The position numbers and the translations under genes are program-made. Positions 1 to 64,000 of a stretch of DNA of 64,000 nucleotides are shown here, piece by piece; position 1 is the stretch's first letter, and each line of letters begins with the position of its first letter. The DNA comes from Hyphococcus sp. (GTDB lineage Bacteria; Pseudomonadota; Alphaproteobacteria; Caulobacterales; Parvularculaceae): NCBI GenBank assembly GCA_028289605.1, contig JANQON010000009.1, positions 1-64,000 of the forward strand, read 5' to 3'. Below the pieces are notes generated by a model that was not told the origin of the DNA, ran no database searches, and worked only from the letters and a program-made list of their open reading frames with translations.

Positions 1-21
1 CCATCGAACTCGTCGCCCGAG

Positions 22-118
22 GTCCTCGCAACAAGTGCGAGGACGACATCGAGAAAGTCGAGAGAAATAACGCAATCAACAATACCCCTCATGTCATCGC
101 CGGACTTGTTCCGACGAT
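22..118. repeat. Type C palindromic repeat pair (GTCCTCG / GTCATCG hairpins)
   Basis: Two short hairpin units lie at 22-47 (GTCCTCGCAACAAGTGCGAGGAC-like) and 93-118 (GTCATCGCCGGACTTGTTCC-like, diverged). The same pair of units, in either order, recurs at 8877-8955 and 41329-41407, so this is a dispersed intergenic repeat. The rest of 1-225 shows no gene; it carries the upstream region of the DUF805 gene and becomes AT-rich towards its start. Confidence 0.6.
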
Positions 119-225
119 TTCCGATAACGGTCGATCGTTTTCAAAGAAGCGAACGTGGACAAAATCTTCGCATTGTGTTTTAGAACAAAAATAAAGAATA
201 GTTCTAATGAAATAAAGGGGCTCTT

Positions 226-654
226 ATGTCGAATAACGTATCGGGGAGTGCTCTGGCGATTCCACAAAGTAGAATTGTCAATTTCGGCGAATCGCTCGAC
301 TTATTTTTTAGGAATTACTTTGCTTTTAACAGCCGATCATCACGTGGCGCGTATTGGTGGGCGACGCTTTGGCTCCTTATTTTCACTATAGGGATGTCAT
401 TTGGCGACGTGATATTTTTTGCGACGATGTATGACGAGTTTGGTACCGGTCCGCTGGGTTTAGTTCTCTCCCTGGTTACGCTTGTCCCGTCCCTTTCAGT
501 GTCTGTTCGCCGTCTCCACGATATTGGTCGCAGCGGTTGGTGGGTGCTGATCACTTTCACAATTATCGGGATAATTCCTCTAATCTGGTGGGCCAGCCAA
601 CCTGGTCAGCGCAAGGAAAACGCATTCGGTCCGGATCACGAGGCGGGTCGGTGA
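226..654 (+). CDS. DUF805 family small membrane protein
   Basis: This 142-residue inner-membrane protein matches the DUF805 family. The hallmark is the sequence around SRSSRGAYWWA (about residues 38-48), followed by hydrophobic segments, then SVRRLHDIGRSGWW (about 90-105), and a C-terminal hydrophobic helix ending in a polar QPGQRKENAFGPD tail. The start at 226 is preceded by an AAAGGGG ribosome-binding site. Function of the family is unknown. It is the last gene of its direction; the next gene converges on it with only 9 bases between the stops. Confidence 0.85.
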   Translation: MSNNVSGSALAIPQSRIVNFGESLDLFFRNYFAFNSRSSRGAYWWATLWLLIFTIGMSFGDVIFFATMYDEFGTGPLGLVLSLVTLVPSLSVSVRRLHDIGRSGWWVLITFTIIGIIPLIWWASQPGQRKENAFGPDHEAGR

Positions 655-663
655 CAAGGCGCT

Positions 664-1410
664 CTAGAAAAACAACAACTTCACCGCCATGCCCACAAGC
701 GCCACATAGAACACCCGTTTGATCAGCGTCTCCCCGCCGGAGATCGACGAGTTCGCGCCGAGCCAACCGCCGACGGCGTATCCCGCCGCCAGCGCGATGC
801 CCAAAACCCACTCGATATCAGAACGAAAAGCGAAAACGCCGAGCGCCACGAAAGAGAACATCAGCGCCACAAACACCTTGTGCATATTGGCCCGAACGAG
901 ATCGAGGCCCATGACGCGATTGAGGATCGGCAGTTGAATAAGCCCCACCCCGATCTGGATAAAGCCGCCCCAGAAGCCGGCGCCGATAAAGAGAATGTGG
1001 CCGAGGACCAGGTTCTTCGCCGCGCCGCCCGTCTCAACCGTTTTCTGACCGATTCCGGTCATCATGGTGATCAAAATACCGAGCATGATCAGCGCCAGGG
1101 TGCGTTCGAACCAGACGCCGTCGAGCTGGACCCCGACATTGGCGCCGAAAAAAGCGCCGACACAGGCGCAGGCCGCCAGTGAGGCGCTAAGGCGAAAATC
1201 GGAAAAGCCTTTACGGAAAAAACCCCATACCGCAAAAATATTCTGGGCGATGATGCCGATGCGGTTGGTGCCGTTCGCGACCGGGCCGGGCATGCCCATG
1301 AACACCATCACCGGCACGGTCAGGATCGACCCCCCGCCGGCGAGCACATTGATCCATCCTGACGCCACGCCTGCGGCGAACAGGATCGCCGCCATAATGG
1401 GATCGGTCAT
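664..1410 (-). CDS. TauE/SafE family membrane permease
   Basis: This 248-residue polytopic protein has the TauE/SafE signature: an N-terminal GVASGWINVLAGGGS motif (about residues 14-29), a P-x-x-N-T-N-R type element (VANGTNRIG), and a second repeat half with GAGFWGGFIQIGVG (about 142-155). Family members export or import sulfite, sulfoacetate or other organosulfur anions. The substrate cannot be told here, although sulfate-activation genes lie 4 kb away. Length is normal for the family. Confidence 0.85.
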   Translation of the reverse strand: MTDPIMAAILFAAGVASGWINVLAGGGSILTVPVMVFMGMPGPVANGTNRIGIIAQNIFAVWGFFRKGFSDFRLSASLAACACVGAFFGANVGVQLDGVWFERTLALIMLGILITMMTGIGQKTVETGGAAKNLVLGHILFIGAGFWGGFIQIGVGLIQLPILNRVMGLDLVRANMHKVFVALMFSFVALGVFAFRSDIEWVLGIALAAGYAVGGWLGANSSISGGETLIKRVFYVALVGMAVKLLFF

Positions 1411-1419
1411 GAATTCCGC

Positions 1420-2139
1420 TCACGGTCCATCGTCGCCGGAAAGCGTCAATCGCCGCCAGCCGAATGTCTCCTGCGCATAGGAAACTAACGCGTAAATGGC
1501 AATCGTAAGCGCCGTCATCTCCATCATTTCTTCAATGGAATTAATGACCTCGAACGCCAGGAGGTCTCCGTCCAGCGACCACTGCGTTGCGCCGATCATC
1601 TCAACCCCGATCGCCCCGCCCACATAGAGCGCCGCCGCTGTTGCAAACAAGCGCCGATAGCGAGACGCGAATCTCAGAAACATCGGCAGGTAAACGACGG
1701 CGACAATCAACACGAGCGCGCTGTACGCGATGACCCAGGGCCCGAGAAAAACGCCTTCAGTCCTAACGAAACTCTCCGCCCATCCGCGATTGCGATCGAG
1801 CAGTTCATGAATCTGCGCCGCCTCATCAAGGGTCAGGAACAGCGCGATCGCCGCCAGCCCCGCCCAGCCGGTCCAGTCGCGTCCGCCGGTCCGGCGCGCT
1901 GCAATGGCGACCGCGGCGCATATCGCTGCAGCGCTTAACAACAGCAGCGCGGAAAAGAATGTCGGAATATTTCCTTCCGCATTCAGCCGGAACATCGGCG
2001 ACAGGCCTTTGACGTAATCGTGGCCAAACCCGAATTCAGCGACAAGGGTCAGCGCATTCAAAACCGACAGAACGGCGATAACAGACAAAAGCGCAGCCGC
2101 AATGGTGCGGGGACGGATCGTCAACGATAATGGCGACAA
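1420..2139 (-). CDS. Polytopic membrane protein of unknown function
   Basis: This 239-residue protein has about six hydrophobic segments. I do not recognise a named family. A conserved-looking acidic patch, FLTLDEAAQIHELL (about residues 100-113), sits at the end of the third helix, and a second, IEEMMEMTAL, precedes the last helix. The reading frame opens with a TTG at 2139, preceded by AGGAA at about 8 bases, and an in-frame stop lies further upstream, so a TTG start is the best choice. It lies 9 bases upstream of the TauE/SafE gene and is probably cotranscribed with it. Confidence 0.7.
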   Translation of the reverse strand: MSPLSLTIRPRTIAAALLSVIAVLSVLNALTLVAEFGFGHDYVKGLSPMFRLNAEGNIPTFFSALLLLSAAAICAAVAIAARRTGGRDWTGWAGLAAIALFLTLDEAAQIHELLDRNRGWAESFVRTEGVFLGPWVIAYSALVLIVAVVYLPMFLRFASRYRRLFATAAALYVGGAIGVEMIGATQWSLDGDLLAFEVINSIEEMMEMTALTIAIYALVSYAQETFGWRRLTLSGDDGP

Positions 2140-2285
2140 GGCCGATTTTCCTGTGATTCAAGATGTCGTTAAGTGCAAAAGGTGCCGACGCCAAAAGACC
2201 GCACGCCCCCCTTACACAACCCCAATGGAACTCTCTGCATTCTTTATACGGTCAAGGCAGACCGCTGTCACCGACGCTTGCGCCG

Positions 2286-2738
2286 TCAAATCGGACAGAC
2301 CGGCGGTTTCTCTTTGGCCGCGCCAAACCACCGGAACCGATTGCGTTGCACCCAATCGTAGATTCTGTCTCCGATGAAGAGCGGGACGAGACGGCCGAGG
2401 CGCCCAAGCCAGCGCCACGGCGGCGGCAATAGGTTCGCCGCTTCGCACACCCCCCGCCAGCGCAAGAAGGCGCGGCCGTCCGCCAACACCATGAACGTAT
2501 CAAATTGTTCGGCGTCCAGACCAAAATGGCGGTATAGCGCTTGCGGAACGGGCTGTTGAATCGACTCAAAGCGTATCTTGCGCTTTTTGTCTCTGAGCAT
2601 CATCCAGCGAACGCCGCCGGTGCATAAACCGCACTCGCCGTCAAAAATGATCAACGGCGTTGCATCATCGAACGCCGGCACGTCCGGGTCGGCGCGATAG
2701 CTGAAGGGGGCGATAGCTGTTTGTGTCATCGTACTCAT
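2286..2738 (-). CDS. DCC family thiol-disulfide oxidoreductase-like protein (DUF393)
   Basis: About 150 residues. The motif LIIFDGECGLCTGGVRWM near the N-terminus carries the D-G-x-C-x-x-C pattern of the DCC/DUF393 family, proteins with a thioredoxin-like active site. I place the start at the ATG ending at 2738; a longer frame to 2819 would overlap the upstream epimerase gene. It is the last gene of a same-direction cluster (GbsR regulator, DUF4166, epimerase, DCC). The biochemical substrate of the family is not established. Confidence 0.8.
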   Translation of the reverse strand: MSTMTQTAIAPFSYRADPDVPAFDDATPLIIFDGECGLCTGGVRWMMLRDKKRKIRFESIQQPVPQALYRHFGLDAEQFDTFMVLADGRAFLRWRGVCEAANLLPPPWRWLGRLGRLVPLFIGDRIYDWVQRNRFRWFGAAKEKPPVCPI

Positions 2739-2776
2739 CCGTCGATCCGTTGCAACGCGGGTTTTGCGCCGTCCGA

Positions 2777-4291
2777 TCACCCTGTCTTGCCGCTCAGCGG
2801 ACGGGCGTAAAACCGCCATGGCTGGCGATGCGGCTTTGTCCTCGCGCCGAGCATACGGCCGAGCGCGGGCGCAAGCGTTGGATCGGCAAAGACAAATCCC
2901 GCGGCCTGCGCCTTGTCGGGTTTGACGTTTTGCCCGCCGAGCAGCAATTCATCCGCAAACTGGCCGAGCGCGAAACGCAAGGGCGCTGCGGGAACGCGAA
3001 AGACCGCCGGGCGATCCAGCGCCCGCGCCAACTCGTGGGTGAATGTTTCATTCGTGACCGCGCCCGGCGCAACCGCGTTGACGGCGCCGGCTAGGCCCGG
3101 CGTTGCGATGATATGCGCAATCAAGCGCACCAGATCGTCGCGGGTGATCCAGGACATCATTTGCCGACCATCGCCGAACGGTCCGCCGAGGCCGAATTCA
3201 AACGGCGTCAACATGCGGGCGAGCAGGCCCCCGTCAGGATCAAGAACAAGACCGATCCGCAGGCGAACGGTTCTGACGCCGTGAATTTCCATGGCCCGCG
3301 CCGCGGTCTCTACCGCGTCGCAGACCTCGTGGGAGAAGCTTCCCTTTTCAGCGGCGTTGGTTTCCATCAGCGGATCAGCCCCGCGCATGCCGTACCAGCC
3401 GATAGCCGAGGCGGCGATGAAACTGTCGGGCTTGCGGTGAAGACGCTCCGCCAGTCGGACGAGCTCTTCGGTCAGACGCACGCGGCTTTCCACGATCCGT
3501 CGCCGTTTCGCCGCGGTCCATAAGCCGTTTGCAAGGGGTTCCCCGGCGAGGTGTATGACGGCGTCTATGCGCGCATCGTCAGCAATCTGATCGAGCGCCG
3601 AGACAAGACGCACCGGCGCAAACAGTCTGTCGAGGGCGCGCTCTGGACGACGGGTGAGCGCAGTAACGTCATGGCCGGCGGCGATCAGCGCCGCAACCAG
3701 TCGCGCGCCGACAAGCCCCGTTGCGCCGGTGACGAGCACATGTTTGCGCCCCTCGACAGCATCGACGAGCGCCGCCGGCGGCGGCGGCGCGATTCTTTCC
3801 AGACGTTCAGCGGCTGCGAGATCGCGCAGGCCAAAGGCGACCGTTCCCGCCGCCGCCGCAATGCAGAGCCAGCTGTAAACGCCGTAGTAAGCGAAGGGCA
3901 GTCCCGTCGGCTGCTGCGCCCACGCCCACAATATGGGCGCGGCCAGGGCAAGGATTGCGCCGTAATTGAGCGCCAACAATGTGTGCAGGACGCGTTCCGA
4001 CGGCGGCAGGCGGCGAGACCGATCTTCTTCAACGAAATCCCAAAGCGTGATCACAATTTCCGCCGCCAGGACAAACAACAAAACCGCAGCGGCGGCGCCC
4101 TGGGGCGCCGTCCAGCCGATCACCAGGAAAATCGCGGCGTAAAAGAGGTTGCGCACGCCATGCAAGCGCAGTTCGGACTTTTGCGATTGCCGCCAGGCAA
4201 GGCGCTCGGTCATCTCGTGGTGAAACAGCGTATCGCTGGCGCCGAATATAATCTGTATCGTGATTAGTGTCCAAAGAAGGGGATCCGTCAT
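2777..4291 (-). CDS. Membrane-anchored SDR39U1-type epimerase (TIGR01777 family)
   Basis: This 504-residue protein has two parts. Residues 1-170 are a membrane domain with about four to five hydrophobic helices. From about residue 183 follows an NAD(P)-binding domain with the motif HVLVTGATGLVGARLV (GxxGxxG), AVIHLAGEPLANGLW, SAIGWYG (catalytic Tyr) and a DUF1731-like C-terminus (LLLGGQNVKPDKAQAAGFVF). The second part is typical of the TIGR01777 epimerase family (about 300 residues), so the N-terminal membrane part is an extension. It starts 3 bases after the stop of the DUF4166 gene, which indicates cotranscription. Confidence 0.85.
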   Translation of the reverse strand: MTDPLLWTLITIQIIFGASDTLFHHEMTERLAWRQSQKSELRLHGVRNLFYAAIFLVIGWTAPQGAAAAVLLFVLAAEIVITLWDFVEEDRSRRLPPSERVLHTLLALNYGAILALAAPILWAWAQQPTGLPFAYYGVYSWLCIAAAAGTVAFGLRDLAAAERLERIAPPPPAALVDAVEGRKHVLVTGATGLVGARLVAALIAAGHDVTALTRRPERALDRLFAPVRLVSALDQIADDARIDAVIHLAGEPLANGLWTAAKRRRIVESRVRLTEELVRLAERLHRKPDSFIAASAIGWYGMRGADPLMETNAAEKGSFSHEVCDAVETAARAMEIHGVRTVRLRIGLVLDPDGGLLARMLTPFEFGLGGPFGDGRQMMSWITRDDLVRLIAHIIATPGLAGAVNAVAPGAVTNETFTHELARALDRPAVFRVPAAPLRFALGQFADELLLGGQNVKPDKAQAAGFVFADPTLAPALGRMLGARTKPHRQPWRFYARPLSGKTG

Positions 4292-4294
4292 GGC

Positions 4295-4966
4295 TTACGC
4301 CTCCTTCATGTCGTGAAATATCGTCGTTTGCGCGATCAGGACGCCGAACCAGGCATGGGTTAACGTCAGCGTGAAGGCGAACACGCCCTCCCCCAGATCA
4401 TGGTGGCCGATCACCATCCGCCCAGGCGTCGCCGCCGGCGGCAATCTGAATCGGAACCCCAGAACGGTCAGAAAGTAGTCGACGCTTTGAAAAAAGAGCG
4501 CGCCGTCCCGCACATACAGCTTCAGCGACATGGAAACGCCGCCGCCCACATGCTCTTCAAGGCCCGTCGGTCCGGAGAACCGCTTGGCGCTGTTCACCGC
4601 CTGGGGGAAGCCGGCGCCGCGCGCATAGATTCGCGTCCAGATTTGCCCGTCCGCATCGGGATCATCTGTGACGGCGACCATCGCCGGGCGCTCTTCTGAT
4701 TTCTTATCAAGCGGCAGCGGGGCGCCGATCACTCTTGCAAGTTGCGCCAGGAGTGCGCCGACAAGGCTGATTTTCAGCTCCGTCGTCTCGCCGCGGAAGA
4801 GGATGCTTTGCCCATTTCGCGCCTTTACCGAAAACCGCCGGCGCACTCGCTCGGGCAGTGCTTTCCAGTCCGCTTTGTTCAACAGTCGCCGGAATCGGTC
4901 GTCTGGAACAAGGTTGGACTGGGTTTCCGCGTGATGCAGTTTTTTTTGCGGCGTCAACTCAAGCAT
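4295..4966 (-). CDS. DUF4166 family protein
   Basis: About 223 residues. The C-terminal half contains the SLKLYVRDGALFFQS...F...LP and G-x-x-x-I-x-H-x-D motifs of DUF4166 proteins, which are often encoded next to, or fused with, SDR39U1-type epimerases. The frame is open to 5005, but the ATG ending at 4966 has a GGGAGA ribosome-binding site 6-8 bases upstream and is preferred. No signal peptide is seen. Function unknown; context suggests it works with the neighbouring epimerase. Confidence 0.8.
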   Translation of the reverse strand: MLELTPQKKLHHAETQSNLVPDDRFRRLLNKADWKALPERVRRRFSVKARNGQSILFRGETTELKISLVGALLAQLARVIGAPLPLDKKSEERPAMVAVTDDPDADGQIWTRIYARGAGFPQAVNSAKRFSGPTGLEEHVGGGVSMSLKLYVRDGALFFQSVDYFLTVLGFRFRLPPAATPGRMVIGHHDLGEGVFAFTLTLTHAWFGVLIAQTTIFHDMKEA

Positions 4967-5032
4967 GGAACTCTCCCTTGAGTTCTGAAAACGAGCAGAC
5001 GGCAAAATCGACGGCGCGCTGGGTCCTGTTCG

Positions 5033-5620
5033 TCAGCGCTGCTCCGTCGGTTTTTCCGTTTTCTTTCTGGTAAACGGCTTCAACAGATCGACCGCTTTAG
5101 ATCCCATGCGGATCAGCGGAATAAGCGTTTCCTTAGGCGTGTCTTTCACCTGCCCGTACCAGCCGTCGAGCAGGTTGATGAGATTGTCGATATCGGTCAG
5201 GCGCTGAACAGCGGCCGGACTCGCCGTCTCATCGGCGCGGGCGTCTGCGAGGCAGGATTTCAGCACCGATTTCGCCGGGTCGAGCTCGCGCGCTTTGCGC
5301 ATCTCGACAATGCGGGACACCATCTCCCACATATCGCTCTCCGCCACGAAGTGGTCGCGCCGGTCGCCAAGCACCGGTTCGCGAAAGACCAGGTTCCAAC
5401 CCAGAAGGTCCTTCAGCGAGTTGGAGACATTGGACCGGGCGAGCCCGAGCGCGTCGGCGATGTCTTCGGCGTTCATCGGCCGCTCGCTCACCAGCAACAA
5501 GGCGTGGATCTGCGCGACCGATCGATTGACCCCCCATTGGCCGCCCAAATCGCCCCAATGCAGGATGAAACGCCGGATCGCTGGGCTGAGATCAACCGTT
5601 TTTCCAGTAATTTCTGTCAT
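5033..5620 (-). CDS. GbsR/MarR family transcriptional regulator
   Basis: This 195-residue winged-helix regulator has the GbsR-type N-terminus (AIRRFILHWGDLGGQWGVNRSVAQIHALLL), then a winged helix with DIADALGLARSNVSNSLKDLLGWNLV (about residues 58-83) and the wing VLGDRRDHFVAE. It is the first gene of the cluster running down to 2286 and probably controls it. An inverted repeat overlaps its start codon and a strong sigma-70-like promoter lies immediately upstream (separate entries), so autorepression is likely. The ligand is unknown. Confidence 0.85.
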   Translation of the reverse strand: MTEITGKTVDLSPAIRRFILHWGDLGGQWGVNRSVAQIHALLLVSERPMNAEDIADALGLARSNVSNSLKDLLGWNLVFREPVLGDRRDHFVAESDMWEMVSRIVEMRKARELDPAKSVLKSCLADARADETASPAAVQRLTDIDNLINLLDGWYGQVKDTPKETLIPLIRMGSKAVDLLKPFTRKKTEKPTEQR

Positions 5621-5629
5621 AACAGAAAT
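5610..5629 (-). promoter_or_regulatory. Inverted-repeat operator overlapping the GbsR-family start codon
   Basis: ATTTCTGT-CATA-ACAGAAAT is a perfect 8-base inverted repeat with a 4-base centre. The centre contains the start codon of the GbsR-family gene, and one arm overlaps the -10 element. Position and symmetry fit autorepression by the encoded winged-helix dimer. Binding is an inference. Confidence 0.6.
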
Positions 5630-5655
5630 ATATGGAATGACTGGAGGCGTGTCAA
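5627..5655 (-). promoter_or_regulatory. Sigma-70-like promoter of the GbsR cluster (probably leaderless)
   Basis: On the minus strand a perfect TTGACA (5655-5650), a 17-base spacer and TATATT (5632-5627) lie just upstream of the GbsR-family gene. Transcription would begin 6-8 bases after the -10 element, which is at or next to the A of the ATG at 5620. The mRNA would therefore have no leader and no ribosome-binding site. Confidence 0.6.
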
Positions 5656-5664
5656 TCCATCACG

Positions 5665-5768
5665 ATCGTGGGACATTTACCATGATATTTCGAATTTTTC
5701 TTGATTCTTGCTGTGGGATACGGCAAAACCCACGAAATTTTGCCGCCTGGTTCGAAACTATCGTGGGA
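5665..5768. promoter_or_regulatory. Iterated CGTGGG motif upstream of cysD
   Basis: ATCGTGGGA occurs at 5665-5673 and again at 5760-5768. A related TGTGGGATA lies at 5712-5720, and an inverted copy (CCCACGA) at 5729-5735. Four related words in about 100 bases of the divergent gbsR/cysD interval suggest a regulator-binding array. The cysD N-terminal domain is one candidate binder, which is speculative. Confidence 0.35.
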
Positions 5769-5778
5769 AGGATCCCAA

Positions 5779-6915
5779 ATGAGTGATTTGCAGACCCTAA
5801 TTGAGCGAGCGAAAACGGCGGCGGACAAATCTGATCTGTCCATATCGACCGTCTCGCGCAAATTATTCAACGACGGCAAGGCGATCGCGCGGCTTGAGGC
5901 CGGCGGTCAGTGCACGTTGAAGACCCTCGAAACCGCGCAGGAACGCCTCGCCGTTCTGGAGCGGGAAACGGCGCCCGGCGCGACCGAGGCGCCGCGCCCC
6001 GACGGTTTGATCTCGAAAACGCAGATGACCCATCTGGACCGGCTGGAAGCCGAAGCGATGCACGTCATGCGCGAGGTCGCCGCCGAGGCCGAAAAGCCGG
6101 TGATGCTGTATTCCGTCGGCAAAGACTCCGCGGTCATGCTGCACCTCGCCCTCAAAGCGTTTTATCCATCCAAGCCGCCCTTCCCGCTCATGCATGTCGA
6201 TACGACCTGGAAGTTCCGTGAAATGATCAAATTCCGGGACGATCTGGCGAAGCGGCTGGGGCTCGACCTCATCGTCCACACCAACCAGGAAGGCGTCGCC
6301 CAGGGAATCGGCCCCTTCACCCACGGCAGCCAGCTTCATACCGACATCATGAAAACCCAGGCGCTGAAGCAGGCGCTTGATCTGCACCAGTTTGACGCCG
6401 CATTCGGCGGCGCGCGCCGGGACGAGGAAAAGTCGCGGGCCAAAGAGCGCATTTTCTCGTTCCGCTCCGCCGGCCACCGCTGGGATCCGAAAAATCAGCG
6501 TCCGGAGCTTTGGAACATTTTCAACACCAAAATCCGGCCCGGCGAATCGATCCGCGTCTTCCCGTTGTCGAATTGGACCGAACTCGACATCTGGCAATAT
6601 ATCTACCGGGAAAACATCGAGATCGTTCCCCTCTATTTCGCTGCTAAGCGTCCGGTCGTTGAGCGCGACGGCACGCTGATCATGGTGGACGACGACCGCA
6701 TGCCCCTTAACGGCGAGACGCCGACGGAAAGAATGGTGCGCTTCCGCACGCTTGGCTGTTACCCGCTCACCGGCGCGGTCGAATCCAATGCGACGACCCT
6801 GCCCGGCATCATCCAGGAAATGCTGATCTCGCGCTCATCGGAACGCGAGGGCCGTGTCATCGATCATGACCAGTCGGCGTCGATGGAGAAGAAAAAGCAG
6901 GAAGGATATTTCTGA
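5779..6915 (+). CDS. cysD: Sulfate adenylyltransferase small subunit CysD with N-terminal helix-turn-helix-like extension
   Basis: The product has 378 residues; the usual CysD has about 300. Residues from about 81 on ([17 protein letters not shown]) are canonical CysD: the PP-loop [10 protein letters not shown] (111-120), [20 protein letters not shown], and the C-terminal [16 protein letters not shown]. It makes APS from sulfate and ATP together with CysN. Residues 1-65 are extra and resemble a small DNA-binding domain ([37 protein letters not shown]). The ATG at 5779 has a GGAAGGA site 6 bases upstream and is preferred over the TTG at 5701. The stop overlaps the cysNC start (TGATG). Identity of the CysD part is certain; the role of the extension is inferred. 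Confidence 0.93.
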
Positions 6916-8819
6916 TGTCCAATGTCGCCCTCACCGAAAAAGACGACGTGATCGAGTACCTCGCTGCTCACGAACACAAAGGGCTGTTGCGGTTCATCAC
7001 CTGCGGCTCTGTTGACGACGGCAAATCGACTCTCATCGGCCGTCTCCTCTACGACTCGAAGTTAATCTACGACGACCAGCTTGCCGCCCTCGAGAGCGAC
7101 ACCAAAAAACACGGCACCCAGGGCGACAAAATCGATTTCGCGCTGCTGGTCGACGGCCTCGCCGCGGAGCGCGAACAAGGCATCACCATCGATGTGGCCT
7201 ATCGCTTTTTCTCAACTGAAAAGCGCAAATTCATCGTGGCCGATACGCCGGGCCATGAACAATACACGCGCAATATGGCGACCGGCGCCTCAACCGCAGA
7301 ACTCGCCGTCGTCATGATCGACGCGCGCCGCGGCGTCCTCACGCAGACCCGTCGCCACAGCTATATCGCTTCGCTCCTCGGCATTCGCCACATCGTTGTG
7401 GCGGTCAACAAAATGGATCTCGTCGATTTCTCAGAAAAGGTGTTTCGCGAAATCGAAGCGGATTATCTCGAATTCGCTGAGCAGCTGGACTTTGAATCGA
7501 TCACCGTCATTCCGCTCTCCGCGCTCGACGGCGACAATATCCTCACCAAGAGCCGGAAAACGCCGTGGTATGACGGCGCTGCACTGTTGCCCTATCTCGA
7601 AACCATCCAGGTGCGGGCCAATCTTTCCGAAACGCCGTTTCGCATGCCGGTGCAGTGGGTCAACAGACCCAATCTCGATTTTCGCGGCTTTTCCGGCACC
7701 GTCGCGTCCGGATCTGTCCAACCCGGCGATGAGATTGTCGTCCTGCCCTCGGCGAAACGCTCGAAAGTGAGCTCGATCGTCTCCATGGACGGCGATCTCG
7801 ACGAGGCCGGCCCCGATATGGCGGTCACGCTGACCCTTGAAGATGAGATCGACGTCTCGCGGGGCGACGTCATCTGCGCCGGCCAGGCGCCCGCGGAGCA
7901 AACCGACCAGTTCGCCGCCCATCTTTTGTGGATGTCCGAAGACAAGCTTTATCCGGGCCGTCAGTACTTCCTCAAGACTGCAAACCGCGTCGTTTCCGCC
8001 ACGGTTACCGAGCTGAAGCACAAGATCAACGTCAATACGCTGGAGCATATGTCGGGCAAGACGCTGGAGCTCAACGAGGTGGCGTTCTGTAACTTTTCTC
8101 TGTCGGCGCCTATCGCATTTGATGCGTACAAAGATAACCGCCGCACCGGATCGTTTGTTCTCATCGACAAGCGCACCAACGCGACAATCGGCGCGGGCAT
8201 GATCGACTTCTCCCTGCGCCGCGCGCAAAACGTCCACTGGCAGGACCTGGACGTCGACAAGTCGGCGCGGGCGGGCGCGAAACATCAGCGCCCTTGCGTC
8301 CTCTGGTTCACCGGGCTTTCCGGGTCCGGCAAATCGACGGTCGCCAATCTGGTAGAAAAGCGCCTGCACGATATGGGCCGCCACACCTATATTCTCGACG
8401 GCGACAACGTTCGCCACGGTCTGAACAAAGACCTCGGCTTTACGGACGCCGATCGGGTCGAGAACATTCGCCGCGTGGCCGAAACGGCAAAGCTCATGGC
8501 GGACGCCGGCCTCATCGTGTGCGTATCGTTTATTTCGCCGTTCCAGTCCGAACGGCGCATGGCGCGCGAATTGTTGGCCGACGGGGAGTTTATCGAGGTC
8601 TATATTTCAACCCCGCTGGAAGTCTGCGAAAAACGCGATGTCAAAGGCCTTTATGCAAAGGCGCGTCGCGGCGAGATCAAGAATTTCACCGGCATTGATT
8701 CCGCCTACGAGCCGCCGCAGCTGGCGGAAGTGGATGTCGACACGTCAGACGTGCCCGCGGCCGACGCCGCCGACCGAATTGTCGAGTATCTTCACGCCAA
8801 AGGGTATCTGGACGGGTAA
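6915..8819 (+). CDS. cysNC: Bifunctional sulfate adenylyltransferase subunit 1 / adenylylsulfate kinase
   Basis: This 634-residue fusion begins with an EF-Tu-like GTPase (CysN) with [17 protein letters not shown] (31-47), [18 protein letters not shown] and VNKMDLVDF. It ends with an APS kinase (CysC) starting near residue 456, with GLSGSGKST and the [16 protein letters not shown] segment. CysN drives APS synthesis with GTP hydrolysis and CysC phosphorylates APS to PAPS. Overlap of the start codon with the cysD stop (ATGA type) indicates translational coupling. Length is normal for the fused enzyme. No reductase genes are seen in the window. Confidence 0.95.
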
Positions 8820-8876
8820 GGCGCACACACTCTGAAGTTTGACACGTCTTTACTCCGGCGCCGTCGTTGTAAGACA

Positions 8877-8955
8877 GTCATCATCGGACTTGTTCCGATG
8901 ATCCCTGGAAGACGAGCGCGCGGCCTGAGGTCCTCGGGACAAGCCCGAGGACGAC
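8877..8955. repeat. Type C palindromic repeat pair
   Basis: Two hairpins: GTCATCATCGGACTTGTTCC plus GATGAT at 8877-8902, and GGTCCTCGGGACAAGCCCGAGGACGAC-like at 8929-8955. The same two units occur in opposite order at 41329-41407 and in diverged form at 22-118. The surrounding stretch 8820-9115 contains no convincing gene; a 15-base perfect inverted repeat TGCATGACTCATGCA lies at 9002-9016. Confidence 0.7.
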
Positions 8956-9115
8956 AAACGCGATTACCCTGCTCGCGTATCCCAGACACCTACCAGAATC
9001 CTGCATGACTCATGCATCAGGGCCGTTGGTGCAAGAGCCCGCGCCGCATCGGATTCAGCCGCGGACGTCTGAGCATCACCTCTCCCGGAATCCAGTAAGC
9101 CGTCCAGTCAGGGCC

Positions 9116-9316
9116 TCAGGTCACGTTCGCCTTGGCGCGTTTCGCTTCGCAACGGCATCGTTCGAAACAGTATTTTACGAATTCCCAGTCCCGCACCCAT
9201 TTCTTGAGCCACGCAAACGGTCGGTTGCAATGTGCGCAGACTTTTTCGGGAAGCTGCCCTTTCTTACCGCCGCGCCCAAAACAAACGGCCCCGCACCCAA
9301 AGCGCGGGACCGCTTT
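9116..9316 (-). pseudogene. DUF2256-like zinc-ribbon fragment without a recognisable start codon
   Basis: The frame reading down to the TGA at 9118-9116 encodes KKGQLPEKVCAHCNRPFAWL, then KKWVRDWEFVKYC and ERCR. This is the core of the short DUF2256 proteins (LPxKxCxxCxRPFxWRKKW, then YCSxxCR). The four cysteines are kept. However, between the in-frame TGA at 9319-9317 and the conserved core there is no ATG, GTG or TTG codon. It may have lost its start, use a rare start, or carry a frameshift. It lies just downstream of the TraB/GumN gene on the same strand. Family identification is firm; gene status is uncertain. Confidence 0.6.
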
Positions 9317-9336
9317 TCAATCCGCTGCGATCCTCG

Positions 9337-10242
9337 TTACTGAACCCGCTCGATCTTCAAGCCCTCTTCTTCCAGGAGGTCAATGACGCTGTCTTCGCCG
9401 ACAAGGTGCCCCGCGCCAACGGCGATAAAAGTGTCGCCCTCGTCGGCGAGAATGTCCTGAATGAGCACAGTCCATTTTTTATTTCGATCCACAAAAAGCT
9501 TTTGAAATGCATCCGGCGCGTCTTCTCGCACGAGACCGATGATGTCCTTTTCAAGCGTCTCTGTGTCGCCTGTTCGCCATGCCGTCAGCATGCGGTCCAT
9601 GATCTCGTCAAATTCGTTGAACTGCACCGTCGTTGCATCGAAGTTCGCGAGCATTTCCTCATCATCCAGACTGGCGAGCATTTCAAGCTGTTCCGTCGCC
9701 GTCTCAAAATGCTCAACGGCGTCGCCTTCCTGGGCGGCCTGCGCCAACAGGACTTTTTCGACGCCCGAGTTGGGATCAAAACCCGCCTTCTGCATGGCGA
9801 CGACGGACAAGGTCAGCGACGCAAGCCAGGGACGGTAGGGTTCGAGCATCTGCATTGAAACGCCGTATTCAGCGGCAATGTCGCTGAACGACGCTGCGCG
9901 GTCTTCGCCCAGAATGGAACTCAACGTGACGCCTGGCGGATTGAGACCGTACTGTTGCACGCCCGCAAGAACAGCAGCCTGCGCTTCAGGACTCTCGGTG
10001 TCGGCTTCGGTGATTGTCGTTTCGGCGTCTTTCATCGCCGCATCATAAGCGGCGGTTTCCCATTCCACGTCCGGCGGCAGGATGTGAAACGTGCCGAACA
10101 GGTAAATCGTGGAATCGTCGTCGGCGAGCTTCCACATCGCCGGGCCAGTTGCCGCTTTCTCGGCGACAGCGACGCCCGCCATGGCGACCGCCGCCACTCC
10201 CGCCGCCAGAACAGTCTTCATCAAGCCAACGCATTTACGCAT
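9337..10242 (-). CDS. TraB/GumN family protein, exported
   Basis: About 301 residues. The protein begins with a signal peptide (MRKCVGLMKTVLAAGVAAVAMAG) followed by the family motif YLFGTFHILP (about residues 45-54) with the GxxH pair, a central helical region, and the C-terminal FIAVGAGHLVGEDSVIDLL motif. Members are proposed metalloproteases of the Tiki/TraB fold, mostly of unknown bacterial function. The ATG ending at 10242 has a GGAAAGGA ribosome-binding site 7-8 bases upstream, so it is preferred over the ATG at 10260. Confidence 0.85.
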   Translation of the reverse strand: MRKCVGLMKTVLAAGVAAVAMAGVAVAEKAATGPAMWKLADDDSTIYLFGTFHILPPDVEWETAAYDAAMKDAETTITEADTESPEAQAAVLAGVQQYGLNPPGVTLSSILGEDRAASFSDIAAEYGVSMQMLEPYRPWLASLTLSVVAMQKAGFDPNSGVEKVLLAQAAQEGDAVEHFETATEQLEMLASLDDEEMLANFDATTVQFNEFDEIMDRMLTAWRTGDTETLEKDIIGLVREDAPDAFQKLFVDRNKKWTVLIQDILADEGDTFIAVGAGHLVGEDSVIDLLEEEGLKIERVQ

Positions 10243-10289
10243 GTCGTTTTTCCTTTCCATGAGACACTTACAATTGCTGCCGCCGCCCG

Positions 10290-10418
10290 CTAAATTGCAG
10301 CTCCAAAACAGTCGAGCACACGATACAGAATACGGCCTGCGACGATTCCGGCGGCGAAGATGATGAAGCCGGCGGCAACCTTTTGCGCCAGCGAGGCGTC
10401 TTTCCTGTTTTCCATCAT
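10290..10418 (-). CDS. Small single-span membrane protein (42 residues)
   Basis: The frame encodes MMENRKDASLAQKVAAGFII followed by FAAGIVAGRILYRVLDCFGAAI. It has a short charged N-terminus and one hydrophobic helix (about residues 14-29). Its ATG overlaps the stop codon of the XRE regulator gene (AATGATG), and GGAGGAGAA stands immediately upstream as ribosome-binding site. Translational coupling and the strong site argue that it is expressed. It is the third member of a three-gene operon. I know of no named family; a partner of the operon's first membrane protein is possible. Confidence 0.65.
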   Translation of the reverse strand: MMENRKDASLAQKVAAGFIIFAAGIVAGRILYRVLDCFGAAI

Positions 10419-10612
10419 TGGTTCTCCTCCGAAAAAATATCTTCGATGCGGCGCCCGAATACGCGCGCCAACTTAAACGCCAGCGGTAATGACGGATCGT
10501 ACCGTCCCTTTTCGATCGATATCACCGTCTGTCTTGATACGGACAATCGTTTTGCGAGTTCTTCCTGACTCCATTTCTTTTCGGCCCGCAATTCGGCGAC
10601 GCTGTTCTTCAC
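10415..10612 (-). CDS. XRE/Cro family transcriptional regulator
   Basis: About 65 residues, beginning MKNSVAELRAEKKWSQEELA and continuing with KRLSVSRQTVISIEKGRYDPSLPLAFKLARVF, a complete helix-turn-helix of the compact YgzD-like type, ending IEDIFSEENQ. I chose the GTG at 10612 because it overlaps the stop of the preceding gene (GTGA) and gives the usual N-terminus; a TTG at 10639 would add nine residues. It is likely to repress its own operon through the palindrome at 11066-11081. Confidence 0.85.
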   Translation of the reverse strand: MKNSVAELRAEKKWSQEELAKRLSVSRQTVISIEKGRYDPSLPLAFKLARVFGRRIEDIFSEENQ

Positions 10613-11034
10613 GTCGATTTCCAGGCCGCGTAGAGCCAACAGCAGGCGCTAACCACCCATGCCGAAAGCGCAACGACCAATACGGGCGGCCGCGGCGCGC
10701 CAAACAGGAGTTCGGCGACGCCGTATAGCGACATCAACACCAATACGATGCAGAACGACATCGCCTGGCTGACGATCAGGACGCGGCGCACAAGTTCGTC
10801 TGAAACGCGATAGAAACGCCATCCCTCATATCCGAGTACGGCGAAACTGATCGTGACGAGCGCGCTGAGAAAATAGCGTTCGCCGTTTGAATAGGATTCC
10901 CCGGCGTCCGGCTCCAGGAAGCCGAAAAAGAAGCCCGCCACGAAGGCGACGCCGCCAATTCTCCAGAACATCCTGCGGACGGCGGGATCTTTCATGTCGC
11001 CGCCCAAAAGCAAAAAGGACCATCGGCTGCTCAT
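10609..11034 (-). CDS. Four-helix membrane protein encoded with XRE regulator
   Basis: About 141 residues starting MSSRWSFLLLGGDMKDPAVR, with about four hydrophobic helices (for example IGGVAFVAGFFFGFL and VVALSAWVVSACCWLYAAW) separated by short charged loops. The ATG ending at 11034 follows a GGGAGG ribosome-binding site. Its stop overlaps the GTG of the XRE regulator gene. Similar membrane protein/XRE pairs are common in bacteria, but I cannot assign a function. It heads the operon and follows the operator region directly. Confidence 0.7.
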   Translation of the reverse strand: MSSRWSFLLLGGDMKDPAVRRMFWRIGGVAFVAGFFFGFLEPDAGESYSNGERYFLSALVTISFAVLGYEGWRFYRVSDELVRRVLIVSQAMSFCIVLVLMSLYGVAELLFGAPRPPVLVVALSAWVVSACCWLYAAWKST

Positions 11035-11065
11035 GGACACCTCCCTTTCCGCGCCGGTTGCGCGA

Positions 11066-11081
11066 GTAAAGGTACCTTTAC
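11066..11081. promoter_or_regulatory. Perfect 16-base palindrome GTAAAGGTACCTTTAC upstream of the XRE operon
   Basis: GTAAAGGTACCTTTAC is a perfect palindrome 32 bases upstream of the first gene of the XRE operon. A second, half-like copy (GTAAAGGGT on the minus strand) lies at 11114-11106, and a TTGACA -35 word lies between them at 11103-11098. The palindrome covers the expected -10 region. It is a good candidate operator for the XRE regulator. Confidence 0.6.
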
Positions 11082-11125
11082 ATACCGGCGGCAGGACTGT
11101 CAAGCACCCTTTACAACCAATCGCC

Positions 11126-11932
11126 CTAGGCGCCGGTCAGCGCCGCCGAAACGCGGTCAAATGCCGAGGTTTCGCCCACGACCAGCAAGGGCCGTCCCTG
11201 GGTGGCGATCGGGGCGTAGGCGCGGCCGGTGTCGAGATATTCCGCACGCCCCTTAATCTCGCGCAGCATCAACACGCCGGCGGCGTGATCCCACGGACTG
11301 CAGCGCGAATAGAGGGCAAAATCACAGTCGCCGGTCAGCAGGTGCAGGTAGACATAAGCGGAGCACCGCGCGAGATCAGTGTGAAATTTGGCGCGAAGGC
11401 GCGGAACCATGGCTGACTTGTATGGCTCTTTCAGGTTGCCGATCGCGCGATAGCCGGACAGCGCGCCGTCGTTTCGCGCCAGCGGGCCGAGGCGTTTTCC
11501 GGCGAAGGCAGCGCCCTCCCCCGCTTCGGCGACGGCGCATGTTTGTTGCGGAATAGCGTAAATCCAACCGGCGCGGATCTCGCCGCCGGCGACATAGGCC
11601 ACGATGGTTGCAAATTCATCCCTGCCCTGAACGAAGTTGCGCGTTCCGTCCAACGGATCGACAATCCAGAAGGGGCCGTCGCCCTTTAACGTCTCCAAAA
11701 TCGCAGGGTCGCCGGCGACGCTCTCTTCGCCGACAAAGGCGGCGCCGGGATCAATGCCGCAAAGCGCTTTCGCCAGCGCCGCTTCCGCTCTTTCATCGGC
11801 TTGGGTGACAAAGTCGTTCGGGCCCGACTTGGTGCCGATTTCGCTGTCTTTGAGCTTGCCGAATCGCGGAGCGATCTCTTCTGCGGCGATTTCGGCGATG
11901 ACGGACGCAACTTTTTCGACGTCGACGATCAT
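11126..11932 (-). CDS. Inositol monophosphatase family phosphatase
   Basis: This 268-residue protein carries all metal-binding motifs of the IMPase superfamily: VGEES (about residues 66-70), WIVDPLDGTRNFVQG (about 88-102) and the C-terminal SPWDHAAGVLMLREIKG. Substrate cannot be fixed; inositol phosphates, histidinol phosphate or PAP are all possible. PAP would fit a cell that makes PAPS with the nearby CysNC. Its ATG overlaps the stop of hflX (ATGA), so it is the last gene of the hfq-hflX transcription unit. Confidence 0.88.
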   Translation of the reverse strand: MIVDVEKVASVIAEIAAEEIAPRFGKLKDSEIGTKSGPNDFVTQADERAEAALAKALCGIDPGAAFVGEESVAGDPAILETLKGDGPFWIVDPLDGTRNFVQGRDEFATIVAYVAGGEIRAGWIYAIPQQTCAVAEAGEGAAFAGKRLGPLARNDGALSGYRAIGNLKEPYKSAMVPRLRAKFHTDLARCSAYVYLHLLTGDCDFALYSRCSPWDHAAGVLMLREIKGRAEYLDTGRAYAPIATQGRPLLVVGETSAFDRVSAALTGA

Positions 11933-13302
11933 GCGCGCTGACGGTCCGCCGGTTGCGACCTATCCGCCGTCATGATGCGGGCGTCCGGAAACTGCTTGAA
12001 GAACTGCCCTTCCGTCTTTTCGGAAAGCCGCGCGGTGACTTTCAGCCGATCGCCGCTCTCAACCTCGGCGATAATGTCGGCGCGTTGATGCAGCCAGGCC
12101 CGCGCGGCGCCGTCGCTCGCGGCGATCATGATCTCGCGGGTTGCATGGGATGCAGTGAGCGTGTTTTCAATCAACGACAGCAATGCGTCGACGCCTTCGC
12201 CGGTCTGCGCCGACAACGGCGTTTTCACCGGCGCGGCTATCGTTCCCGCATCGTTCGCCCGGCTTGCGCGAACGGCGTCTTCAACGCTTTCCCGATCCGC
12301 CGCGTCGAGCAGGTCGATTTTGTTGAGCGCCTCAATCACGGGCCGTTCGTCGTCTTCGTCGACGCCAAGCTCGGCCAGCACGGCGATCACGTCGCTGCGC
12401 TGAGCGATGGAGCTGTGATGGGCGATGTCGCGGACGTGAACGATGATGTCCGCTTCCAACACTTCCTCAAGCGTCGCGCGAAAGGCGGCGACCAGCTGGG
12501 TCGGCAGGTCGGATATGAAGCCGACCGTATCGGACAAAATGACGCGCAGGCCGCTGGGCAAATCGAGCGACCGCATGGTCGGGTCCAGCGTGGCGAACAG
12601 CATGTCTTCGGCTTTGACCGACGCTTCCGTGATGCGGTTGAAAAGCGTCGACTTGCCCGCATTCGTATAACCGACCAGCGCGACCACGGGATGGGGCGCG
12701 CGCTTGCGCTTGGCCCGTTGCAGCGTGCGGGTCCGGCGGACGTCTTCCAGCTTTTTGCGGAGACGCACGATCTTGTCGTCCAACGCGCGCCGATCGGATT
12801 CGATCTGGCGTTCGCCCGGACCGCCGAGAAACCCGGCGCCGCCGCGCTGGCGCTCCAGGTGCGTCCACGACCGAACGAGTCGCGAGCGCTGGTACTCCAG
12901 ATGGGCGAGATCGACCTGAAGGCGGCCCTCAGCGGTTTGCGCCCGGTCGCCGAAGATCTCAAGGATCAGCGCGGTGCGATCGAGGACTTTGGCGTCCCAG
13001 GCCTTTTCCAGATTGCGATGCTGCACGGGCGACAGCGGCCCGTCGATAATCACAAGACCCGGCCGCGGATCAAACTGGTCGAGGCGCTCGCGGATTTCAT
13101 CGATCTTGCCGCCGCCGAGCAGGGTTGCCGCCCGCGGACGCCCCACCGCTGCAATTTCGCGGTGCACGACATCAAGATTGATCGCCGCCGCCAGCCCGAC
13201 CGCCTCTTCCAGACGGTCTTCGGGCGCGCGCGCAAACCCCTCCCCTTGCAGGTCCGGGTGCACGACGATCGCTCGTTCCGGCTCGGTCAAGTTTTGCGGC
13301 AA
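11929..13302 (-). CDS. hflX: GTPase HflX
   Basis: This 457-residue protein has the HflX N-terminal domain (AAINLDVVHREIAAVGRPRAATLLGGGK), the central SxLVRSWTHLERQRGGAGFLGGPGE segment, and a GTPase domain with GYTNAGKSTLFN, DTVGFISDLP and NKIDLLD. HflX binds 50S ribosomes and splits stalled or heat-damaged ribosomes. The start is a TTG at 13302, 22 bases after the hfq stop. The hfq-hflX order is widely conserved in proteobacteria. Confidence 0.95.
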   Translation of the reverse strand: MPQNLTEPERAIVVHPDLQGEGFARAPEDRLEEAVGLAAAINLDVVHREIAAVGRPRAATLLGGGKIDEIRERLDQFDPRPGLVIIDGPLSPVQHRNLEKAWDAKVLDRTALILEIFGDRAQTAEGRLQVDLAHLEYQRSRLVRSWTHLERQRGGAGFLGGPGERQIESDRRALDDKIVRLRKKLEDVRRTRTLQRAKRKRAPHPVVALVGYTNAGKSTLFNRITEASVKAEDMLFATLDPTMRSLDLPSGLRVILSDTVGFISDLPTQLVAAFRATLEEVLEADIIVHVRDIAHHSSIAQRSDVIAVLAELGVDEDDERPVIEALNKIDLLDAADRESVEDAVRASRANDAGTIAAPVKTPLSAQTGEGVDALLSLIENTLTASHATREIMIAASDGAARAWLHQRADIIAEVESGDRLKVTARLSEKTEGQFFKQFPDARIMTADRSQPADRQRA

Positions 13303-13324
13303 TCCGCGCGCCTTTTTGTCTTGG

Positions 13325-13573
13325 CTACTCGTCGTCTGATCCGTGGTCGTTTTCCCACAGGGTCACCGGCGCCTGGGGCATCACCGTAGAAATAGCGTGC
13401 TTGTAGACCAGTTGCGACTGACCGTCGCGCCGCAGCAACACGCAGAAATTGTCAAACCAGCTCACGACGCCCTGAAGTTTGACGCCATTGACGAGAAAAA
13501 TGGTGACGGGGGTTTTTGTCTTGCGAACCTGATTGAGAAAAGTGTCCTGCAGGTTCTGCTTTTTTTCGGTCAT
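13325..13573 (-). CDS. hfq: RNA chaperone Hfq
   Basis: 82 residues, normal length for alphaproteobacteria. It has the Sm1 motif ([35 protein letters not shown]) and the Sm2 motif [10 protein letters not shown]. Hfq is a hexameric RNA-binding protein that helps small RNAs pair with mRNAs. It stands between dat and hflX, as usual in this lineage. Confidence 0.97.
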
Positions 13574-13696
13574 CAGCGCCGCGTCTCCGCCTCATTATTT
13601 TGTTATTGCAGTGCAACATCATTTTGGCCGCACGAATAGAGATAGGCAACCGAAATCGGAAGAAAAGGCCTCCGCGACATTTCTGACCGGGTTGTT

Positions 13697-14557
13697 TCAG
13701 GCGCGCAGGCCTCGCGCGCGCAATTTGTACGCTTCGCGCAGGCGCCGCGACACAGGACCGGGCTTGCCGTCGCCGATGGCGGCGTCGTCAACCGCAATGA
13801 CGGGCGTCACGAGGTTGGTCGCAGAGGTGATAAACGCTTCGGCGGCGGCGCGCGCTTCGACCAGGGTAAAGGGGCGCTCCTCGACCCGCATCTGCAACTC
13901 GGCGGCGCACGCCAGGGCGGTTTCCCGCGTGATTCCGCCGAGGATATGGTTTCCTTTCGGATGCGTAATCAGTGTTCCGTCCGAATCGACGATCCAGGCG
14001 TTGGACGACGATCCTTCCGTCACAACGTCGTCGCAGGTGAGCCACGCCTCTGCGGCCCCGGCCTCTTTGGCCGCCTGTTTCGCCAGGACGTTTGGCAGCA
14101 GCGACACGGATTTGATGTCGACGCGGCCCCACCGGATATCGGGATGCGAAATGACGCGAACGCCGGTTTCGGCGATGGCGTCCGACCCATCGAGATCAAA
14201 GCGCTTGGCGGTCATGACCAGACCGCCGGGCGTCCCCTCGGGTGGAAACACATGGTTCCGGGCCGCGACGCCGCGCGTCGCTTGGATGTAGACGAGCGCG
14301 TCGCGCAGCCGGTTGCGGCGAATGAGCTCCTTCATCGTCTGCAGCAGCGCCGCCCGCGACATCGGCGCCGGCATGTCGAGCTCGCCCAGCGACCGCTCCA
14401 TGCGCGCCAGGTGGCCTTCAAGATCCCAGAACGCGCCGTCAATGACGAGACAGACCTCATATATTCCGTCTGCAAACTGATATCCGCGATCTTCGATATG
14501 AACGTTTGCATCGCGCAACGGGACATATCTCCCATTGACATAAGCAATCTGCGCCAT
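13697..14557 (-). CDS. dat: D-amino-acid transaminase (class IV aminotransferase)
   Basis: This 286-residue PLP enzyme starts MAQIAYVNGRYVPLRDANVHIEDRGYQFADGIYEV, typical of D-alanine aminotransferases. The lysine region is seen in MTAKRFD and the SxKSVSLLPNVLAKQAAKEAGAAEAW segment, where DIKSVSLLPN contains the PLP lysine. The C-terminal SSSNAWIVDSDGTLITHP...ILGGITR motif binds the cofactor phosphate. It interconverts D-amino acids and keto acids for peptidoglycan precursors. It lies between trkH and hfq, 6 bases after the trkH stop. Confidence 0.9.
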   Translation of the reverse strand: MAQIAYVNGRYVPLRDANVHIEDRGYQFADGIYEVCLVIDGAFWDLEGHLARMERSLGELDMPAPMSRAALLQTMKELIRRNRLRDALVYIQATRGVAARNHVFPPEGTPGGLVMTAKRFDLDGSDAIAETGVRVISHPDIRWGRVDIKSVSLLPNVLAKQAAKEAGAAEAWLTCDDVVTEGSSSNAWIVDSDGTLITHPKGNHILGGITRETALACAAELQMRVEERPFTLVEARAAAEAFITSATNLVTPVIAVDDAAIGDGKPGPVSRRLREAYKLRARGLRA

Positions 14558-14563
14558 CGCCGG

Positions 14564-15955
14564 TCAGGCCCTCCAGAACCATCGATTGAACAAGGCGAGC
14601 GCCACGGCCGCTTCCAGTCGTCCCAGCACCATCGCCGCCGCAAGCGCCCACCGCCACGGTTCGGCGACGCCGGCGTACCCGTCCGCGCCGCCGTTCACAA
14701 GATAGATGATCGGTCCGGCGTTTGACAGCGCCGATATGGCGGCGGCGGCGGCCAGCTCGAAGGAATGGCCGCCGACCGAAAGAATGACGACCAGCGTCGC
14801 CAGCGTCATGGTGAACACCAGGAAATGGATCCAGACGCCGAGTTCGTTCGATACCCGGCGGCGCCCGAACACGGCGCTTGGCTCAATCAACCGGCCGAGC
14901 TCTTCGATGGCGCGACGCATGATCACGAGCCACCGAAGGATCTTAAAGCCGCCGGCCGTCGACACCGCTGCGCCGCCGATAATCGCCGTCACCAGAACAA
15001 CGGAAAGCGGCGGAACCTCGCCGAGGATGAATCCATTGGTGGACAGGATCGACGCCGCGTTGAACAGCTGAGGAATAATCAGATCGACATCGCCGGCGCC
15101 GGCGAGCAACCAGAAGAAGAACGCGGCGAAAAGGATGATCGCGACATAGGCTCCGTTCTCGACATCGCGCACCCGTTCCTTGGCGCCGCGGACAACTCTG
15201 GCGATGACCACAAAATTCGACCCGGCGAGCGCCATGACGACGAACAGAACGACAATCGTCGCCGTGGAAAGCGCCGACGGATTGTCGGCGCCGCCCAGAA
15301 ACCCGCCCGACGCAACCCCTGAAAGCGCTAGCACGCAAGCGTCGAGCGTTGAAACGCCGGTGACGGCGAACGCCAGGAACGCAATCAATGTCAGCCCTGC
15401 GTAAATGCCGGAGAAGGTAAACACTGCGTTTCGCAACGGGCGCATGAAGTTGTTCTTGTCGCCGCGGGAAAACGGCGGCAACAGCGTGTCAATTCCGATA
15501 AAAGCAGGACGAATGAAAATCGCCGCGGCGATGGCGATAGACCCAAGCCCGCCGATCCATTGCAGGATCGCCCGCCACAACATCATCGAGGGACTGGCGA
15601 CCGCGGCCTCGCGGGACAACCAGCCTCCGGTCGTGGTGACCGCGGCGATCGCCTCGAAATAAGCGTCCCCGAAGCTCATCGGCCCGAGCGCCATGGGAAT
15701 GGCGGCGAATGCGGGCGCCACGGCCCAGCCCAACAAGATAACGATCAACACGCCGCGAAAGTCCGTCGGCGGCGCGCGGCCCATGCTCGCCGCAAATGCG
15801 CCGCCCGCGGCAAGCAGTGTTGCAACAGAGCCGAAAACGAAGCGGCCCGCCGAGGGTTCGTTATGCGCAACCGCCAAAAGAAAAGGCGCAAGCATCGCCG
15901 CGCCGACACAAAAGAGGATCGCGGAAAATGCGCGCAGTATGCTGCTCAGTCCCAT
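14564..15955 (-). CDS. trkH: Trk potassium uptake membrane subunit TrkH
   Basis: This 463-residue membrane protein has the four-fold pore-loop organisation of TrkH/KtrB. Visible selectivity-loop regions are AVTTTGGWL (about residue 88), LSGVASGGFLGG and STAGGFKILR. It forms the K+ channel that works with the cytoplasmic regulator TrkA, whose gene follows upstream on the same strand at 15980. Slightly shorter than the E. coli protein but within family range. Confidence 0.9.
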   Translation of the reverse strand: MGLSSILRAFSAILFCVGAAMLAPFLLAVAHNEPSAGRFVFGSVATLLAAGGAFAASMGRAPPTDFRGVLIVILLGWAVAPAFAAIPMALGPMSFGDAYFEAIAAVTTTGGWLSREAAVASPSMMLWRAILQWIGGLGSIAIAAAIFIRPAFIGIDTLLPPFSRGDKNNFMRPLRNAVFTFSGIYAGLTLIAFLAFAVTGVSTLDACVLALSGVASGGFLGGADNPSALSTATIVVLFVVMALAGSNFVVIARVVRGAKERVRDVENGAYVAIILFAAFFFWLLAGAGDVDLIIPQLFNAASILSTNGFILGEVPPLSVVLVTAIIGGAAVSTAGGFKILRWLVIMRRAIEELGRLIEPSAVFGRRRVSNELGVWIHFLVFTMTLATLVVILSVGGHSFELAAAAAISALSNAGPIIYLVNGGADGYAGVAEPWRWALAAAMVLGRLEAAVALALFNRWFWRA

Positions 15956-15979
15956 TGCGCGCGTCGCCGTTGCATCAGC

Positions 15980-17353
15980 TCAGAAATATTCAATACTGAC
16001 ACGGAACATTTGTTCCACATCTTTCACATTCTCGCGCATTGACATGAGAACGACCCGGTCGCCCGGTTCAATCACCGTTTGTCCGGTCGGCATCAGCACC
16101 TTTCCCTCGTGAACGACTGCGCCGATCATCACGCCTTCCGGCAATTGCGCGTCGCGCAAGGGTTTGTTCACCAGCGGCGAAGTTTCCAGCGCAATCGCGT
16201 CGACCAGCTCCGCAGCGCCGTCGGACAGAGAATACACACCCTTGATGCGACCGCGGCGCACATGCTGCAGGATTGTTGAAATCGTGGTTGCGCGCGGATC
16301 GACAAAACGATCAACGCCCACCGATTCCGAAATCGGCCCGTAGTCCTGGTCATTGACCAGCGCCATGGTGCGCCTGGCGCCCTCTCGCTTTGCAACCACC
16401 GATGCGAGAATGTTGACCTGGTCATTGTCGGTCACCGCAACAACCGATTCCGCCTCGCTCACGCCGGCTTCGCGCAAGATCGCCCGGTCGAGACCGTCGC
16501 CCTGCAGCACGATGGTGCGCTCAAGCTCTTCAGCGGCGGTCTCCGCCCTGGCGCGGTCCCGCTCGATTATGCGAATTTTCATGGATCCGAGTTTTTCAAG
16601 CCCCTTAGCGACGAAAAGCCCGATATTGCCGCCGCCGATGAGGATGACCCGGCGCGCCTGGCGGGCGGCCTCGCCCATGATTTCCAGCGCTCTTTGCACA
16701 TCGTGCCGGTCGGCGATGAAATAGATCTGGTCGCCCGTCTCCAATTGATCGTTGGAGTGGGCCCGCCACAACCGGTCGCCGCGTTTGATCGCGACGATGG
16801 TAATCTTAAGGTCCGGGAACAATTCCGCTACCTGGCGCAGCGGCGTGTTAATGATGGGACAATCATCGCCAAGCTTCACGCCAAGGGCCCAGACCTGTCC
16901 GTCCGCGAATGATTTCACCTCAAATGCGCCGGGCGTCGACATGCGCTGCATGATGGCTTCGGAAACTTCCCGCTCAGGCGAAATCACCACATCGATCGGC
17001 AGATGGTTTCGAGAAAAAAGGTCCGAATAGCGCGGATCGAGATAGCCTTGCGCGCGAATGCGGGCGATTTTCGTGGGAACCTTGAAAAGCGAATGCGCGA
17101 TCTGACACGAGGTCATGTTGACCTCGTCGGAATACGTTACCGCGACCAGCATGTCGGCTTCCCGCGCGCCCGCTTCTTCCAGCGTTTCCGGATAGGCGCC
17201 GTTGCCGACGACGCCGCGCACGTCGAGCCGCTCCGCAACAGCCCGGATCAGCTCTTTCGACTGATCAATCACCGTCACGTCGTTGTTTTCCCGCGACAGC
17301 CGACGGGCAATGCCGACGCCCACGCGGCCAGCGCCCGAAACGACAACTCTCAT
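15980..17353 (-). CDS. trkA: Trk system potassium-binding regulator TrkA
   Basis: 457 residues with two RCK_N/RCK_C repeats. The first NAD-binding motif is VVSGAGRVGVGIARRL (residues 3-18) with VIDQ; the second is VILIGGGNIGLFVAKGLEKLG (about 235-255). TrkA gates TrkH in response to nucleotides. The gene sits between ntrX and trkH, the usual alphaproteobacterial order. Confidence 0.95.
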   Translation of the reverse strand: MRVVVSGAGRVGVGIARRLSRENNDVTVIDQSKELIRAVAERLDVRGVVGNGAYPETLEEAGAREADMLVAVTYSDEVNMTSCQIAHSLFKVPTKIARIRAQGYLDPRYSDLFSRNHLPIDVVISPEREVSEAIMQRMSTPGAFEVKSFADGQVWALGVKLGDDCPIINTPLRQVAELFPDLKITIVAIKRGDRLWRAHSNDQLETGDQIYFIADRHDVQRALEIMGEAARQARRVILIGGGNIGLFVAKGLEKLGSMKIRIIERDRARAETAAEELERTIVLQGDGLDRAILREAGVSEAESVVAVTDNDQVNILASVVAKREGARRTMALVNDQDYGPISESVGVDRFVDPRATTISTILQHVRRGRIKGVYSLSDGAAELVDAIALETSPLVNKPLRDAQLPEGVMIGAVVHEGKVLMPTGQTVIEPGDRVVLMSMRENVKDVEQMFRVSIEYF

Positions 17354-17425
17354 AAGGCAAACGCTTTCATATCAAGCCCGGGTCTCACGAATCCGCGACT
17401 GATTCAAGCAAATAAGGAATGGCGG

Positions 17426-18814
17426 TCACGCGCTTTCGGCGCGCGCCTGTCCGTTAACGCCGAGGGCCTTGAGTTTGCGGTGAAGCGCCGAGCGCTCCAT
17501 CCCGATAAAGGCGGCGGTTCGCGAGATATTGCCGCCGAAACGGTTAATTTGCGCAATCAGATATTCTCGCTCAAACCGCTCCCGCGCCTCGCGCAGCGGT
17601 AGGGAAATCACGAGTTCCAGTCCCTCGCCCGCCGGGATGGAAAGACCTGCGTCCATGATCTCCGACGGCAGGCGATCGCAGGTGATTTCAATATCTGGGT
17701 CGCGGTGCATCAGGATCAGCGTGCGTTCAATCACGTTGCGCAGCTGACGGACATTGCCCGGCCAGTGATAGGTCTGCAGCGCCGCCATCGCTTCGGGCGA
17801 AAAAGGTCGCTTCAACAGACCGTGCGAGCGTGCAATGCGGTCGACGAAATACGCCGAGAGCGCCGGAATGTCTTCGCGTCGTTCGTCCAGGCCGGGCGCC
17901 GCGATGGAAACGACGTTCAGCCGGTGGAACAGGTCTTCGCGAAACTCGCCCGCTTCCGACGATGCAAGCAGGTCCCGCGATGTCGACGAAATAATGCGGA
18001 CATCGACCGACACGGCGTTCTGACCGCCGACTCTTTTGAAGCGCTGATCGATCAGCACACGCAAGATTTTGCTTTGCGTCTCCAGCGGCATATCGCCGAT
18101 TTCGTCGAACATCAGCGTGCCGCCATGGGCCTTTTCCATCAATCCGATGGCGCGCGGACGGCCGTCCGGCCCTTCAATGCCGAACAATTCCTCTTCCATG
18201 CGGTCGGGCGCGATTGACGCCGCGCTCACCACCACAAAAGGCTGCGCGGCGCGCGTCGATGAAGAGTGGATCATCCGCGCAATGACTTCTTTGCCGGATC
18301 CCGGCGGGCCGGAAATCAGGACGCGCGAGCGCGCGTCGGCGACCCGCTCAATCACGCTGCGCAGGGACGAGACGGCCGCGGAAGACCCCATCAGCCCCCA
18401 ATCGGGCGCCCGTTGGCGCAGCTCGGAGTTTTCCCGGCGCAGGCGCGTCGCCTCCAGCGCCCTGCTGACAACGAGCACCAGCCGGTCGGCGTTAAACGGC
18501 TTCTCAACGAAATCGTAGGCGCCCTTTTTGATCGCGGCGACCGCCGTTTCGATATTGCCGTGTCCGGATATGATCACCACCGGCAGATCGGGATTGGTTT
18601 TTTTCAATTCCGCCAGGATCTCGATGCCGTCCATTTCGGAATTCTGCAGCCAGACATCGAGGATCACTAAGGCCGGCACGCGCTCGCGCACTGCGGCGAG
18701 CGCCGATGCAGCGTCATGCGCCGTCCTCGGACTAAAGCCTTCGTCCTCAAGGATGCCGGAGACAAGCTCCCGAATGTCTTCCTCATCGTCGACAACCAGA
18801 ATATCGATGCTCAT
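17426..18814 (-). CDS. ntrX: Response regulator NtrX
   Basis: 462 residues: receiver domain (DDEEDIRELV, phosphoacceptor in LVILDVWLQNSEMDG), AAA+ domain (GPPGSGKEVIARMIH, GGTLMFDEIGDM, RNVIERTLIL) and a C-terminal Fis-type helix-turn-helix (INRFGGNISRTAAFIGMERSALHRKLKALGV). It pairs with NtrY, encoded just upstream. The sigma-54 contact loop GAFTGA is not present: the corresponding segment reads EELFGIEGPDGRPRAIGLME. A sigma-54-independent mode, as known for other alphaproteobacterial NtrX proteins, is therefore expected. Confidence 0.95.
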   Translation of the reverse strand: MSIDILVVDDEEDIRELVSGILEDEGFSPRTAHDAASALAAVRERVPALVILDVWLQNSEMDGIEILAELKKTNPDLPVVIISGHGNIETAVAAIKKGAYDFVEKPFNADRLVLVVSRALEATRLRRENSELRQRAPDWGLMGSSAAVSSLRSVIERVADARSRVLISGPPGSGKEVIARMIHSSSTRAAQPFVVVSAASIAPDRMEEELFGIEGPDGRPRAIGLMEKAHGGTLMFDEIGDMPLETQSKILRVLIDQRFKRVGGQNAVSVDVRIISSTSRDLLASSEAGEFREDLFHRLNVVSIAAPGLDERREDIPALSAYFVDRIARSHGLLKRPFSPEAMAALQTYHWPGNVRQLRNVIERTLILMHRDPDIEITCDRLPSEIMDAGLSIPAGEGLELVISLPLREARERFEREYLIAQINRFGGNISRTAAFIGMERSALHRKLKALGVNGQARAESA

Positions 18815-18845
18815 ATTAAGATCAGTCCTCTTTACACATGTCCGG

Positions 18846-21254
18846 TTACTCAGCGGCAGCCGCGTGGCGTTGCGGCGGTTCTTCGACCTCGCTGCGAGGC
18901 AGAATCATTGTCATGCGGGCGCCGCTCGGTCCGAGACTGCCGTCGTCGGTAAAGCTCAACGCGCCGCCGTGTTCTTCGGCGATTTTCTTCACGATTGCGA
19001 GGCCGAGGCCTGTGCCCTTCGCCCGCGTTGTCATATAGGGTTCGGTCAGGCGATGGCGCTCCGTAGACGGAAGGCCCACGCCATTATCCGTGATGCTGAG
19101 CTGAACCGCGTCCTGCGCCTGTTCGATTTCGATGCGAATTCTCCCCGGATAGCCGCGCCCCGGCTCAGCGGCGCGGGCGGAAATCGACTCGCCGGCGTTT
19201 TTGATCAAGTTCGACAATGCCTGAACGATGAGGCGCCCGTCGCAATCGACAAAACTCGGTTCATCGGGCGTTTCGACTTCGAAATCGATATCCGGAAACG
19301 TCACTTTCTGCGGGAATACGGCGGCGCGCACCAATTCGCGCAAGTCTTCGCGGGCGATGACCGGTTTGGGCATGCGGGCGAATGACGAGAATTCATCGAC
19401 CATGCGACCGATATCGTTCACCTGGCGAATGATGGTCTCGGTGCATTTGTCGAAGACTTCCGGCGTGGACGACACCTCCCCGAGATATTTCCGGCGCAGC
19501 CTTTCAGCAGAAAGCTGAATCGGCGTCAGCGGGTTCTTGATCTCATGAGCGATGCGCCGCGCCACGTCGCCCCAGGCGGCGTTGCGCTGAGCGGAGATGA
19601 GCTGCGTGATATCGTCAAACGTCGCAACAAATCTCTTTTCGCCGTTCACTTCGTCCTTCACGATACGCACATTCAAGGTCTGAACGCGGCCGTCCCGCAC
19701 GATTTCGATCTGCTCGCCGGTTTCCGCATCCGTCGCCGCCGCAGATCGCTCGAGCGCAAAGGTCAACTCCGGCATGACGTCGCTGATGCGCCGGCCGGTG
19801 AGCTGCGCCGCGTCGTCTCCCAGCACGTCGGCGGCGGAACGGTTCGCGATGGTGATGCGGCCGTCTTCGGAAAGACCGATGACGCTCGACGAGACGCCGG
19901 ACAGAACCGCCTCGGTGAAGCGGCGGCGCTCGTCAAACTGCCGGTTGGTGTCGATGAGATCGTCGCGCTGGGTCTGCAGCTGCGCGGTCATGCGGTTCAT
20001 GGAACGCGCAAGCGCGCCGAGCTCGCCGTCTTCCTTGTGGACTTCCACCCGCGAGGCGAGATCGCCGCTGGAGACGTTTTCCGCCATGGTCACAAGGCGC
20101 CCGATCGGCTGCACCAGGCGCGTCGCGGCCCAGATCGCCAGCCAGATGGCGCCGAACAGGATAATCACCGCAAGCACGATGTACCCGGCGAGGAACACCC
20201 GCTCCAGTCGGGCGCGGCTGGCGGTCGCTTCCGCCCAGTCGTCGCGCATGCCGCGAACAGCGAGAAGGCGGGTCGACATTGCCGGCGGAATGACCTTGTA
20301 AGTTACAATGTAGCCGCCGTCATAGGCGTTGATCTTCAGAACGCCGCGGAACAGGTCGATGGCGCCTTCGTCGTTAAGATCGAAATTGCCCCACTCCTGA
20401 CGCGGACGCCCTTCCGCCGCTGCGCTATCAATACGGTCGAACACTTCCGCCGGGGGCAAAACAAACGCTGCGTTGACGCGTTGGACGCGGCCGACAATAT
20501 TGCGTTCGCTGTCAAGAATGACGAGCGCAGCGAGATCGCGAACAAGCGCTTGCTGAAGCAAACTGCGTCGAAACGCGATCGGCGCATTCTCCGCATTGAC
20601 CCCCAACGCGGCGCCGCGCGCTAGGTCAAGTTCAATCTGGTTCAGATTGATGCCGGCGTTATTGGCCTCGTCCTGAAAATACGTATTCGCGAAATCTCGG
20701 GAGATATTGACGTAGTTGTCGATCCGCTCACTGAAGACGTCGTTGAGGCTGCCCCGGAGAATAGTGAAGGCGAACAAAAACGCGATCACCGCCGGGACTA
20801 CCGCCAAAAGCGAAAACAGGCCGACGAGCTGAAGGTGCGTGCGCGCGCCCGCGAGCTGTCGACGCCGCTCAGCCAGCACATGCCACAGACGCACGCCGAT
20901 CAGCACCGCAAAACCCGCGGCGATGGCGATGTTGCCGACGATCATGCCCATGAGGAAGGTGCGGTCGACCCGCTCCACCAGCGGCGACATCAGGAACCAT
21001 GTAGTGAAAAAGGCAACGGCGCCGGCGCCCACCAGCGCGGCCGCCGCTGTCGTGTTCGAGAGAGCCCATTGCGGCAGGAACCGACGCACAGGGTTCGGAC
21101 CGGCGGTCACGCCTCTCGAATTATCGCCGTCTTCTCGTTCGTTACCCAATTTGCGCCGTCCAGCGGGATCGAAAACAACACCACACTTCGCCCCCAATGC
21201 GTCAATCTGAAACGATTTCCCCGCGTGGTCCGAGAGCAACACTTCCGTCTGCAA
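18846..21254 (-). CDS. ntrY: Sensor histidine kinase NtrY
   Basis: Up to 802 residues. An N-terminal region with several membrane helices and a large extracytoplasmic loop is followed by a HAMP domain (TRLVQPIGRLVTMAENVSSGDL), a PAS domain (GVSSSVIGLSEDGRITIANR), the phosphoacceptor helix ARRIAHEIKNPLTPIQLSAER and the ATPase domain (LSNLIKNAGESI, DNGVGLP, GTGLGLAIVKKIAEEHGG). It is the partner of NtrX in redox, nitrogen and envelope signalling. The frame opens with TTG at 21254; a GTG about 45 codons downstream is an alternative, so the N-terminus is uncertain. Confidence 0.93.
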   Translation of the reverse strand: MQTEVLLSDHAGKSFQIDALGAKCGVVFDPAGRRKLGNEREDGDNSRGVTAGPNPVRRFLPQWALSNTTAAAALVGAGAVAFFTTWFLMSPLVERVDRTFLMGMIVGNIAIAAGFAVLIGVRLWHVLAERRRQLAGARTHLQLVGLFSLLAVVPAVIAFLFAFTILRGSLNDVFSERIDNYVNISRDFANTYFQDEANNAGINLNQIELDLARGAALGVNAENAPIAFRRSLLQQALVRDLAALVILDSERNIVGRVQRVNAAFVLPPAEVFDRIDSAAAEGRPRQEWGNFDLNDEGAIDLFRGVLKINAYDGGYIVTYKVIPPAMSTRLLAVRGMRDDWAEATASRARLERVFLAGYIVLAVIILFGAIWLAIWAATRLVQPIGRLVTMAENVSSGDLASRVEVHKEDGELGALARSMNRMTAQLQTQRDDLIDTNRQFDERRRFTEAVLSGVSSSVIGLSEDGRITIANRSAADVLGDDAAQLTGRRISDVMPELTFALERSAAATDAETGEQIEIVRDGRVQTLNVRIVKDEVNGEKRFVATFDDITQLISAQRNAAWGDVARRIAHEIKNPLTPIQLSAERLRRKYLGEVSSTPEVFDKCTETIIRQVNDIGRMVDEFSSFARMPKPVIAREDLRELVRAAVFPQKVTFPDIDFEVETPDEPSFVDCDGRLIVQALSNLIKNAGESISARAAEPGRGYPGRIRIEIEQAQDAVQLSITDNGVGLPSTERHRLTEPYMTTRAKGTGLGLAIVKKIAEEHGGALSFTDDGSLGPSGARMTMILPRSEVEEPPQRHAAAAE

Positions 21255-21367
21255 TCGCTAAACCATTGGAGTTTCAGCTGCGCAAGGCTGCACCATGACG
21301 GCGTTGTTGCAGAAAATCAACAATAATGTTGCCGAAATGAAACAGTGGGAAACACGGTGTGAGTCGC

Positions 21368-22378
21368 TCACGCCGCGCTGGCGAACGCCCTGTCGACATC
21401 GCCGTCGAGGAAGTCGGCGAGCGCCCGCTCCACCGCCGCCGGCGAGGCCAGCCTGCAGATCGATGCCCTGAACGCGCGGCGGTCCGCATCGGCGATTTCA
21501 ACCGGAGCGTGTTCCACATAGGCGGCGAGATGCTTGCGCGCCATGCGCACGCCGAGCGGGGCCCCGTAATGGCGAATGGTCTCCGCGTAGTGGGACAGCG
21601 CGATCTCGCGCTGGCGCGCCGTGCTCGGCGCCCGTTCGGCGCCGCCTTCCGCCAGCGCCGCGGCCACCGCGCCCGCCAGCCACGGACGCCCCAGGGACGC
21701 CCGACCGATCATGACGCCGTCTGCGCCGGACTGGTCCAGCGCCTCGCGCGCCGTCGCCGCGCTGTCGATATCGCCGTTAACGATGAGTGGAACGGAAACC
21801 GCGTCCTTCACGGCGCGAACCGCTTTCCAGTCGGCGACGCCGTCGTAAAAGTCGTTCCGTGTGCGGCCGTGCACGGTGACCAGCGCGACGCCGGCCTGTT
21901 CGGCGCGCATCGCCAGTTCCGGGGCATTGAGACTAGTCCAGTCCCAGCCCAGGCGCATTTTCAGGGTCACCGGCTTCGATGTCGCGCCAATCGCCGCGTC
22001 GATCAGCGTCAGCGCGTGATCGAGATCGCGCATCAGCGCCGAACCGGACAGCTGGCCGGTCACCTGTCGCGACGGGCAGCCCATGTTGATGTCGATCACA
22101 TCGGCGCCGGCGGCTTCAGCGCAGCGCGCGCCCTCAGCCATCCACCTTGCCTCGCGACCGGCGAGTTGAACCACAAAGGGAATGACGTCGCCGCCGCCCG
22201 CCGCGCGGCGCACCACGTCCGGTCGCCCGCGGACCAGTTCCTCGCTCGCCGTCATTTCGGATACGACAAGCCCCGCCCCCGCCGCTGCCGCCGCCCGGCG
22301 AAACGGCAGGTCGCTGACGCCGGACATCGGCGCCAGGGCGACATTGTTCTTTAGCTCGATGTCGGCGATCTTGAGCAT
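21368..22378 (-). CDS. dusB: tRNA-dihydrouridine synthase DusB
   Basis: About 336 residues from the ATG at 22378. It has the FMN-binding TIM-barrel motifs of Dus enzymes: NNVALAPMSGVSDLPFRR near the N-terminus, VIDINMGCPSRQVTGQLSGSALMRD with the catalytic cysteine, VTVHGRTRNDFYDG and NGDIDSAATAREAL, and GVMIGRASLGRPWL. The start was chosen because MLKIADIEL is the family N-terminus; the longer frame runs into an intergenic repeat. In related genomes nifR3/dusB heads the ntrBC-ntrYX block. Confidence 0.95.
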   Translation of the reverse strand: MLKIADIELKNNVALAPMSGVSDLPFRRAAAAAGAGLVVSEMTASEELVRGRPDVVRRAAGGGDVIPFVVQLAGREARWMAEGARCAEAAGADVIDINMGCPSRQVTGQLSGSALMRDLDHALTLIDAAIGATSKPVTLKMRLGWDWTSLNAPELAMRAEQAGVALVTVHGRTRNDFYDGVADWKAVRAVKDAVSVPLIVNGDIDSAATAREALDQSGADGVMIGRASLGRPWLAGAVAAALAEGGAERAPSTARQREIALSHYAETIRHYGAPLGVRMARKHLAAYVEHAPVEIADADRRAFRASICRLASPAAVERALADFLDGDVDRAFASAA

Positions 22379-22450
22379 AAGCGCTTTGTTGACTTGGCGT
22401 TTCCCGCCTTTACCCGTAAATGATCGAAATCTAAATACCTTATCAAACGC

Positions 22451-22577
22451 CATCCTTCGAGGCTCGCTTCGCTCGCGCCTCAGGATGAGGTGAGAGCATG
22501 CAGCCGCCGCCTATCCTTTCCACACGAACAATCCTCATCCTGAGGCGCTCGCCAGGCGGGCGAGCCTCGAAGGATGG
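22451..22577. repeat. Type A palindromic repeat, head-to-head pair
   Basis: Unit one (22451-22490) runs from CATCCTTCGAGG to CCTCAGGATGAGG with an inner GCTCGCTTCGCTCGC hairpin. Unit two (22533-22577) is the inverted form, CCTCATCCTGAGG to CCTCGAAGGATGG. The same family recurs at 38148-38262, 41493-41604, 49833-50022, 57457-57568 and inside typA. It sits in the divergent dusB/ispDF interval. Confidence 0.85.
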
Positions 22578-22595
22578 CGGCATGATCAATGCCTA

Positions 22596-23771
22596 ATGGT
22601 TAACCAGAAAACGATCGCCATCATCGTCGCCGCCGGCCGCGGCAGCCGCGCCGGACCGGGCGGGCCCAAACAATACCGCCCGCTCGCGGGGCGCGCGGTG
22701 ATCGCCCATACGGTTGACGCTTTTCTGAGCCACGACTCCGTCGACGCCGTCCGGGTCATCATCCACCGCGACGACGGCGCGGAATACGACGCCGCCATAG
22801 GCGACCTGCGCGCCAACGATAAGCTGTTGCCCCCGGTGCATGGCGGCAAGGAGCGCCAGGACTCAGTTCGCTTGGGCCTGGAGAGCATTGTTGAAGAAGA
22901 ACCGTCCCGGGTGCTCATCCACGACGCGGCCCGCCCGTTTATAGACGCCGATACGATTTCGCGGGTCATCGACGCGCTCGACAAAAACGACGGCGCCATC
23001 GCCGCCCTGCCCGTGCACGATACGATCAAGCGCGCCGATGACGCCGGCGCCATCGCCGCGACGGTTCCGCGCGACGCGCTATGGCGGGCGCAGACGCCCC
23101 AAGGGTTTCGCTTCGAGAAAATTCTCGGCGCCCATCGCGCGGCAGCGGGAAACACCTTGACCGATGACGCAGCCGTGGCCGAAGCCGACGGTTTGACGGT
23201 CGCGCTCGTCCCCGGCTCGCCGGACAATATGAAGATCACCCAGGCCGACGACTTCGGCATGGCGGAAACCCTTTTGGCCCGAAAGGCGAACGACATGGAA
23301 TTCAGATCCGGACAGGGCTTCGACGTCCACGCATTCGAGGATGGCGACGCCGTCGTCATCTGCGGCGTCGACATCCCCCACGACAAAAAACTGAAAGGTC
23401 ATTCCGACGCCGACGTGGGCATGCATGCGCTGACCGACGCATTGTTCGGCGCTGTCGGCGAAGGCGACATCGGCGATCATTTCCCGCCGTCCGATCCACA
23501 GTGGAAAGGCGCGCCCAGCCGCATTTTCCTTGAGAAAGCGCGCGACGTCATCAGCGACCACGGCGGCCGCATCGTCAATTGCGACATCACGATCATCTGC
23601 GAAGCGCCGAAAATCGGTCCGCACCGAGACAAAATGCGGAATGCGCTGGCGGAGATACTGGAGGTCGAGCCCGCGCGCATTTCGGTGAAAGCAACGACCA
23701 CGGAACAGCTCGGCTTTACGGGGCGCCGCGAAGGGATCGCCGCGCTGGCGACGGCGATGGTGGCGTTGTAG
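22596..23771 (+). CDS. ispDF: Bifunctional IspD/IspF isoprenoid enzyme
   Basis: 391 residues. Residues 1-225 are the MEP cytidylyltransferase (IIVAAGRGSRAGPGGPKQYRPLAG, IHDAARPFI, QTPQGFRFEKI). From about residue 234 follows MECDP synthase IspF (RSGQGFDVHAFEDGD with the Asp/His metal ligands, KGHSDADVGMHALTDALFGA, GDIGDHFPPSDP, KATTTEQLGFTGRREGI). The two enzymes carry out steps 3 and 5 of the MEP isoprenoid pathway; the fusion is typical of alphaproteobacteria. Confidence 0.96.
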   Translation: MVNQKTIAIIVAAGRGSRAGPGGPKQYRPLAGRAVIAHTVDAFLSHDSVDAVRVIIHRDDGAEYDAAIGDLRANDKLLPPVHGGKERQDSVRLGLESIVEEEPSRVLIHDAARPFIDADTISRVIDALDKNDGAIAALPVHDTIKRADDAGAIAATVPRDALWRAQTPQGFRFEKILGAHRAAAGNTLTDDAAVAEADGLTVALVPGSPDNMKITQADDFGMAETLLARKANDMEFRSGQGFDVHAFEDGDAVVICGVDIPHDKKLKGHSDADVGMHALTDALFGAVGEGDIGDHFPPSDPQWKGAPSRIFLEKARDVISDHGGRIVNCDITIICEAPKIGPHRDKMRNALAEILEVEPARISVKATTTEQLGFTGRREGIAALATAMVAL

Positions 23772-23816
23772 GAGGGCGAGCAATGTCTGCGTTGCGATTG
23801 ACGTGGTCCCAACTTT

Positions 23817-23904
23817 CCCCGCTCATCCCGGCGCAGGCCGGGACCTCCCGCGGCTGGGTTCGGAGCAAGCGTAACGAGATCCCGGCCTGCGCCGGGATGA
23901 GCGG
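23817..23904. repeat. Type B palindromic repeat pair
   Basis: CCGCTCATCCCGGCGCAGGC and its inverse (GCCTGCGCCGGGATGAGCGG) flank a 37-base spacer. The family core GCTCATCCCGGCG...CGCCGGGATGAGC is a widespread alphaproteobacterial intergenic type and recurs at 30526-30613, 50412-50497 and 50681-50766. Confidence 0.8.
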
Positions 23905-23997
23905 TGTAGGGTGTTATCCATTGACTCCAACTACTCCTCTCAACGCGGACGGAAAAAATGCGGATAGGCTGTGTTTTCCAACAGGAGGCCCCGCCCC

Positions 23998-24495
23998 ATG
24001 ACCCAAACCCATCGCATCTGGTCGCTGGCGCAGGCGGTAATCGACAAGGCCGGCGCGGAAGGCGCCATGGTTGCGACCGCGGAGTCCTGCACCGGCGGCA
24101 TGATCGCGGCGGCGTTGACCGACGTGCCGGGGTCCTCGGCGGTCGTCGACCGCGGTTTTGTGACCTATACGAACGAAGCCAAAACCGAAATGCTGGCAGT
24201 CCCTCCCGAAATGATCGCCTGGTTCGGCGCTGTCAGCGGCGAAGTGGCGCGCGCCATGGCGCAAGGGGCGGTCTTGAATTCCCGCGCCGATGTCGCCGTC
24301 TCCGTCACCGGCATCGCCGGGCCGACCGGCGGGACGGCGGATAAACCGGTGGGGCTCGTCTGGTTCGGGCTGGCGCGCAAGGACGGGCTGATCCGGGTGG
24401 AGCGGCGGATTTTCGGCGTCGGCTCGCGCGACTATGTCCGCACGAAGTCTGTGGAAACCGCCCTACAGCTTTTGCTGAGCGGCCTCTCCCACTGA
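23998..24495 (+). CDS. CinA C-terminal-type nicotinamide-nucleotide amidohydrolase (PncC family)
   Basis: 165 residues, a stand-alone CinA C-terminal domain. Characteristic motifs are ATAESCTGGMIAAALTDVPGSSAVVDRGFVTYTNEAK and SVTGIAGPTGGTADKPVGLVWFG. Family members deamidate NMN to NaMN in pyridine nucleotide salvage. The ATG at 23998 follows AGGAGG by 9 bases. The last 33 bases overlap the end of the converging ratA-like gene. Confidence 0.88.
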   Translation: MTQTHRIWSLAQAVIDKAGAEGAMVATAESCTGGMIAAALTDVPGSSAVVDRGFVTYTNEAKTEMLAVPPEMIAWFGAVSGEVARAMAQGAVLNSRADVAVSVTGIAGPTGGTADKPVGLVWFGLARKDGLIRVERRIFGVGSRDYVRTKSVETALQLLLSGLSH

Positions 24496-24948
24496 CGCCG
24501 GCGACGTGTAAAGCGCATGCGCACGGCCGACAAAGGCGTCCGTCATTCTCAAAAAAGCCCGTTCAAACACCATCCGCGCCGTGGACTGCAAAAGCAGGCT
24601 TTTGAACTGGAACTCAATAAAGAAATCGATCTCGCACCCGCCGGCCGGCAGATCGGCGAACCGCCACCGCGTGTGCAGCGCGTCAAACGGACCTTCCGTA
24701 TAATGCGCATCGATGGCGTGGCTCTCCGGGTCGATCGTCACCTTGCTGCGAAATCGTTCGCGAAACACTTTGTAGGCGACCACCATATCAGCATGCAGCG
24801 TCCCGGCGCCGTCGTCGATATCGCGCTGGACCACCCGAAGGGCGACGCACCAGGGAATGAAATCCGGATAGGTTTCAACGTCGGCGACAAGATCGAACAT
24901 CTGCCGCGCGGCGAAAGGCACTTCTGTCAGCGATCGTCGCGACGTCAT
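24463..24948 (-). CDS. RatA/COQ10-like START-domain protein
   Basis: About 161 residues from the ATG at 24948 (MTSRRSLTEVPFAARQMFDLV, then ADVETYPDFIPWCVALRV). This is the alphaproteobacterial RatA/Coq10 family, a SRPBCC-fold protein that helps ubiquinone function in respiration; the name toxin RatA comes from E. coli ribosome studies. The gene overlaps the GST stop codon (ATGA) and its 3' end overlaps cinA on the other strand. It is normally encoded near lipA in this lineage, as here. Confidence 0.88.
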   Translation of the reverse strand: MTSRRSLTEVPFAARQMFDLVADVETYPDFIPWCVALRVVQRDIDDGAGTLHADMVVAYKVFRERFRSKVTIDPESHAIDAHYTEGPFDALHTRWRFADLPAGGCEIDFFIEFQFKSLLLQSTARMVFERAFLRMTDAFVGRAHALYTSPASVGEAAQQKL

Positions 24949-25625
24949 CCGGCGGACTTGGCCTTGCGTGCGTAGCCGTCGAACAGGTCGAGCATGCGCT
25001 CGCGCCACGCATCCACCGCCTGCGGCGCATCATAGAGCTCCTCGAGCACAACCGATCGCTGCCACATGAACGGACTGAACACCATATAATCGGACAGGTT
25101 CGGGGTTTCGCCGCCCAGGAACTTTCGTCTCGCCAGGGGCGCGGCCAGGGTCTGCAGCGCCTTTTCGAGGTCGCCGCGCGCGCCGGGCGCATTGGCGAAT
25201 TCCTCCAGCGTCATGCCGAAGCGCTGTTCGCGCGAGGCGCGGAAATATTCTTTGTCGTCGTCATGCGCCGCAACCCAGATGCGCAACATGATGAGACGAC
25301 CGAGATGGGGAAAGACATTTGCAAACGTCCAGGCCTGATAGAAATCGGCGGCCGCGCGCTCGGCGTCCGTTTCCAGGAAAGGCGACTCTTGGACGTTCTT
25401 TTCCAGCCAGGCGATGATGGCGGCGCTGTCGCAAATCGTTTCATCGCCCACTTCGAGGATCGGCAGTTTGCCGTGTTCCGGATCCGGATAGTTCTCCTTC
25501 TCGGCGAAGCGCAGCGGCGCGGTTTCGAACGACACACCCTTATGCAGAAGCGCAAACTTCGCCAGCCAGCAGAACGGGCTGGGACGAACTTCGGCGTCAG
25601 CGAGCGCTAGATCGTAGAGTTTCAT
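24945..25625 (-). CDS. Glutathione S-transferase family protein
   Basis: 226 residues with a thioredoxin-fold N-terminal domain (residues 1-85: SPFCWLAKFALLHKGVSFET, then KLPILEVGDETICDSAAIIAWLE with the glutathione-contacting V/P/E-D-S region) and an all-helical C-terminal domain (GGETPNLSDYMVF). Substrate unknown. It lies between lipA and ratA and overlaps the ratA start. Confidence 0.85.
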   Translation of the reverse strand: MKLYDLALADAEVRPSPFCWLAKFALLHKGVSFETAPLRFAEKENYPDPEHGKLPILEVGDETICDSAAIIAWLEKNVQESPFLETDAERAAADFYQAWTFANVFPHLGRLIMLRIWVAAHDDDKEYFRASREQRFGMTLEEFANAPGARGDLEKALQTLAAPLARRKFLGGETPNLSDYMVFSPFMWQRSVVLEELYDAPQAVDAWRERMLDLFDGYARKAKSAG

Positions 25626-25639
25626 CCGACGTTCCGACC

Positions 25640-26596
25640 TTAACCGCCGCGCGCCTCGCGGGCGCGTTTCAGTTTCGCAAAATCTTCGCCCGCATGATGC
25701 GACGATCGCGTCAGCGGCGACGACGAAACCATCAAAAAGCCCTTGGCGCGCGCCAGGGTTTCGTAGGCCTTGAATTCGTCGGGAGTGACGAACCGGTCGA
25801 CGGCGGCGTGTTTGCGGGTCGGCTGCAAATATTGGCCGATCGTGATGAAGTCGACGCCGGCGGCGCGCATGTCGTCCATCACCTGCATGACTTCTTCCCG
25901 GGTCTCGCCAAGGCCGACCATGATCCCGGACTTTGTGAACATCGCCGGATCGCGCTCTTTCACGCGCTCCAACAATCTGAGCGAATGGTAGTACCGCGCG
26001 CCCGGTCGAATGGAGAGATAAAGGCGCGGAACCGTTTCCAGATTGTGGTTGAACACGTCGGGCTTGGAATCGATCACCGTTTCCGCCGCGCCGTCCTTGC
26101 GCAGAAAGTCCGGCGTCAAAATCTCGATCGTGGTTTGCGGCGCCGCCTGGCGGATCGCCGCAACAACCTGTGCAAAGTGATCGGCGCCGCCGTCGAGAAG
26201 ATCGTCGCGATCGACGGAGGTGATCACCACATGAGAGAGCCCCATCTCCGCGACAGCCTCTGCGACATGCACGGGCTCGTCAGGGTCGAGCGCGGCGGGC
26301 AGACCGGTTTTGACATTGCAGAATGCGCAGGCGCGCGTGCACGTGTCGCCCATGATCATCATGGTCGCGTGCTTTTTGTCCCAGCACTCGCCGATATTCG
26401 GACAGGCCGCTTCCTCGCAGACGGTGTGCAGGTTTTTGGCGCGCACGATGGCGCGCGTTTCGGCGAACCCCTTCGAGGTCGGCGCCTTCACCCGGATCCA
26501 GTCCGGCTTGCGCAACATGGGCGTTTCCGGCCGCGCCTCCTTTTCGGGATGGCGCGGCCGCAGCTTTCCTTCGGCGGTGTCGATCAGCGTCGTCAT
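25640..26596 (-). CDS. lipA: Lipoyl synthase LipA
   Basis: 318 residues. The radical-SAM cluster CTRACAFC (C-x3-C-x2-C, about residues 86-93) and the auxiliary cluster motif [13 protein letters not shown] (about 60-72) are both intact, and the C-terminal [15 protein letters not shown] carries the conserved RSSxxA. It inserts two sulfur atoms into protein-bound octanoate. Length and motifs are normal. Confidence 0.97.
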
Positions 26597-26678
26597 TGGC
26601 CGTCATATAGCGGCCGGATGACAGGATTGTAAGAGGCCAAACCCGTCCGCAGCTGTCCGGCGTCGGCCAAATTCGTCG

Positions 26679-27404
26679 TTAGTTTACAAGCCGTTCGACG
26701 GATTCTTTCAGATCGTCGAAGCTGCGGTGAATAATCGCGCCGTCCAGAGGCTCGCCCAGGGCGACGTTCACCGCCTCCCAGGCTTCGATGGAGGCAATTC
26801 TCGGCGTGGCGTGACGCTGGTTCAGTTTCGAGCCTTCGGCGGAGAATTTGACGATTTCGCGCGACACGGGCAGGCGCAGCCAACGCCAGATCCGGCGATT
26901 GAGTTCTCCGCTCTCATAGAGTTCCCAGCGCGAATCGGTTCCATCGTTTGAGATGTCGAAAAACAGCGTTTTCAGATCGCCGGCGTCGGCGAGGACGAGG
27001 ACGCCGTGTTCGTGCTCGAGAAAACGCGGGCTCCGGCCGTTGCTCAGAAAAGACGATTCGCCGAAACCGCAGCGCAGATCCGCAACCGCTTTTTTCTTCG
27101 CCGCGGCATGCACCTGAAACTCATCGACGATTTGCGGCCATTCCTGTTTGCCGACGAGGTAAACGCCGACGCCGACAATCGCCAGAATAAGCATCCCAAC
27201 CTGAATCGCCGCGCTGAGCCCTGCGCCCTGATAAACGATCGCGACGACGATCGGCGCGATCAATGCGAATGCAGCGGCGAGCGGTCGTTTGAAACCGATC
27301 AGATCTTCGCGCGCGAAGTCGTTTACATTGTCGTTAAACGACGCGGACGTCTTTAATCGGGCCGCCACCGGCACAGGAATGGAAACGCGGGCGGTGGACA
27401 GCAT
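26679..27404 (-). CDS. Membrane protein of unknown function
   Basis: 241 residues with two adjacent hydrophobic helices (about residues 42-85: LAAAFALIAPIVVAIVYQGAG and VGMLILAIVGVGVYLVG). The remaining 155 residues are soluble and contain a beta-rich region (HGVLVLADAGDLKTLFFDISNDG, then RWELYESGEL). No named family recognised. It is 82 bases upstream of lipA on the same strand, followed downstream by a short non-coding stretch. Confidence 0.65.
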   Translation of the reverse strand: MLSTARVSIPVPVAARLKTSASFNDNVNDFAREDLIGFKRPLAAAFALIAPIVVAIVYQGAGLSAAIQVGMLILAIVGVGVYLVGKQEWPQIVDEFQVHAAAKKKAVADLRCGFGESSFLSNGRSPRFLEHEHGVLVLADAGDLKTLFFDISNDGTDSRWELYESGELNRRIWRWLRLPVSREIVKFSAEGSKLNQRHATPRIASIEAWEAVNVALGEPLDGAIIHRSFDDLKESVERLVN

Positions 27405-27518
27405 GTCTCTCTCCAGTGTTGGTTACGAAGAGAGAGTGTGACCGGCAAAATCTTCCTTTCGTTTAACCCTTGCCGCGCAAATTAAATTGCTTTTTTCCAG
27501 ACAGCCCCATTTTCGCCT

Positions 27519-28673
27519 TTATTCGGCAAGCTGACGAACTCGTAATGAACGCAGCAGGCTTAAGGATAACGCGCCCACACCAAAGACAACGGCGAGGAAC
27601 GTTACGATCCAACCGACAACGGGCGCGGCGCCGAGGACGAGGACGATCGCGAGGCCGGCCAGGAACCAGCTAAGCTTGGCCTCGTCGTCCTTGGTGCGGT
27701 CAAAGAACAGGTGTCCCGCCGCATAGCCGGCGCCGATCGAGCTTACGACCAGGAGACCGCCGTACACCGCAAGCAGCAACACGCCCAGCGGCAGGCCGAT
27801 GATGATCAACATAAAGAGGACGGCGAGGATCGGCGTCAGCAGCAACACGCCGAGCCCCATGACCAGCGCGCCGATCGGCGTATCGCGGCCGGCCGCCGCA
27901 ACGCCGGCCATCCAGCCCGGAAACAGCACGTTCATCAGCGCGCCGCTGGCCGCCGAGGCCACGAACCAGAACAACGCGCCAAGCGCGCGCTCCTGAACCC
28001 CGCCGCCGGACCAGCCGCCCATGTCGTCCAGATCGAGGTCCCGCGCGCTCACCTGATTGTAAGTGGTCTCGCCGCGGATCACCGCGCCTTCGGCGATGGA
28101 CGCCTCTGACGGGCTTTTGTAATCGAGCGCGCCCTCGATTACGGCGTTGGGGCCGATTTCGATGTCTTCAGAGGCGATTTCGACGTCGCCGGCGATGCGG
28201 CCGTCAATGCGAACAGCGCCGCCCGCGAATGAAGCGTCGCTTAAGATTTCGCCGTCCATGACGACGTCGCCGCCCGCCGCTTTGACGACGCCGTCGATCA
28301 CGGACCCGCTGCGGATTTCAACTGAGCCCCCGGCGAGTTCAACATCGCCTGACGTTTCCGCCTGAAAAACGACGTCGCCGCCGGACGCTTTCACGGTTTT
28401 CGCCGCGCCGGCGATCGTCACCTCGCCGCCGGCGGCCATCAGGCCGCCGTCGATGGCCGCATCGATGTCGACCGATCCCCCGGCGGCGAACACCGGCCCG
28501 CCGCGCATGTCGCCGGTCAACTCAACCTCTCCGCCCATGGCGAACACCGGGCCGTCTGCGCCCTCCACTTCGACAGACGGACCGGCCTGAAAAACCTGAC
28601 CCACGGCGGCCGCAGGCGCCGCAATAACGCCGAGCGCCAGACAGAGGCTGGCGATAAATGTCGATTTGCCCAT
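27519..28673 (-). CDS. Exported bactofilin-like beta-helix protein with C-terminal membrane domain
   Basis: 384 residues from the ATG at 28673, which follows GGAAGGA. A signal peptide (residues 1-26, FIASLCLALGVIAAPAAAVG) precedes about 170 residues of short repeats such as VFAAGGSVDIDAAIDGGLMA and VVKAAGGDVVMDGEILSDAS, a polymer-forming bactofilin-like beta helix. From about residue 225 there are four to five membrane helices (LLLTPILAVLFMLIIIGLPLG, LVLGAAPVVGWIVTFLAVVFG). The repeats would lie in the periplasm. Function unknown. Confidence 0.75.
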   Translation of the reverse strand: MGKSTFIASLCLALGVIAAPAAAVGQVFQAGPSVEVEGADGPVFAMGGEVELTGDMRGGPVFAAGGSVDIDAAIDGGLMAAGGEVTIAGAAKTVKASGGDVVFQAETSGDVELAGGSVEIRSGSVIDGVVKAAGGDVVMDGEILSDASFAGGAVRIDGRIAGDVEIASEDIEIGPNAVIEGALDYKSPSEASIAEGAVIRGETTYNQVSARDLDLDDMGGWSGGGVQERALGALFWFVASAASGALMNVLFPGWMAGVAAAGRDTPIGALVMGLGVLLLTPILAVLFMLIIIGLPLGVLLLAVYGGLLVVSSIGAGYAAGHLFFDRTKDDEAKLSWFLAGLAIVLVLGAAPVVGWIVTFLAVVFGVGALSLSLLRSLRVRQLAE

Positions 28674-28723
28674 GATTTCCTTCCCGAGCCCTATGATCCC
28701 ATCGGGTTTGCCCCTTTGCTTTA

Positions 28724-28738
28724 TAGCACATCGTGCTA
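28724..28738. promoter_or_regulatory. Lrp/AldR-like inverted repeat upstream of ald
   Basis: TAGCAC-ATC-GTGCTA is a perfect 6-base inverted repeat lying 102 bases upstream of the ald start. It agrees at 12 of 15 positions with the published E. coli Lrp consensus YAGHAWATTWTDCTR. Alanine dehydrogenase genes are commonly regulated by Lrp/AsnC proteins. No such regulator is seen in the window. Confidence 0.45.
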
Positions 28739-28839
28739 AAGGATCGACTGGGCATGGCGCCGGGTGCGGCTGGTCAAGACGGGCCCGCACAGTGGTTTGA
28801 TCTTACGGCGCTTTTCGACAAATTTTGGGAGGAATGGCG

Positions 28840-29952
28840 ATGCGCGTGGGCGTCCCTAAGGAAATAAAGAATTCGGAGTTCCGGGTCGGTCTCGTTCCCG
28901 GCAGCGTGCGCGAGTATGTGGCCAACGGCCACTCCGTGCTGATCGAAACCGGCGCCGGCGCCGGCGTTAAAGCGAGCGACGCGGACTATGAAGCGGCCGG
29001 CGCCAAGATCGCGCCGGACGCGGCGAGCGTCTTCGCCGAAAGCGACATGATCGTAAAGGTCAAGGAGCCCCAACCGGTCGAGTGGAAACAGCTCCGCGAA
29101 GATCAAATTCTGTATACGTATCTTCACCTCGCCCCGGATCCCGATCAGGCGCGCGGTTTGATGGAATCGGGCGTTACCGCCGTCGCCTATGAAACCGTCA
29201 CCGACGATTTTGGCGGTCTGCCGTTGTTGGCGCCGATGAGCGAAGTTGCAGGGCGTTTGTCGATACAGGCCGCCGCGTATGCGTTGACGGCGCATCAGGG
29301 CGGGCGCGGTCTGTTGATGGGCGGCGTGCCGGGCGTGTTGCCGGCGAAAGTGCTTGTCATCGGCGGCGGCGTCGTCGGCACTCATGCGGCGCGCATGGCG
29401 GTCGGTCTCGGCGCCGACGTCACCATTCTCGACCGCAGTCAGCGCCGGCTCGCCGAGCTGGACGAGCTTTTCGAAGCCCGCGCCAAAACGCGGTATTCAA
29501 CCTTCGAAGCGCTGGACGAGGAAACCGATACCGCTGACGTGGTCGTCGGCGCCGTTCTCATACCGGGCGCAAGCGCGCCGAAGCTTGTCACCCGCGACAT
29601 GCTGAAAGGCATGAAAGCCGGCGCCGTGCTCGTCGATGTGGCGATCGATCAGGGCGGCTGTTTCGAGACGTCGAAAGCAACGACCCATGAGGACCCGACC
29701 TATGTGGTCGACGACGTTCTTCACTATTGCGTCGCTAATATGCCGGGCGCCGTGCCATTGACCTCGTCCCACGCGCTGAACAACGCGACTTTGCAATACG
29801 GATTGATGCTGGCGAACAAGGGCCTCGACGCCCTGCGCGAGAATCAGCATTTGCGCGGCGGCCTCAACATTCACCGCGGCCAGGTGACCTACAAAGCCGT
29901 GTCGGACGCGCTGGACGTCCCGTATACGGAGCCGCTGGACGCGCTGAAATAG
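28840..29952 (+). CDS. ald: Alanine dehydrogenase
   Basis: 370 residues. It has the Ald N-terminal domain (MRVGVPKEIKNSEFRVGLVP), the substrate lysine in MIVKVKEPQ, the LAPDPDQARGLM segment and the NAD motif KVLVIGGGVVGTHAARMA. It interconverts alanine and pyruvate plus ammonium. The ATG at 28840 lies 7 bases after GGGAGG; the ATG at 28834 would be too close to it. A terminator follows the stop. Confidence 0.95.
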   Translation: MRVGVPKEIKNSEFRVGLVPGSVREYVANGHSVLIETGAGAGVKASDADYEAAGAKIAPDAASVFAESDMIVKVKEPQPVEWKQLREDQILYTYLHLAPDPDQARGLMESGVTAVAYETVTDDFGGLPLLAPMSEVAGRLSIQAAAYALTAHQGGRGLLMGGVPGVLPAKVLVIGGGVVGTHAARMAVGLGADVTILDRSQRRLAELDELFEARAKTRYSTFEALDEETDTADVVVGAVLIPGASAPKLVTRDMLKGMKAGAVLVDVAIDQGGCFETSKATTHEDPTYVVDDVLHYCVANMPGAVPLTSSHALNNATLQYGLMLANKGLDALRENQHLRGGLNIHRGQVTYKAVSDALDVPYTEPLDALK

Positions 29953-29958
29953 GAATAA

Positions 29959-29978
29959 GCGCACTTTGTGCGTTTTTT
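29959..29978 (+). terminator. Rho-independent terminator of ald
   Basis: GCGCACTTTGTGCGTTTTTT: a 5-base GC-rich stem (CGCAC/GTGCG, three-base loop) followed by six T, starting 7 bases after the ald stop. Confidence 0.7.
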
Positions 29979-30095
29979 CGGGGAAAAACGGCGAATTCGT
30001 TACGCTCTGGTAACGCGAACCGAGCCAGGTTTGCGACGAACCGAGCTTGCCTTCCTTGCCGAGGCCCGGGCATAACGGTCACAGGAGAGACGATC

Positions 30096-30431
30096 ATGCG
30101 GAAGTTTGCTATTTTCATGGCTGTCGGCGCGCTTTCAATAAGCGCTCACGCCGCCGCGTCCCCCTTTTCCTTGACCGCGTCATCTGACTCAAAAGGCGCC
30201 GAAGCGGAAACGGAATCACGCAGTCTCCTCGACATTGCTTTCAACGCCACCGCGAACGCCTTCGGGTTCAACCAGAAGGCCGGCGGCATCAAGGACGACG
30301 ACTTCGTTCTGAAATACGCCGACAAGCAACAAGGCTGCACGGCCGAAGACGCTGTTGAAGAGGAAGCGGCTGTCGAAGAACCGGAAAAGAAAGCGCCGGT
30401 CGGACCGGAACCGATCTATTTCGGCTTTTAG
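30096..30431 (+). CDS. Small exported protein of unknown function
   Basis: 111 residues. A signal peptide (MRKFAIFMAVGALSISAHAA) precedes a hydrophilic, acidic mature part with two patches of interest: SLLDIAFNATANAFGFNQKA in the middle and a Glu/Ala/Val/Pro-rich stretch (EDAVEEEAAVEEPEKKAPVG). One cysteine is left in the mature part. GGAGAG precedes the ATG. It stands alone between the ald terminator and its own terminator. I recognise no family. Confidence 0.7.
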   Translation: MRKFAIFMAVGALSISAHAAASPFSLTASSDSKGAEAETESRSLLDIAFNATANAFGFNQKAGGIKDDDFVLKYADKQQGCTAEDAVEEEAAVEEPEKKAPVGPEPIYFGF

Positions 30432-30456
30432 GCCCTTTCAAAACCAGGACGCCATG

Positions 30457-30486
30457 GCGCCGGCATTTGTTGCCGGCGCTTTTTTG
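30457..30486 (+). terminator. Rho-independent terminator
   Basis: GCGCCGGCA-TTTGT-TGCCGGCGC forms a perfect 9-base stem followed by seven T, 26 bases after the stop of the small exported protein gene. Confidence 0.85.
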
Positions 30487-30525
30487 TTTGGCGATCTTAG
30501 GCCTTCGCACGCGGTTTTGCTTTAC

Positions 30526-30613
30526 CCCGCTCATCCCCGCGAAAGCGGGGATCCATTTTCTCCGCGCTCAATTTGATTCGTTGCTGGATTCCCGCTTTCG
30601 CGGGAATGAGCGG
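30526..30613. repeat. Type B palindromic repeat pair
   Basis: CCGCTCATCCCCGCGAAAGC followed by GGGGAT, then after about 33 bases the inverse (TTCCCGCTTTCGCGGGAATG plus AGCGG). Same family as 23817-23904. It fills most of the gap between the terminator at 30486 and the PepSY gene. Confidence 0.8.
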
Positions 30614-30685
30614 AATTAAAAATTTGCCTGAGAAGGCTTACGTGAGGCATCGCATCCCCATTCCCCTAACTCAGATCACCGCCCT

Positions 30686-31408
30686 TCATCCCTTGCGGCC
30701 CGCCACCCGCCTGACGTCTGCAACGAGCGTTCGCCGGCTCTTTTTGAAAAATATCATGACGAGGCCGCTGATCGCGAAAACCAGCCCCGCCGCAGAGGCG
30801 ATACGCAGGAGCGGATTGTTGAAGTCATGGCGCTCTTCATAGTCCATGATATGCAGCATCCAGAAGAAATCGTAGAAGCGCCAGATATCGTTGCGCCGTG
30901 AGACGATTTCACCCGTGTCCTCGGAAATATAAAGGCGCGTGTTCAGCGAATCGTCGAATTGCGCACGCCAAACCGGAACCGATCCGCGATATTCCTGCGG
31001 GGCATCGTCGACAAGCGACAGCTCTTTGATTGCGCCCTCTCCGACAAAGCCGTTTCTTGCAACCCGGCGCGCCGTCGATTCAGTAATCGGCGACAACTGA
31101 TCGCCGGTCCGCGCGTCGAAGATGTTGACCCCGTCGACGCCGCGCACTTCGTAGACGGGCCGGCCCAGAAACGTGCGCAGCTCAACCGAGTAAGCGCCGC
31201 CGGACTGGGCGATTACGCCGCCGGGCGAGGCGTAGGCTGAAATCTCCAGCTCTTTCTCGGCGATCACCGGCGCGCTGCGCTCCCCGCGCACCAGCTCGAT
31301 GTGAAACCAGCTCATAACAACGCCGGAAAGCATCCACAGCAGGACCTGAATCCCGAGCAGGACGCCGGCCCACAAATGGATCCGACGAACGACGTCGACG
31401 ATCGTCAC
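30686..31408 (-). CDS. PepSY domain membrane protein
   Basis: About 240 residues from a GTG at 31408 that overlaps the stop of the DUF885 gene (GTGA). An N-terminal helix (RRIHLWAGVLLGIQVLLWMLSGVVMSWF) and a C-terminal helix (IASAAGLVFAISGLVMIFF) enclose a periplasmic PepSY-like region (NTRLYISEDTGEIVSRRNDIWR), followed by WMLHIMDY before the second helix. Similar proteins accompany iron-uptake or peptidase genes; function not established. Translational coupling suggests joint production with the DUF885 protein. Confidence 0.8.
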   Translation of the reverse strand: MTIVDVVRRIHLWAGVLLGIQVLLWMLSGVVMSWFHIELVRGERSAPVIAEKELEISAYASPGGVIAQSGGAYSVELRTFLGRPVYEVRGVDGVNIFDARTGDQLSPITESTARRVARNGFVGEGAIKELSLVDDAPQEYRGSVPVWRAQFDDSLNTRLYISEDTGEIVSRRNDIWRFYDFFWMLHIMDYEERHDFNNPLLRIASAAGLVFAISGLVMIFFKKSRRTLVADVRRVAGRKG

Positions 31409-32775
31409 CGTGCGTCTTTGATATCGGACGCCGCCAGCGGCGTCTTCAACAGCGTCTCGAACGCGGCCCAATGGTCGCCGCTTTCAGCGCTTTTGCGTTC
31501 AATGTAGTCGGTTACAAGGTCAAGGCCGAGATTGTAGTTGATGACGTAACCGCGATAGGTCTCGATGAAATCAACGCCCTGTTCGGCCCGCTCCCGGGAC
31601 TGAAGACCGAATTCCATCAGCATACGCACCGCTTCGTCGCGATCGATTTCGCCGTCGAGATAGAGCCGTGCGATGTGATTGCGGGCGTGAGAAAGCTTGC
31701 GGCGCGCCTCGTTCAGCTGCGCCAGCGTATCGGCTTGCGCGCTGTCGAGTCCGGCCAGGGGAAATAAGACGTCTCGCTCAAAGGCGATCTTTTCCTCTCC
31801 GGGAAACGCCAGCTCGATGCCGTAATTGGCCGTCCCTTCCGCCGTTACGGAAAGCGGCGAAAACAGAGGATAAAGTGCGTATTCGATCCACCCCTTTTCC
31901 ATCACCAGGTCACGTTCAAGGAGCACGTTCCAGGTGTGATGGCCCGGATATCCCTCGTGGCAGCCAAGATCGACGGCGCGGTCGATGATGATTGGGAAAT
32001 CGGTATTCACTTCGATCAGGCTTTCAAAGCCGCCCTGATACCAGTTGTAACCGCTCCATGGTTTGTCAGTGACGAATTCGAGCGTGAAGCGCTCGGTCTC
32101 CGGCAGCGCATAGCGCTCCAGCGTGCGGCGGCGGCATTCCGCGATGGCCGCGTCGAAAACGTCCCTCAGCTTGTCTTCGGGAATCGCGAGACTGTCGCGA
32201 AATGAATTGACGCGCTCATGCAGGGGCGCATCCCCGGGCAGCAGGGCGTCGATGGTCTCGAGCGCGGCATGGAATTCGCGAACGTCGTATTCGGGCGCGA
32301 CCGCATCGTATAAAAGACGGGTTTCTTCATCGAACGAAAACGACTCGCCGGAAGTCATGCGAATGCGCGCATGGGCCGCGCGCGCCAGCTTTTCAAGCAT
32401 GGCGGAGCGCACGCCGGGCTCAGCCGACGCAGCCTCAGTCGCACGCCGCAGCAGCGCCGCTGCGTCCGCTTCAACGTCGGCGAGGGGCTTTGCTTCCTGT
32501 TTGGCGGCCTCGGCCCATTCCGACGGCCCGTGATAGGCGTCGACGAAAGCGGGATCGTGCACGCCCGCAGCGAGCGAGAGCTTGACCAGGTCTTCTGCGA
32601 GCTGATCGAGGAGCGCCGGCATCTCAGCGCCGTCGGGCGCCGCCTGCGCTGCGCTATCATCCACAACAACGTCTTCAGCCGGCTCGAGCGTTCCCGAAGC
32701 CGGCTGTTGGTCGCCGCCGCAGGCCGCCGCAAAGAGCAGCAAGCCCGCAGCGCTGATTTTCAGGTGCGTAATCAG
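31405..32775 (-). CDS. DUF885 family lipoprotein
   Basis: About 456 residues. The catalytic-looking motif CHEGYPGHHTWN and the downstream YRGYVINYNLGLDLVTDY segment are typical of DUF885 proteins, which resemble zinc carboxypeptidases. The first canonical start, TTG at 32742, leaves only seven residues before the lipobox cysteine (LLFAAAC), too short for a signal. The frame continues upstream as LITHLKISAAG to a CTG at 32775 that overlaps the TGA of the previous gene, so a non-ATG start is likely; I give the extended coordinate. Confidence 0.75.
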   Translation of the reverse strand: MITHLKISAAGLLLFAAACGGDQQPASGTLEPAEDVVVDDSAAQAAPDGAEMPALLDQLAEDLVKLSLAAGVHDPAFVDAYHGPSEWAEAAKQEAKPLADVEADAAALLRRATEAASAEPGVRSAMLEKLARAAHARIRMTSGESFSFDEETRLLYDAVAPEYDVREFHAALETIDALLPGDAPLHERVNSFRDSLAIPEDKLRDVFDAAIAECRRRTLERYALPETERFTLEFVTDKPWSGYNWYQGGFESLIEVNTDFPIIIDRAVDLGCHEGYPGHHTWNVLLERDLVMEKGWIEYALYPLFSPLSVTAEGTANYGIELAFPGEEKIAFERDVLFPLAGLDSAQADTLAQLNEARRKLSHARNHIARLYLDGEIDRDEAVRMLMEFGLQSRERAEQGVDFIETYRGYVINYNLGLDLVTDYIERKSAESGDHWAAFETLLKTPLAASDIKDAR

Positions 32776-33068
32776 GCCGGCGTTCCAGAGAAGGTCGACG
32801 TGCCGAAGGCGCCGAGTTTGACGTTGCCGCTCAGATTGCCGCCGTCTTCCTTGCCTTCGAACTCAAGCGTGAGCGGCATTGGCGAGGTCACTTTCGCATG
32901 CCATTTCAGCGTGTCGCCTTCCACAACGCCGTTTTCGACGGCGGCTGAACCATTGGGGCCGGTCATCTCGCCCGTCAGCGCATCGCCCTCTTGTTTCAGC
33001 GTCAAAACGCCTGTTTGCTCGCCCATCGGCGTTTTGATGGTCAGGTTCCACTTGCCGTCTACAGCCAT
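32772..33068 (-). CDS. Small beta-rich protein of unknown function
   Basis: 98 residues, no signal peptide, with alternating short strands (GKWNLTIKTPMGEQTGVLTL, GDALTGEMTGPNGSAAVENG, GNLSGNVKLGAFGTSTFSG). This pattern resembles small lipocalin-like or beta-barrel proteins often found next to hydrolase genes. AAAAGGAG precedes the ATG. The stop overlaps the presumed start of the DUF885 gene. Confidence 0.7.
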   Translation of the reverse strand: MAVDGKWNLTIKTPMGEQTGVLTLKQEGDALTGEMTGPNGSAAVENGVVEGDTLKWHAKVTSPMPLTLEFEGKEDGGNLSGNVKLGAFGTSTFSGTPA

Positions 33069-33174
33069 GCTTAATCTCCTTTTGGGGCCGCGCCTCGCGG
33101 CCGCCTGCCGTTAATCGCCCCGGACATTAGCGATTGCGCCCTGCCGCGCAAGGGCGGCGCGCAGATCGCGGCTG

Positions 33175-34614
33175 CTATCGCACCAGCTTGTAGCGTTCGC
33201 CCCGGGTCACCGACGCATTTGCGCCGAGGCCGTTGATGATCAAGAACCGCTCCTGCTGGTAGTTCGGAAAGGCCATGTAACGGGAAAGACCCGACACAGT
33301 GTCGCCGCGCTGGGCCGTCGCCACATCGACCCGGCGCGCGTCGGGCACGTTCACCGAGCCCGGATTGATGTCGCGAAGAGACTGCGCCGTCTGGTTCATC
33401 GCCGCCTGAAGCTGGCGGGTTTGATTCGCCGGCGTCACCCAGAGGAAGATGTAACAGCTCTGCCCCCGCCACTGGACAGCGTAGGCCGTCACGTCGACAG
33501 GCCCGCGCTGGGTGTTGGCGCGGCCCTGACCAGCCGCGCCGGGCCGTCCGCTGACCGTGATCTGCTGCGCCGGCGAGAGGTCGATCTTCATCGACTGCGA
33601 AATCTGCTGATTGATCAGCGCCCGCGGCCCCTGTTGGCACGCAGCGCCGCTGAACTGCATCTGGGCGCCGGACGACGACCGGGCCGTGACCGCCTGAGAC
33701 GAGTTGCGCATCTCAAACCCGTTGGGCGCAGTAAACCCGAAGCGCAATTGCGGATGAATAAAGTCGCGGCCGCGGATAAATCCCTGCTTCACCGGATCAT
33801 CGCCATAGAGCAGACCGTCGATCGCGTTAAGATACGTCCCGCGCCGCGTTTCTCCCGATGCGCCGCCTTGGCTGAGGACGTTCGCTTCCTGCGCGGCGCG
33901 GCGAACGCGGTTGGCCGAATTCGGATGGGTTTTCAGATATTCCGGAGGCTGACTGACGCCGGCGATCTGCGCCTCCAGATTGGTCCAGGCGCCGAGCGTG
34001 TTTAAGAACCGCGCCGAAGCGATGGGCTCGTAACCGGATGCGGCGAGCAATCGCGTGCCGACAAGATCCGATTCATACTCCTGTTCGCGGGAGAACCGCA
34101 GGAGATAGAGCTGCGCCCCTTGCCCGATCAGCTGCGCCGTATCGGCGTCGCCGGTGAGGATGGCGCCAAGGACGGTGCCGATCTGCGCAAGATTGGATCG
34201 GCTCACGCGCTTGGCGATATGACGTTCTTTGTTGTGCCCGATCTCATGGCCGATAACGCCGGCAAGCTCCGCCTCGGAATTGGCGAGCGCGAGCAGGCCG
34301 CGCGTCACGTAAATATGTCCCGGCACCGCCATGGCGTTCACCACCGGACTGTCGAGGACATAGATGTTCATCGCCGGCAAGGTGGGATCGGACGCCATCA
34401 GGCGGTTGAAGATGTTGTCCACATAAGCGGTGAGCTGAGGATCATCCACCTCGCCGCCGAACGCAGCGAGGATCTGCGGATGCTGTTGATCGCCGAGGGC
34501 CGTTTCCTGTTGCGGACTGAGGCCCAACGGGCCTCCGGTCGCCGCGCAGCCCGCCAGCGCCGCCGCAGCGAAGAGAACAATGATCTTGTTGAGAATTGAA
34601 TGCAGATTCGCCAT
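33175..34614 (-). CDS. M48 family metalloprotease, lipoprotein
   Basis: 479 residues. The N-terminus IIVLFAAAALAGCAATGGPL has a lipobox (LAGC). The zinc motif is HEIGHNKERH (HExxH) with a downstream glutamate in REQEYESDLVGTRLL. The C-terminal 220 residues include a domain ending DTVSGLSRYM...YQQERFLIINGL...KYKLVR-like sequence (RGERYKLVR), similar to the extension of YfgC/BepA-type proteins. It probably degrades misfolded outer-membrane proteins. The ATG at 34614 gives the signal peptide and is preferred to the longer frame. Confidence 0.85.
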   Translation of the reverse strand: MANLHSILNKIIVLFAAAALAGCAATGGPLGLSPQQETALGDQQHPQILAAFGGEVDDPQLTAYVDNIFNRLMASDPTLPAMNIYVLDSPVVNAMAVPGHIYVTRGLLALANSEAELAGVIGHEIGHNKERHIAKRVSRSNLAQIGTVLGAILTGDADTAQLIGQGAQLYLLRFSREQEYESDLVGTRLLAASGYEPIASARFLNTLGAWTNLEAQIAGVSQPPEYLKTHPNSANRVRRAAQEANVLSQGGASGETRRGTYLNAIDGLLYGDDPVKQGFIRGRDFIHPQLRFGFTAPNGFEMRNSSQAVTARSSSGAQMQFSGAACQQGPRALINQQISQSMKIDLSPAQQITVSGRPGAAGQGRANTQRGPVDVTAYAVQWRGQSCYIFLWVTPANQTRQLQAAMNQTAQSLRDINPGSVNVPDARRVDVATAQRGDTVSGLSRYMAFPNYQQERFLIINGLGANASVTRGERYKLVR

Positions 34615-34768
34615 GCGCCCGCTCCCTTGGCCCCTTTTTTGAAAAACGCTATCAGGAATGACCGCATGACTAAAGAGCGGCGCTTTTCCCGCGGACCGCC
34701 CAGTTCTTGCGGCGAACCGGTTTGACTCTCCCGTTGGGGGAGACCCTAGACTTTCGCCCATGCGAGGA

Positions 34769-35626
34769 ATGCTCAGAATCGGCGATATGGCGCGGCTCGC
34801 CGGTGTCTCGATCAAGGCGCTGCGGTTTTACGACGAACAGGGACTATTGCGCCCTGCCCACGTGGACCCGCAAACGGGGTATCGCTACTACGCCGCGGAA
34901 CAGGCCGAAGCCCTGGCAGACATCACCAATCTGCGCGCCATTGACTTTTCCATTCAGGAAATCGCCGAGCTGTTGCAGGCGCCGGGCCCGAAACCGGATA
35001 TTGTCGCCGCCGCGATCGCCCGCAAGAAGGACGAATTGCGGCGCGCGCAGATTGCGCTGGACGAAAAGATCAGGATTGCCGATCTCCTGGCGGCGATCAC
35101 GGCGGACGTCCAACCGTCGGGACTCTCCGCATTGCGCCTGACGGTGCTGGAAGACCAGCATGTCTATGCGCAAACCAAAACCGTCGCATCCCTTGGTGAT
35201 GAAGTCACGGCCATGTTCGAAGCCGCCGAGACCATCGCGGCCGAAGCGAACGCGCGCGCGGACGCGCCGCCCTTTCTCATTTTTCACGACCCGCCCACGC
35301 AACGGCGAAACCTCAAAGTCGAGGTTTGCATTCCCCTCACCGAAACAGACGACCAGCTGGCGGCGGCGAAACGCATCGCCGGGGGCGGCCACGGCATTTC
35401 GGCGGTCTATCAGGGCGGATATGCGACGACGAACGATCTCTACCGGCAGATGACAGCGTGGCTCGAGCGCGCCGGTCTGTCAGCAGACGGACCGTTACGC
35501 GAAATCTATCACCGCTTCGGCGCCGGGCAGGAAGACTATTCCCTCCCCCAGAAAATGCTTGCGCGGTGGCCCGCCGAATATCTCACCGAATTATTGATTC
35601 CGGTTTCCCTTCCCCGATCAACCTAG
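34769..35626 (+). CDS. MerR family transcriptional regulator with GyrI-like effector domain
   Basis: About 285 residues. The MerR helix-turn-helix reads RIGDMARLAGVSIKALRFYDEQGLLRPAHVDPQTGYRYYAAEQ, followed by a coiled-coil linker (about residues 80-115) and a GyrI/AraC-binding-like ligand domain (RNLKVEVCIPLTE, GGHGISAVYQGGY). BmrR/Rob-like members sense drugs or lipophilic compounds. Start at 34760 or 34769 is not decided by a clear ribosome-binding site. It is 12 bases upstream of the hydrolase gene and may regulate it. Confidence 0.82.
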   Translation: MLRIGDMARLAGVSIKALRFYDEQGLLRPAHVDPQTGYRYYAAEQAEALADITNLRAIDFSIQEIAELLQAPGPKPDIVAAAIARKKDELRRAQIALDEKIRIADLLAAITADVQPSGLSALRLTVLEDQHVYAQTKTVASLGDEVTAMFEAAETIAAEANARADAPPFLIFHDPPTQRRNLKVEVCIPLTETDDQLAAAKRIAGGGHGISAVYQGGYATTNDLYRQMTAWLERAGLSADGPLREIYHRFGAGQEDYSLPQKMLARWPAEYLTELLIPVSLPRST

Positions 35627-35638
35627 GAGAGCTTATCC

Positions 35639-36739
35639 ATGAACCGTTTTCTCATATGCGGCGCGTCGGCTTTCGCCGCCGCGATTTCTGCAACCGCCTG
35701 CGCGGAAAGCGTCGGCGGCCTTGAGCGCAAAGACAGGCGCGCGCTGGAAACGATTGACGGCGTTGCGTCCCACTACGGATCGGTCGATGTCGGCGACGGC
35801 GCGAGACTGCGCACCATTATCACGATCCCGGAAGACGCCGAGGCGCCGCTCCATCCGCTGCTCTTTACTCAATGGGTTTCCTGCGGTTCGATTGAGATCC
35901 GCCCGAACGGCCGCCCGAACGTCTTGCGCGCGCTGGCGCAGGCGTCCGGTCTGGCGCTCATCCGCGTTGAGCGATCTTCGGACGGCGACAGCGTGGGCCC
36001 GGCTTGCGACGAACTCGACTACGACACTGAGGTCGACCACTACGTCGCGGCGTTTACCGAATTGCTGCAGGACGAGCGCGTCGACGCGAGCAAAGTCTTT
36101 GTTTTCGGTTCAAGCCTCGGCTCGACGACGGCGCCCCTGGTCGCAATGGCGCTGCAGGACGCCGGCTATGACATCGCCGGCGTCGCCGTACAGGGCGGCG
36201 GCGCGGAGACCTATCTGGAACGCATGATCACCTTCGACCGGTTTTATCTTGAGCGCCGACCGGACGATGTCGACCCGTCCGCGATCCATGATGAAATGAA
36301 CAACCGCATCCGGTTTCACTACGAATATCTGATCAACGACCGCCATCCTGACGACATCGCCAAGGACAGCGCGGCGATGGCGGCGGTCCGCGCCGATGTG
36401 CGCGGCCTCGGCGAAACCAACCAATACGGGCGCCCCTTCGCCTGGCACCAACAGGCGGCCAAGCGGAACTTTCTCGCCGCCTGGGCGGCGATCGACGCGC
36501 CGGTGCTGGTGATCTACAACGCCTTCGATCAGTTCGAGGCGCAGTACGGCGCGGACGTCATCGTCAACACCGTCAACCGCCTGCGCCCCGGTACGGCGAC
36601 GCTGGTCGTCCGGCCCAATATCGGCCACAGCGACGATCGGTTTGAGACGATCGAACAGGCCTATGCCGACGAAGGCGGTGAAACGACGTGGCGGGAGAAA
36701 GCCGACATCCTGACCGCCTGGTATCGCGAACTCAAATGA
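35639..36739 (+). CDS. Exported alpha/beta hydrolase
   Basis: 366 residues with an N-terminal signal peptide (MNRFLICGASAFAAAISATA). The hydrolase fold is shown by the elbow KVFVFGSSLGSTTAPLV (nucleophile serine, about residues 155-171), an acid candidate in LVIYNAFDQFE and a histidine in RPNIGHSDDR. A cysteine-containing WVSCGSIE lies before the first helix. AGGAGAG precedes the ATG. Substrate unknown; likely peptidase- or esterase-type. It follows the MerR regulator gene. Confidence 0.8.
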   Translation: MNRFLICGASAFAAAISATACAESVGGLERKDRRALETIDGVASHYGSVDVGDGARLRTIITIPEDAEAPLHPLLFTQWVSCGSIEIRPNGRPNVLRALAQASGLALIRVERSSDGDSVGPACDELDYDTEVDHYVAAFTELLQDERVDASKVFVFGSSLGSTTAPLVAMALQDAGYDIAGVAVQGGGAETYLERMITFDRFYLERRPDDVDPSAIHDEMNNRIRFHYEYLINDRHPDDIAKDSAAMAAVRADVRGLGETNQYGRPFAWHQQAAKRNFLAAWAAIDAPVLVIYNAFDQFEAQYGADVIVNTVNRLRPGTATLVVRPNIGHSDDRFETIEQAYADEGGETTWREKADILTAWYRELK

Positions 36740-36841
36740 GCTGAACGCGGCGCGTCTCGCTTGTCGCGCTTTTCAAACGCCTCGGCGAAAGCGCCTATCC
36801 ATCGGCGGCGCCAGCCGTTATGCCGCGCGCGATATTGAAAT

Positions 36842-36870
36842 CGGGTCGATAAGCGGTTCTTATCGACCCG
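36842..36870. promoter_or_regulatory. Perfect 12-base-stem hairpin upstream of the sugar dehydrogenase
   Basis: CGGGTCGATAAG and CTTATCGACCCG pair perfectly around a five-base loop (CGGTT). The hairpin ends 20 bases before the ATG at 36891 and is not followed by a T tract, so it is not a simple terminator of the preceding gene. It could be an operator or a leader hairpin. Confidence 0.45.
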
Positions 36871-36890
36871 GTGGAAAGCGAGGTGCGGCG

Positions 36891-38108
36891 ATGAGCAACC
36901 AGGCAATCCGCGGAACATCCGTCCTGTTCACACTTGTTTTGAGCGCATGCGCCCTGGCCAGCGCCATGACGCACGCACAGGCCGGCGCGCTGAAACGGAC
37001 CGTCGTTGTCGATGACCTCAAAAGTCCCTGGAGCATCGCCTTCATCTCCGAAACCGACGCGCTCATCACGGAAAAAGAAGGCGGGTTGGTCCGCGCGGAT
37101 CTCGCCACCGGCGCCGTCAAACAGGTGAGCGGTCTACCCGACGACTTAGTGAACGACATCCGCAGCGAAACGCCCGCCGACAATGGCGGCCTGTTCGACG
37201 TGGTCTTGCATCCTGACTTTGAGGATAACGGACTAATCTATCTTTCCTACGCCGCCGGGAACGAACAAGGCCGCACGACGAAAGTCGTTCGCGGCAAGCT
37301 GACGGGCGACCGGCTGACGGCGTTTCAAACCATTTTCGTCGCTGATCCGTTCACGGAGGATGAGTATTTCCACTATGGCGGCGGCATGGTCTTCGGCGCC
37401 GATAAGAAGCTCTACCTGACCGTCGGCGAACGCCTCTATAACGAAGCCGACCAACCGGCCCTGCCCATCGCCCAGGACCTCGCCGACAAGCGCGGCAAGA
37501 TTTATCGCCTCAATGACGACGGAACCGCGCCGGCCGACAATCCCGACTTCGGACCGGACGCGCCCGCGGGCCTTTACGCCGCCGGCATCCGCGCCGCGCA
37601 AGGGATCACGCTGCATCCAGAAACCGGCGCCATCTGGTTTTCAGAACACGGCACGCATCAGGGCGACGAAATCAACCGGCTCGAACCCGGCGCCAATTAC
37701 GGCTGGCCGATCAAAACAACCGGCGGCTATCGCGACCCCGACTATACGCCCCCGGACATGCCGGACAGGACCTTCACGCCGCCGGTCTGGGCCTGGCTCC
37801 AAACCGTCGCGCCGACAGGCCTTGCGTTCTACACAGGCGATGAACACCCCGAATGGCGCGGCGACCTCTTCGTCGCCGGCCTCTCCCGCGGCAGCCTCTG
37901 GCGCTTCAACTTCGAAGACGGCGAGATCGCGAGCGTCGAAGAACTGTTCGTGGGCGAACGGATACGGTCGAGGACAGTGGCCGTGAGCCCGGAGGGACGG
38001 CTCTATATATTGACGGATACGTTGTTTACGTCGCGGCCCGAGGGAGGGCTGGCGTTCTCCGGCGCGCCCGGGGGACAGGTGATGGTGGTTGAAGAAATAA
38101 CCCGCTAG
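36891..38108 (+). CDS. PQQ-dependent sugar (aldose) dehydrogenase family protein
   Basis: 405 residues. A signal peptide (about residues 1-27) is followed by a six-bladed beta-propeller of the soluble glucose/aldose dehydrogenase family (COG2133). Motifs seen are SPWSIAFISETDALITEKEG, FDVVLHPDFEDNGLIYLSYA, HYGGGMVFGADKKLYLTVGE, NPDFGPDAPAGLYAAGIRAA, WFSEHGTHQGDEINRLEPGA followed by NYGWP, and PTGLAFYTGDEHPEW. Members oxidise sugars in the periplasm with PQQ. No PQQ biosynthesis genes are in the window. Confidence 0.88.
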   Translation: MSNQAIRGTSVLFTLVLSACALASAMTHAQAGALKRTVVVDDLKSPWSIAFISETDALITEKEGGLVRADLATGAVKQVSGLPDDLVNDIRSETPADNGGLFDVVLHPDFEDNGLIYLSYAAGNEQGRTTKVVRGKLTGDRLTAFQTIFVADPFTEDEYFHYGGGMVFGADKKLYLTVGERLYNEADQPALPIAQDLADKRGKIYRLNDDGTAPADNPDFGPDAPAGLYAAGIRAAQGITLHPETGAIWFSEHGTHQGDEINRLEPGANYGWPIKTTGGYRDPDYTPPDMPDRTFTPPVWAWLQTVAPTGLAFYTGDEHPEWRGDLFVAGLSRGSLWRFNFEDGEIASVEELFVGERIRSRTVAVSPEGRLYILTDTLFTSRPEGGLAFSGAPGGQVMVVEEITR

Positions 38109-38147
38109 GGCGGTTTCCTGTTTGCAAGACTGGTTCGAGAATGCGGC

Positions 38148-38262
38148 CATCCTTCGAGGCTTTTGCTTTGCAAAAGCACCTCAGGATGAAGCTAACGGGG
38201 TGAAGAGATACGGAAATTCCTCATCCTGAGGCGCCGGCGCAGTCGGCCTCGAAGGACGAGGA
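38148..38262. repeat. Type A palindromic repeat, head-to-head pair
   Basis: Unit one (38148-38189) CATCCTTCGAGGC ... ACCTCAGGATGA with an inner TTTTGCTTTGCAAAAG hairpin; unit two (38219-38262) is inverted, CCTCATCCTGAGGCG ... GCCTCGAAGGAC. The remaining gap to 38584 is noticeably AT-rich and contains no gene that I can support. Confidence 0.85.
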
Positions 38263-38584
38263 ACTTTGAGTCGCGACAAAACAAACACGCCCCAGTCTCG
38301 ACGCGAATCGCCCCGTACTAATTGACTCTTTGGGATATGCGACGACGCTAAATCTTCTAGCGAGTCAACGGACATGAAATGCAAAAACAGCAATCCTGAC
38401 CAAACAACACTAAGGACAACAGCCGAAACCAGTTGGTCAAATTGGATGCCTTGAATCCCCCTAAACGAAACGGAATGCCGTTGCGTGTATGTACATTACG
38501 TCGTGTGCACACAAATACATGCCTTGCATAGGCTATACTCCAGTGCTTCAATATAGACGGGGCAGAAGGGGGCAGTGCACACAT

Positions 38585-40177
38585 ATGTCGAAAATCAAGG
38601 CTCGATCAAAATGGCTGTCAGCAAGTCTAATTGGAGCGTTGATGATTGCTGGTTGCTCCACAACGCCATTTTATGGCCGCCCATCAACAAATCAGATCGT
38701 CAATGACGTCACAGCCTTCAACAAAGCATACGCTGAAGCGTCAAACGCACAAATCCTTTTGAATATCCTTTATGCTCGTGACCGGTTGCCGCGCCAATAC
38801 ACTGGGTTCAAAGACATCGCGACAACCCAATCCAAAAATGTGTCAATCCAGCCTGGAATAGCCTCGATTCCGCTTGGAAACCCGTTAACCGGCACTCCGG
38901 CGGAACCCAATCGCGAAGGAAAGCTGTGGGGAGTCGGATCAATAACCGCTAGCGGTTCGACAACATACAATCCGAACTATGGCCTTTCGCCATTAGTCGG
39001 CGACGAGTTGAACAAAGCGGCCTTCTCACCAACAGCTGAAGATGTGTTTTTGTCTTTATGGTATGGCGGCTGGCCGGAAGGCGTTTTGATGGCGCTACTC
39101 GTAAACGATGTGCAAATACTTCATAGTGTCTGCGTTGCAGAAAACACGAAGCAATTCTTGCCGTCGCAAGCTAAAGATGTTTACGAGTTTCGTACAGCTT
39201 CAAGAGACTTGAATGACTATTATCCTCCCTTTACTGACAGTTACGGCAATCAGACTTGCTCGAATGGCGCCCTAAAAGGCAGAATGATCGACAAAGGCGG
39301 CCAGATTACTTCCAACAAAATCGATAATCTTTCCTATTTTGGCCTTTTGTGCCCAGACAGTTTTAGCGAAGAAAAATGTCGCAGAGATCACCATCGAGCC
39401 TTCTATGATCTTGTCGTATTCCAAGACGACAAAGGAACTCTCAAGTACGAATCCCTCAAGCCCAGTCCTGCAAATGAACGTCTTTTTGTTTTGGACATAG
39501 TTAGCAGAGACTCAAAAATCGATAGCTTTGAATGGGCTCGGTTAGCGAAGGGGTTGTCCGAAGCCAAAACAGCCGGCTTTGCTGTCAGCTTCAAAGGTCT
39601 AAATACAGACTCAATTGCTGATGACCAACTCAGACTTAAGACGGGCGACACACGAACAAAATTTCTGATCCTGCATCACCGGGTCGAAGATCAAGTGAAT
39701 AGATACCTGTTAACGCTTCGTTCCTTCGATCAAGCAGTATACTATCTTGGAGAACTCATTCGCTATCAGGAAAACACCAACACGCCAGTTTTTGGACCGC
39801 CGAAGTTTGTTAAAAGCGCCGACGCGGGCGCCTATAGAGCAATGAAAAACAATACCGCCGGAATACCGGTGACTTATCCTTCGGATTATTGTTACGCCCC
39901 TTTATTCCAGGTGCAAAGGAAAAGCGCAGTCAATCAATTGGTCTCCAACGCCTTTTCGGAGACGATTTTCTTCACCGACGGCGAGGACGCCTCTTGGGCT
40001 GCGAAAGTACGATACGGCGGACAATGGTACTACGCCGGCCCTGCTTCACCGTTGAGAGTTGACTGCGATAATAACGTCGTGGCGGACCGAACTGCGACGG
40101 TGTTGAGCATTTTGCGTCAGTTATTCGAGCTCAATCGAAATCCGGACAGCCTACGATTACCGGCACGGTTGCAGTAG
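38585..40177 (+). CDS. AT-rich lipoprotein gene of unknown function
   Basis: 530 residues. The signal sequence ends in a lipobox (LIGALMIAGCSTTPFYGRPS). The mature N-terminus has the pattern NAQILLNILYARDRLPRQYTG, then SGSTTYNPNYGLSPLVGDEL and WYGGWPEGVLMALLVNDV. I have seen this N-QILLNI-RARD type of pattern in unnamed proteobacterial lipoproteins. The gene is clearly lower in GC than its neighbours and uses many A/T-ending and AGA/ATA codons, which suggests recent acquisition. Start chosen at the ATG giving the signal peptide; an AAGGGGG lies 13 bases upstream. Confidence 0.7.
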   Translation: MSKIKARSKWLSASLIGALMIAGCSTTPFYGRPSTNQIVNDVTAFNKAYAEASNAQILLNILYARDRLPRQYTGFKDIATTQSKNVSIQPGIASIPLGNPLTGTPAEPNREGKLWGVGSITASGSTTYNPNYGLSPLVGDELNKAAFSPTAEDVFLSLWYGGWPEGVLMALLVNDVQILHSVCVAENTKQFLPSQAKDVYEFRTASRDLNDYYPPFTDSYGNQTCSNGALKGRMIDKGGQITSNKIDNLSYFGLLCPDSFSEEKCRRDHHRAFYDLVVFQDDKGTLKYESLKPSPANERLFVLDIVSRDSKIDSFEWARLAKGLSEAKTAGFAVSFKGLNTDSIADDQLRLKTGDTRTKFLILHHRVEDQVNRYLLTLRSFDQAVYYLGELIRYQENTNTPVFGPPKFVKSADAGAYRAMKNNTAGIPVTYPSDYCYAPLFQVQRKSAVNQLVSNAFSETIFFTDGEDASWAAKVRYGGQWYYAGPASPLRVDCDNNVVADRTATVLSILRQLFELNRNPDSLRLPARLQ

Positions 40178-40269
40178 CCGCCAAAAAAAAATTAATCATC
40201 CAAGATTCACCTCAACGTTCGCCGACTGGACGGAAGAATCCCGAGTCCTCCGCGATCACAAGTCTCCGC

Positions 40270-40842
40270 TCACCCTTCCCACGACGCACGATCCCGCGGC
40301 AGTCGGCGTTGCGGATCGACGACCACGACCTTGTGCGGGCGGCGTTTGCTCCAGCGCCATAGGACGAGGTTGAACTCTTCGGCGCCGGCGCCGATGGCGA
40401 AGCTCTTGACGATCAGGCCGGCGTAGCCGCGCTCGCCGAGTTTTTCCGCGGCGTCGTGGGACGCCGGCGTGCGCCCGGCGAACATGTCGCTGCGCCAGGT
40501 CGGGCATTCGAGATCGGCGAATTCCAATCCCTCTTCCGCCAGCGCGGCCGGGTCGCGCGTATCCAGGATATTGTCGCAATCCACCGCATACTGACAAAGC
40601 GTGATCGGGTGAAAAGGTTTGCCCAGCGGGCTGACCTCGCGCACTGCGCCGATGACCGTCAGCGACGTATAGAGCGCGAGTGCGCCCTGGCGGTTGAACC
40701 GCCCGCCATGGAGGCGCGCGCCATCTCCGGAGAGCGGGTCCCACGCCCATTCCGGATTGTGCGCGCGATAGACGGGGCCGGTGAAGCGAACGCCGGGACC
40801 AGACTCTGAGCCCGGCGACGCGCCCGATGCGGTTTTAGGCAA
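40270..40842 (-). CDS. RES domain toxin
   Basis: 190 residues. The RES fold is recognised by VYRAHNPEWAWDPLSGDGARLHGGRFN near the N-terminus (conserved Arg and GGRFN), a central ALYTSLTVIGAVREV, and the C-terminal FAIGAGAEEFNLVLWRW. RES toxins degrade cellular NAD+. The start codon lies within the last codons of the antitoxin gene (8-base overlap), the standard layout of RES-Xre modules. Confidence 0.88.
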   Translation of the reverse strand: MPKTASGASPGSESGPGVRFTGPVYRAHNPEWAWDPLSGDGARLHGGRFNRQGALALYTSLTVIGAVREVSPLGKPFHPITLCQYAVDCDNILDTRDPAALAEEGLEFADLECPTWRSDMFAGRTPASHDAAEKLGERGYAGLIVKSFAIGAGAEEFNLVLWRWSKRRPHKVVVVDPQRRLPRDRASWEG

Positions 40843-41188
40843 ATCCGCCCGCCATCACCTGGTCGAGATACCGGTGCACGTCCCGGGCCCGGCCGGCGCG
40901 GACCAGCCCGTCCGGCGTCTGGCCGCCGAAGCCCGGCAGGGGCGCTGAGCGAAACCACGCATAAGCGGCGAGGATCGACCCGGCATGGGGCTCGACCCGG
41001 TTCAGGATTTCGAGCATTTCGCGCAACCGGCTCTGGGTTTTCGGCGCCTCAATACGCTGGCGGCGCGTCAACGCGTCGCCGGCGAGGCCGAGGGTCTCGG
41101 AAATCTCCGATTTGGTGGTGCGCAGGGCCTCGGCGATTTTCGCCGGGGAAAAGACGTGTTCGTCCAGATATGTCTCAAAATTAGCCAT
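40835..41188 (-). CDS. Xre/MbcA/ParS-type antitoxin
   Basis: 117 residues. An N-terminal Xre-like domain (FSPAKIAEALRTTKSEISETLGLAGDALTRRQR) precedes the DUF2384/MbcA toxin-binding domain (LREMLEILNRVEPHAGSILAAYAWFRSAPLPGFGGQTPDGLVRAGR). It neutralises the RES toxin encoded downstream and represses the operon. The gene overlaps the RES start. Its own start follows an AAAGGA site by about 8 bases. Confidence 0.88.
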   Translation of the reverse strand: MANFETYLDEHVFSPAKIAEALRTTKSEISETLGLAGDALTRRQRIEAPKTQSRLREMLEILNRVEPHAGSILAAYAWFRSAPLPGFGGQTPDGLVRAGRARDVHRYLDQVMAGGFA

Positions 41189-41199
41189 TTCACAGTTCC

Positions 41200-41235
41200 T
41201 TTCACACTATATAGCGTGAAAATAACTGATGTCAA
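41200..41235 (-). promoter_or_regulatory. Promoter and operator of the RES-Xre module
   Basis: On the minus strand TTGACA (41235-41230), a 16-base spacer and TATATA (41213-41208) form a promoter. The -10 lies in the middle of a 22-base near-perfect palindrome at 41200-41221, arms TTTCAC and GTGAAA around CTATATAG with one mismatched pair. The layout fits autorepression by the antitoxin, starting 12 bases upstream of the antitoxin gene. Confidence 0.6.
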
Positions 41236-41328
41236 GAAATCGTCGCGAAGCCGCATCCCAAGCGACCCGACTTGCGAACCGTTAGGATCCTAGCGAATCC
41301 GGGATGAGCGAGGAGAGCAAGGGCAACT

Positions 41329-41407
41329 GTCGTCCTCGGACTTGTTCCGAGGACCGCAGGCCCCACGCCGATCCGCCGGAGATCATCGGAACAAGTCCGA
41401 TGATGAC
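41329..41407. repeat. Type C palindromic repeat pair
   Basis: Hairpins GTCGTCCTCGGACTTGTTCC + GAGGACC (41329-41355) and GATCATCGGAACAAGTCCGA + TGATGAC (41381-41407). This is the mirror order of 8877-8955. Confidence 0.7.
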
Positions 41408-41492
41408 AATCTCTTGGTTACAACTCTGGAGTCGTTGCTTTTCAAAGATCAGGGCCATTAGGCCAACGCACTCGAAAACCTGCATTCGCCGC

Positions 41493-41604
41493 CATCCTTC
41501 GAGGCGACGCTACGCATTGCGCCTCAGGATGAAGTCAAGAGTTTGCGGAGAATCGGAAATTCCTCATCCTGAGGCGTCGGCGCAGCCGGCCTCGAAAGAA
41601 GAGG
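41493..41604. repeat. Type A palindromic repeat, head-to-head pair
   Basis: Unit one 41493-41532 (CATCCTTCGAGGCG to GCCTCAGGATGA) and inverted unit two 41562-41604 (CCTCATCCTGAGGCG to GGCCTCGAAAG). Located just beyond the 3' end of rpoD. Confidence 0.85.
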
Positions 41605-41634
41605 AATTTCGAGTCGCCTAAAACGCAACGCGTC

Positions 41635-43614
<1,980 letters not shown>

Positions 43615-43628
43615 CGTGTTTGAACCTC

Positions 43629-45578
43629 TTATCGTCCGAATTTCTTCGCGACGTTTGCCTTCATCCGCTCAAGAGCGTCGCCCAGTCGGGCGGGCGCATC
43701 ATCGTCGCCCGCATCCGCCTCGCTCGCCCGGTTCGTGTTCACCAGCTCTTCGCGGGCCGCCGTCGCCGCTTTCCATCCCTCATCGCCGCTGGTGAATATC
43801 TGAGACGCCGAACGCGCCACCTCCTGTTTGAGACTCGACTCATACAGGTGATGGGCGAGAGCGTTGCAAAAGCCCTGCTCCGCCTCGTCAATCTCAGTTT
43901 CGGGGCGGAGAAATCGGTGTTTCGAGAGCTCAGGGTCGTCCAGGACCCGCTCCAAGGAATCTGCCGCGCCGGAAGCGGTGAGATGGCTTTTCAGGCCGGC
44001 GCTGTCAAGACCGGGATCGGCCGAAACGGTGGATAAAACCTCGCTTAGAATAGAATTCAGTTTTTGATCAGCCAGATCGAGGGCCAAAAAGGCCGATTCC
44101 TGGCGATTGATGAGTTCCGGATGGTTGATCGCGGCCAGCACAAGCGCCGCTTCGCGCCGCCAGGCCGGCGGACCGCCCAGGCGCTTCAGGCCCGGGCTTG
44201 GCCGCGGCGCCGGCGCGTAGCGGTCCCCGCCCCGCCGCCGGCCGGCGCGCCCGGTTCCGCCAGGCCGCCAGGGATTGTCTGACGCGGGTCCTTTGCGCTG
44301 CGGCGGGGCAAACTCGGCCTCCAGCCGCTGCGCCAGCTCCCCGCCATAGGCGGCGCGCACATCCGGATCGGCGATGGATTTGACGAGCGCGCGCAAATGG
44401 GACCGCAGGGCCGCGCGCCGCTCGGGCGTGTCGACCGGCCGCTCTTTGCGCTCGCGATCCCAGAGCACGTCGACCAGGGGCTCCGCCGCTTCCAGCGCCC
44501 GCTCAAACGCGGCTGCGCCGCCAGCGCGGACGAGATCGTCCGGATCCTGCCCGTCGGGCAAAAAGACGAAATTCAGCGACTTGCCCGGCTTTAGCATCGG
44601 CAAGGCGCGATCGATCGAGCGATAGGCCGCGCCGACGCCCGCCTTGTCGCCGTCGAAACACAACAGCGGTTCGTCCGATGCGCGCCACAGCAGTCCGAGC
44701 TGGTCTTCGGTCAGGGCGGTGCCGAGCGGGGCGACCGCGCGTTTCACCCCGGCGCCCCACAGGGCGATGACATCCATATACCCTTCGCAGACGATCAAGG
44801 GTTCCTTGTCTGCGGCGGCGGCGGCGCGCGCGGCGTCGAACCGGTACAGCACAGAGCCTTTATGAAAGATCGGCGTTTCCGGCGAGTTCAGATACTTCGC
44901 CCGCGCATTGGGATCGAGCGCGCGCCCGCCGAACGCGATCACCCGGTCGCGCGCGCCCTTGATGGGAAACATGATACGACTGCGGAAACGGTCGTAAGTC
45001 TGGCCGCCGTCGTCAGGCCGGATGATCAGCCCCGCTTCGACCAGCACATCCTCCGTATACCCTTTATTGATCAGGTAGTCCTTTAACTCGGCGCGGCCGG
45101 GCGGCGCATAGCCGACGCCGAACTCCTCGATCTGCGCATCGTCAACGCCGCGATCGCGAAGGTAATCGAGGGCCCCGCGGCCCTGATTGCGGTGCAGCGT
45201 CTTGGCGAAAAAATCCGCCGCCGCCGCGCACGCTTCCGCCAGCCCCTTCGCTTTGCGGGCGCGGTCGGCCTCTTCGGGGTTTTCCGCCGGCAGCTCAAGC
45301 CCGGCGTCGGCGGCGAGGCTGGCCACCGCTTCAGGGAACGACAACCCTTGTGTCTCCATCAGGAACGTAATGATGTCCCCGTGGTTCTGGGACGAAAAGC
45401 AATGATAGGAGCCCCGTTGATCGTTGACGGTGAAAGAGGGGGTTTTCTCCTTGTTGAACGGGGACAGGCCCCACCAGGCGTTGCCGCGCTTTTGCAGCTT
45501 CACATAGCGCCCGATGACGTCGGACGGCCGCAGGCGGCTTTTGAGTTCATCCAGGAATTCAGGACTAAATCTGGGCAT
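43629..45578 (-). CDS. dnaG: DNA primase DnaG
   Basis: 649 residues from the ATG at 45578 ([20 protein letters not shown]). The TOPRIM catalytic core is intact: [20 protein letters not shown] and [17 protein letters not shown]. The N-terminal CHC2 region lacks its usual zinc ligands: [13 protein letters not shown] replaces the CPFH motif and [12 protein letters not shown] replaces CFGCG. Some alphaproteobacterial primases share this. The C-terminal DnaB-binding domain is present. It initiates leading- and lagging-strand synthesis. Confidence 0.95.
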
Positions 45579-45727
45579 ATACGTGGATCTAGTGTGTCGC
45601 CGCCCGGCATCAACTGCTGCGCGGACCCCGCCTTCTATCAAGATTTGCGCGCCGAAGCGGAGGTTTTTCTCCCCAGTCCGAGGCTGCAACGACGACCGGC
45701 GCAGCGCCCGCCCCTCGCCGGCGCGGG

Positions 45728-47722
45728 TCAGGCGCACTCAAAATCGGCGTCGCCGACGGCCCGGCACTGCGGCGGAAACCCGAATTCGCGCCAATACGCG
45801 ACCAACCCAAGGTCCTCGGACAGCTGTTTGAACTCCGGCGAGGACCGGAAATGCGAAAATTGGGGCAACCAGAGAATCTCGTAGTCATTGTTCCAATTGT
45901 CGACGGTGAGGTTCTCATAGGCGCGCAGGGTCAACATCGTATTCGCGTGGGAGCGCACTTTGACGTTCTGCTTGTCGCCCCATTCCATGAACTTGTTGAT
46001 ACGGTCCGCCGACGGATTATCCGAGTCCTCAATGGCGGCGATCAGATCGCGATGCGGAAAATTCGCCCACCAGTTCACGGTCCGTGAAATCGTAAAGGCG
46101 AGCAGGCGCTCGCCCTTCCCGAGGAAATACGGGAGATACGCGTCGAAGTCGGAATAGTAGCCGGCTTCCGCGTTGATCGTTGCGTCCGCAATCGCTTTTT
46201 CGGTTTCGCCTTTGATCAGGTAAGAGAGCGATCGATATTTGCGGCAGAGTTTTAACGCATCGTCGATCGCGAGGCATTGATTGAACGCGGCGATGGCCTG
46301 GTCGAAATCCCCCACCGCGAGATAGTCCATGCCGAGCCACAACACCGGATCGGTCGCTTTCGGATCCCGCTCCACGGCTTTGCGCAGATTGTCGATCGAT
46401 TCCCCCCACGGGGTCGGGTAGTGCGTTCGATAGGTCAGGCCAATGACCGCATAGGGCCCCGGCAGGTCGGGATCGATTTCCAGCGCTTTTTTCGCCGCAA
46501 CCAGCGCCATCGCGGAATAATCCCGGTCGAGAATGCCCCAGCTGGTGGCGATGGCGTAAACGCCGGCAAGCCCTTCCCAACCGCGGGCGAAATTCGGATC
46601 GATTTCCACCGCATACTCAAACAAACGCATGGATTCCGCCACATTCGCCTTGCCGCGCGCGAGATAAAGATCGCGCGCTTTGAGATAGGCGTCATAGGCG
46701 TTGAGATTTTCCGTCGCCGGCTTGATCTCAATAGGCGCGTCCTCTTCGATCCCGAGCTCGCTGCGCAAGGCGTCGACCACCGCTGTCGCGATTTCATCCT
46801 GAATTCTGAAAATGTCGGACAAATGGCGGTCGTAGGTTTCCGACCAAAGGTGTTTATCCGTCGTGGCGTCAATCAGCTGCGCGGTAATGCGCACGCGATT
46901 ATTCATCTTGCGGACGCTGCCTTCAAGCACATGGTCGACGTCCAGGCGCTCCGCGATATCGCCAATGCTGAGGACTTCGTTTTTCAACGCGAAGGAAGAC
47001 GTGCGCGAGGCGACCTTCAATCCGTCAACGCGAACGAGCACGTTCAACAACTCCTCGGACAGCCCGTCGGAGAAGTATTCCTGATTGCCTTCCGGCGACA
47101 TGTCCGCAAACGGCAAGACGGCGATGGTCGGCGCGTCGTCTTCGGCGGCTGCAACGCGGACGCCTGACGCTTCAGCGCCGCCGGCGTCGGCCGGGTTCGG
47201 TCTCGCAAAAAGCCAGACGGCCGCGACCACAACAACGGCAAGCGCGACTAAGACGCCGACCTGATAGCGGCGATCGGCGAGAAACCGCTCGACGCCGCCG
47301 GGCGCTTGCTCGTCCTGCGGCATCAGCTCGCCGTCGCCGGAGATTTCGGAAATCGCGTTTAAGAGCGCGTGCAGCTCCGGCGCCGTGTTGTCGCCGCTCC
47401 ATTTGCCGAAATTGATCGTCTGGTACTGGCGGAAACCGAGCGGCGCTTCGGCGTCATTGAGACCTATGGGGATCAGAACCCCTTTGTCGCGGGCGAACAC
47501 CGCCTCGTCCTTGACCCAATCGGACTCGTTGGCGCTCGAAGACCAGGCGACGACAATCGCGTCCGCTTTATGGAGCTGTTGTTCAATGTCCTTCGCGAAA
47601 GCGGCGCCGCCCCGGATATGCCGATCCCACCAGACGGAGTGCCCGCTCGCCGTGAGCGCCTCAGCGAGTTTTTCGATCCTCGGGCGATCATCTCGCGAGT
47701 AACTGATAAAAACCTGCGCCAT
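45728..47722 (-). CDS. TIR - membrane helix - TolB/FlgO-like - TPR protein
   Basis: 664 residues. Residues 1-110 are a TIR domain (VFISYSRDDRPRIEKLAEAL; DWVKDEAVFA, where E73 matches the catalytic glutamate of TIR NADases such as SARM1 WVHKE). A membrane helix follows (about 153-172), then a TolB-like domain (AVLPFADMSPEGNQEYFSDG; EELLNVLVRVDGLKVASRTS; DHVLEGSVRKMNNRVRITAQ) and about 330 residues of tetratricopeptide repeats. This is related to the adenylate-cyclase-associated TolB/TPR proteins, in which a DNA-binding or cyclase domain is often replaced by TIR. Partner and role are unknown. Confidence 0.8.
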   Translation of the reverse strand: MAQVFISYSRDDRPRIEKLAEALTASGHSVWWDRHIRGGAAFAKDIEQQLHKADAIVVAWSSSANESDWVKDEAVFARDKGVLIPIGLNDAEAPLGFRQYQTINFGKWSGDNTAPELHALLNAISEISGDGELMPQDEQAPGGVERFLADRRYQVGVLVALAVVVVAAVWLFARPNPADAGGAEASGVRVAAAEDDAPTIAVLPFADMSPEGNQEYFSDGLSEELLNVLVRVDGLKVASRTSSFALKNEVLSIGDIAERLDVDHVLEGSVRKMNNRVRITAQLIDATTDKHLWSETYDRHLSDIFRIQDEIATAVVDALRSELGIEEDAPIEIKPATENLNAYDAYLKARDLYLARGKANVAESMRLFEYAVEIDPNFARGWEGLAGVYAIATSWGILDRDYSAMALVAAKKALEIDPDLPGPYAVIGLTYRTHYPTPWGESIDNLRKAVERDPKATDPVLWLGMDYLAVGDFDQAIAAFNQCLAIDDALKLCRKYRSLSYLIKGETEKAIADATINAEAGYYSDFDAYLPYFLGKGERLLAFTISRTVNWWANFPHRDLIAAIEDSDNPSADRINKFMEWGDKQNVKVRSHANTMLTLRAYENLTVDNWNNDYEILWLPQFSHFRSSPEFKQLSEDLGLVAYWREFGFPPQCRAVGDADFECA

Positions 47723-47847
47723 CGCCGGGCGGTCTCCCCCAAAAAGGCGAAAAAATTCACGCCGTTATCGGCTCATATAGGAAATAGCGCGGTCAAACCG
47801 CCCTCGCAATTCAACTTGCATCCGCGGAAGCGGCTATCTCTTGCCAA

Positions 47848-49815
47848 ATGCCGAAAAACCGGGCACGCCCCGCGCCCATGACGCAACGCACAACCAACCT
47901 GCGCAATATCGCGATTATCGCCCATGTGGACCACGGCAAGACAACGCTGGTGGACGAGATGCTGCGCCAGTCCGGGGCGGTTGCGGCCCACGCCGACATG
48001 GCCGAGCGGGCCATGGATTCCAACGATATCGAGCGCGAGCGCGGGATCACGATCCTGGCGAAATGCACAAGCGTCGTCTGGGGCGGACGGCAAGCCTCAT
48101 CCTTCGAGACGCCCGATCGCCTTCACCCTGAGGGGCGCGGCAGCGCCGTCACGAAGGGCGAAGGCGATCGGGCTCCTCAGGATGAAGAGATAAGGATCAA
48201 CATCGTCGACACCCCCGGTCACGCCGATTTCGGCGGCGAAGTGGAGAGGATCCTGTCCATGGTGGACGGCTGTCTCCTACTCATCGACGCCGCCGAGGGG
48301 CCGATGCCGCAGACCAAGTTCGTTTTGTCCAAGGCGCTGGCGCTCGGCCTGAAGCCGATTGTCGTCCTGAACAAGGTCGACCGGCCGAACGCAGACCCCG
48401 ACGCGGCGCTGGACGCCGCGTTCGATCTCTTCGCCGCCCTCGGCGCCAATGACGAACAGCTCGATTTCCCGTCGCTCTATGCCGCGGGCCGCGACGGCTG
48501 GGCGGCGCGGTCACTCGATGAGCCGCGCGAAAATCTGAACGCGCTTTTCGAAACGGTGGTGGCGCACGTACCGCCGCCGCAGGTGTCAGGCGATGAAACA
48601 GAGCCATTCGCGATGTTGGCGACAACGCTGGAAGCGGATCCCTATCTCGGCAGATTGCTCACGGGCCGGATCGTCGCCGGCGCGGCGAAGCCCGGCGTCA
48701 CAATGAAAGCGCTCTCGCGCGACGGCGCGCTCGTGGAACAGGCGCGCGTGTCGAAAGTCCTCGCTTTCCGCGGCCTCAAACGCCAACCGGTCGACGAAGC
48801 GCTGCCCGGCGACATCGTGGCGATCGCCGGTTTCACAAAAGCGTCCGTGTCCGACACGATTTGCGCGCTCGAATGCGACAAGGCGCTGCCCGCGCAGCCG
48901 ATCGATCCGCCGACGCTCTCGATCACCATCGCCGCCAACGACTCCCCGCTCGCCGGGCGCGAGGGCGATAAGGTTCAGTCCCGCGTCATCCGCGAACGCC
49001 TCCTGCGCCAGGCGGAAGGAGACGTCGCCATCACGGTCACGGAAACCGCTTCGAAAGACGCCTTCGACGTCGCCGGCCGCGGCGAATTGCAGCTCGGCGT
49101 GTTGATCGAAAACATGCGCCGCGAAGGATTTGAGCTTGCCGTCTCCCGTCCGCGGGTTGTGACGCGCACGGACGAAGGCGGAAAGCTGCTGGAGCCCATC
49201 GAAGAAGTCGTGATCGATGTGGACGACGAATATTCCGGCGTCGTCATCGAAAAGCTGTCGCAAAAGAAAGCCGAGCTGGCGGAGATGAATCCGGCAGGCG
49301 CGGGCAAGACCCGCATCGTCATGCATGCGCCGTCGCGGGCGCTGATCGGCTATCACGGCGAGTTCCTCACCGACACGCGCGGCACCGGGGTCATGAACCG
49401 GTCCTATCTTGAGCACGGGCCCCATAAGGGTCCGATCGAAGGCCGGCGCAACGGCGTTCTTATCTCCAACGGCGACGGAACCGCGGTTCCTTACGCTCTT
49501 TGGAACCTCGAAGAGCGCGGCGTCATGTTCATCTCCCCGGGCGAGCCGGTCTATGAAGGCATGATCATCGGCGAAAACGCGAAGCCTGAAGATCTCGATG
49601 TCAATCCGTTGAAAGCCAAGCAGCTCACCAATATCCGCGCCGCCGGCAAAGACGAGGCGGTGCGCTTAACCCCGCCGCGCCGCCTGACGCTGGAACAGGC
49701 GATCAGCTATATCGACGAAGACGAGCTTGTCGAGGTCACCCCGAAATCCGTCCGGTTACGGAAGGTTGCCCTGAAACCGCATTTGCGCAAGCGCCGCGCC
49801 AAAGAGACGGCTTGA
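47848..49815 (+). CDS. typA: Ribosome-associated GTPase TypA/BipA with in-frame repeat insertion
   Basis: 655 residues; the usual length is about 605. LRNIAIIAHVDHGKTTLVDEM (G1), RERGITILAKC (switch I), RINIVDTPGHADFGGEVERI (G3), NKVDRP (G4), then domains II, III, V and the TypA C-terminus (GQRRNGVLISNGDGTAVPYALW-like GRRNGVLISNGDGTAVPYAL). Residues 81-114 between VVWGG and RINIVDTPG have no counterpart in E. coli TypA and are encoded by a palindromic repeat (separate entry). An ATG at 47878 is an alternative start. TypA assists ribosome assembly and stress survival. Confidence 0.92.
   Translation: MPKNRARPAPMTQRTTNLRNIAIIAHVDHGKTTLVDEMLRQSGAVAAHADMAERAMDSNDIERERGITILAKCTSVVWGGRQASSFETPDRLHPEGRGSAVTKGEGDRAPQDEEIRINIVDTPGHADFGGEVERILSMVDGCLLLIDAAEGPMPQTKFVLSKALALGLKPIVVLNKVDRPNADPDAALDAAFDLFAALGANDEQLDFPSLYAAGRDGWAARSLDEPRENLNALFETVVAHVPPPQVSGDETEPFAMLATTLEADPYLGRLLTGRIVAGAAKPGVTMKALSRDGALVEQARVSKVLAFRGLKRQPVDEALPGDIVAIAGFTKASVSDTICALECDKALPAQPIDPPTLSITIAANDSPLAGREGDKVQSRVIRERLLRQAEGDVAITVTETASKDAFDVAGRGELQLGVLIENMRREGFELAVSRPRVVTRTDEGGKLLEPIEEVVIDVDDEYSGVVIEKLSQKKAELAEMNPAGAGKTRIVMHAPSRALIGYHGEFLTDTRGTGVMNRSYLEHGPHKGPIEGRRNGVLISNGDGTAVPYALWNLEERGVMFISPGEPVYEGMIIGENAKPEDLDVNPLKAKQLTNIRAAGKDEAVRLTPPRRLTLEQAISYIDEDELVEVTPKSVRLRKVALKPHLRKRRAKETA
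48098..48185 (+). repeat. Type A palindromic repeat inserted in frame within typA
   Basis: The ends are the type A ends: CATCCTTCGAGAC (48098-48110) and CTCCTCAGGATGA (48173-48185). Inside are perfect inverted arms GCCCGATCGCCTTC (48111-48124) and GAAGGCGATCGGGC (48160-48173) around a second, smaller hairpin region. All codons are open, adding about 34 residues (RQASSFETPDRLHPEGRG, then SAVTKGEGDRAPQDEE) to the GTPase domain. It is the only type A copy in a gene in this window. Confidence 0.85.
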
Positions 49816-49832
49816 GCTCGCTGACTTATGCT

Positions 49833-50022
49833 TCATCCTTCGAGACAGCCTATCAACCCCCTCTGAGGATGTCTCAGGATTCGCCAAGCCCTCATCCTGA
49901 GGTGCAAACGCGCAGCGTTTGCCTCGAAGGACGGCCGCGGGCGTTGCGCTTTGCCGCCATCCTTCGAGGGTCAAACGGGGCCCCAACCCCGTTTGACGCT
50001 ACGCAAAAGCACCTCAGGATGA
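49833..50022. repeat. Three type A palindromic repeat units
   Basis: Units at 49833-49880 (CATCCTTCGAGAC to CTCAGGAT), 49890-49933 (inverted, CTCATCCTGAGG to CCTCGAAGGACGG, with inner GCAAACGCGCAGCGTTTGC) and 49958-50022 (CATCCTTCGAGGG to ACCTCAGGATGA, with inner TCAAACGGGG...CCCCGTTTGA). They lie directly after typA. Confidence 0.8.
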
Positions 50023-50094
50023 AGGAAAGAGCAATTTTGGGCCAGCCACTCGGGACAAAGCATAACCACACGCGTTGCAGTCCAGTTTTGAACT

Positions 50095-50410
50095 TCGTCG
50101 TCAAGGCGCTCGCGCAAAATGCGGGCGGATAATAAACTCACAATGTCAAAGAGCCCGACGCGGCGGCGATCGTTTCGCCCCGCGCCCGACGCTGGAAGGT
50201 CCTCTCTGGTTTCTGCGCCGCCTGTCGGCTGTCGCGCCCCAATGCGTACGGTCCTCACTCCAACGCGGAGGCCATTATACGTCCGCGCCGGAAGGCGCCG
50301 ATAACTACGCACCGAATGCGGGATTGAGCGCGATTTATGTCCCGCTGGTTGCACGGCGCGGGTGGGTTTTCGCCTTGGCGTTGTGGAGGTTTTTTGGTCT
50401 GAGCCCATGC
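50095..50410. other. Unassigned GC-rich segment between repeats
   Basis: This stretch carries no recognised repeat. Frames are open on both strands but none has a ribosome-binding site or a domain I recognise. A TATAAT word lies on the minus strand at 50279-50274, and hairpins such as GCGCCGGAAGGCGC (50286-50299) are visible. A non-coding RNA is possible but unproven. Confidence 0.3.
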
Positions 50411-50411
50411 C

Positions 50412-50497
50412 TCCGCTCATCCCGGCGAAGGCCGGGATCTCAGGCGGCGTACTCGGAGTATGTTGCACGAGGTCCCGGCTTTCGCCGGGATGAGCGG
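50412..50497. repeat. Type B palindromic repeat pair
   Basis: TCCGCTCATCCCGGCGAAGG and its inverse (GGCTTTCGCCGGGATGAGCG) separated by about 38 bases. Same family as 23817-23904. Confidence 0.8.
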
Positions 50498-50570
50498 AAT
50501 TTGGTTTTTGTTATGGTGCGAAGACTTCCCGTTCAGAGACAAGTTGACGACTCAAAAGAGTTTACGCACT

Positions 50571-50633
50571 TCCACCTCCCCCTTGAGGGGAGGTCGAAAT
50601 TTGCGACTGCAAATTTCGGGAGGGGGTTGTGCG
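50571..50633. repeat. Type D palindrome (CCTCCCCCTTGAGGGGAGG with AAATTTGC hairpin)
   Basis: CCTCCCCCTTGAGGGGAGG, then GAAATTTGCGACTGCAAATTTC, then GGGAGGGGGT. The outer CCTCCCCC and GGGAGGGGG arms and the inner perfect AAATTTGC/GCAAATTT arms make a compound hairpin. Only one copy is seen in this window. Confidence 0.65.
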
Positions 50634-50680
50634 AGGGAAAATGAGCATTCGGAGTGCGCAAACACCAGTGCGCCCCCCCA

Positions 50681-50766
50681 CCCGCTCATCCCGACGAAAG
50701 TCGGGATCTCCTGCAGCACACGCTGAGTTTGCCGACAGAGATCCCGGCTTTCGCCGGGATGAGCGG
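50681..50766. repeat. Type B palindromic repeat pair
   Basis: CCGCTCATCCCGACGAAAGT and inverse (CCGGCTTTCGCCGGGATGAG). Same family as 23817-23904; it ends 41 bases before the stop of the GatB/YqeY gene. Confidence 0.8.
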
Positions 50767-50806
50767 AATTTGTTGTAGAGAAAAACAGCTGCGCGAAGGC
50801 GCCGCC

Positions 50807-51265
50807 CTAACTCAAACTCTCTTTCATCAGCTTGCCGGCGCGGCCGAAATCCATGGCGCCGCTGTAGCGCTCTTTGAGCGCGCCCATGCAGCGGCCCATG
50901 TCTTTGAGGCCGGAGGCTTCATATTCGGTGATGACTTCGTCAACCGCGACTTTGATTTCGTCTTCAGAAAGCTGGCGCGGCAGGAACTCGCGGATCACGT
51001 CGATCTCAGCGCGTTCCTGTTCGGCGAGTTCGGGCCGGCAGCCCTTTTCAAAGGCTGCGGCGCTGTCTTCGCGCTGCTTCACCATTTTGGTCAGGATCGC
51101 CAGAATCTCATCGTCGCTCACCCCTTCGCAGCGGTCTTCGCCGCGCGCAGCAATGTCGCGGTCTTTGATCGCAGCGTTAATCAAGCGCAGCGTGGCGACG
51201 CGAAGCTTGTCGTCTTTCGCCTTCATCGCCGTTTTCAGGGCGTCGTCGATTTTTGCTCTAAGCAT
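50807..51265 (-). CDS. GatB/YqeY domain protein
   Basis: About 152 residues starting MLRAKIDDALKTAMKAKDDK. The family motifs RLINAAIKDRDIAARG, ILTKMVKQREDSAAAFEKG, EIDVIREFLPRQLSEDEI and GLKDMGRCMGALKERYSGAMD are intact, ending in the VK/GK-LMKESL helix. The domain is also found at the C-terminus of the amidotransferase GatB and binds tRNA; the free form has unknown function. It lies divergent to carA and near dnaG-rpoD, a common alphaproteobacterial neighbourhood. Confidence 0.9.
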   Translation of the reverse strand: MLRAKIDDALKTAMKAKDDKLRVATLRLINAAIKDRDIAARGEDRCEGVSDDEILAILTKMVKQREDSAAAFEKGCRPELAEQERAEIDVIREFLPRQLSEDEIKVAVDEVITEYEASGLKDMGRCMGALKERYSGAMDFGRAGKLMKESLS

Positions 51266-51375
51266 CGGTCCTGATTCTCCAAAAACCGTCGCGGGCCTTA
51301 CGCAAATCTCGCGCCGCGCGACCGCCAACTTTGTAACCATCTGAATTTCTTGGATTGTTTCAAGCTAATCCGTCA

Positions 51376-51403
51376 TTGACCCATTGGGGTCCCTTCGCAT
51401 AGC
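51376..51403 (+). promoter_or_regulatory. Possible carA promoter
   Basis: TTGACC (51376-51381), a 16-base spacer and CATAGC (51398-51403) lie about 90 bases upstream of the carA ATG. The -10 match is weak. Confidence 0.3.
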
Positions 51404-51492
51404 TTCCCGTCAATTTGCGCGGAGGCTCAGCACCAGCCCGACGCCGCCTCTCGCGTCGCAATCATACGAAAGCCCAGGAGAGATATTCTCTT

Positions 51493-52668
51493 ATGCGCAT
51501 TAGTCAAGATCCCGCGCCGAAACCCACCGCCGTCCTGGTTTTGGCTGACGGAACATGCCTTTACGGGACCGGTCTCGGCGCCGCCGGCGAAGCCGTCGGC
51601 GAGGTGTGTTTCAATACGGCGATGTCGGGCTACCAGGAAATCCTCACAGATCCGTCCTACGCGGCGCAGATCATTACGTTCACCTTTCCTCATATCGGCA
51701 ATGTCGGGGTCAACCCGGAAGACATCGAAGACGCCTCCCCCGCCGCCGCCAGCGCGGCCCGCGGCGCCGTCTTCCGGGCGCCGTCGACCAGCCCGTCGAA
51801 CTATCGCTCGCATATGGATCTCAATGTGTGGCTGCGACGGCGCGGCATCATCGGCCTCGCCGGGGTCGACACGCGCGCGCTGACCGCCAGCATCCGCGAA
51901 AACGGCATGCCCCACGGCGTCATCGCACACAGCACGGACGGTGTTTTCGACATTGAAAAACTGCAGCAGCGCGCGGCCGACTGGGAAGGTCTTGAAGGCC
52001 GCGACCTGGCCAAAGACGTAACGACGTTGCAGACCTATCCCTGGAGCGAAACCGGATGGCGATGGAAGGACGGCTACGGCGCCCATGACGGATCCGGCCC
52101 GCACATCGTGGTTGTCGACTATGGCGTGAAACGCAACATCCTGCGCCGTCTCGCCAGCGAAGGCTGCCGCGTCAGCGTCGTCTCGGCGACGGCGAGCTAC
52201 GAGGAGATTATGGAAAAGCGCCCCGACGGCGTTGTCCTTTCCAACGGCCCCGGCGATCCGGCGGCGACGGCGGCATATGCAGCGCCGGTCATCCGTAAGC
52301 TGATCGACAACAAGGTCCCGACTTTCGGCATTTGCCTGGGGCACCAGCTGCTCGCCCTCGCCGCCGGCGCCAAAACCAAAAAAATGACCCAAGGCCATCA
52401 CGGCGCGAACCATCCGGTGCAGGACGTGAAGACCCGAAAGGTCGAAATCGTCTCCATGAATCACGGCTTCACCGTCGACCGCGACACGCTGCCTGCGAAT
52501 GTCGTTGAAACCCATGTCTCCCTGTTCGACGGCACCAACAGCGGCGTCGCCCTCACCGACGCCCCCGCCATGTCGGTGCAGCACCACCCGGAGGCCTCAC
52601 CCGGGCCGGAGGACAGTTTCTATATTTTCAAGCGGTTTGTTGACGGGCTGCGCACTCAGGCGGTTTAA
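51493..52668 (+). CDS. carA: Carbamoyl-phosphate synthase small subunit
   Basis: 391 residues from the ATG at 51493, with AGGAGA about 11 bases upstream. The N-terminal domain has [20 protein letters not shown] and [20 protein letters not shown]. The class I glutaminase domain has the nucleophile motif [18 protein letters not shown] and the histidine/glutamate of [16 protein letters not shown]. CarA delivers ammonia to CarB, encoded 7.6 kb downstream, for arginine and pyrimidine synthesis. Confidence 0.96.
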
Positions 52669-52700
52669 CGCCCGGAGCGCGCTCATTTAAGCCGATCCAG

Positions 52701-54854
52701 CTACCTGAACTCTTCCGGAATAATACCCGCGATGCTCGCCCCGTCCGCCAGCAGGACATATTCGCCGCGGTCGTAGTAAAACTCGGCGGACGTGATGGTC
52801 GTTGTGCCGGTCATATCGCGAAACATCTGGTTCAGGTTCGGATGGGTCGACGAGCCGGGAATGACGGTCATGTCAAATGTACAGTTGAAGCGATCATCGC
52901 CGCGCCGGATGCGTTTGCATTCCAGGTTTCGAATATCGTTGAAGTTGACGCAGACCTCGATGCTGGGATCGATCTTCAGCCGCGATTTGAAGCCCCCCAG
53001 GCATCCATTCGCCGGATAGAAATCGTTGACCCGCTTTCTGAGCGCGCGGGCTATGTCGGCTTCGACCGGCGCAGCGCGCTCGCCCGGCTTGCCGGCGTCG
53101 CCGCCGCCAAGGCCGATCCGGGTAAGCAGTGCGTCAGGCGCCCCGCCCAGCAGCAGCAACGCCAGCGGACGATTTTCAGCGACTAGGTCGGTCCTGTTTC
53201 TAAAATCATTGTAGAGGCGCTGCGTTTCGAGGCTGAATGCCCGCTGAAAATTCGTGTAGAGAAAGATCTTGTTCGGCTTTTTGCCGCCTTGCGCATTGCG
53301 GCTGCTGCCGCCGGTCGACCCGTCGACAATCAGCCGGTGACCGTCGGCAAGCCGAACCTGATAAAAATAGGCGCTCTTAGGCGGATCGTTCTCGAAATAA
53401 CTCCCCGACACATAGGCGACATGGGTGAGCTTGTGGCCTGCTTTCTCCATGGCGCAGGCCATATCGACATAATCGCCGTCGGCCCGCACGGCGCCGAAAA
53501 GAACCAACCGCCCCTCTTGCGTTTTGATCGTGAGGTCGCGGCAATGGCGCACGACGCGCCAGTGCGGCGCCAGGTTCTCGATCACGCCGTCGCCGTTGCC
53601 GAGACTGTTTCGGCCGATATCGTCAGGCTCCAGATTGGCGCTCCACTTCCAGACGGGGCCGTCGGGCGTCTTTTCGCTTTTTGACGAGGTAAGTTTGACG
53701 GCCGACGCACCTGGCTTCGACTCGGGCGCCGGCTCGGAAAACTCCGCTTCCAGTTTCGCCGACGCCGACGAGAGGCTGTCGATCGTGTTGAGGATGCGTT
53801 TCGTATTGTATTGGTGCTTTTCGGCAAGGCGACGGCGTATCTTGAGACCGGATTCGGAATTGAGCGTAAAGCTGTGCTCCAATCGGGATCGCCTCAGCTT
53901 TTTCTCTATATACGCTGTCACGTCCTGGCGCTGCTTCATTGCAGCGACCACGCGAGGGTATTGCGCTAACCACACGCTCTCCTCGTCGCCGATAACCTCC
54001 GTCCATTGCTCCGAGCCCGTCGGGCGCACTTCCACGTGACGCGCGCCAAAGCGGGTTTCAATCTCTGTCTTGTCTTCTTCAAGCCTCGCCTTGATGAAGT
54101 GCTCTTTTCCTTTCGGATCGATGAGCGGCACCTTGTCCTTTCGGGCGCCGACATCGTGCAGCTGAAACCAGAATTCGCCCATTGACGAGTACCCGTCGGG
54201 GCGCGACGCATATGGCGCGGACCACGAGGTGAATCGGGCGATGGGAACAGTGCTCGGCGCAGGAAGGCCTCGGTAGGCCTCTGCGCTCAATTCGGCCGCG
54301 CACGCATCGATATCGACCTTTTCCGCGGCGGCGAAGCGGCGAATTACGCCATATCCGTTGTCAAAGCCGAATTCACTGTTCTTGCCGCTGGCCGACAGGT
54401 CGGATTCCGTCGCGAAGGGCCAGTTTTTCCAACTATCATCCGTATACGTATCTTGTAGAAGGCTCACAAATCTCTCAACGGCGTCCAGATAGGATCCGGC
54501 GCGGCCTTGCGTGACCGCGCATCGGGTAACGGTCGAGGCCGACCGGGCGCGGCGACCGGCGTCCGCTGAACCGGCGGTCCTGCCGCCGCCGAGAATCATG
54601 CCGGGAATTTCGATCAGCCGCACTTCGGCGGATTTCTCTATCTTGCGCAACACGGACATATTTTTGTGGAACATGTCGATGCAATGGCTGCATCCCAGCG
54701 AGAAGATGAGGTCAACGCGATTTTCGCTGTTGTCGCCGATATTCAAGGCGGATACGCGGACTCCGCTGAGTTTTTCCTCAACAGACTCTTCTTTTCCGCC
54801 CCCGCAGCCGCTCAACAAAAAGACGGTCAGAAAAAAGTGAACAAACGCCTTCAT
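52701..54854 (-). CDS. Large lipoprotein with CxxC thioredoxin-like segment, function unknown
   Basis: 717 residues from the ATG at 54854. Lipobox cysteine at residue 17 (FLLSGC). DLIFSLGCSHCIDMFHKNM (residues 49-67) has a CSHC motif followed by a DsbA-like segment (VRLIEIPGMILGG; FDNGYGVIRRFAAAEKVDID). The middle contains a charged, probably coiled region (about 330-390). The C-terminal part, ending YYDRGEYVLLADGASIAGII, contains four further cysteines. I recognise no family for the whole. It may be a periplasmic thiol-redox lipoprotein. Convergent with carA, 32 bases apart. Confidence 0.65.
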   Translation of the reverse strand: MKAFVHFFLTVFLLSGCGGGKEESVEEKLSGVRVSALNIGDNSENRVDLIFSLGCSHCIDMFHKNMSVLRKIEKSAEVRLIEIPGMILGGGRTAGSADAGRRARSASTVTRCAVTQGRAGSYLDAVERFVSLLQDTYTDDSWKNWPFATESDLSASGKNSEFGFDNGYGVIRRFAAAEKVDIDACAAELSAEAYRGLPAPSTVPIARFTSWSAPYASRPDGYSSMGEFWFQLHDVGARKDKVPLIDPKGKEHFIKARLEEDKTEIETRFGARHVEVRPTGSEQWTEVIGDEESVWLAQYPRVVAAMKQRQDVTAYIEKKLRRSRLEHSFTLNSESGLKIRRRLAEKHQYNTKRILNTIDSLSSASAKLEAEFSEPAPESKPGASAVKLTSSKSEKTPDGPVWKWSANLEPDDIGRNSLGNGDGVIENLAPHWRVVRHCRDLTIKTQEGRLVLFGAVRADGDYVDMACAMEKAGHKLTHVAYVSGSYFENDPPKSAYFYQVRLADGHRLIVDGSTGGSSRNAQGGKKPNKIFLYTNFQRAFSLETQRLYNDFRNRTDLVAENRPLALLLLGGAPDALLTRIGLGGGDAGKPGERAAPVEADIARALRKRVNDFYPANGCLGGFKSRLKIDPSIEVCVNFNDIRNLECKRIRRGDDRFNCTFDMTVIPGSSTHPNLNQMFRDMTGTTTITSAEFYYDRGEYVLLADGASIAGIIPEEFR

Positions 54855-54919
54855 GACTCCCCCATCAGATCGTTCAATTTTGTTGGAATTTTGGCTGCGA
54901 GTAAAGCTCGCCGCGTCCG

Positions 54920-56074
54920 CTACGCCTTTACCCCCACAAACCGCGCCATCCGCTCCAGCTCCGCCTCCAGCTTCGCTCGCCGCGCGGTTGTTTCCTTCAC
55001 CTTCGGCTCCCACCACACATTCTCAAGCTTCAGCGTTCCCGCTTTGCGGTCGGCGCGGGCCTCGATGCGCCCGACGAAGCGATCGCCTTCCAGCAGCGGG
55101 TAGACATAATATCCATACTGACGTTTTGCGGCGGGCGTGAAGATTTCGATCCGGTAGTCAAAGCCGAAAAGCCGCGATAAACGGTTGCGGTCGCGAATCA
55201 CCGGGTCGAAGGGGTTGAGAATGCGCAGCCGGCTCGTGGGCGACGGGACGTCGGCGAGGCGGTCCTCGATATCCGCCGGCGCAAGCGCTTTCACGACGGA
55301 TTTGTCGGCGCATACGATTTCCACGTCTTGCAGTTTGCGGCGTCGTTTCTTCGACCACGCCTTGACTTCATCCAGGTCCGCCGCGTCCCAAAAGCGCTGG
55401 ATGTCGCCTTCCGTCCCGAAGCCGAGGCGCCGCAGCGCATTCTCGCAGAGCCAGTCGATCTGTCGTTCGTCGTCGACTTCTATTGCGAGAACATCTTCAG
55501 GGATCACCTTTTCGCGCAATTGGTACTGCTTGACGAAATTCGCGCGATGGCAGGTCGCCAGGACGCCGGCATACCAGTAATAGTCCAGCGCGCATTTGTG
55601 GGGCGGGCGCGCCCAGGCGTGTGCGGATTTTTTGGGCCCCGATTCGAACGCCTTGGTAGAGAGCGGGCCTTCTTCCGATATCCGGCGCAGCATGTCTTCG
55701 CACTCTTCGGGCGAGGACATGATGTCTCGCCATCCGTTCTTGTCGAGATGCTTTTTCATCCGGTCGAACTGGCGGCGCCAGTAGGGGAAGAATTCCATGG
55801 GCAGAACGGACGCGTCATGGGTGAAATGCTCGAAGGCGAACCGCTCCTTTACGAGCTTGTCCAGCATGCCCTCCCGGTAGCGCTGGCGGCGCGACCACAG
55901 GATGTGATCATGGGCGCGCGCCACCACGCGGATCGTATCGAGCTGAACGAAGCCGATCTTTGTAATCAGCGAGGTCAAATCATCGGGCCGCGCCGATCCC
56001 GTCGCCGGCGCTGCAAGACCTTGCGCATCCAGCCAAAGCCGGCGCGCGTCGCGATTTGAAATCCGAAGGGTCAT
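54920..56074 (-). CDS. Winged-helix DNA glycosylase-like protein (AlkZ/YcaQ family)
   Basis: About 384 residues starting MTLRISNRDARRLWLDAQGL. The family motifs IGFVQLDTIRVVARAHDHILWSRRQRYRE, WWRRQ-like WRRQFDRM and the C-terminal FDYRIEIFTPAAKRQYGYYVYPLLEGDRFVGRIEARADRK are present. AlkZ/YcaQ proteins unhook interstrand crosslinks and excise bulky lesions. The longer frame to 56107 is less likely because the ATG at 56074 gives the family start. It is 65 bases upstream of the lipoprotein gene. Confidence 0.85.
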   Translation of the reverse strand: MTLRISNRDARRLWLDAQGLAAPATGSARPDDLTSLITKIGFVQLDTIRVVARAHDHILWSRRQRYREGMLDKLVKERFAFEHFTHDASVLPMEFFPYWRRQFDRMKKHLDKNGWRDIMSSPEECEDMLRRISEEGPLSTKAFESGPKKSAHAWARPPHKCALDYYWYAGVLATCHRANFVKQYQLREKVIPEDVLAIEVDDERQIDWLCENALRRLGFGTEGDIQRFWDAADLDEVKAWSKKRRRKLQDVEIVCADKSVVKALAPADIEDRLADVPSPTSRLRILNPFDPVIRDRNRLSRLFGFDYRIEIFTPAAKRQYGYYVYPLLEGDRFVGRIEARADRKAGTLKLENVWWEPKVKETTARRAKLEAELERMARFVGVKA

Positions 56075-56160
56075 GGAGTTCGCGAACCTAACGCCCACCC
56101 CCGCCAACGCAACTGCGATTTTCTGTTCTCGCCGGCGCCGCGGCGGTCTAGCGTAGCCCC

Positions 56161-56583
56161 ATGAGCAAAGAGAATTTACAAGCGATGTTCGAGAAGATCA
56201 CGAACACCGGCTTTACAAAGTCCGCGGGCTTTTCAGTGCGTGATTTCGAGGAAGGCGCCGTCACGCTGGAGATGACGCCCAGCGACGAATTCAATCAGTT
56301 CATGGGCTACGTCCATGCGGGCGTTGTCACGGGACTGGCCGACCACGCGGCGGGCGCCGCCTATGCGTCGGCGCTGCCGGAAGGGCGCATCTGCCTGACC
56401 ATTGAACTTAAAATCAACTTCCTCAAACCGGCGCAAGGGGAAAAACTGGCGGCCGAAGCCAAAGTCATCTCGGCCGGCGGCACCGTAGGCGTCGTCAAAT
56501 CCGATGTCTATGGAGAGACCGGCGGAGAGCGTACCCATTGCGCCACCGCGATCGTGACATTACGTGCGGTTTCCGCTGGATAG
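56161..56583 (+). CDS. PaaI-type hotdog thioesterase
   Basis: 140 residues with the hotdog signature FNQFMGYVHAGVVTGLADHAAGAAYASALPEG, where HAG and the following Asp are the usual catalytic region. The core strands EMTPSDEF and IELKINFLKPA follow the PaaI/DUF4442-like pattern. It probably hydrolyses an acyl-CoA. It lies 21 bases upstream of the metallo-hydrolase gene. Confidence 0.85.
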   Translation: MSKENLQAMFEKITNTGFTKSAGFSVRDFEEGAVTLEMTPSDEFNQFMGYVHAGVVTGLADHAAGAAYASALPEGRICLTIELKINFLKPAQGEKLAAEAKVISAGGTVGVVKSDVYGETGGERTHCATAIVTLRAVSAG

Positions 56584-56604
56584 GTTCCCCGCTAGAAAAT
56601 CGTC

Positions 56605-57339
56605 ATGTCAGAATCAAACACCGCTCCCCCCTTTCAGGTTCAGGTCGTGCCGGTCACGCCGTTCCAACAGAACTGTTCCATCATCAAGGCGCCGTCGGGC
56701 AAAGCCGCGGTCATCGATCCCGGCGGCGAGCCCGAAAAGATCTTGAAGGCGGCGGAGGCGTTCGGCGCAACCATCGAACAGATCTGGCTGACCCATGGTC
56801 ATCTCGACCACGCCGGCGGCGCCGAAGCGGTCAAACGCAAAACCGGCGCGCCGATTATCGGTCCCCATGAAGAGGACACGTTCTGGCTCGACGAAATCGC
56901 CGACCACTGGGCGCGCTACGGTCACCCCGGCGCCGGCGAGGACTGTAAGCCGGATAAATGGCTTCACGACGGCGATACGCTGGAGCTTGACGGGATCAAA
57001 TTCGACGTCGTCTACACGCCGGGCCACACGCCGGGGCATGTGGTCATCTTTCACCGCGGGGCGCGGATTGCTTTTGTCGGCGACGTGATTTTCGCCGGCT
57101 CCATCGGGCGCACCGACTTTCCCCGCGGCGACCATCAGACGCTGATCAATTCCATCACCGGAAAGCTGTGGCCCCTCGGCAAAGACATGCAGTTCGTCCC
57201 GGGCCACGGTCCCGTTTCAACCTTCGGCCGCGAACGCCAGTCCAATCCCTTTGTGGGCGATAGCATCACCGGCTACGCCGGCGCGGAAAAACAGGCGCCC
57301 AACGAAATCGACCAGAAACTGTCGAAACGCTGGACGTAG
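56605..57339 (+). CDS. Metallo-beta-lactamase fold hydrolase (glyoxalase II-like)
   Basis: 244 residues. Zinc ligands are seen in IWLTHGHLDHAGGAEAVKRK (HxHxDH), in YTPGHTPGHVVIFH and in GDVIFAGSIGRTDFPRGD, with a last histidine in FVPGHGPVSTFGRE. The pattern matches YcbL/GloB-type thiolesterases acting on S-lactoylglutathione or similar thioesters. Position next to a thioesterase suggests joint expression. Confidence 0.87.
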   Translation: MSESNTAPPFQVQVVPVTPFQQNCSIIKAPSGKAAVIDPGGEPEKILKAAEAFGATIEQIWLTHGHLDHAGGAEAVKRKTGAPIIGPHEEDTFWLDEIADHWARYGHPGAGEDCKPDKWLHDGDTLELDGIKFDVVYTPGHTPGHVVIFHRGARIAFVGDVIFAGSIGRTDFPRGDHQTLINSITGKLWPLGKDMQFVPGHGPVSTFGRERQSNPFVGDSITGYAGAEKQAPNEIDQKLSKRWT

Positions 57340-57456
57340 TTTAGCGCCGCGAACCCTCCTCCCGTCTTTGCCGGCGAAAGCCGGCATCCAGGGATGTTGC
57401 GGGCGTCCCAAGAAAGTGTTCGTCGCCCAGAGAATCCGATCCACAATTCCCACTAA

Positions 57457-57568
57457 CCTCATCCTGAGGCGCTTTTGCAAAGCAAAAGCCTCGAAGGATG
57501 GCGGCAAACATCCGCGCCTGCGGCCATCCTTCGAGGCCAACGCTGCGCGTTGGCGCCTCAGGATGAGG
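57457..57568. repeat. Type A palindromic repeat pair with flanking type B-like halves
   Basis: Units 57457-57501 (CCTCATCCTGAGGCG to CCTCGAAGGATGG, inner CTTTTGCAAAGCAAAAG) and 57523-57568 (CCATCCTTCGAGGCC to GCCTCAGGATGAGG, inner CCAACGCTGCGCGTTGG). Diverged type B words (GCCGGCGAAAGCCGGCATCC at 57370-57389 and CCCCGGCTTTCGCCGGGGAT at 57640-57659) flank the pair. Together they fill 57340-57677; no gene is seen there. Confidence 0.8.
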
Positions 57569-57677
57569 ATCGCATGAATTGCAAGCCAGCCTCAGAGGCG
57601 ATCACCCGCTGATAGTCTGCACACAGACGCATCTCTGGACCCCGGCTTTCGCCGGGGATGCGGCCCTGAGACTTCGA

Positions 57678-58190
57678 CTACTCGCTTCGCGCGACCGGGA
57701 TCACAAGTTTCCGAAAATGAATCTCATCGCCAAAGGCGGAATTGTCGTCATTTGCCGCGTTGGCGGCGGCGCGAAATTCAACAATGTCGTCCTCGTCGCC
57801 CGCGCGCCACTGAAACCTCCACGTCGCAACATCGGCGGCGGCAGGCGTCAGCGACCGGATCGCGGCGCCGTTGCTCTCCAGACTTGTATCGGACGATTCA
57901 AAAACCCCTGACGTCGCCGTCAGCAAGAATCCTGCAGTTCCCTCAGACGGCGTCGCAAAACGCAGGACGACTTCGTAAACATGGCCCGGCGAAGCGTATT
58001 CGGGCAGGCCCGACATAACCAGCGCCTGCGAGCGCCCGACAGGCTCGTGGTCGAAATGGCAGGAGGCGCAGGAATGCACCGTATCCGGATCGGCGGAAAT
58101 CCACGGAGCGCCGTCGGGGTTCGCGGCCGCCATACCCGGCGCCAGGAAGGCGGCGACGCTAAGCCCCGCCAAGGGTCCAAACCGCCTCAT
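57678..58190 (-). CDS. Exported single CxxCH (c-type haem motif) protein
   Basis: 170 residues. A signal peptide (about residues 1-23, LAGLSVAAFLAPGMAAA) precedes VHSCASCHFDHEPVGRSQALV, a CxxCH haem-attachment motif with a further histidine three residues on. The rest is beta-rich and resembles a reelin-type or choice-of-anchor domain (GHVYEVVLRFATPSEGTAGF, WRFQWRAGDEDDIVEF). It may be a periplasmic mono-haem protein. It starts 9 bases after the stop of the beta-propeller gene and is probably cotranscribed. Confidence 0.75.
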   Translation of the reverse strand: MRRFGPLAGLSVAAFLAPGMAAANPDGAPWISADPDTVHSCASCHFDHEPVGRSQALVMSGLPEYASPGHVYEVVLRFATPSEGTAGFLLTATSGVFESSDTSLESNGAAIRSLTPAAADVATWRFQWRAGDEDDIVEFRAAANAANDDNSAFGDEIHFRKLVIPVARSE

Positions 58191-58199
58191 CCGCGTTCC

Positions 58200-59204
58200 C
58201 TAGTCCGCGGGCTGCGGCTCGACAATGGCGCGGCCGACATAGTTGGTGTCGGTTCCGAACCAGACGGCGCCGGAGGGCTCGTGATAATGCATGTGCCGGA
58301 TCGTGCCGCCGCCGGAGGGCACTTCCGTTGCGCTGAAGAATTCTTCTGTCTCCGGATCAAATCCCAGGAACACATTCGGTTCAAGCCCTGACGCAACCAT
58401 CCAGACGCGGCCTTTGCTGTCCGACGCCATGCCGTAGGGCCGCGAAGCCCGTTCGCCGGGCAACGCCCATTCTTTAAACCGTTCGCGTTTCGGATCGTAC
58501 CGCCCGAGCATGCCGTCGGCATAATCGACATACCAGACGCTTCCGTCGGCGAGCACCTCAAGACGACGCGGGCGCGCTGTATCGCGCGGCAGGTCGATTT
58601 CCTTCAGCTCCATTGTATCCGGCGAAACATGGGCGAGCTTGGCGGTTCCAAACAACGCCACCCATATCGATCCGTCCGGCGCCAGCTTGACGCCATAGGG
58701 CCGCGACCGCTCGGTCTGCGATGGAATGAGATCAACGCTGCGGCTCTCGATATTCAGCCTGCCGATCATATTGGCGCCCTGCAGCGTAAACCAGATGTTG
58801 TCTTCGCTTGCATCGAAAATCAGCGTATGAGGATCGCGCGCCGCCGGATCCGGCATCGGGATTTCTTCGGTCGCTTTCGTGGTCGGATCATATCGGCCGA
58901 TCAACGCGGTCTTGTTGCCCGCATACCAGACGACGCCGTCCGATCCGACAATCAGGTTGTGCGGCCCCGATCCCTCTTTGAGGTCGACCTTGTGAATGTC
59001 GCCGGTCTCGGCGTTGAGATGCGCGAGGTAGCCCGTGCGCTGCCCCACGAACCAAATAGAGTCCTCGTCGTGCGCAAAAGGATCGCGCGGGCGCGAGTTC
59101 TCATACGGCACTTTCCATTCTCGAATATCGACGGTTTCGCTTGCATCCGCGCTCGCCGGCGTCATGAAAACCGCCGCCGCCGCTGCGCCCAGTATCCTGA
59201 ACAT
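58200..59204 (-). CDS. Vgb/streptogramin-lyase-like secreted beta-propeller
   Basis: 334 residues with an N-terminal signal peptide (MFRILGAAAAAVFMTPASA). Repeated blades of the type DSIWFVGQRTGYLAHLNAET, GVVWYAGNKTALIGRYDPTT and DGSIWVALFGTAKLAHVSPD give a seven-bladed virginiamycin B lyase-like propeller. Such names reflect fold only; substrate unknown. A TTGGAGG ribosome-binding site precedes the ATG at 59204. Operon with the CxxCH protein. Confidence 0.8.
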   Translation of the reverse strand: MFRILGAAAAAVFMTPASADASETVDIREWKVPYENSRPRDPFAHDEDSIWFVGQRTGYLAHLNAETGDIHKVDLKEGSGPHNLIVGSDGVVWYAGNKTALIGRYDPTTKATEEIPMPDPAARDPHTLIFDASEDNIWFTLQGANMIGRLNIESRSVDLIPSQTERSRPYGVKLAPDGSIWVALFGTAKLAHVSPDTMELKEIDLPRDTARPRRLEVLADGSVWYVDYADGMLGRYDPKRERFKEWALPGERASRPYGMASDSKGRVWMVASGLEPNVFLGFDPETEEFFSATEVPSGGGTIRHMHYHEPSGAVWFGTDTNYVGRAIVEPQPAD

Positions 59205-59303
59205 ATCGCCTCCAACCAGTCCCTGACGGCAGGGATAGCACGACTGCGCTGACCGGCCCAACGCCGAGGTCCGGCGGCGGCGCTGCTGACTGATGAACAA
59301 ACG

Positions 59304-59726
59304 TTAATTCGCGACCATGCGAAGGCGGCTGAAATGTTCGTCCCAGCCCTTGTCGTGGTTGGCCGCCATGCCGAAGGCGTCTTCCTCGACTTTTTCCCAG
59401 CCTTTGTGAACGAGAGTCACAATGGTCCCGCCGCTCACCGCTTCCAGTGTCCAGGTGCAGGTTGTCTCAACGCCTTTCAGCCATTCATGGGTGAAGGTGT
59501 GAACCAGCCGTTCGGGCGCCTTCATTTCCAGCACTTTTCCCCAACACAGCCTGTCGCCCTCCTTGCCGTGCGAATTGGTTTCCAGAAGATAGTCGCCGCC
59601 TTCGCGCAAATCGGCGCCGCCCTTATGGAACCACAGGGCGAGCTGATCCGCCTTCGTCAAAAACTTCCAAACATGATCAGGCGGCGCCTTGATGAAGACG
59701 GTTTTGACGATCTTGATGTCGGTCAT
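59304..59726 (-). CDS. SRPBCC/AHSA1 domain protein
   Basis: 140 residues of the AHSA1-like START superfamily: VKTVFIKAPPDHVWKFLTKADQLALWFHKGGADLREGGDYLLE, ending in GWEKVEEDAFGMAANHDKGWDEHFSRL. Such proteins are regularly paired with ArsR repressors. Its start overlaps the ArsR stop codon (ATGA). Ligand unknown. Confidence 0.85.
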   Translation of the reverse strand: MTDIKIVKTVFIKAPPDHVWKFLTKADQLALWFHKGGADLREGGDYLLETNSHGKEGDRLCWGKVLEMKAPERLVHTFTHEWLKGVETTCTWTLEAVSGGTIVTLVHKGWEKVEEDAFGMAANHDKGWDEHFSRLRMVAN

Positions 59727-60052
59727 TGGTTTTCCTTTGCTTCCGCTGCTTCTTTCAGTCTGGCGAGGTTGTCGTCCCAGAAACGATCGAACAGCGAGAG
59801 CCAGTCGGCCGCCGTTTTCAGCGCTGCCGGCTCCAGCCTGTTGATCCGCTCACGTCCCTTTTGCTGCACCGTGACGACGCCGCCTTCTTTCAAGACGGCG
59901 AGATGCTTGGCCACCGCCGGCCGGGTCATGTCAAAGGCGCCGGCGATCTCGCCGATCGACTTATCGCCGCCAGCCAGCATTTCGATGATGGCGCGCCGCG
60001 TCGGGTCCGAGAGCGCGCGAAAAACCGGCTGGCCCATTTCGCTGTTCAACAT
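59723..60052 (-). CDS. ArsR family transcriptional repressor
   Basis: 109 residues with a winged helix: PVFRALSDPTRRAIIEMLAGGDKSIGEIAGAFDMTRPAVAKHLAVLKEGGVV and the QQKGRERINRLEPAAL tail. It lacks the usual cysteine metal site, as in the SdpR-like subgroup that pairs with SRPBCC proteins. It heads the two-gene operon and probably represses it through twin AAACCTTTTGGTTT sites. Confidence 0.88.
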   Translation of the reverse strand: MLNSEMGQPVFRALSDPTRRAIIEMLAGGDKSIGEIAGAFDMTRPAVAKHLAVLKEGGVVTVQQKGRERINRLEPAALKTAADWLSLFDRFWDDNLARLKEAAEAKENQ

Positions 60053-60058
60053 AATATG

Positions 60059-60104
60059 AAACCTTTTGGTTTTTCTTTTATAAAACCTTTTGGTTTCATG
60101 TCAA
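60059..60104 (-). promoter_or_regulatory. Promoter with twin AAACCTTTTGGTTT operators for the ArsR-SRPBCC pair
   Basis: The 14-base word AAACCTTTTGGTTT (inverted arms AAACC/GGTTT) occurs at 60059-60072 and 60083-60096. On the minus strand TTGACA (60104-60099), a 16-base spacer and TATAAA (60082-60077) form a promoter; one operator lies in the spacer and the other over the transcription start. Confidence 0.65.
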
Positions 60105-60231
60105 CAGGCGCAATTATGGGCTTTTCCTTTTGCGGCGCTTCGCCTAAGACACCGCTTTAACCGACAATTGATTCCATTCCGCCCGATCGGCCCGCAAGGT
60201 CCGCCTTCGGCGCGGCTGCGCGCGAGTACCC

Positions 60232-63200
60232 ATGCCGAAACGTACAGATTTATCGTCAATCCTGATTATCGGCGCCGGCCCCATTATCATCGGCCAGGCG
60301 TGCGAGTTCGACTATTCCGGCGTCCAGGCGGTCAAAGCCCTGAAGGAAGAAGGCTTTCGGGTCATTCTCGTCAATTCGAACCCCGCCACCATCATGACCG
60401 ACCCGGAACTGGCGGACGCGACTTACATCGAACCGATCACGCCCGATTTCGTCGAAAAAATTATCGCCAAAGAGAAACCCGACGCGATCCTGCCGACCAT
60501 GGGCGGCCAGACGGCGCTGAATTGCGCGCTCGCGCTGGAAAAAGACGGGGTCCTGGCCAAATACGGCGTGGAAATGATCGGCGCTCGAAGCGATGTCATC
60601 GAAAAAGCGGAAGACCGCGAGAAGTTTCGCACCGCGATGACCAAGATCGGCCTTGAAAATCCGCGCTCGGCCATCGCCGCCGCGCCGGCCATTACCGACG
60701 ACAACGGGAAAATCGTCGGCTATGACCGCGCGGCCGGGGTCTCCGACGCCATGCAGCTGATCGACGAAATCGGCTTGCCCGCCATTATCCGCCCCGCCTT
60801 CACGCTCGGCGGCACCGGCGGCGGCGTCGCCTACAACCGCGAAGAGTTCGAACATTTCATCCGTACCGGAATAGATGCGTCGCCTGTGGGCCAGGTCCTG
60901 GTCGATGAAAGCCTGCTGGGATGGAAAGAGTTTGAGATGGAAGTCGTCCGCGACAAAGCGGACAACTGCATTATCGTGTGTTCCATTGAGAACCTCGACC
61001 CAATGGGCGTTCATACCGGAGACTCCATAACGGTCGCCCCTGCGCTGACGCTGACGGACAAAGAGTTTCAGCGCATGCGCAACGCCTCGATCGCCGTCAT
61101 GCGCGAAATCGGCGTCGAAACCGGAGGCTCCAACGTTCAGTTCGCCGTTAATCCGGAAGACGGCCGGCTCGTCGTCATCGAAATGAATCCGCGCGTGTCG
61201 CGCTCGTCCGCGCTGGCGTCCAAGGCGACTGGATTTCCGATTGCCCGGATCGCCGCCAAACTCGCCGTCGGATACACGCTGGACGAACTCGACAACGACA
61301 TCACCGGCGCAACGCCGGCGTCGTTCGAGCCGACGATCGATTATGTCGTGACGAAGATTCCGCGCTTCGCTTTCGAGAAATTCCCCGGCGCCGAGCCAAT
61401 GTTGTCGACCGCGATGAAGTCGGTCGGTGAAGCGATGGCGATTGGCCGGACATTCGCGGAATCGCTGCAAAAAGCGCTGCGTTCTCTCGAAACGGGCCTG
61501 CATGGGCTGGACCCCATCGACGTGCCCGGCCTCGGCGAAGGAGACGACGCCAACGCGTTCCGCGCCGCGCTCGCCGTGGCGACGCCCGACCGCCTGCGCG
61601 TGACGGCGCAGGCCATTCGTCACGGCTTGCCGATCGAGCAGGTGCGATCGATTACGCAATACGACCCATGGTTCCTCGACCGAATTGAAGAAATCATCGT
61701 CGCTGAAAAGAAGGTGGCCCGCGACGGCGTACCGTCTGACCCGGAACGCCTTCGCGCGTTAAAGGCTATGGGCTTCTCCGACAAGCGCCTTGCGGATCTC
61801 AGCGGCGGCACGGAAGCGGAACTGCGCGCCTTTCGGCGGGAACGCGGCGTCACGCCGGTTTACAAACGCGTTGACACCTGCGCCGCGGAATTCGCGGCCA
61901 AGACGCCCTATATGTATTCCGCATACGAACCGGGCGGCGATGCGGCGTGCGAGGCGCGCGCCTCGGCGCGCAAGAAAGTCATTATTCTCGGCGGCGGTCC
62001 CAATCGCATCGGACAGGGGATCGAGTTCGACTATTGCTGCTGTCACGCAGCGTTTGCCCTTGCTGATATCGACGTTGAGTCGATCATGGTGAACTGCAAT
62101 CCTGAGACGGTTTCCACCGACTATGACACGTCGGATCGGTTGTATTTCGAACCGCTCACGGCGGAAGACGTCCTGTCGATCGTCGACGCGGAGCGCGCCT
62201 CCGGCGAACTTCTGGGCGTTATCGTCCAGTATGGCGGACAAACGCCGCTCAAGCTCGCAGCCGTCCTTGACGCGGAAGGCGTGCCGATACTGGGCACGCC
62301 TTATGACGCCATCGATCTCGCAGAAGACCGCGAACGATTTCAAAAACTCGTACAGGAGCTCGGCCTCCGGCAGCCGAAAAACGCAACGGCGCCGTCTTTG
62401 GAAGCCGCCGCCGAGATCGCCCAGGAGGTCGGGTATCCCCTCGTCACCCGCCCCTCCTACGTGCTCGGCGGGCGCGCCATGGAAATCGTGCGCGATCAGG
62501 CCGCGCTGAACCACTATCTGGCAACGGCCCAGATCGAGATCAGCGAAGACGAGCCCCTGCTCCTCGATCAGTATCTGCAGAACGCGGTCGAGGTGGATGT
62601 GGACGCCGTCTGCGATGGTGAGACCGTTTATATCGCCGGCGTCATGGAACATATCGAGGAAGCGGGCATTCACTCAGGAGACAGCGCCTGCTCCCTGCCG
62701 CCCTACACCCTGTCGGACGATATCGTCGTGCAACTTAAAGAACAGACGGTTAAGCTCGCGCACGCCCTCGGCGTCGTCGGCCTGATGAATGTTCAGTATG
62801 CGATCAGAGGCGAGGAAATCTTCATTCTGGAAGTCAACCCGCGCGCCTCGCGCACGGTTCCGTTCGTCGCCAAATCAACGGGACTGCCCGTCGCCAGATT
62901 CGCCGCCAAAGTGATGGCGGGGAAAAAGATCGCAGGCATGGCGCTGCCGACGATCGATCCGGGCCACATGTCGGTAAAGGAAGTCGTCTTTCCGTTTTCG
63001 CGGTTTCCCGGCGTCGACACTGTGCTGGGACCGGAAATGCGCTCAACGGGCGAAGTCATGGGTATTGACCACGGCTTTGCAAAATCGCGCGCCAAGAGCC
63101 TGATCGCCGCCGGCGCTCCCATGCCGCTTGAGGGGCGCGTATTCGTCTCGCTCAAGGATTCTGACAAGGAAGGAATGCTTCTTTCCGCATCGAAACTTTT

Positions 63201-63528
63201 GAAGATGGGCTTTTCAATCGTCGCAACGCGCGGCACCGCCAATTTCTTCAAATCACAAGGCCTGGAAGTTGAAACCATCAACAAAGTCTTGGAAGGGCGC
63301 CCGCATATCGTCGACTCGCTGAAGAACGGCGAAGTGCAACTCGTCTTCAACACGACCGAAGGCGCCCAGGCGGTGAAGGATTCGCGCTCCATCCGGATCA
63401 CGTCGCTCGCCCAGAAGATTCCGTGCGTCACCACCGCCGCCGGCGCCCGCGCCGCCGTACGGGCGATCGAGGCGCTGCGCGACAGCGGCGTCGACGTCGC
63501 GTCGCTGCAGTCCTACTTTTCGCGATAA
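60232..63528 (+). CDS. carB: Carbamoyl-phosphate synthase large subunit
   Basis: 1098 residues with the duplicated ATP-grasp architecture. First half: [41 protein letters not shown]. Second half: [22 protein letters not shown] and [22 protein letters not shown]-terminal MGS-like regulatory domain ([50 protein letters not shown]) completes it. It makes carbamoyl phosphate from bicarbonate, ATP and ammonia. Followed 265 bases later by greA. Confidence 0.97.
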
Positions 63529-63793
63529 AGCGCCTTCCTGGCGCGCCGGAGGACCGGATGCGCATCTGGTGAGCGGCCCTTCACAATCCTGCTGTAAGGC
63601 GCTGATTTGTATCTGTTTTCAGGTATCCTGACGCGCATTTTAGTAGAATTCTTGTTGAAAAACGCCGGGGCGGGGTCTATATCCCCGCTCCTGCCCGATG
63701 CGACGGCCGCGGCGATTTCGTCCCGGCCGCGCTCTTTTTTTGCTCTGCGGTCACGGCGGAGTGCGGGCGGACCTAGGAGAGAAAGGCTCGAGG

Positions 63794-64000
63794 ATGGACA
63801 AGGTCCCGATGACGATGGATGGCTTCCAGCAATTGGAGGCGGACCTGAAGAAATTGAAGAACGAAGAACGCCCGGCGGTGATCCAGGCGATCGCGGAAGC
63901 GCGCGCTCATGGCGACCTTTCGGAGAATGCCGAATACCACGCCGCCAAGGAACGCCAAGGCTGGATCGAAAGTCAGATTCTTGAACTGGAAGATAAAGTC
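63794..64000 (+). CDS. greA: Transcription elongation factor GreA (cut by window end)
   Basis: The first 69 residues are present; the rest lies outside the window. [20 protein letters not shown], then [35 protein letters not shown] is the GreA N-terminal coiled coil with the conserved acidic tip DLSENAEY. GreA rescues backtracked RNA polymerase. A GAGG ribosome-binding site precedes the ATG. The gap 63529-63793 contains two hairpin-forming stretches (GCGGGG...CCCCGC and CGGCCG...CGGCCG followed by seven T near 63736-63742), possibly the carB terminator. Confidence 0.9.

Follow-up and report, generated by a model that had tools for sequence, protein, structure and literature searches.

The stretch of DNA analysed here (the window, 64,000 nucleotides) comes from a Hyphococcus sp. 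genome of 4.29 Mb, which we call the host genome (G000); the genomes of the genus are given G-numbers. The window contains the gene for the translational GTPase TypA/BipA, and a palindromic repeat lies in frame inside it. The following features are referred to below.

47848..49815, + strand: typA, translational GTPase TypA/BipA (ORF, TIGR01394 profile, PDB alignments)
48096..48187, + strand: in-frame nested palindromic element, after switch I and before DTPGH, in the turn between two strands (repeat matches, folding, PDB alignment, model)
48096..48111, + strand: outer unit, 5' end CTCATCCTTCGAGACG, reads SSFET
48112..48124, + strand: variable arm CCCGATCGCCTTC, perfect complement of 48160-48172
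48125..48163, - strand: inner unit, inverted, ACCCTGAGG - GGCGCGGCAGCGCC - GTCACGAAGGGCGAAG, its 5' side reading HPEG
48160..48172, + strand: variable arm GAAGGCGATCGGG
48173..48187, + strand: outer unit, 3' end CTCCTCAGGATGAAG, reads APQDE
22453..22574, no strand: two-hairpin array, sister (GAGGC) subtype, lying between genes save for overlaps with the ends of stop-to-stop ORFs
38150..38256, no strand: two-hairpin array, GAGGC subtype, intergenic
41495..41574, no strand: copy, GAGGC subtype, intergenic
49836..50022, no strand: cluster of copies, intergenic, just after the typA stop
57459..57566, no strand: two-hairpin array, GAGGC subtype, intergenic

The typA ORF (47848-49815, + strand) runs uninterrupted for 655 aa, in agreement with the first-pass annotation, which had reported neither a stop nor a frameshift. 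The product scores 886.8 bits with the TIGR01394 equivalog, above the cut-off of 757.3 and over profile positions 1-594 of 594, and typA is the sole match in the host genome at E <= 1e-100. Since relatives mostly begin at MTQ, the true start may be at 47878 rather than 47848. In two PDB TypA matches that were inspected, out of eight, residues 17-79 and 114-650 align and the insert is skipped. The residues of HVDHGKTT, DTPGH and NKVD form invariant or nearly invariant columns over 35 TypA sequences, which, for the GTPase motifs, bears out the earlier statement that the other TypA motifs are intact. Against five relatives dN/dS was 0.07-0.09, at synonymous distances of 0.92-1.26 that are near saturation, and typA is under purifying selection. 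In a TypA tree built with the loop left out, G018, G021 and G020 form the moderately supported (85/76) sister group of the host, and the host branch (0.091) is close in length to the end-branch median of 0.087.

The presence of the repeat inside typA was confirmed by the ORF, by repeat matches and by folding. Its extent had been given as 48088..48189; the repeat itself occupies 92 nt, from 48096 to 48187. An outer unit encloses two perfectly complementary 13-nt arms, in the loop of which sits an inverted second unit whose last 4 nt overlap the 3' arm. The insert DNA folds with z = -5.41, and none of 200 shuffled sequences was equally stable. At E <= 1e-3 the rest of the host genome contains 15 other matches to it (17 rows minus two that are the typA copy itself on either strand), with 70-86% identity, and in a small reference set it matches a repeat copy in another genome with 85% identity over 88 nt (E 8e-22). 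The closest near-full-length copy in the host genome is at best 83% like the typA copy, and the insertion is therefore not fresh. Inspection of the copies by eye revealed no target duplication.

The placement of the element between switch I and DTPG was also correct, whereas the gain in length is 30 residues relative to the usual 10-residue turn, not about 34. An AlphaFold2 model, calculated from a shallow alignment (35 sequences) and poor in its C-terminal part too, has residues 81-111 as an unstructured loop (pLDDT about 28) directly before DTPGH, joining strands E73-78 and E115-121. The idea that the insert forms a surface hairpin thus gave way to a predicted disordered loop, with the reservation that the alignment is shallow. 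The same turn is also lengthened in eukaryotic eEF2.

In the host genome we counted 67 occurrences of the end motif CCTCAGGATGA and none of its reversed control; for CCTCAGGAYGAAG the corresponding counts are 48 and 1. The other clusters of the window, first placed at 22451, 38148, 41493, 49833 and 57457 and now refined to 22453, 38150, 41495, 49836 and 57459, had been taken to be of the same type as the typA element. All five share its end motifs, but none is among its genome matches. They are mostly of the GAGGC subtype, with two hairpins and a spacer, whereas the typA copy is of a GAGACG nested subtype, the matches of which sit elsewhere in the genome. Hence the ends are shared and the subtype is not. 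Other nested copies have the same layout with different arms, and in one (L169) the loop of the inner unit itself contains a third. Some copies lie inside longer palindromes, with 20 and 27 paired flanking bases at L164 and L176, respectively, and flanks with at least 9 paired bases were found at 11 of 62 nested copies, compared with 0.36% of re-paired flanks. The same test on 'single' copies (55/90 against 3.9%) was set aside as evidence since halves of dimers and of nested copies had been counted in. At the exact position of the insert, the typA gene of G018 has a small palindrome, GGCCGCC-AA-GGCGGCC, which is only suggestive of insertion at a hairpin tip in typA. Of the six frames, an average of 2.05 are open in nested copies and 1.83 after shuffling, and at least one frame is open in 56 of 59 (three copies with N were dropped); these frame counts indicate that the element is not built to be coding. 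With regard to mobility, the host genome contained no match to PF01797 (Y1-type transposase), a search in which the control was positive in 6 of 14 genomes. When one copy from the window was searched against plasmids, partial matches appeared in five records, from Rhizobium and Methylobacterium.

Across the genus, a 92-nt reference matches at least 19 of 28 genomes, eight of them (G000, G002, G004, G005, G008, G019, G025 and G027) with at least 17 matches each; among the matches listed, nine genomes had none. In a sample of the order, with at most four candidates scored per genome, 31 of 200 genomes and 13 of 41 genera match. Among the matches listed from outside the genus, only those in G048 and G033, of the same family, are near-full-length and nested, and the remainder cover part of the reference only.

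TypA was found in 27 of the 28 genus genomes, and the alignment of relatives that had been suggested showed that the insert is missing from 26 of these 27. The turn is 10 residues long in 19 of 26 relatives (e.g. VWEKSENPIR) and 40 in the host. It has 13 residues in G019, 15 in G022 and 18-28 in G018, G021, G011, G017 and G007, where the expansions contain GGQ. We considered whether these last five turns could be decayed copies and rejected it, as they have neither the motif nor a BLAST match. Since its kin G018 and G021 already have longer turns, the ancestral typA site of the host was not clean. Only one of 28 turns (27 genomes, G007 counted twice) matches the repeat, that of the host. Furthermore, TypA was present in 59 of 62 genomes of the family, of which the best 30 were taken as loci, and the family-A motif (that of the repeat described here) was absent from all 72 readable turns of 86 further TypA loci (14 turns were unread, and one locus, from M. 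flavus, repeats G002).

The search for copies in other reading frames, proposed together with the first-pass annotation, yielded valS in the host and glyS, pdhB and pdhC in relatives. A total of 39 clusters came from the window and from 31 fetched host stretches, one of which had none. Two lie in long, coding-like ORFs, those of typA and valS (675 and 974 aa, stop to stop), and five more in stop-to-stop ORFs of 137-180 aa. Four of these five were dropped on composition; the fifth, L158, is weakly coding-like in composition but has no Pfam match. Two further loci were rejected as true coding copies: L221, which carries a histidine kinase domain but has the element ahead of the likely start, and L193, of 231 aa and without a Pfam match. 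Among relatives, 95 of 100 fetched loci contained clusters, 103 altogether, and these yielded two clear coding cases, the glyS gene of G019 and the pdhB gene of G025. Since the 100 loci were drawn from the matches listed, in-gene copies are undercounted; the PdhB and PdhC copies of G019, for example, were absent from this set and were found by a separate search.

In total, at least 14 family-A exons were found across the genus, in TypA, ValS, GlyS, PdhB and PdhC. Host ValS (P0002) passes both NF004349 and TIGR00422, has one match in the host genome and reads LGWPDADPSLHPEERGD...GAAPQGEANLLAKHYP (family A) at the loop after LGWP. This loop is short, such as LGWPEETPELKKHYP, in 19 of 24 genes and four residues longer in G003. 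The four inserts of this sort (24 genes, 23 genomes) are in G000, G020, G011 and G019. Those of G020 and G011 belong to a family B (PPLAGEVSAKPTEGV...), the G011 insert matching that of G020 at E 9e-30. Family B is unrelated to A and recurs as a genomic repeat in 23 of the 28 genomes, the host being without a match. The G019 insert is a third palindrome, C (PLPLGGEGQGVRG...LTPDPSPAGGRGE), which matches its own reverse complement at E 3e-10; among 386 sequences searched it had one partial further copy, and the case for C as a candidate repeat family is weakened accordingly. The nearest kin in the ValS tree are G000 (with A), G020 (with B) and G021 (empty). By eye, the ValS of G015 has a B-like insert at another place.

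In GlyS, a single loop after MGRYY carries an element in 6 of 25 genes (A in G019, G011, G015 and G007; B in G005 and G016), 18 genes are short and one insert, in G014, is unclassified. The PdhB linker has family A in 5 of 27 listed, in G025, G019 and G018 and, with weak matches (E about 6e-5 to 7e-5), in G011 and G008. The PdhC linker, in 14 listed, has A in three (G019, G015 and G016) and B in two (G002 and G024); the identity of the PdhC ORFs comes from their matches to TIGR01349 (dihydrolipoamide acetyltransferase), with the two longest above the cut-off. G019 has such inserts in four core proteins. Insert-bearing ValS and GlyS genes are scattered on their trees, several forks of which are weak. 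Fitch counts of insert presence, on hand-entered topologies, gave 4 changes for ValS and 5 for GlyS, the GlyS tree being without L334, L336 and L342, where the gene was not found by pattern. G011 (7% contamination) and G007 (2%) each have two versions of ValS or GlyS, with and without the insert; because of the contamination and the two gene versions, their rows may mix species. G011 has no listed match to the 92-nt reference, yet its GlyS (E 2e-13) and PdhB (E 7e-5) inserts match A copies of other genomes.

The surviving copies have their reading frame in common. In 14 of 14 family-A exons the ends read as P[QP][DGN]E and HPE. For each of these ends one of the other frames contains TGA and the third is open, giving LRM or ILR. 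Over 18 exons the net charge was -8 to +2 in the used frame and -1 to +20 in the other frames, a contrast that is confounded in that the Arg-rich alternative frames of GC-rich coding flanks were counted and the exons are not all independent. This supports, without proving, a filter for soluble, disordered segments.

It is very probable, from the evidence above, that the typA segment derives from a non-autonomous palindromic repeat, a copy of which was inserted into the gene and is predicted to be translated within the protein. Judging from the copies in the other enzymes, the typA insert is one case of many. We propose that palindromes of several families insert widely and that most in-gene copies would be lost. 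The survivors would lie in length-tolerant loops, in a frame that is free of stops and acidic to neutral and that gives a disordered segment, and the added residues may therefore be mostly neutral filler. Since many copies sit inside other palindromes, insertion may also tend, somewhat more speculatively, toward the tips of existing hairpins. Since related bacteria have similar repeats in the loops of other core proteins, stray repeats would keep becoming protein segments, and the earlier suggestion that mobile palindromes can create such segments is supported by the valS, glyS, pdhB and pdhC cases.

An adaptive role, in which the extra loop alters the ribosome binding, regulation or stability of TypA or the synthetases, or in which an mRNA hairpin tunes translation, is unlikely. 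It would account for the same loops being filled again by different families, for the typA hairpin still being strongly paired and for the perfect pairing of its variable arms. However, the reuse of the same loops is explained by tolerance alone, the sequence varies freely between species, for each protein most of the genes read are free of the element, and disorder is predicted for the segment. We consider it very improbable that the segment is taken out, like an intron or by processing, before the protein acts. In favour of this, the element is a strong hairpin and its ends are defined; but both here and in 13 other family-A exons the frame is preserved and free of stops, which would be needless if the segment were removed, and no Rfam family matched within the window at the gathering threshold.

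Slightly less probable again is that typA is decaying or that misassembly produced the insert. The repeat does occur in many copies, and contigs of the relative G019 end in such copies. Against this, the ORF and the GTPase motifs are intact, dN/dS is low and the branch length is normal; the only valS of the host, an indispensable gene, also carries an element, and the pattern recurs in separately assembled genomes. There remains the reading of the segment as an ordinary lineage-specific expansion of the turn that resembles the repeat by chance. Five other genus genomes do have clearly expanded TypA turns with no repeat, but the match over 88 nt to a copy in another genome and the 15 matches in the host genome, together with the other 27 turns being unmatched, make such a coincidence scarcely credible.

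A broader model may be put forward tentatively, and we regard it as possible rather than probable. The TypA turn before DTPGH, the ValS loop after LGWP, the GlyS loop after MGRYY and the linkers of PdhB and PdhC would be standing entry ports, which unrelated palindrome families enter, leave and replace one another in, with units inserting into hairpin tips, including those of each other. Were this so, intergenic repeats would be a general supply of disordered protein segments. Insertion at hairpin tips would explain the nested palindromes and might steer units to DNA hairpins within genes. The findings add a genus of the Parvularculaceae to the bacteria whose palindromic repeats become protein parts. 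The affected enzymes are ones that a cell is not expected to lose, and insert-free relatives and gene trees are at hand. Since unrelated repeats occupy the same loops, the species of the genus form a natural series in which to ask when a repeat becomes protein, which frames survive and whether the additions are neutral.

This kind of phenomenon is already known from the Rickettsia palindromic elements (RPE) and from intragenic GTAG and CGTC REPs. As far as the literature search shows, the repeat family and its nesting look new, as do TypA, PdhB and PdhC as carriers. Among the papers listed on TypA/BipA with palindromic or in-frame insertions, and on palindromic repeats in Parvularcula, Marinicaulis and Hyphococcus, there was nothing on this insert. 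The listed paper matches to the repeat letters looked, by their titles and the start of their abstracts, like unrelated primers or probes, and a search for 'nested palindromic' elements narrowed by three further terms found none.

The repeats of other bacteria provide several points of comparison. CIR of Caulobacter (Chen and Shapiro 2003), as summarised by Delihas in a passage of PMC2229807, are about 110 nt long, with two hairpin arms and a linker, and in this, as in being alphaproteobacterial, they resemble the present repeat. They carry GANTC and are said to have stops in every one of the six frames. The present repeat differs in both respects, with GANTC in 3/62 nested and 2/90 single copies and an open frame in most nested copies (56/59). 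The RU/ERIC enterobacterial repeats are described in excerpts of Delihas 2007 (PMC2759123) as small and mobile, with open frames fused in frame to others. The loci named there are mainly annotated as small, membrane or hypothetical, unlike the present exons, which are internal loops of single-copy core enzymes. A paper on Coxiella MITEs (PMC5896051) belongs to the related literature.

According to the passages of Di Nocera et al. 2013 (PMC3733652) considered here, GTAG/CGTC REPs are short palindromes, often head-to-head dimers and some of them in larger palindromes, and some lie inside ORFs, including those of tRNA synthetases. Two Xanthomonas species have different REPs at about the same recB site, CGTC REPs are without a dedicated transposase, and neutral insertion of REPs into flexible loops or linkers was proposed. 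The CGTC layout given there is an 8-9 bp stem, a 4-5 bp loop, an unpaired CGTC motif and a short tail; unlike this, the present units, by eye, have long variable arms and ends of the form CTTC...GAAG. TypA, PdhB and PdhC are not named as REP carriers in those passages.

The likeness to RPE drawn in the first-pass annotation holds in the sense of working like them. In the passages of PMC2229807 and PMC3733652 that concern the work of Ogata, Claverie and co-workers, RPE are palindromic repeats of about 105-146 bp in Rickettsia that occur between genes and in frame inside conserved genes, and a guanylate kinase that contains an RPE is reported to be both translated and active, its affinity for the substrate being changed. 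RPE, known here by description, and the present repeat have in common that they are alphaproteobacterial palindromes, intergenic as well as in frame in conserved genes. The present repeat differs in being non-rickettsial, in its nested units and in its carriers TypA, ValS, GlyS, PdhB and PdhC. Furthermore, unlike RPE, unrelated repeat families fill one loop in the present genus, and such recurrent occupation of a single loop by unrelated families in the species of one genus looks new.

The nested palindromic repeat (family A) reaches a third level of nesting in two copies of the host genome, where the loop of the inner unit holds a third unit:

L169:1510-1633 (host contig C14, about 168909-169032), triple-nested copy
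L176:1541-1643 (host contig C17, about 135440-135542), triple-nested copy

The second of these occupies the tip of another palindrome, a long AT-rich one that by eye looks like a terminator. In the relative G019, copies of the element form the ends of several contigs (L234, L235, L236). This means that assemblies break at these repeats and that element copies are probably undercounted.

The PdhB linker of another relative, G027 (L353), gave a weak BLAST match to a window copy (E 2e-4) and may be a decayed family-A copy. If so, it is possible that this linker represents an intermediate between the repeat and an ordinary linker. PdhB has two near-equal matches in the host genome (L351 and L374, on contigs C15 and C18), and the family-A repeat was found in neither of them.

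The ValS of G015 (L305) has a second site with a peptide, PPPLAGEVAAKPSEGG, resembling that of the unrelated family-B repeat. In two relatives, ValS or GlyS is present both in an insert-bearing and in an insert-free version within one genome (L292 and L315 in G011; L323 and L344 in G007), and it is possible that these pairs reflect contamination. Among expanded TypA turns, a GREGGQ, EGGQ or EGGR-like motif recurs (L019, L020, L021, L022, L044, L377), in two clades of the genus and in one other genus of the family.

In the window, typA is adjoined by an ORF, and a different small palindrome family is arranged as intergenic pairs:

45728-47722, minus strand, ORF beginning MAQVFISYSRDDRPRIEKLAEAL
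23810-23913, small palindromes of the CGCTCATCCCGGCGAAGGCCGGGATC... family
30522-30617, the same family
50412-50767, the same family

By eye, we take the ORF to resemble a TIR domain linked to a membrane segment and repeats. The small palindromes are reminiscent of CGTC-tagged REPs.
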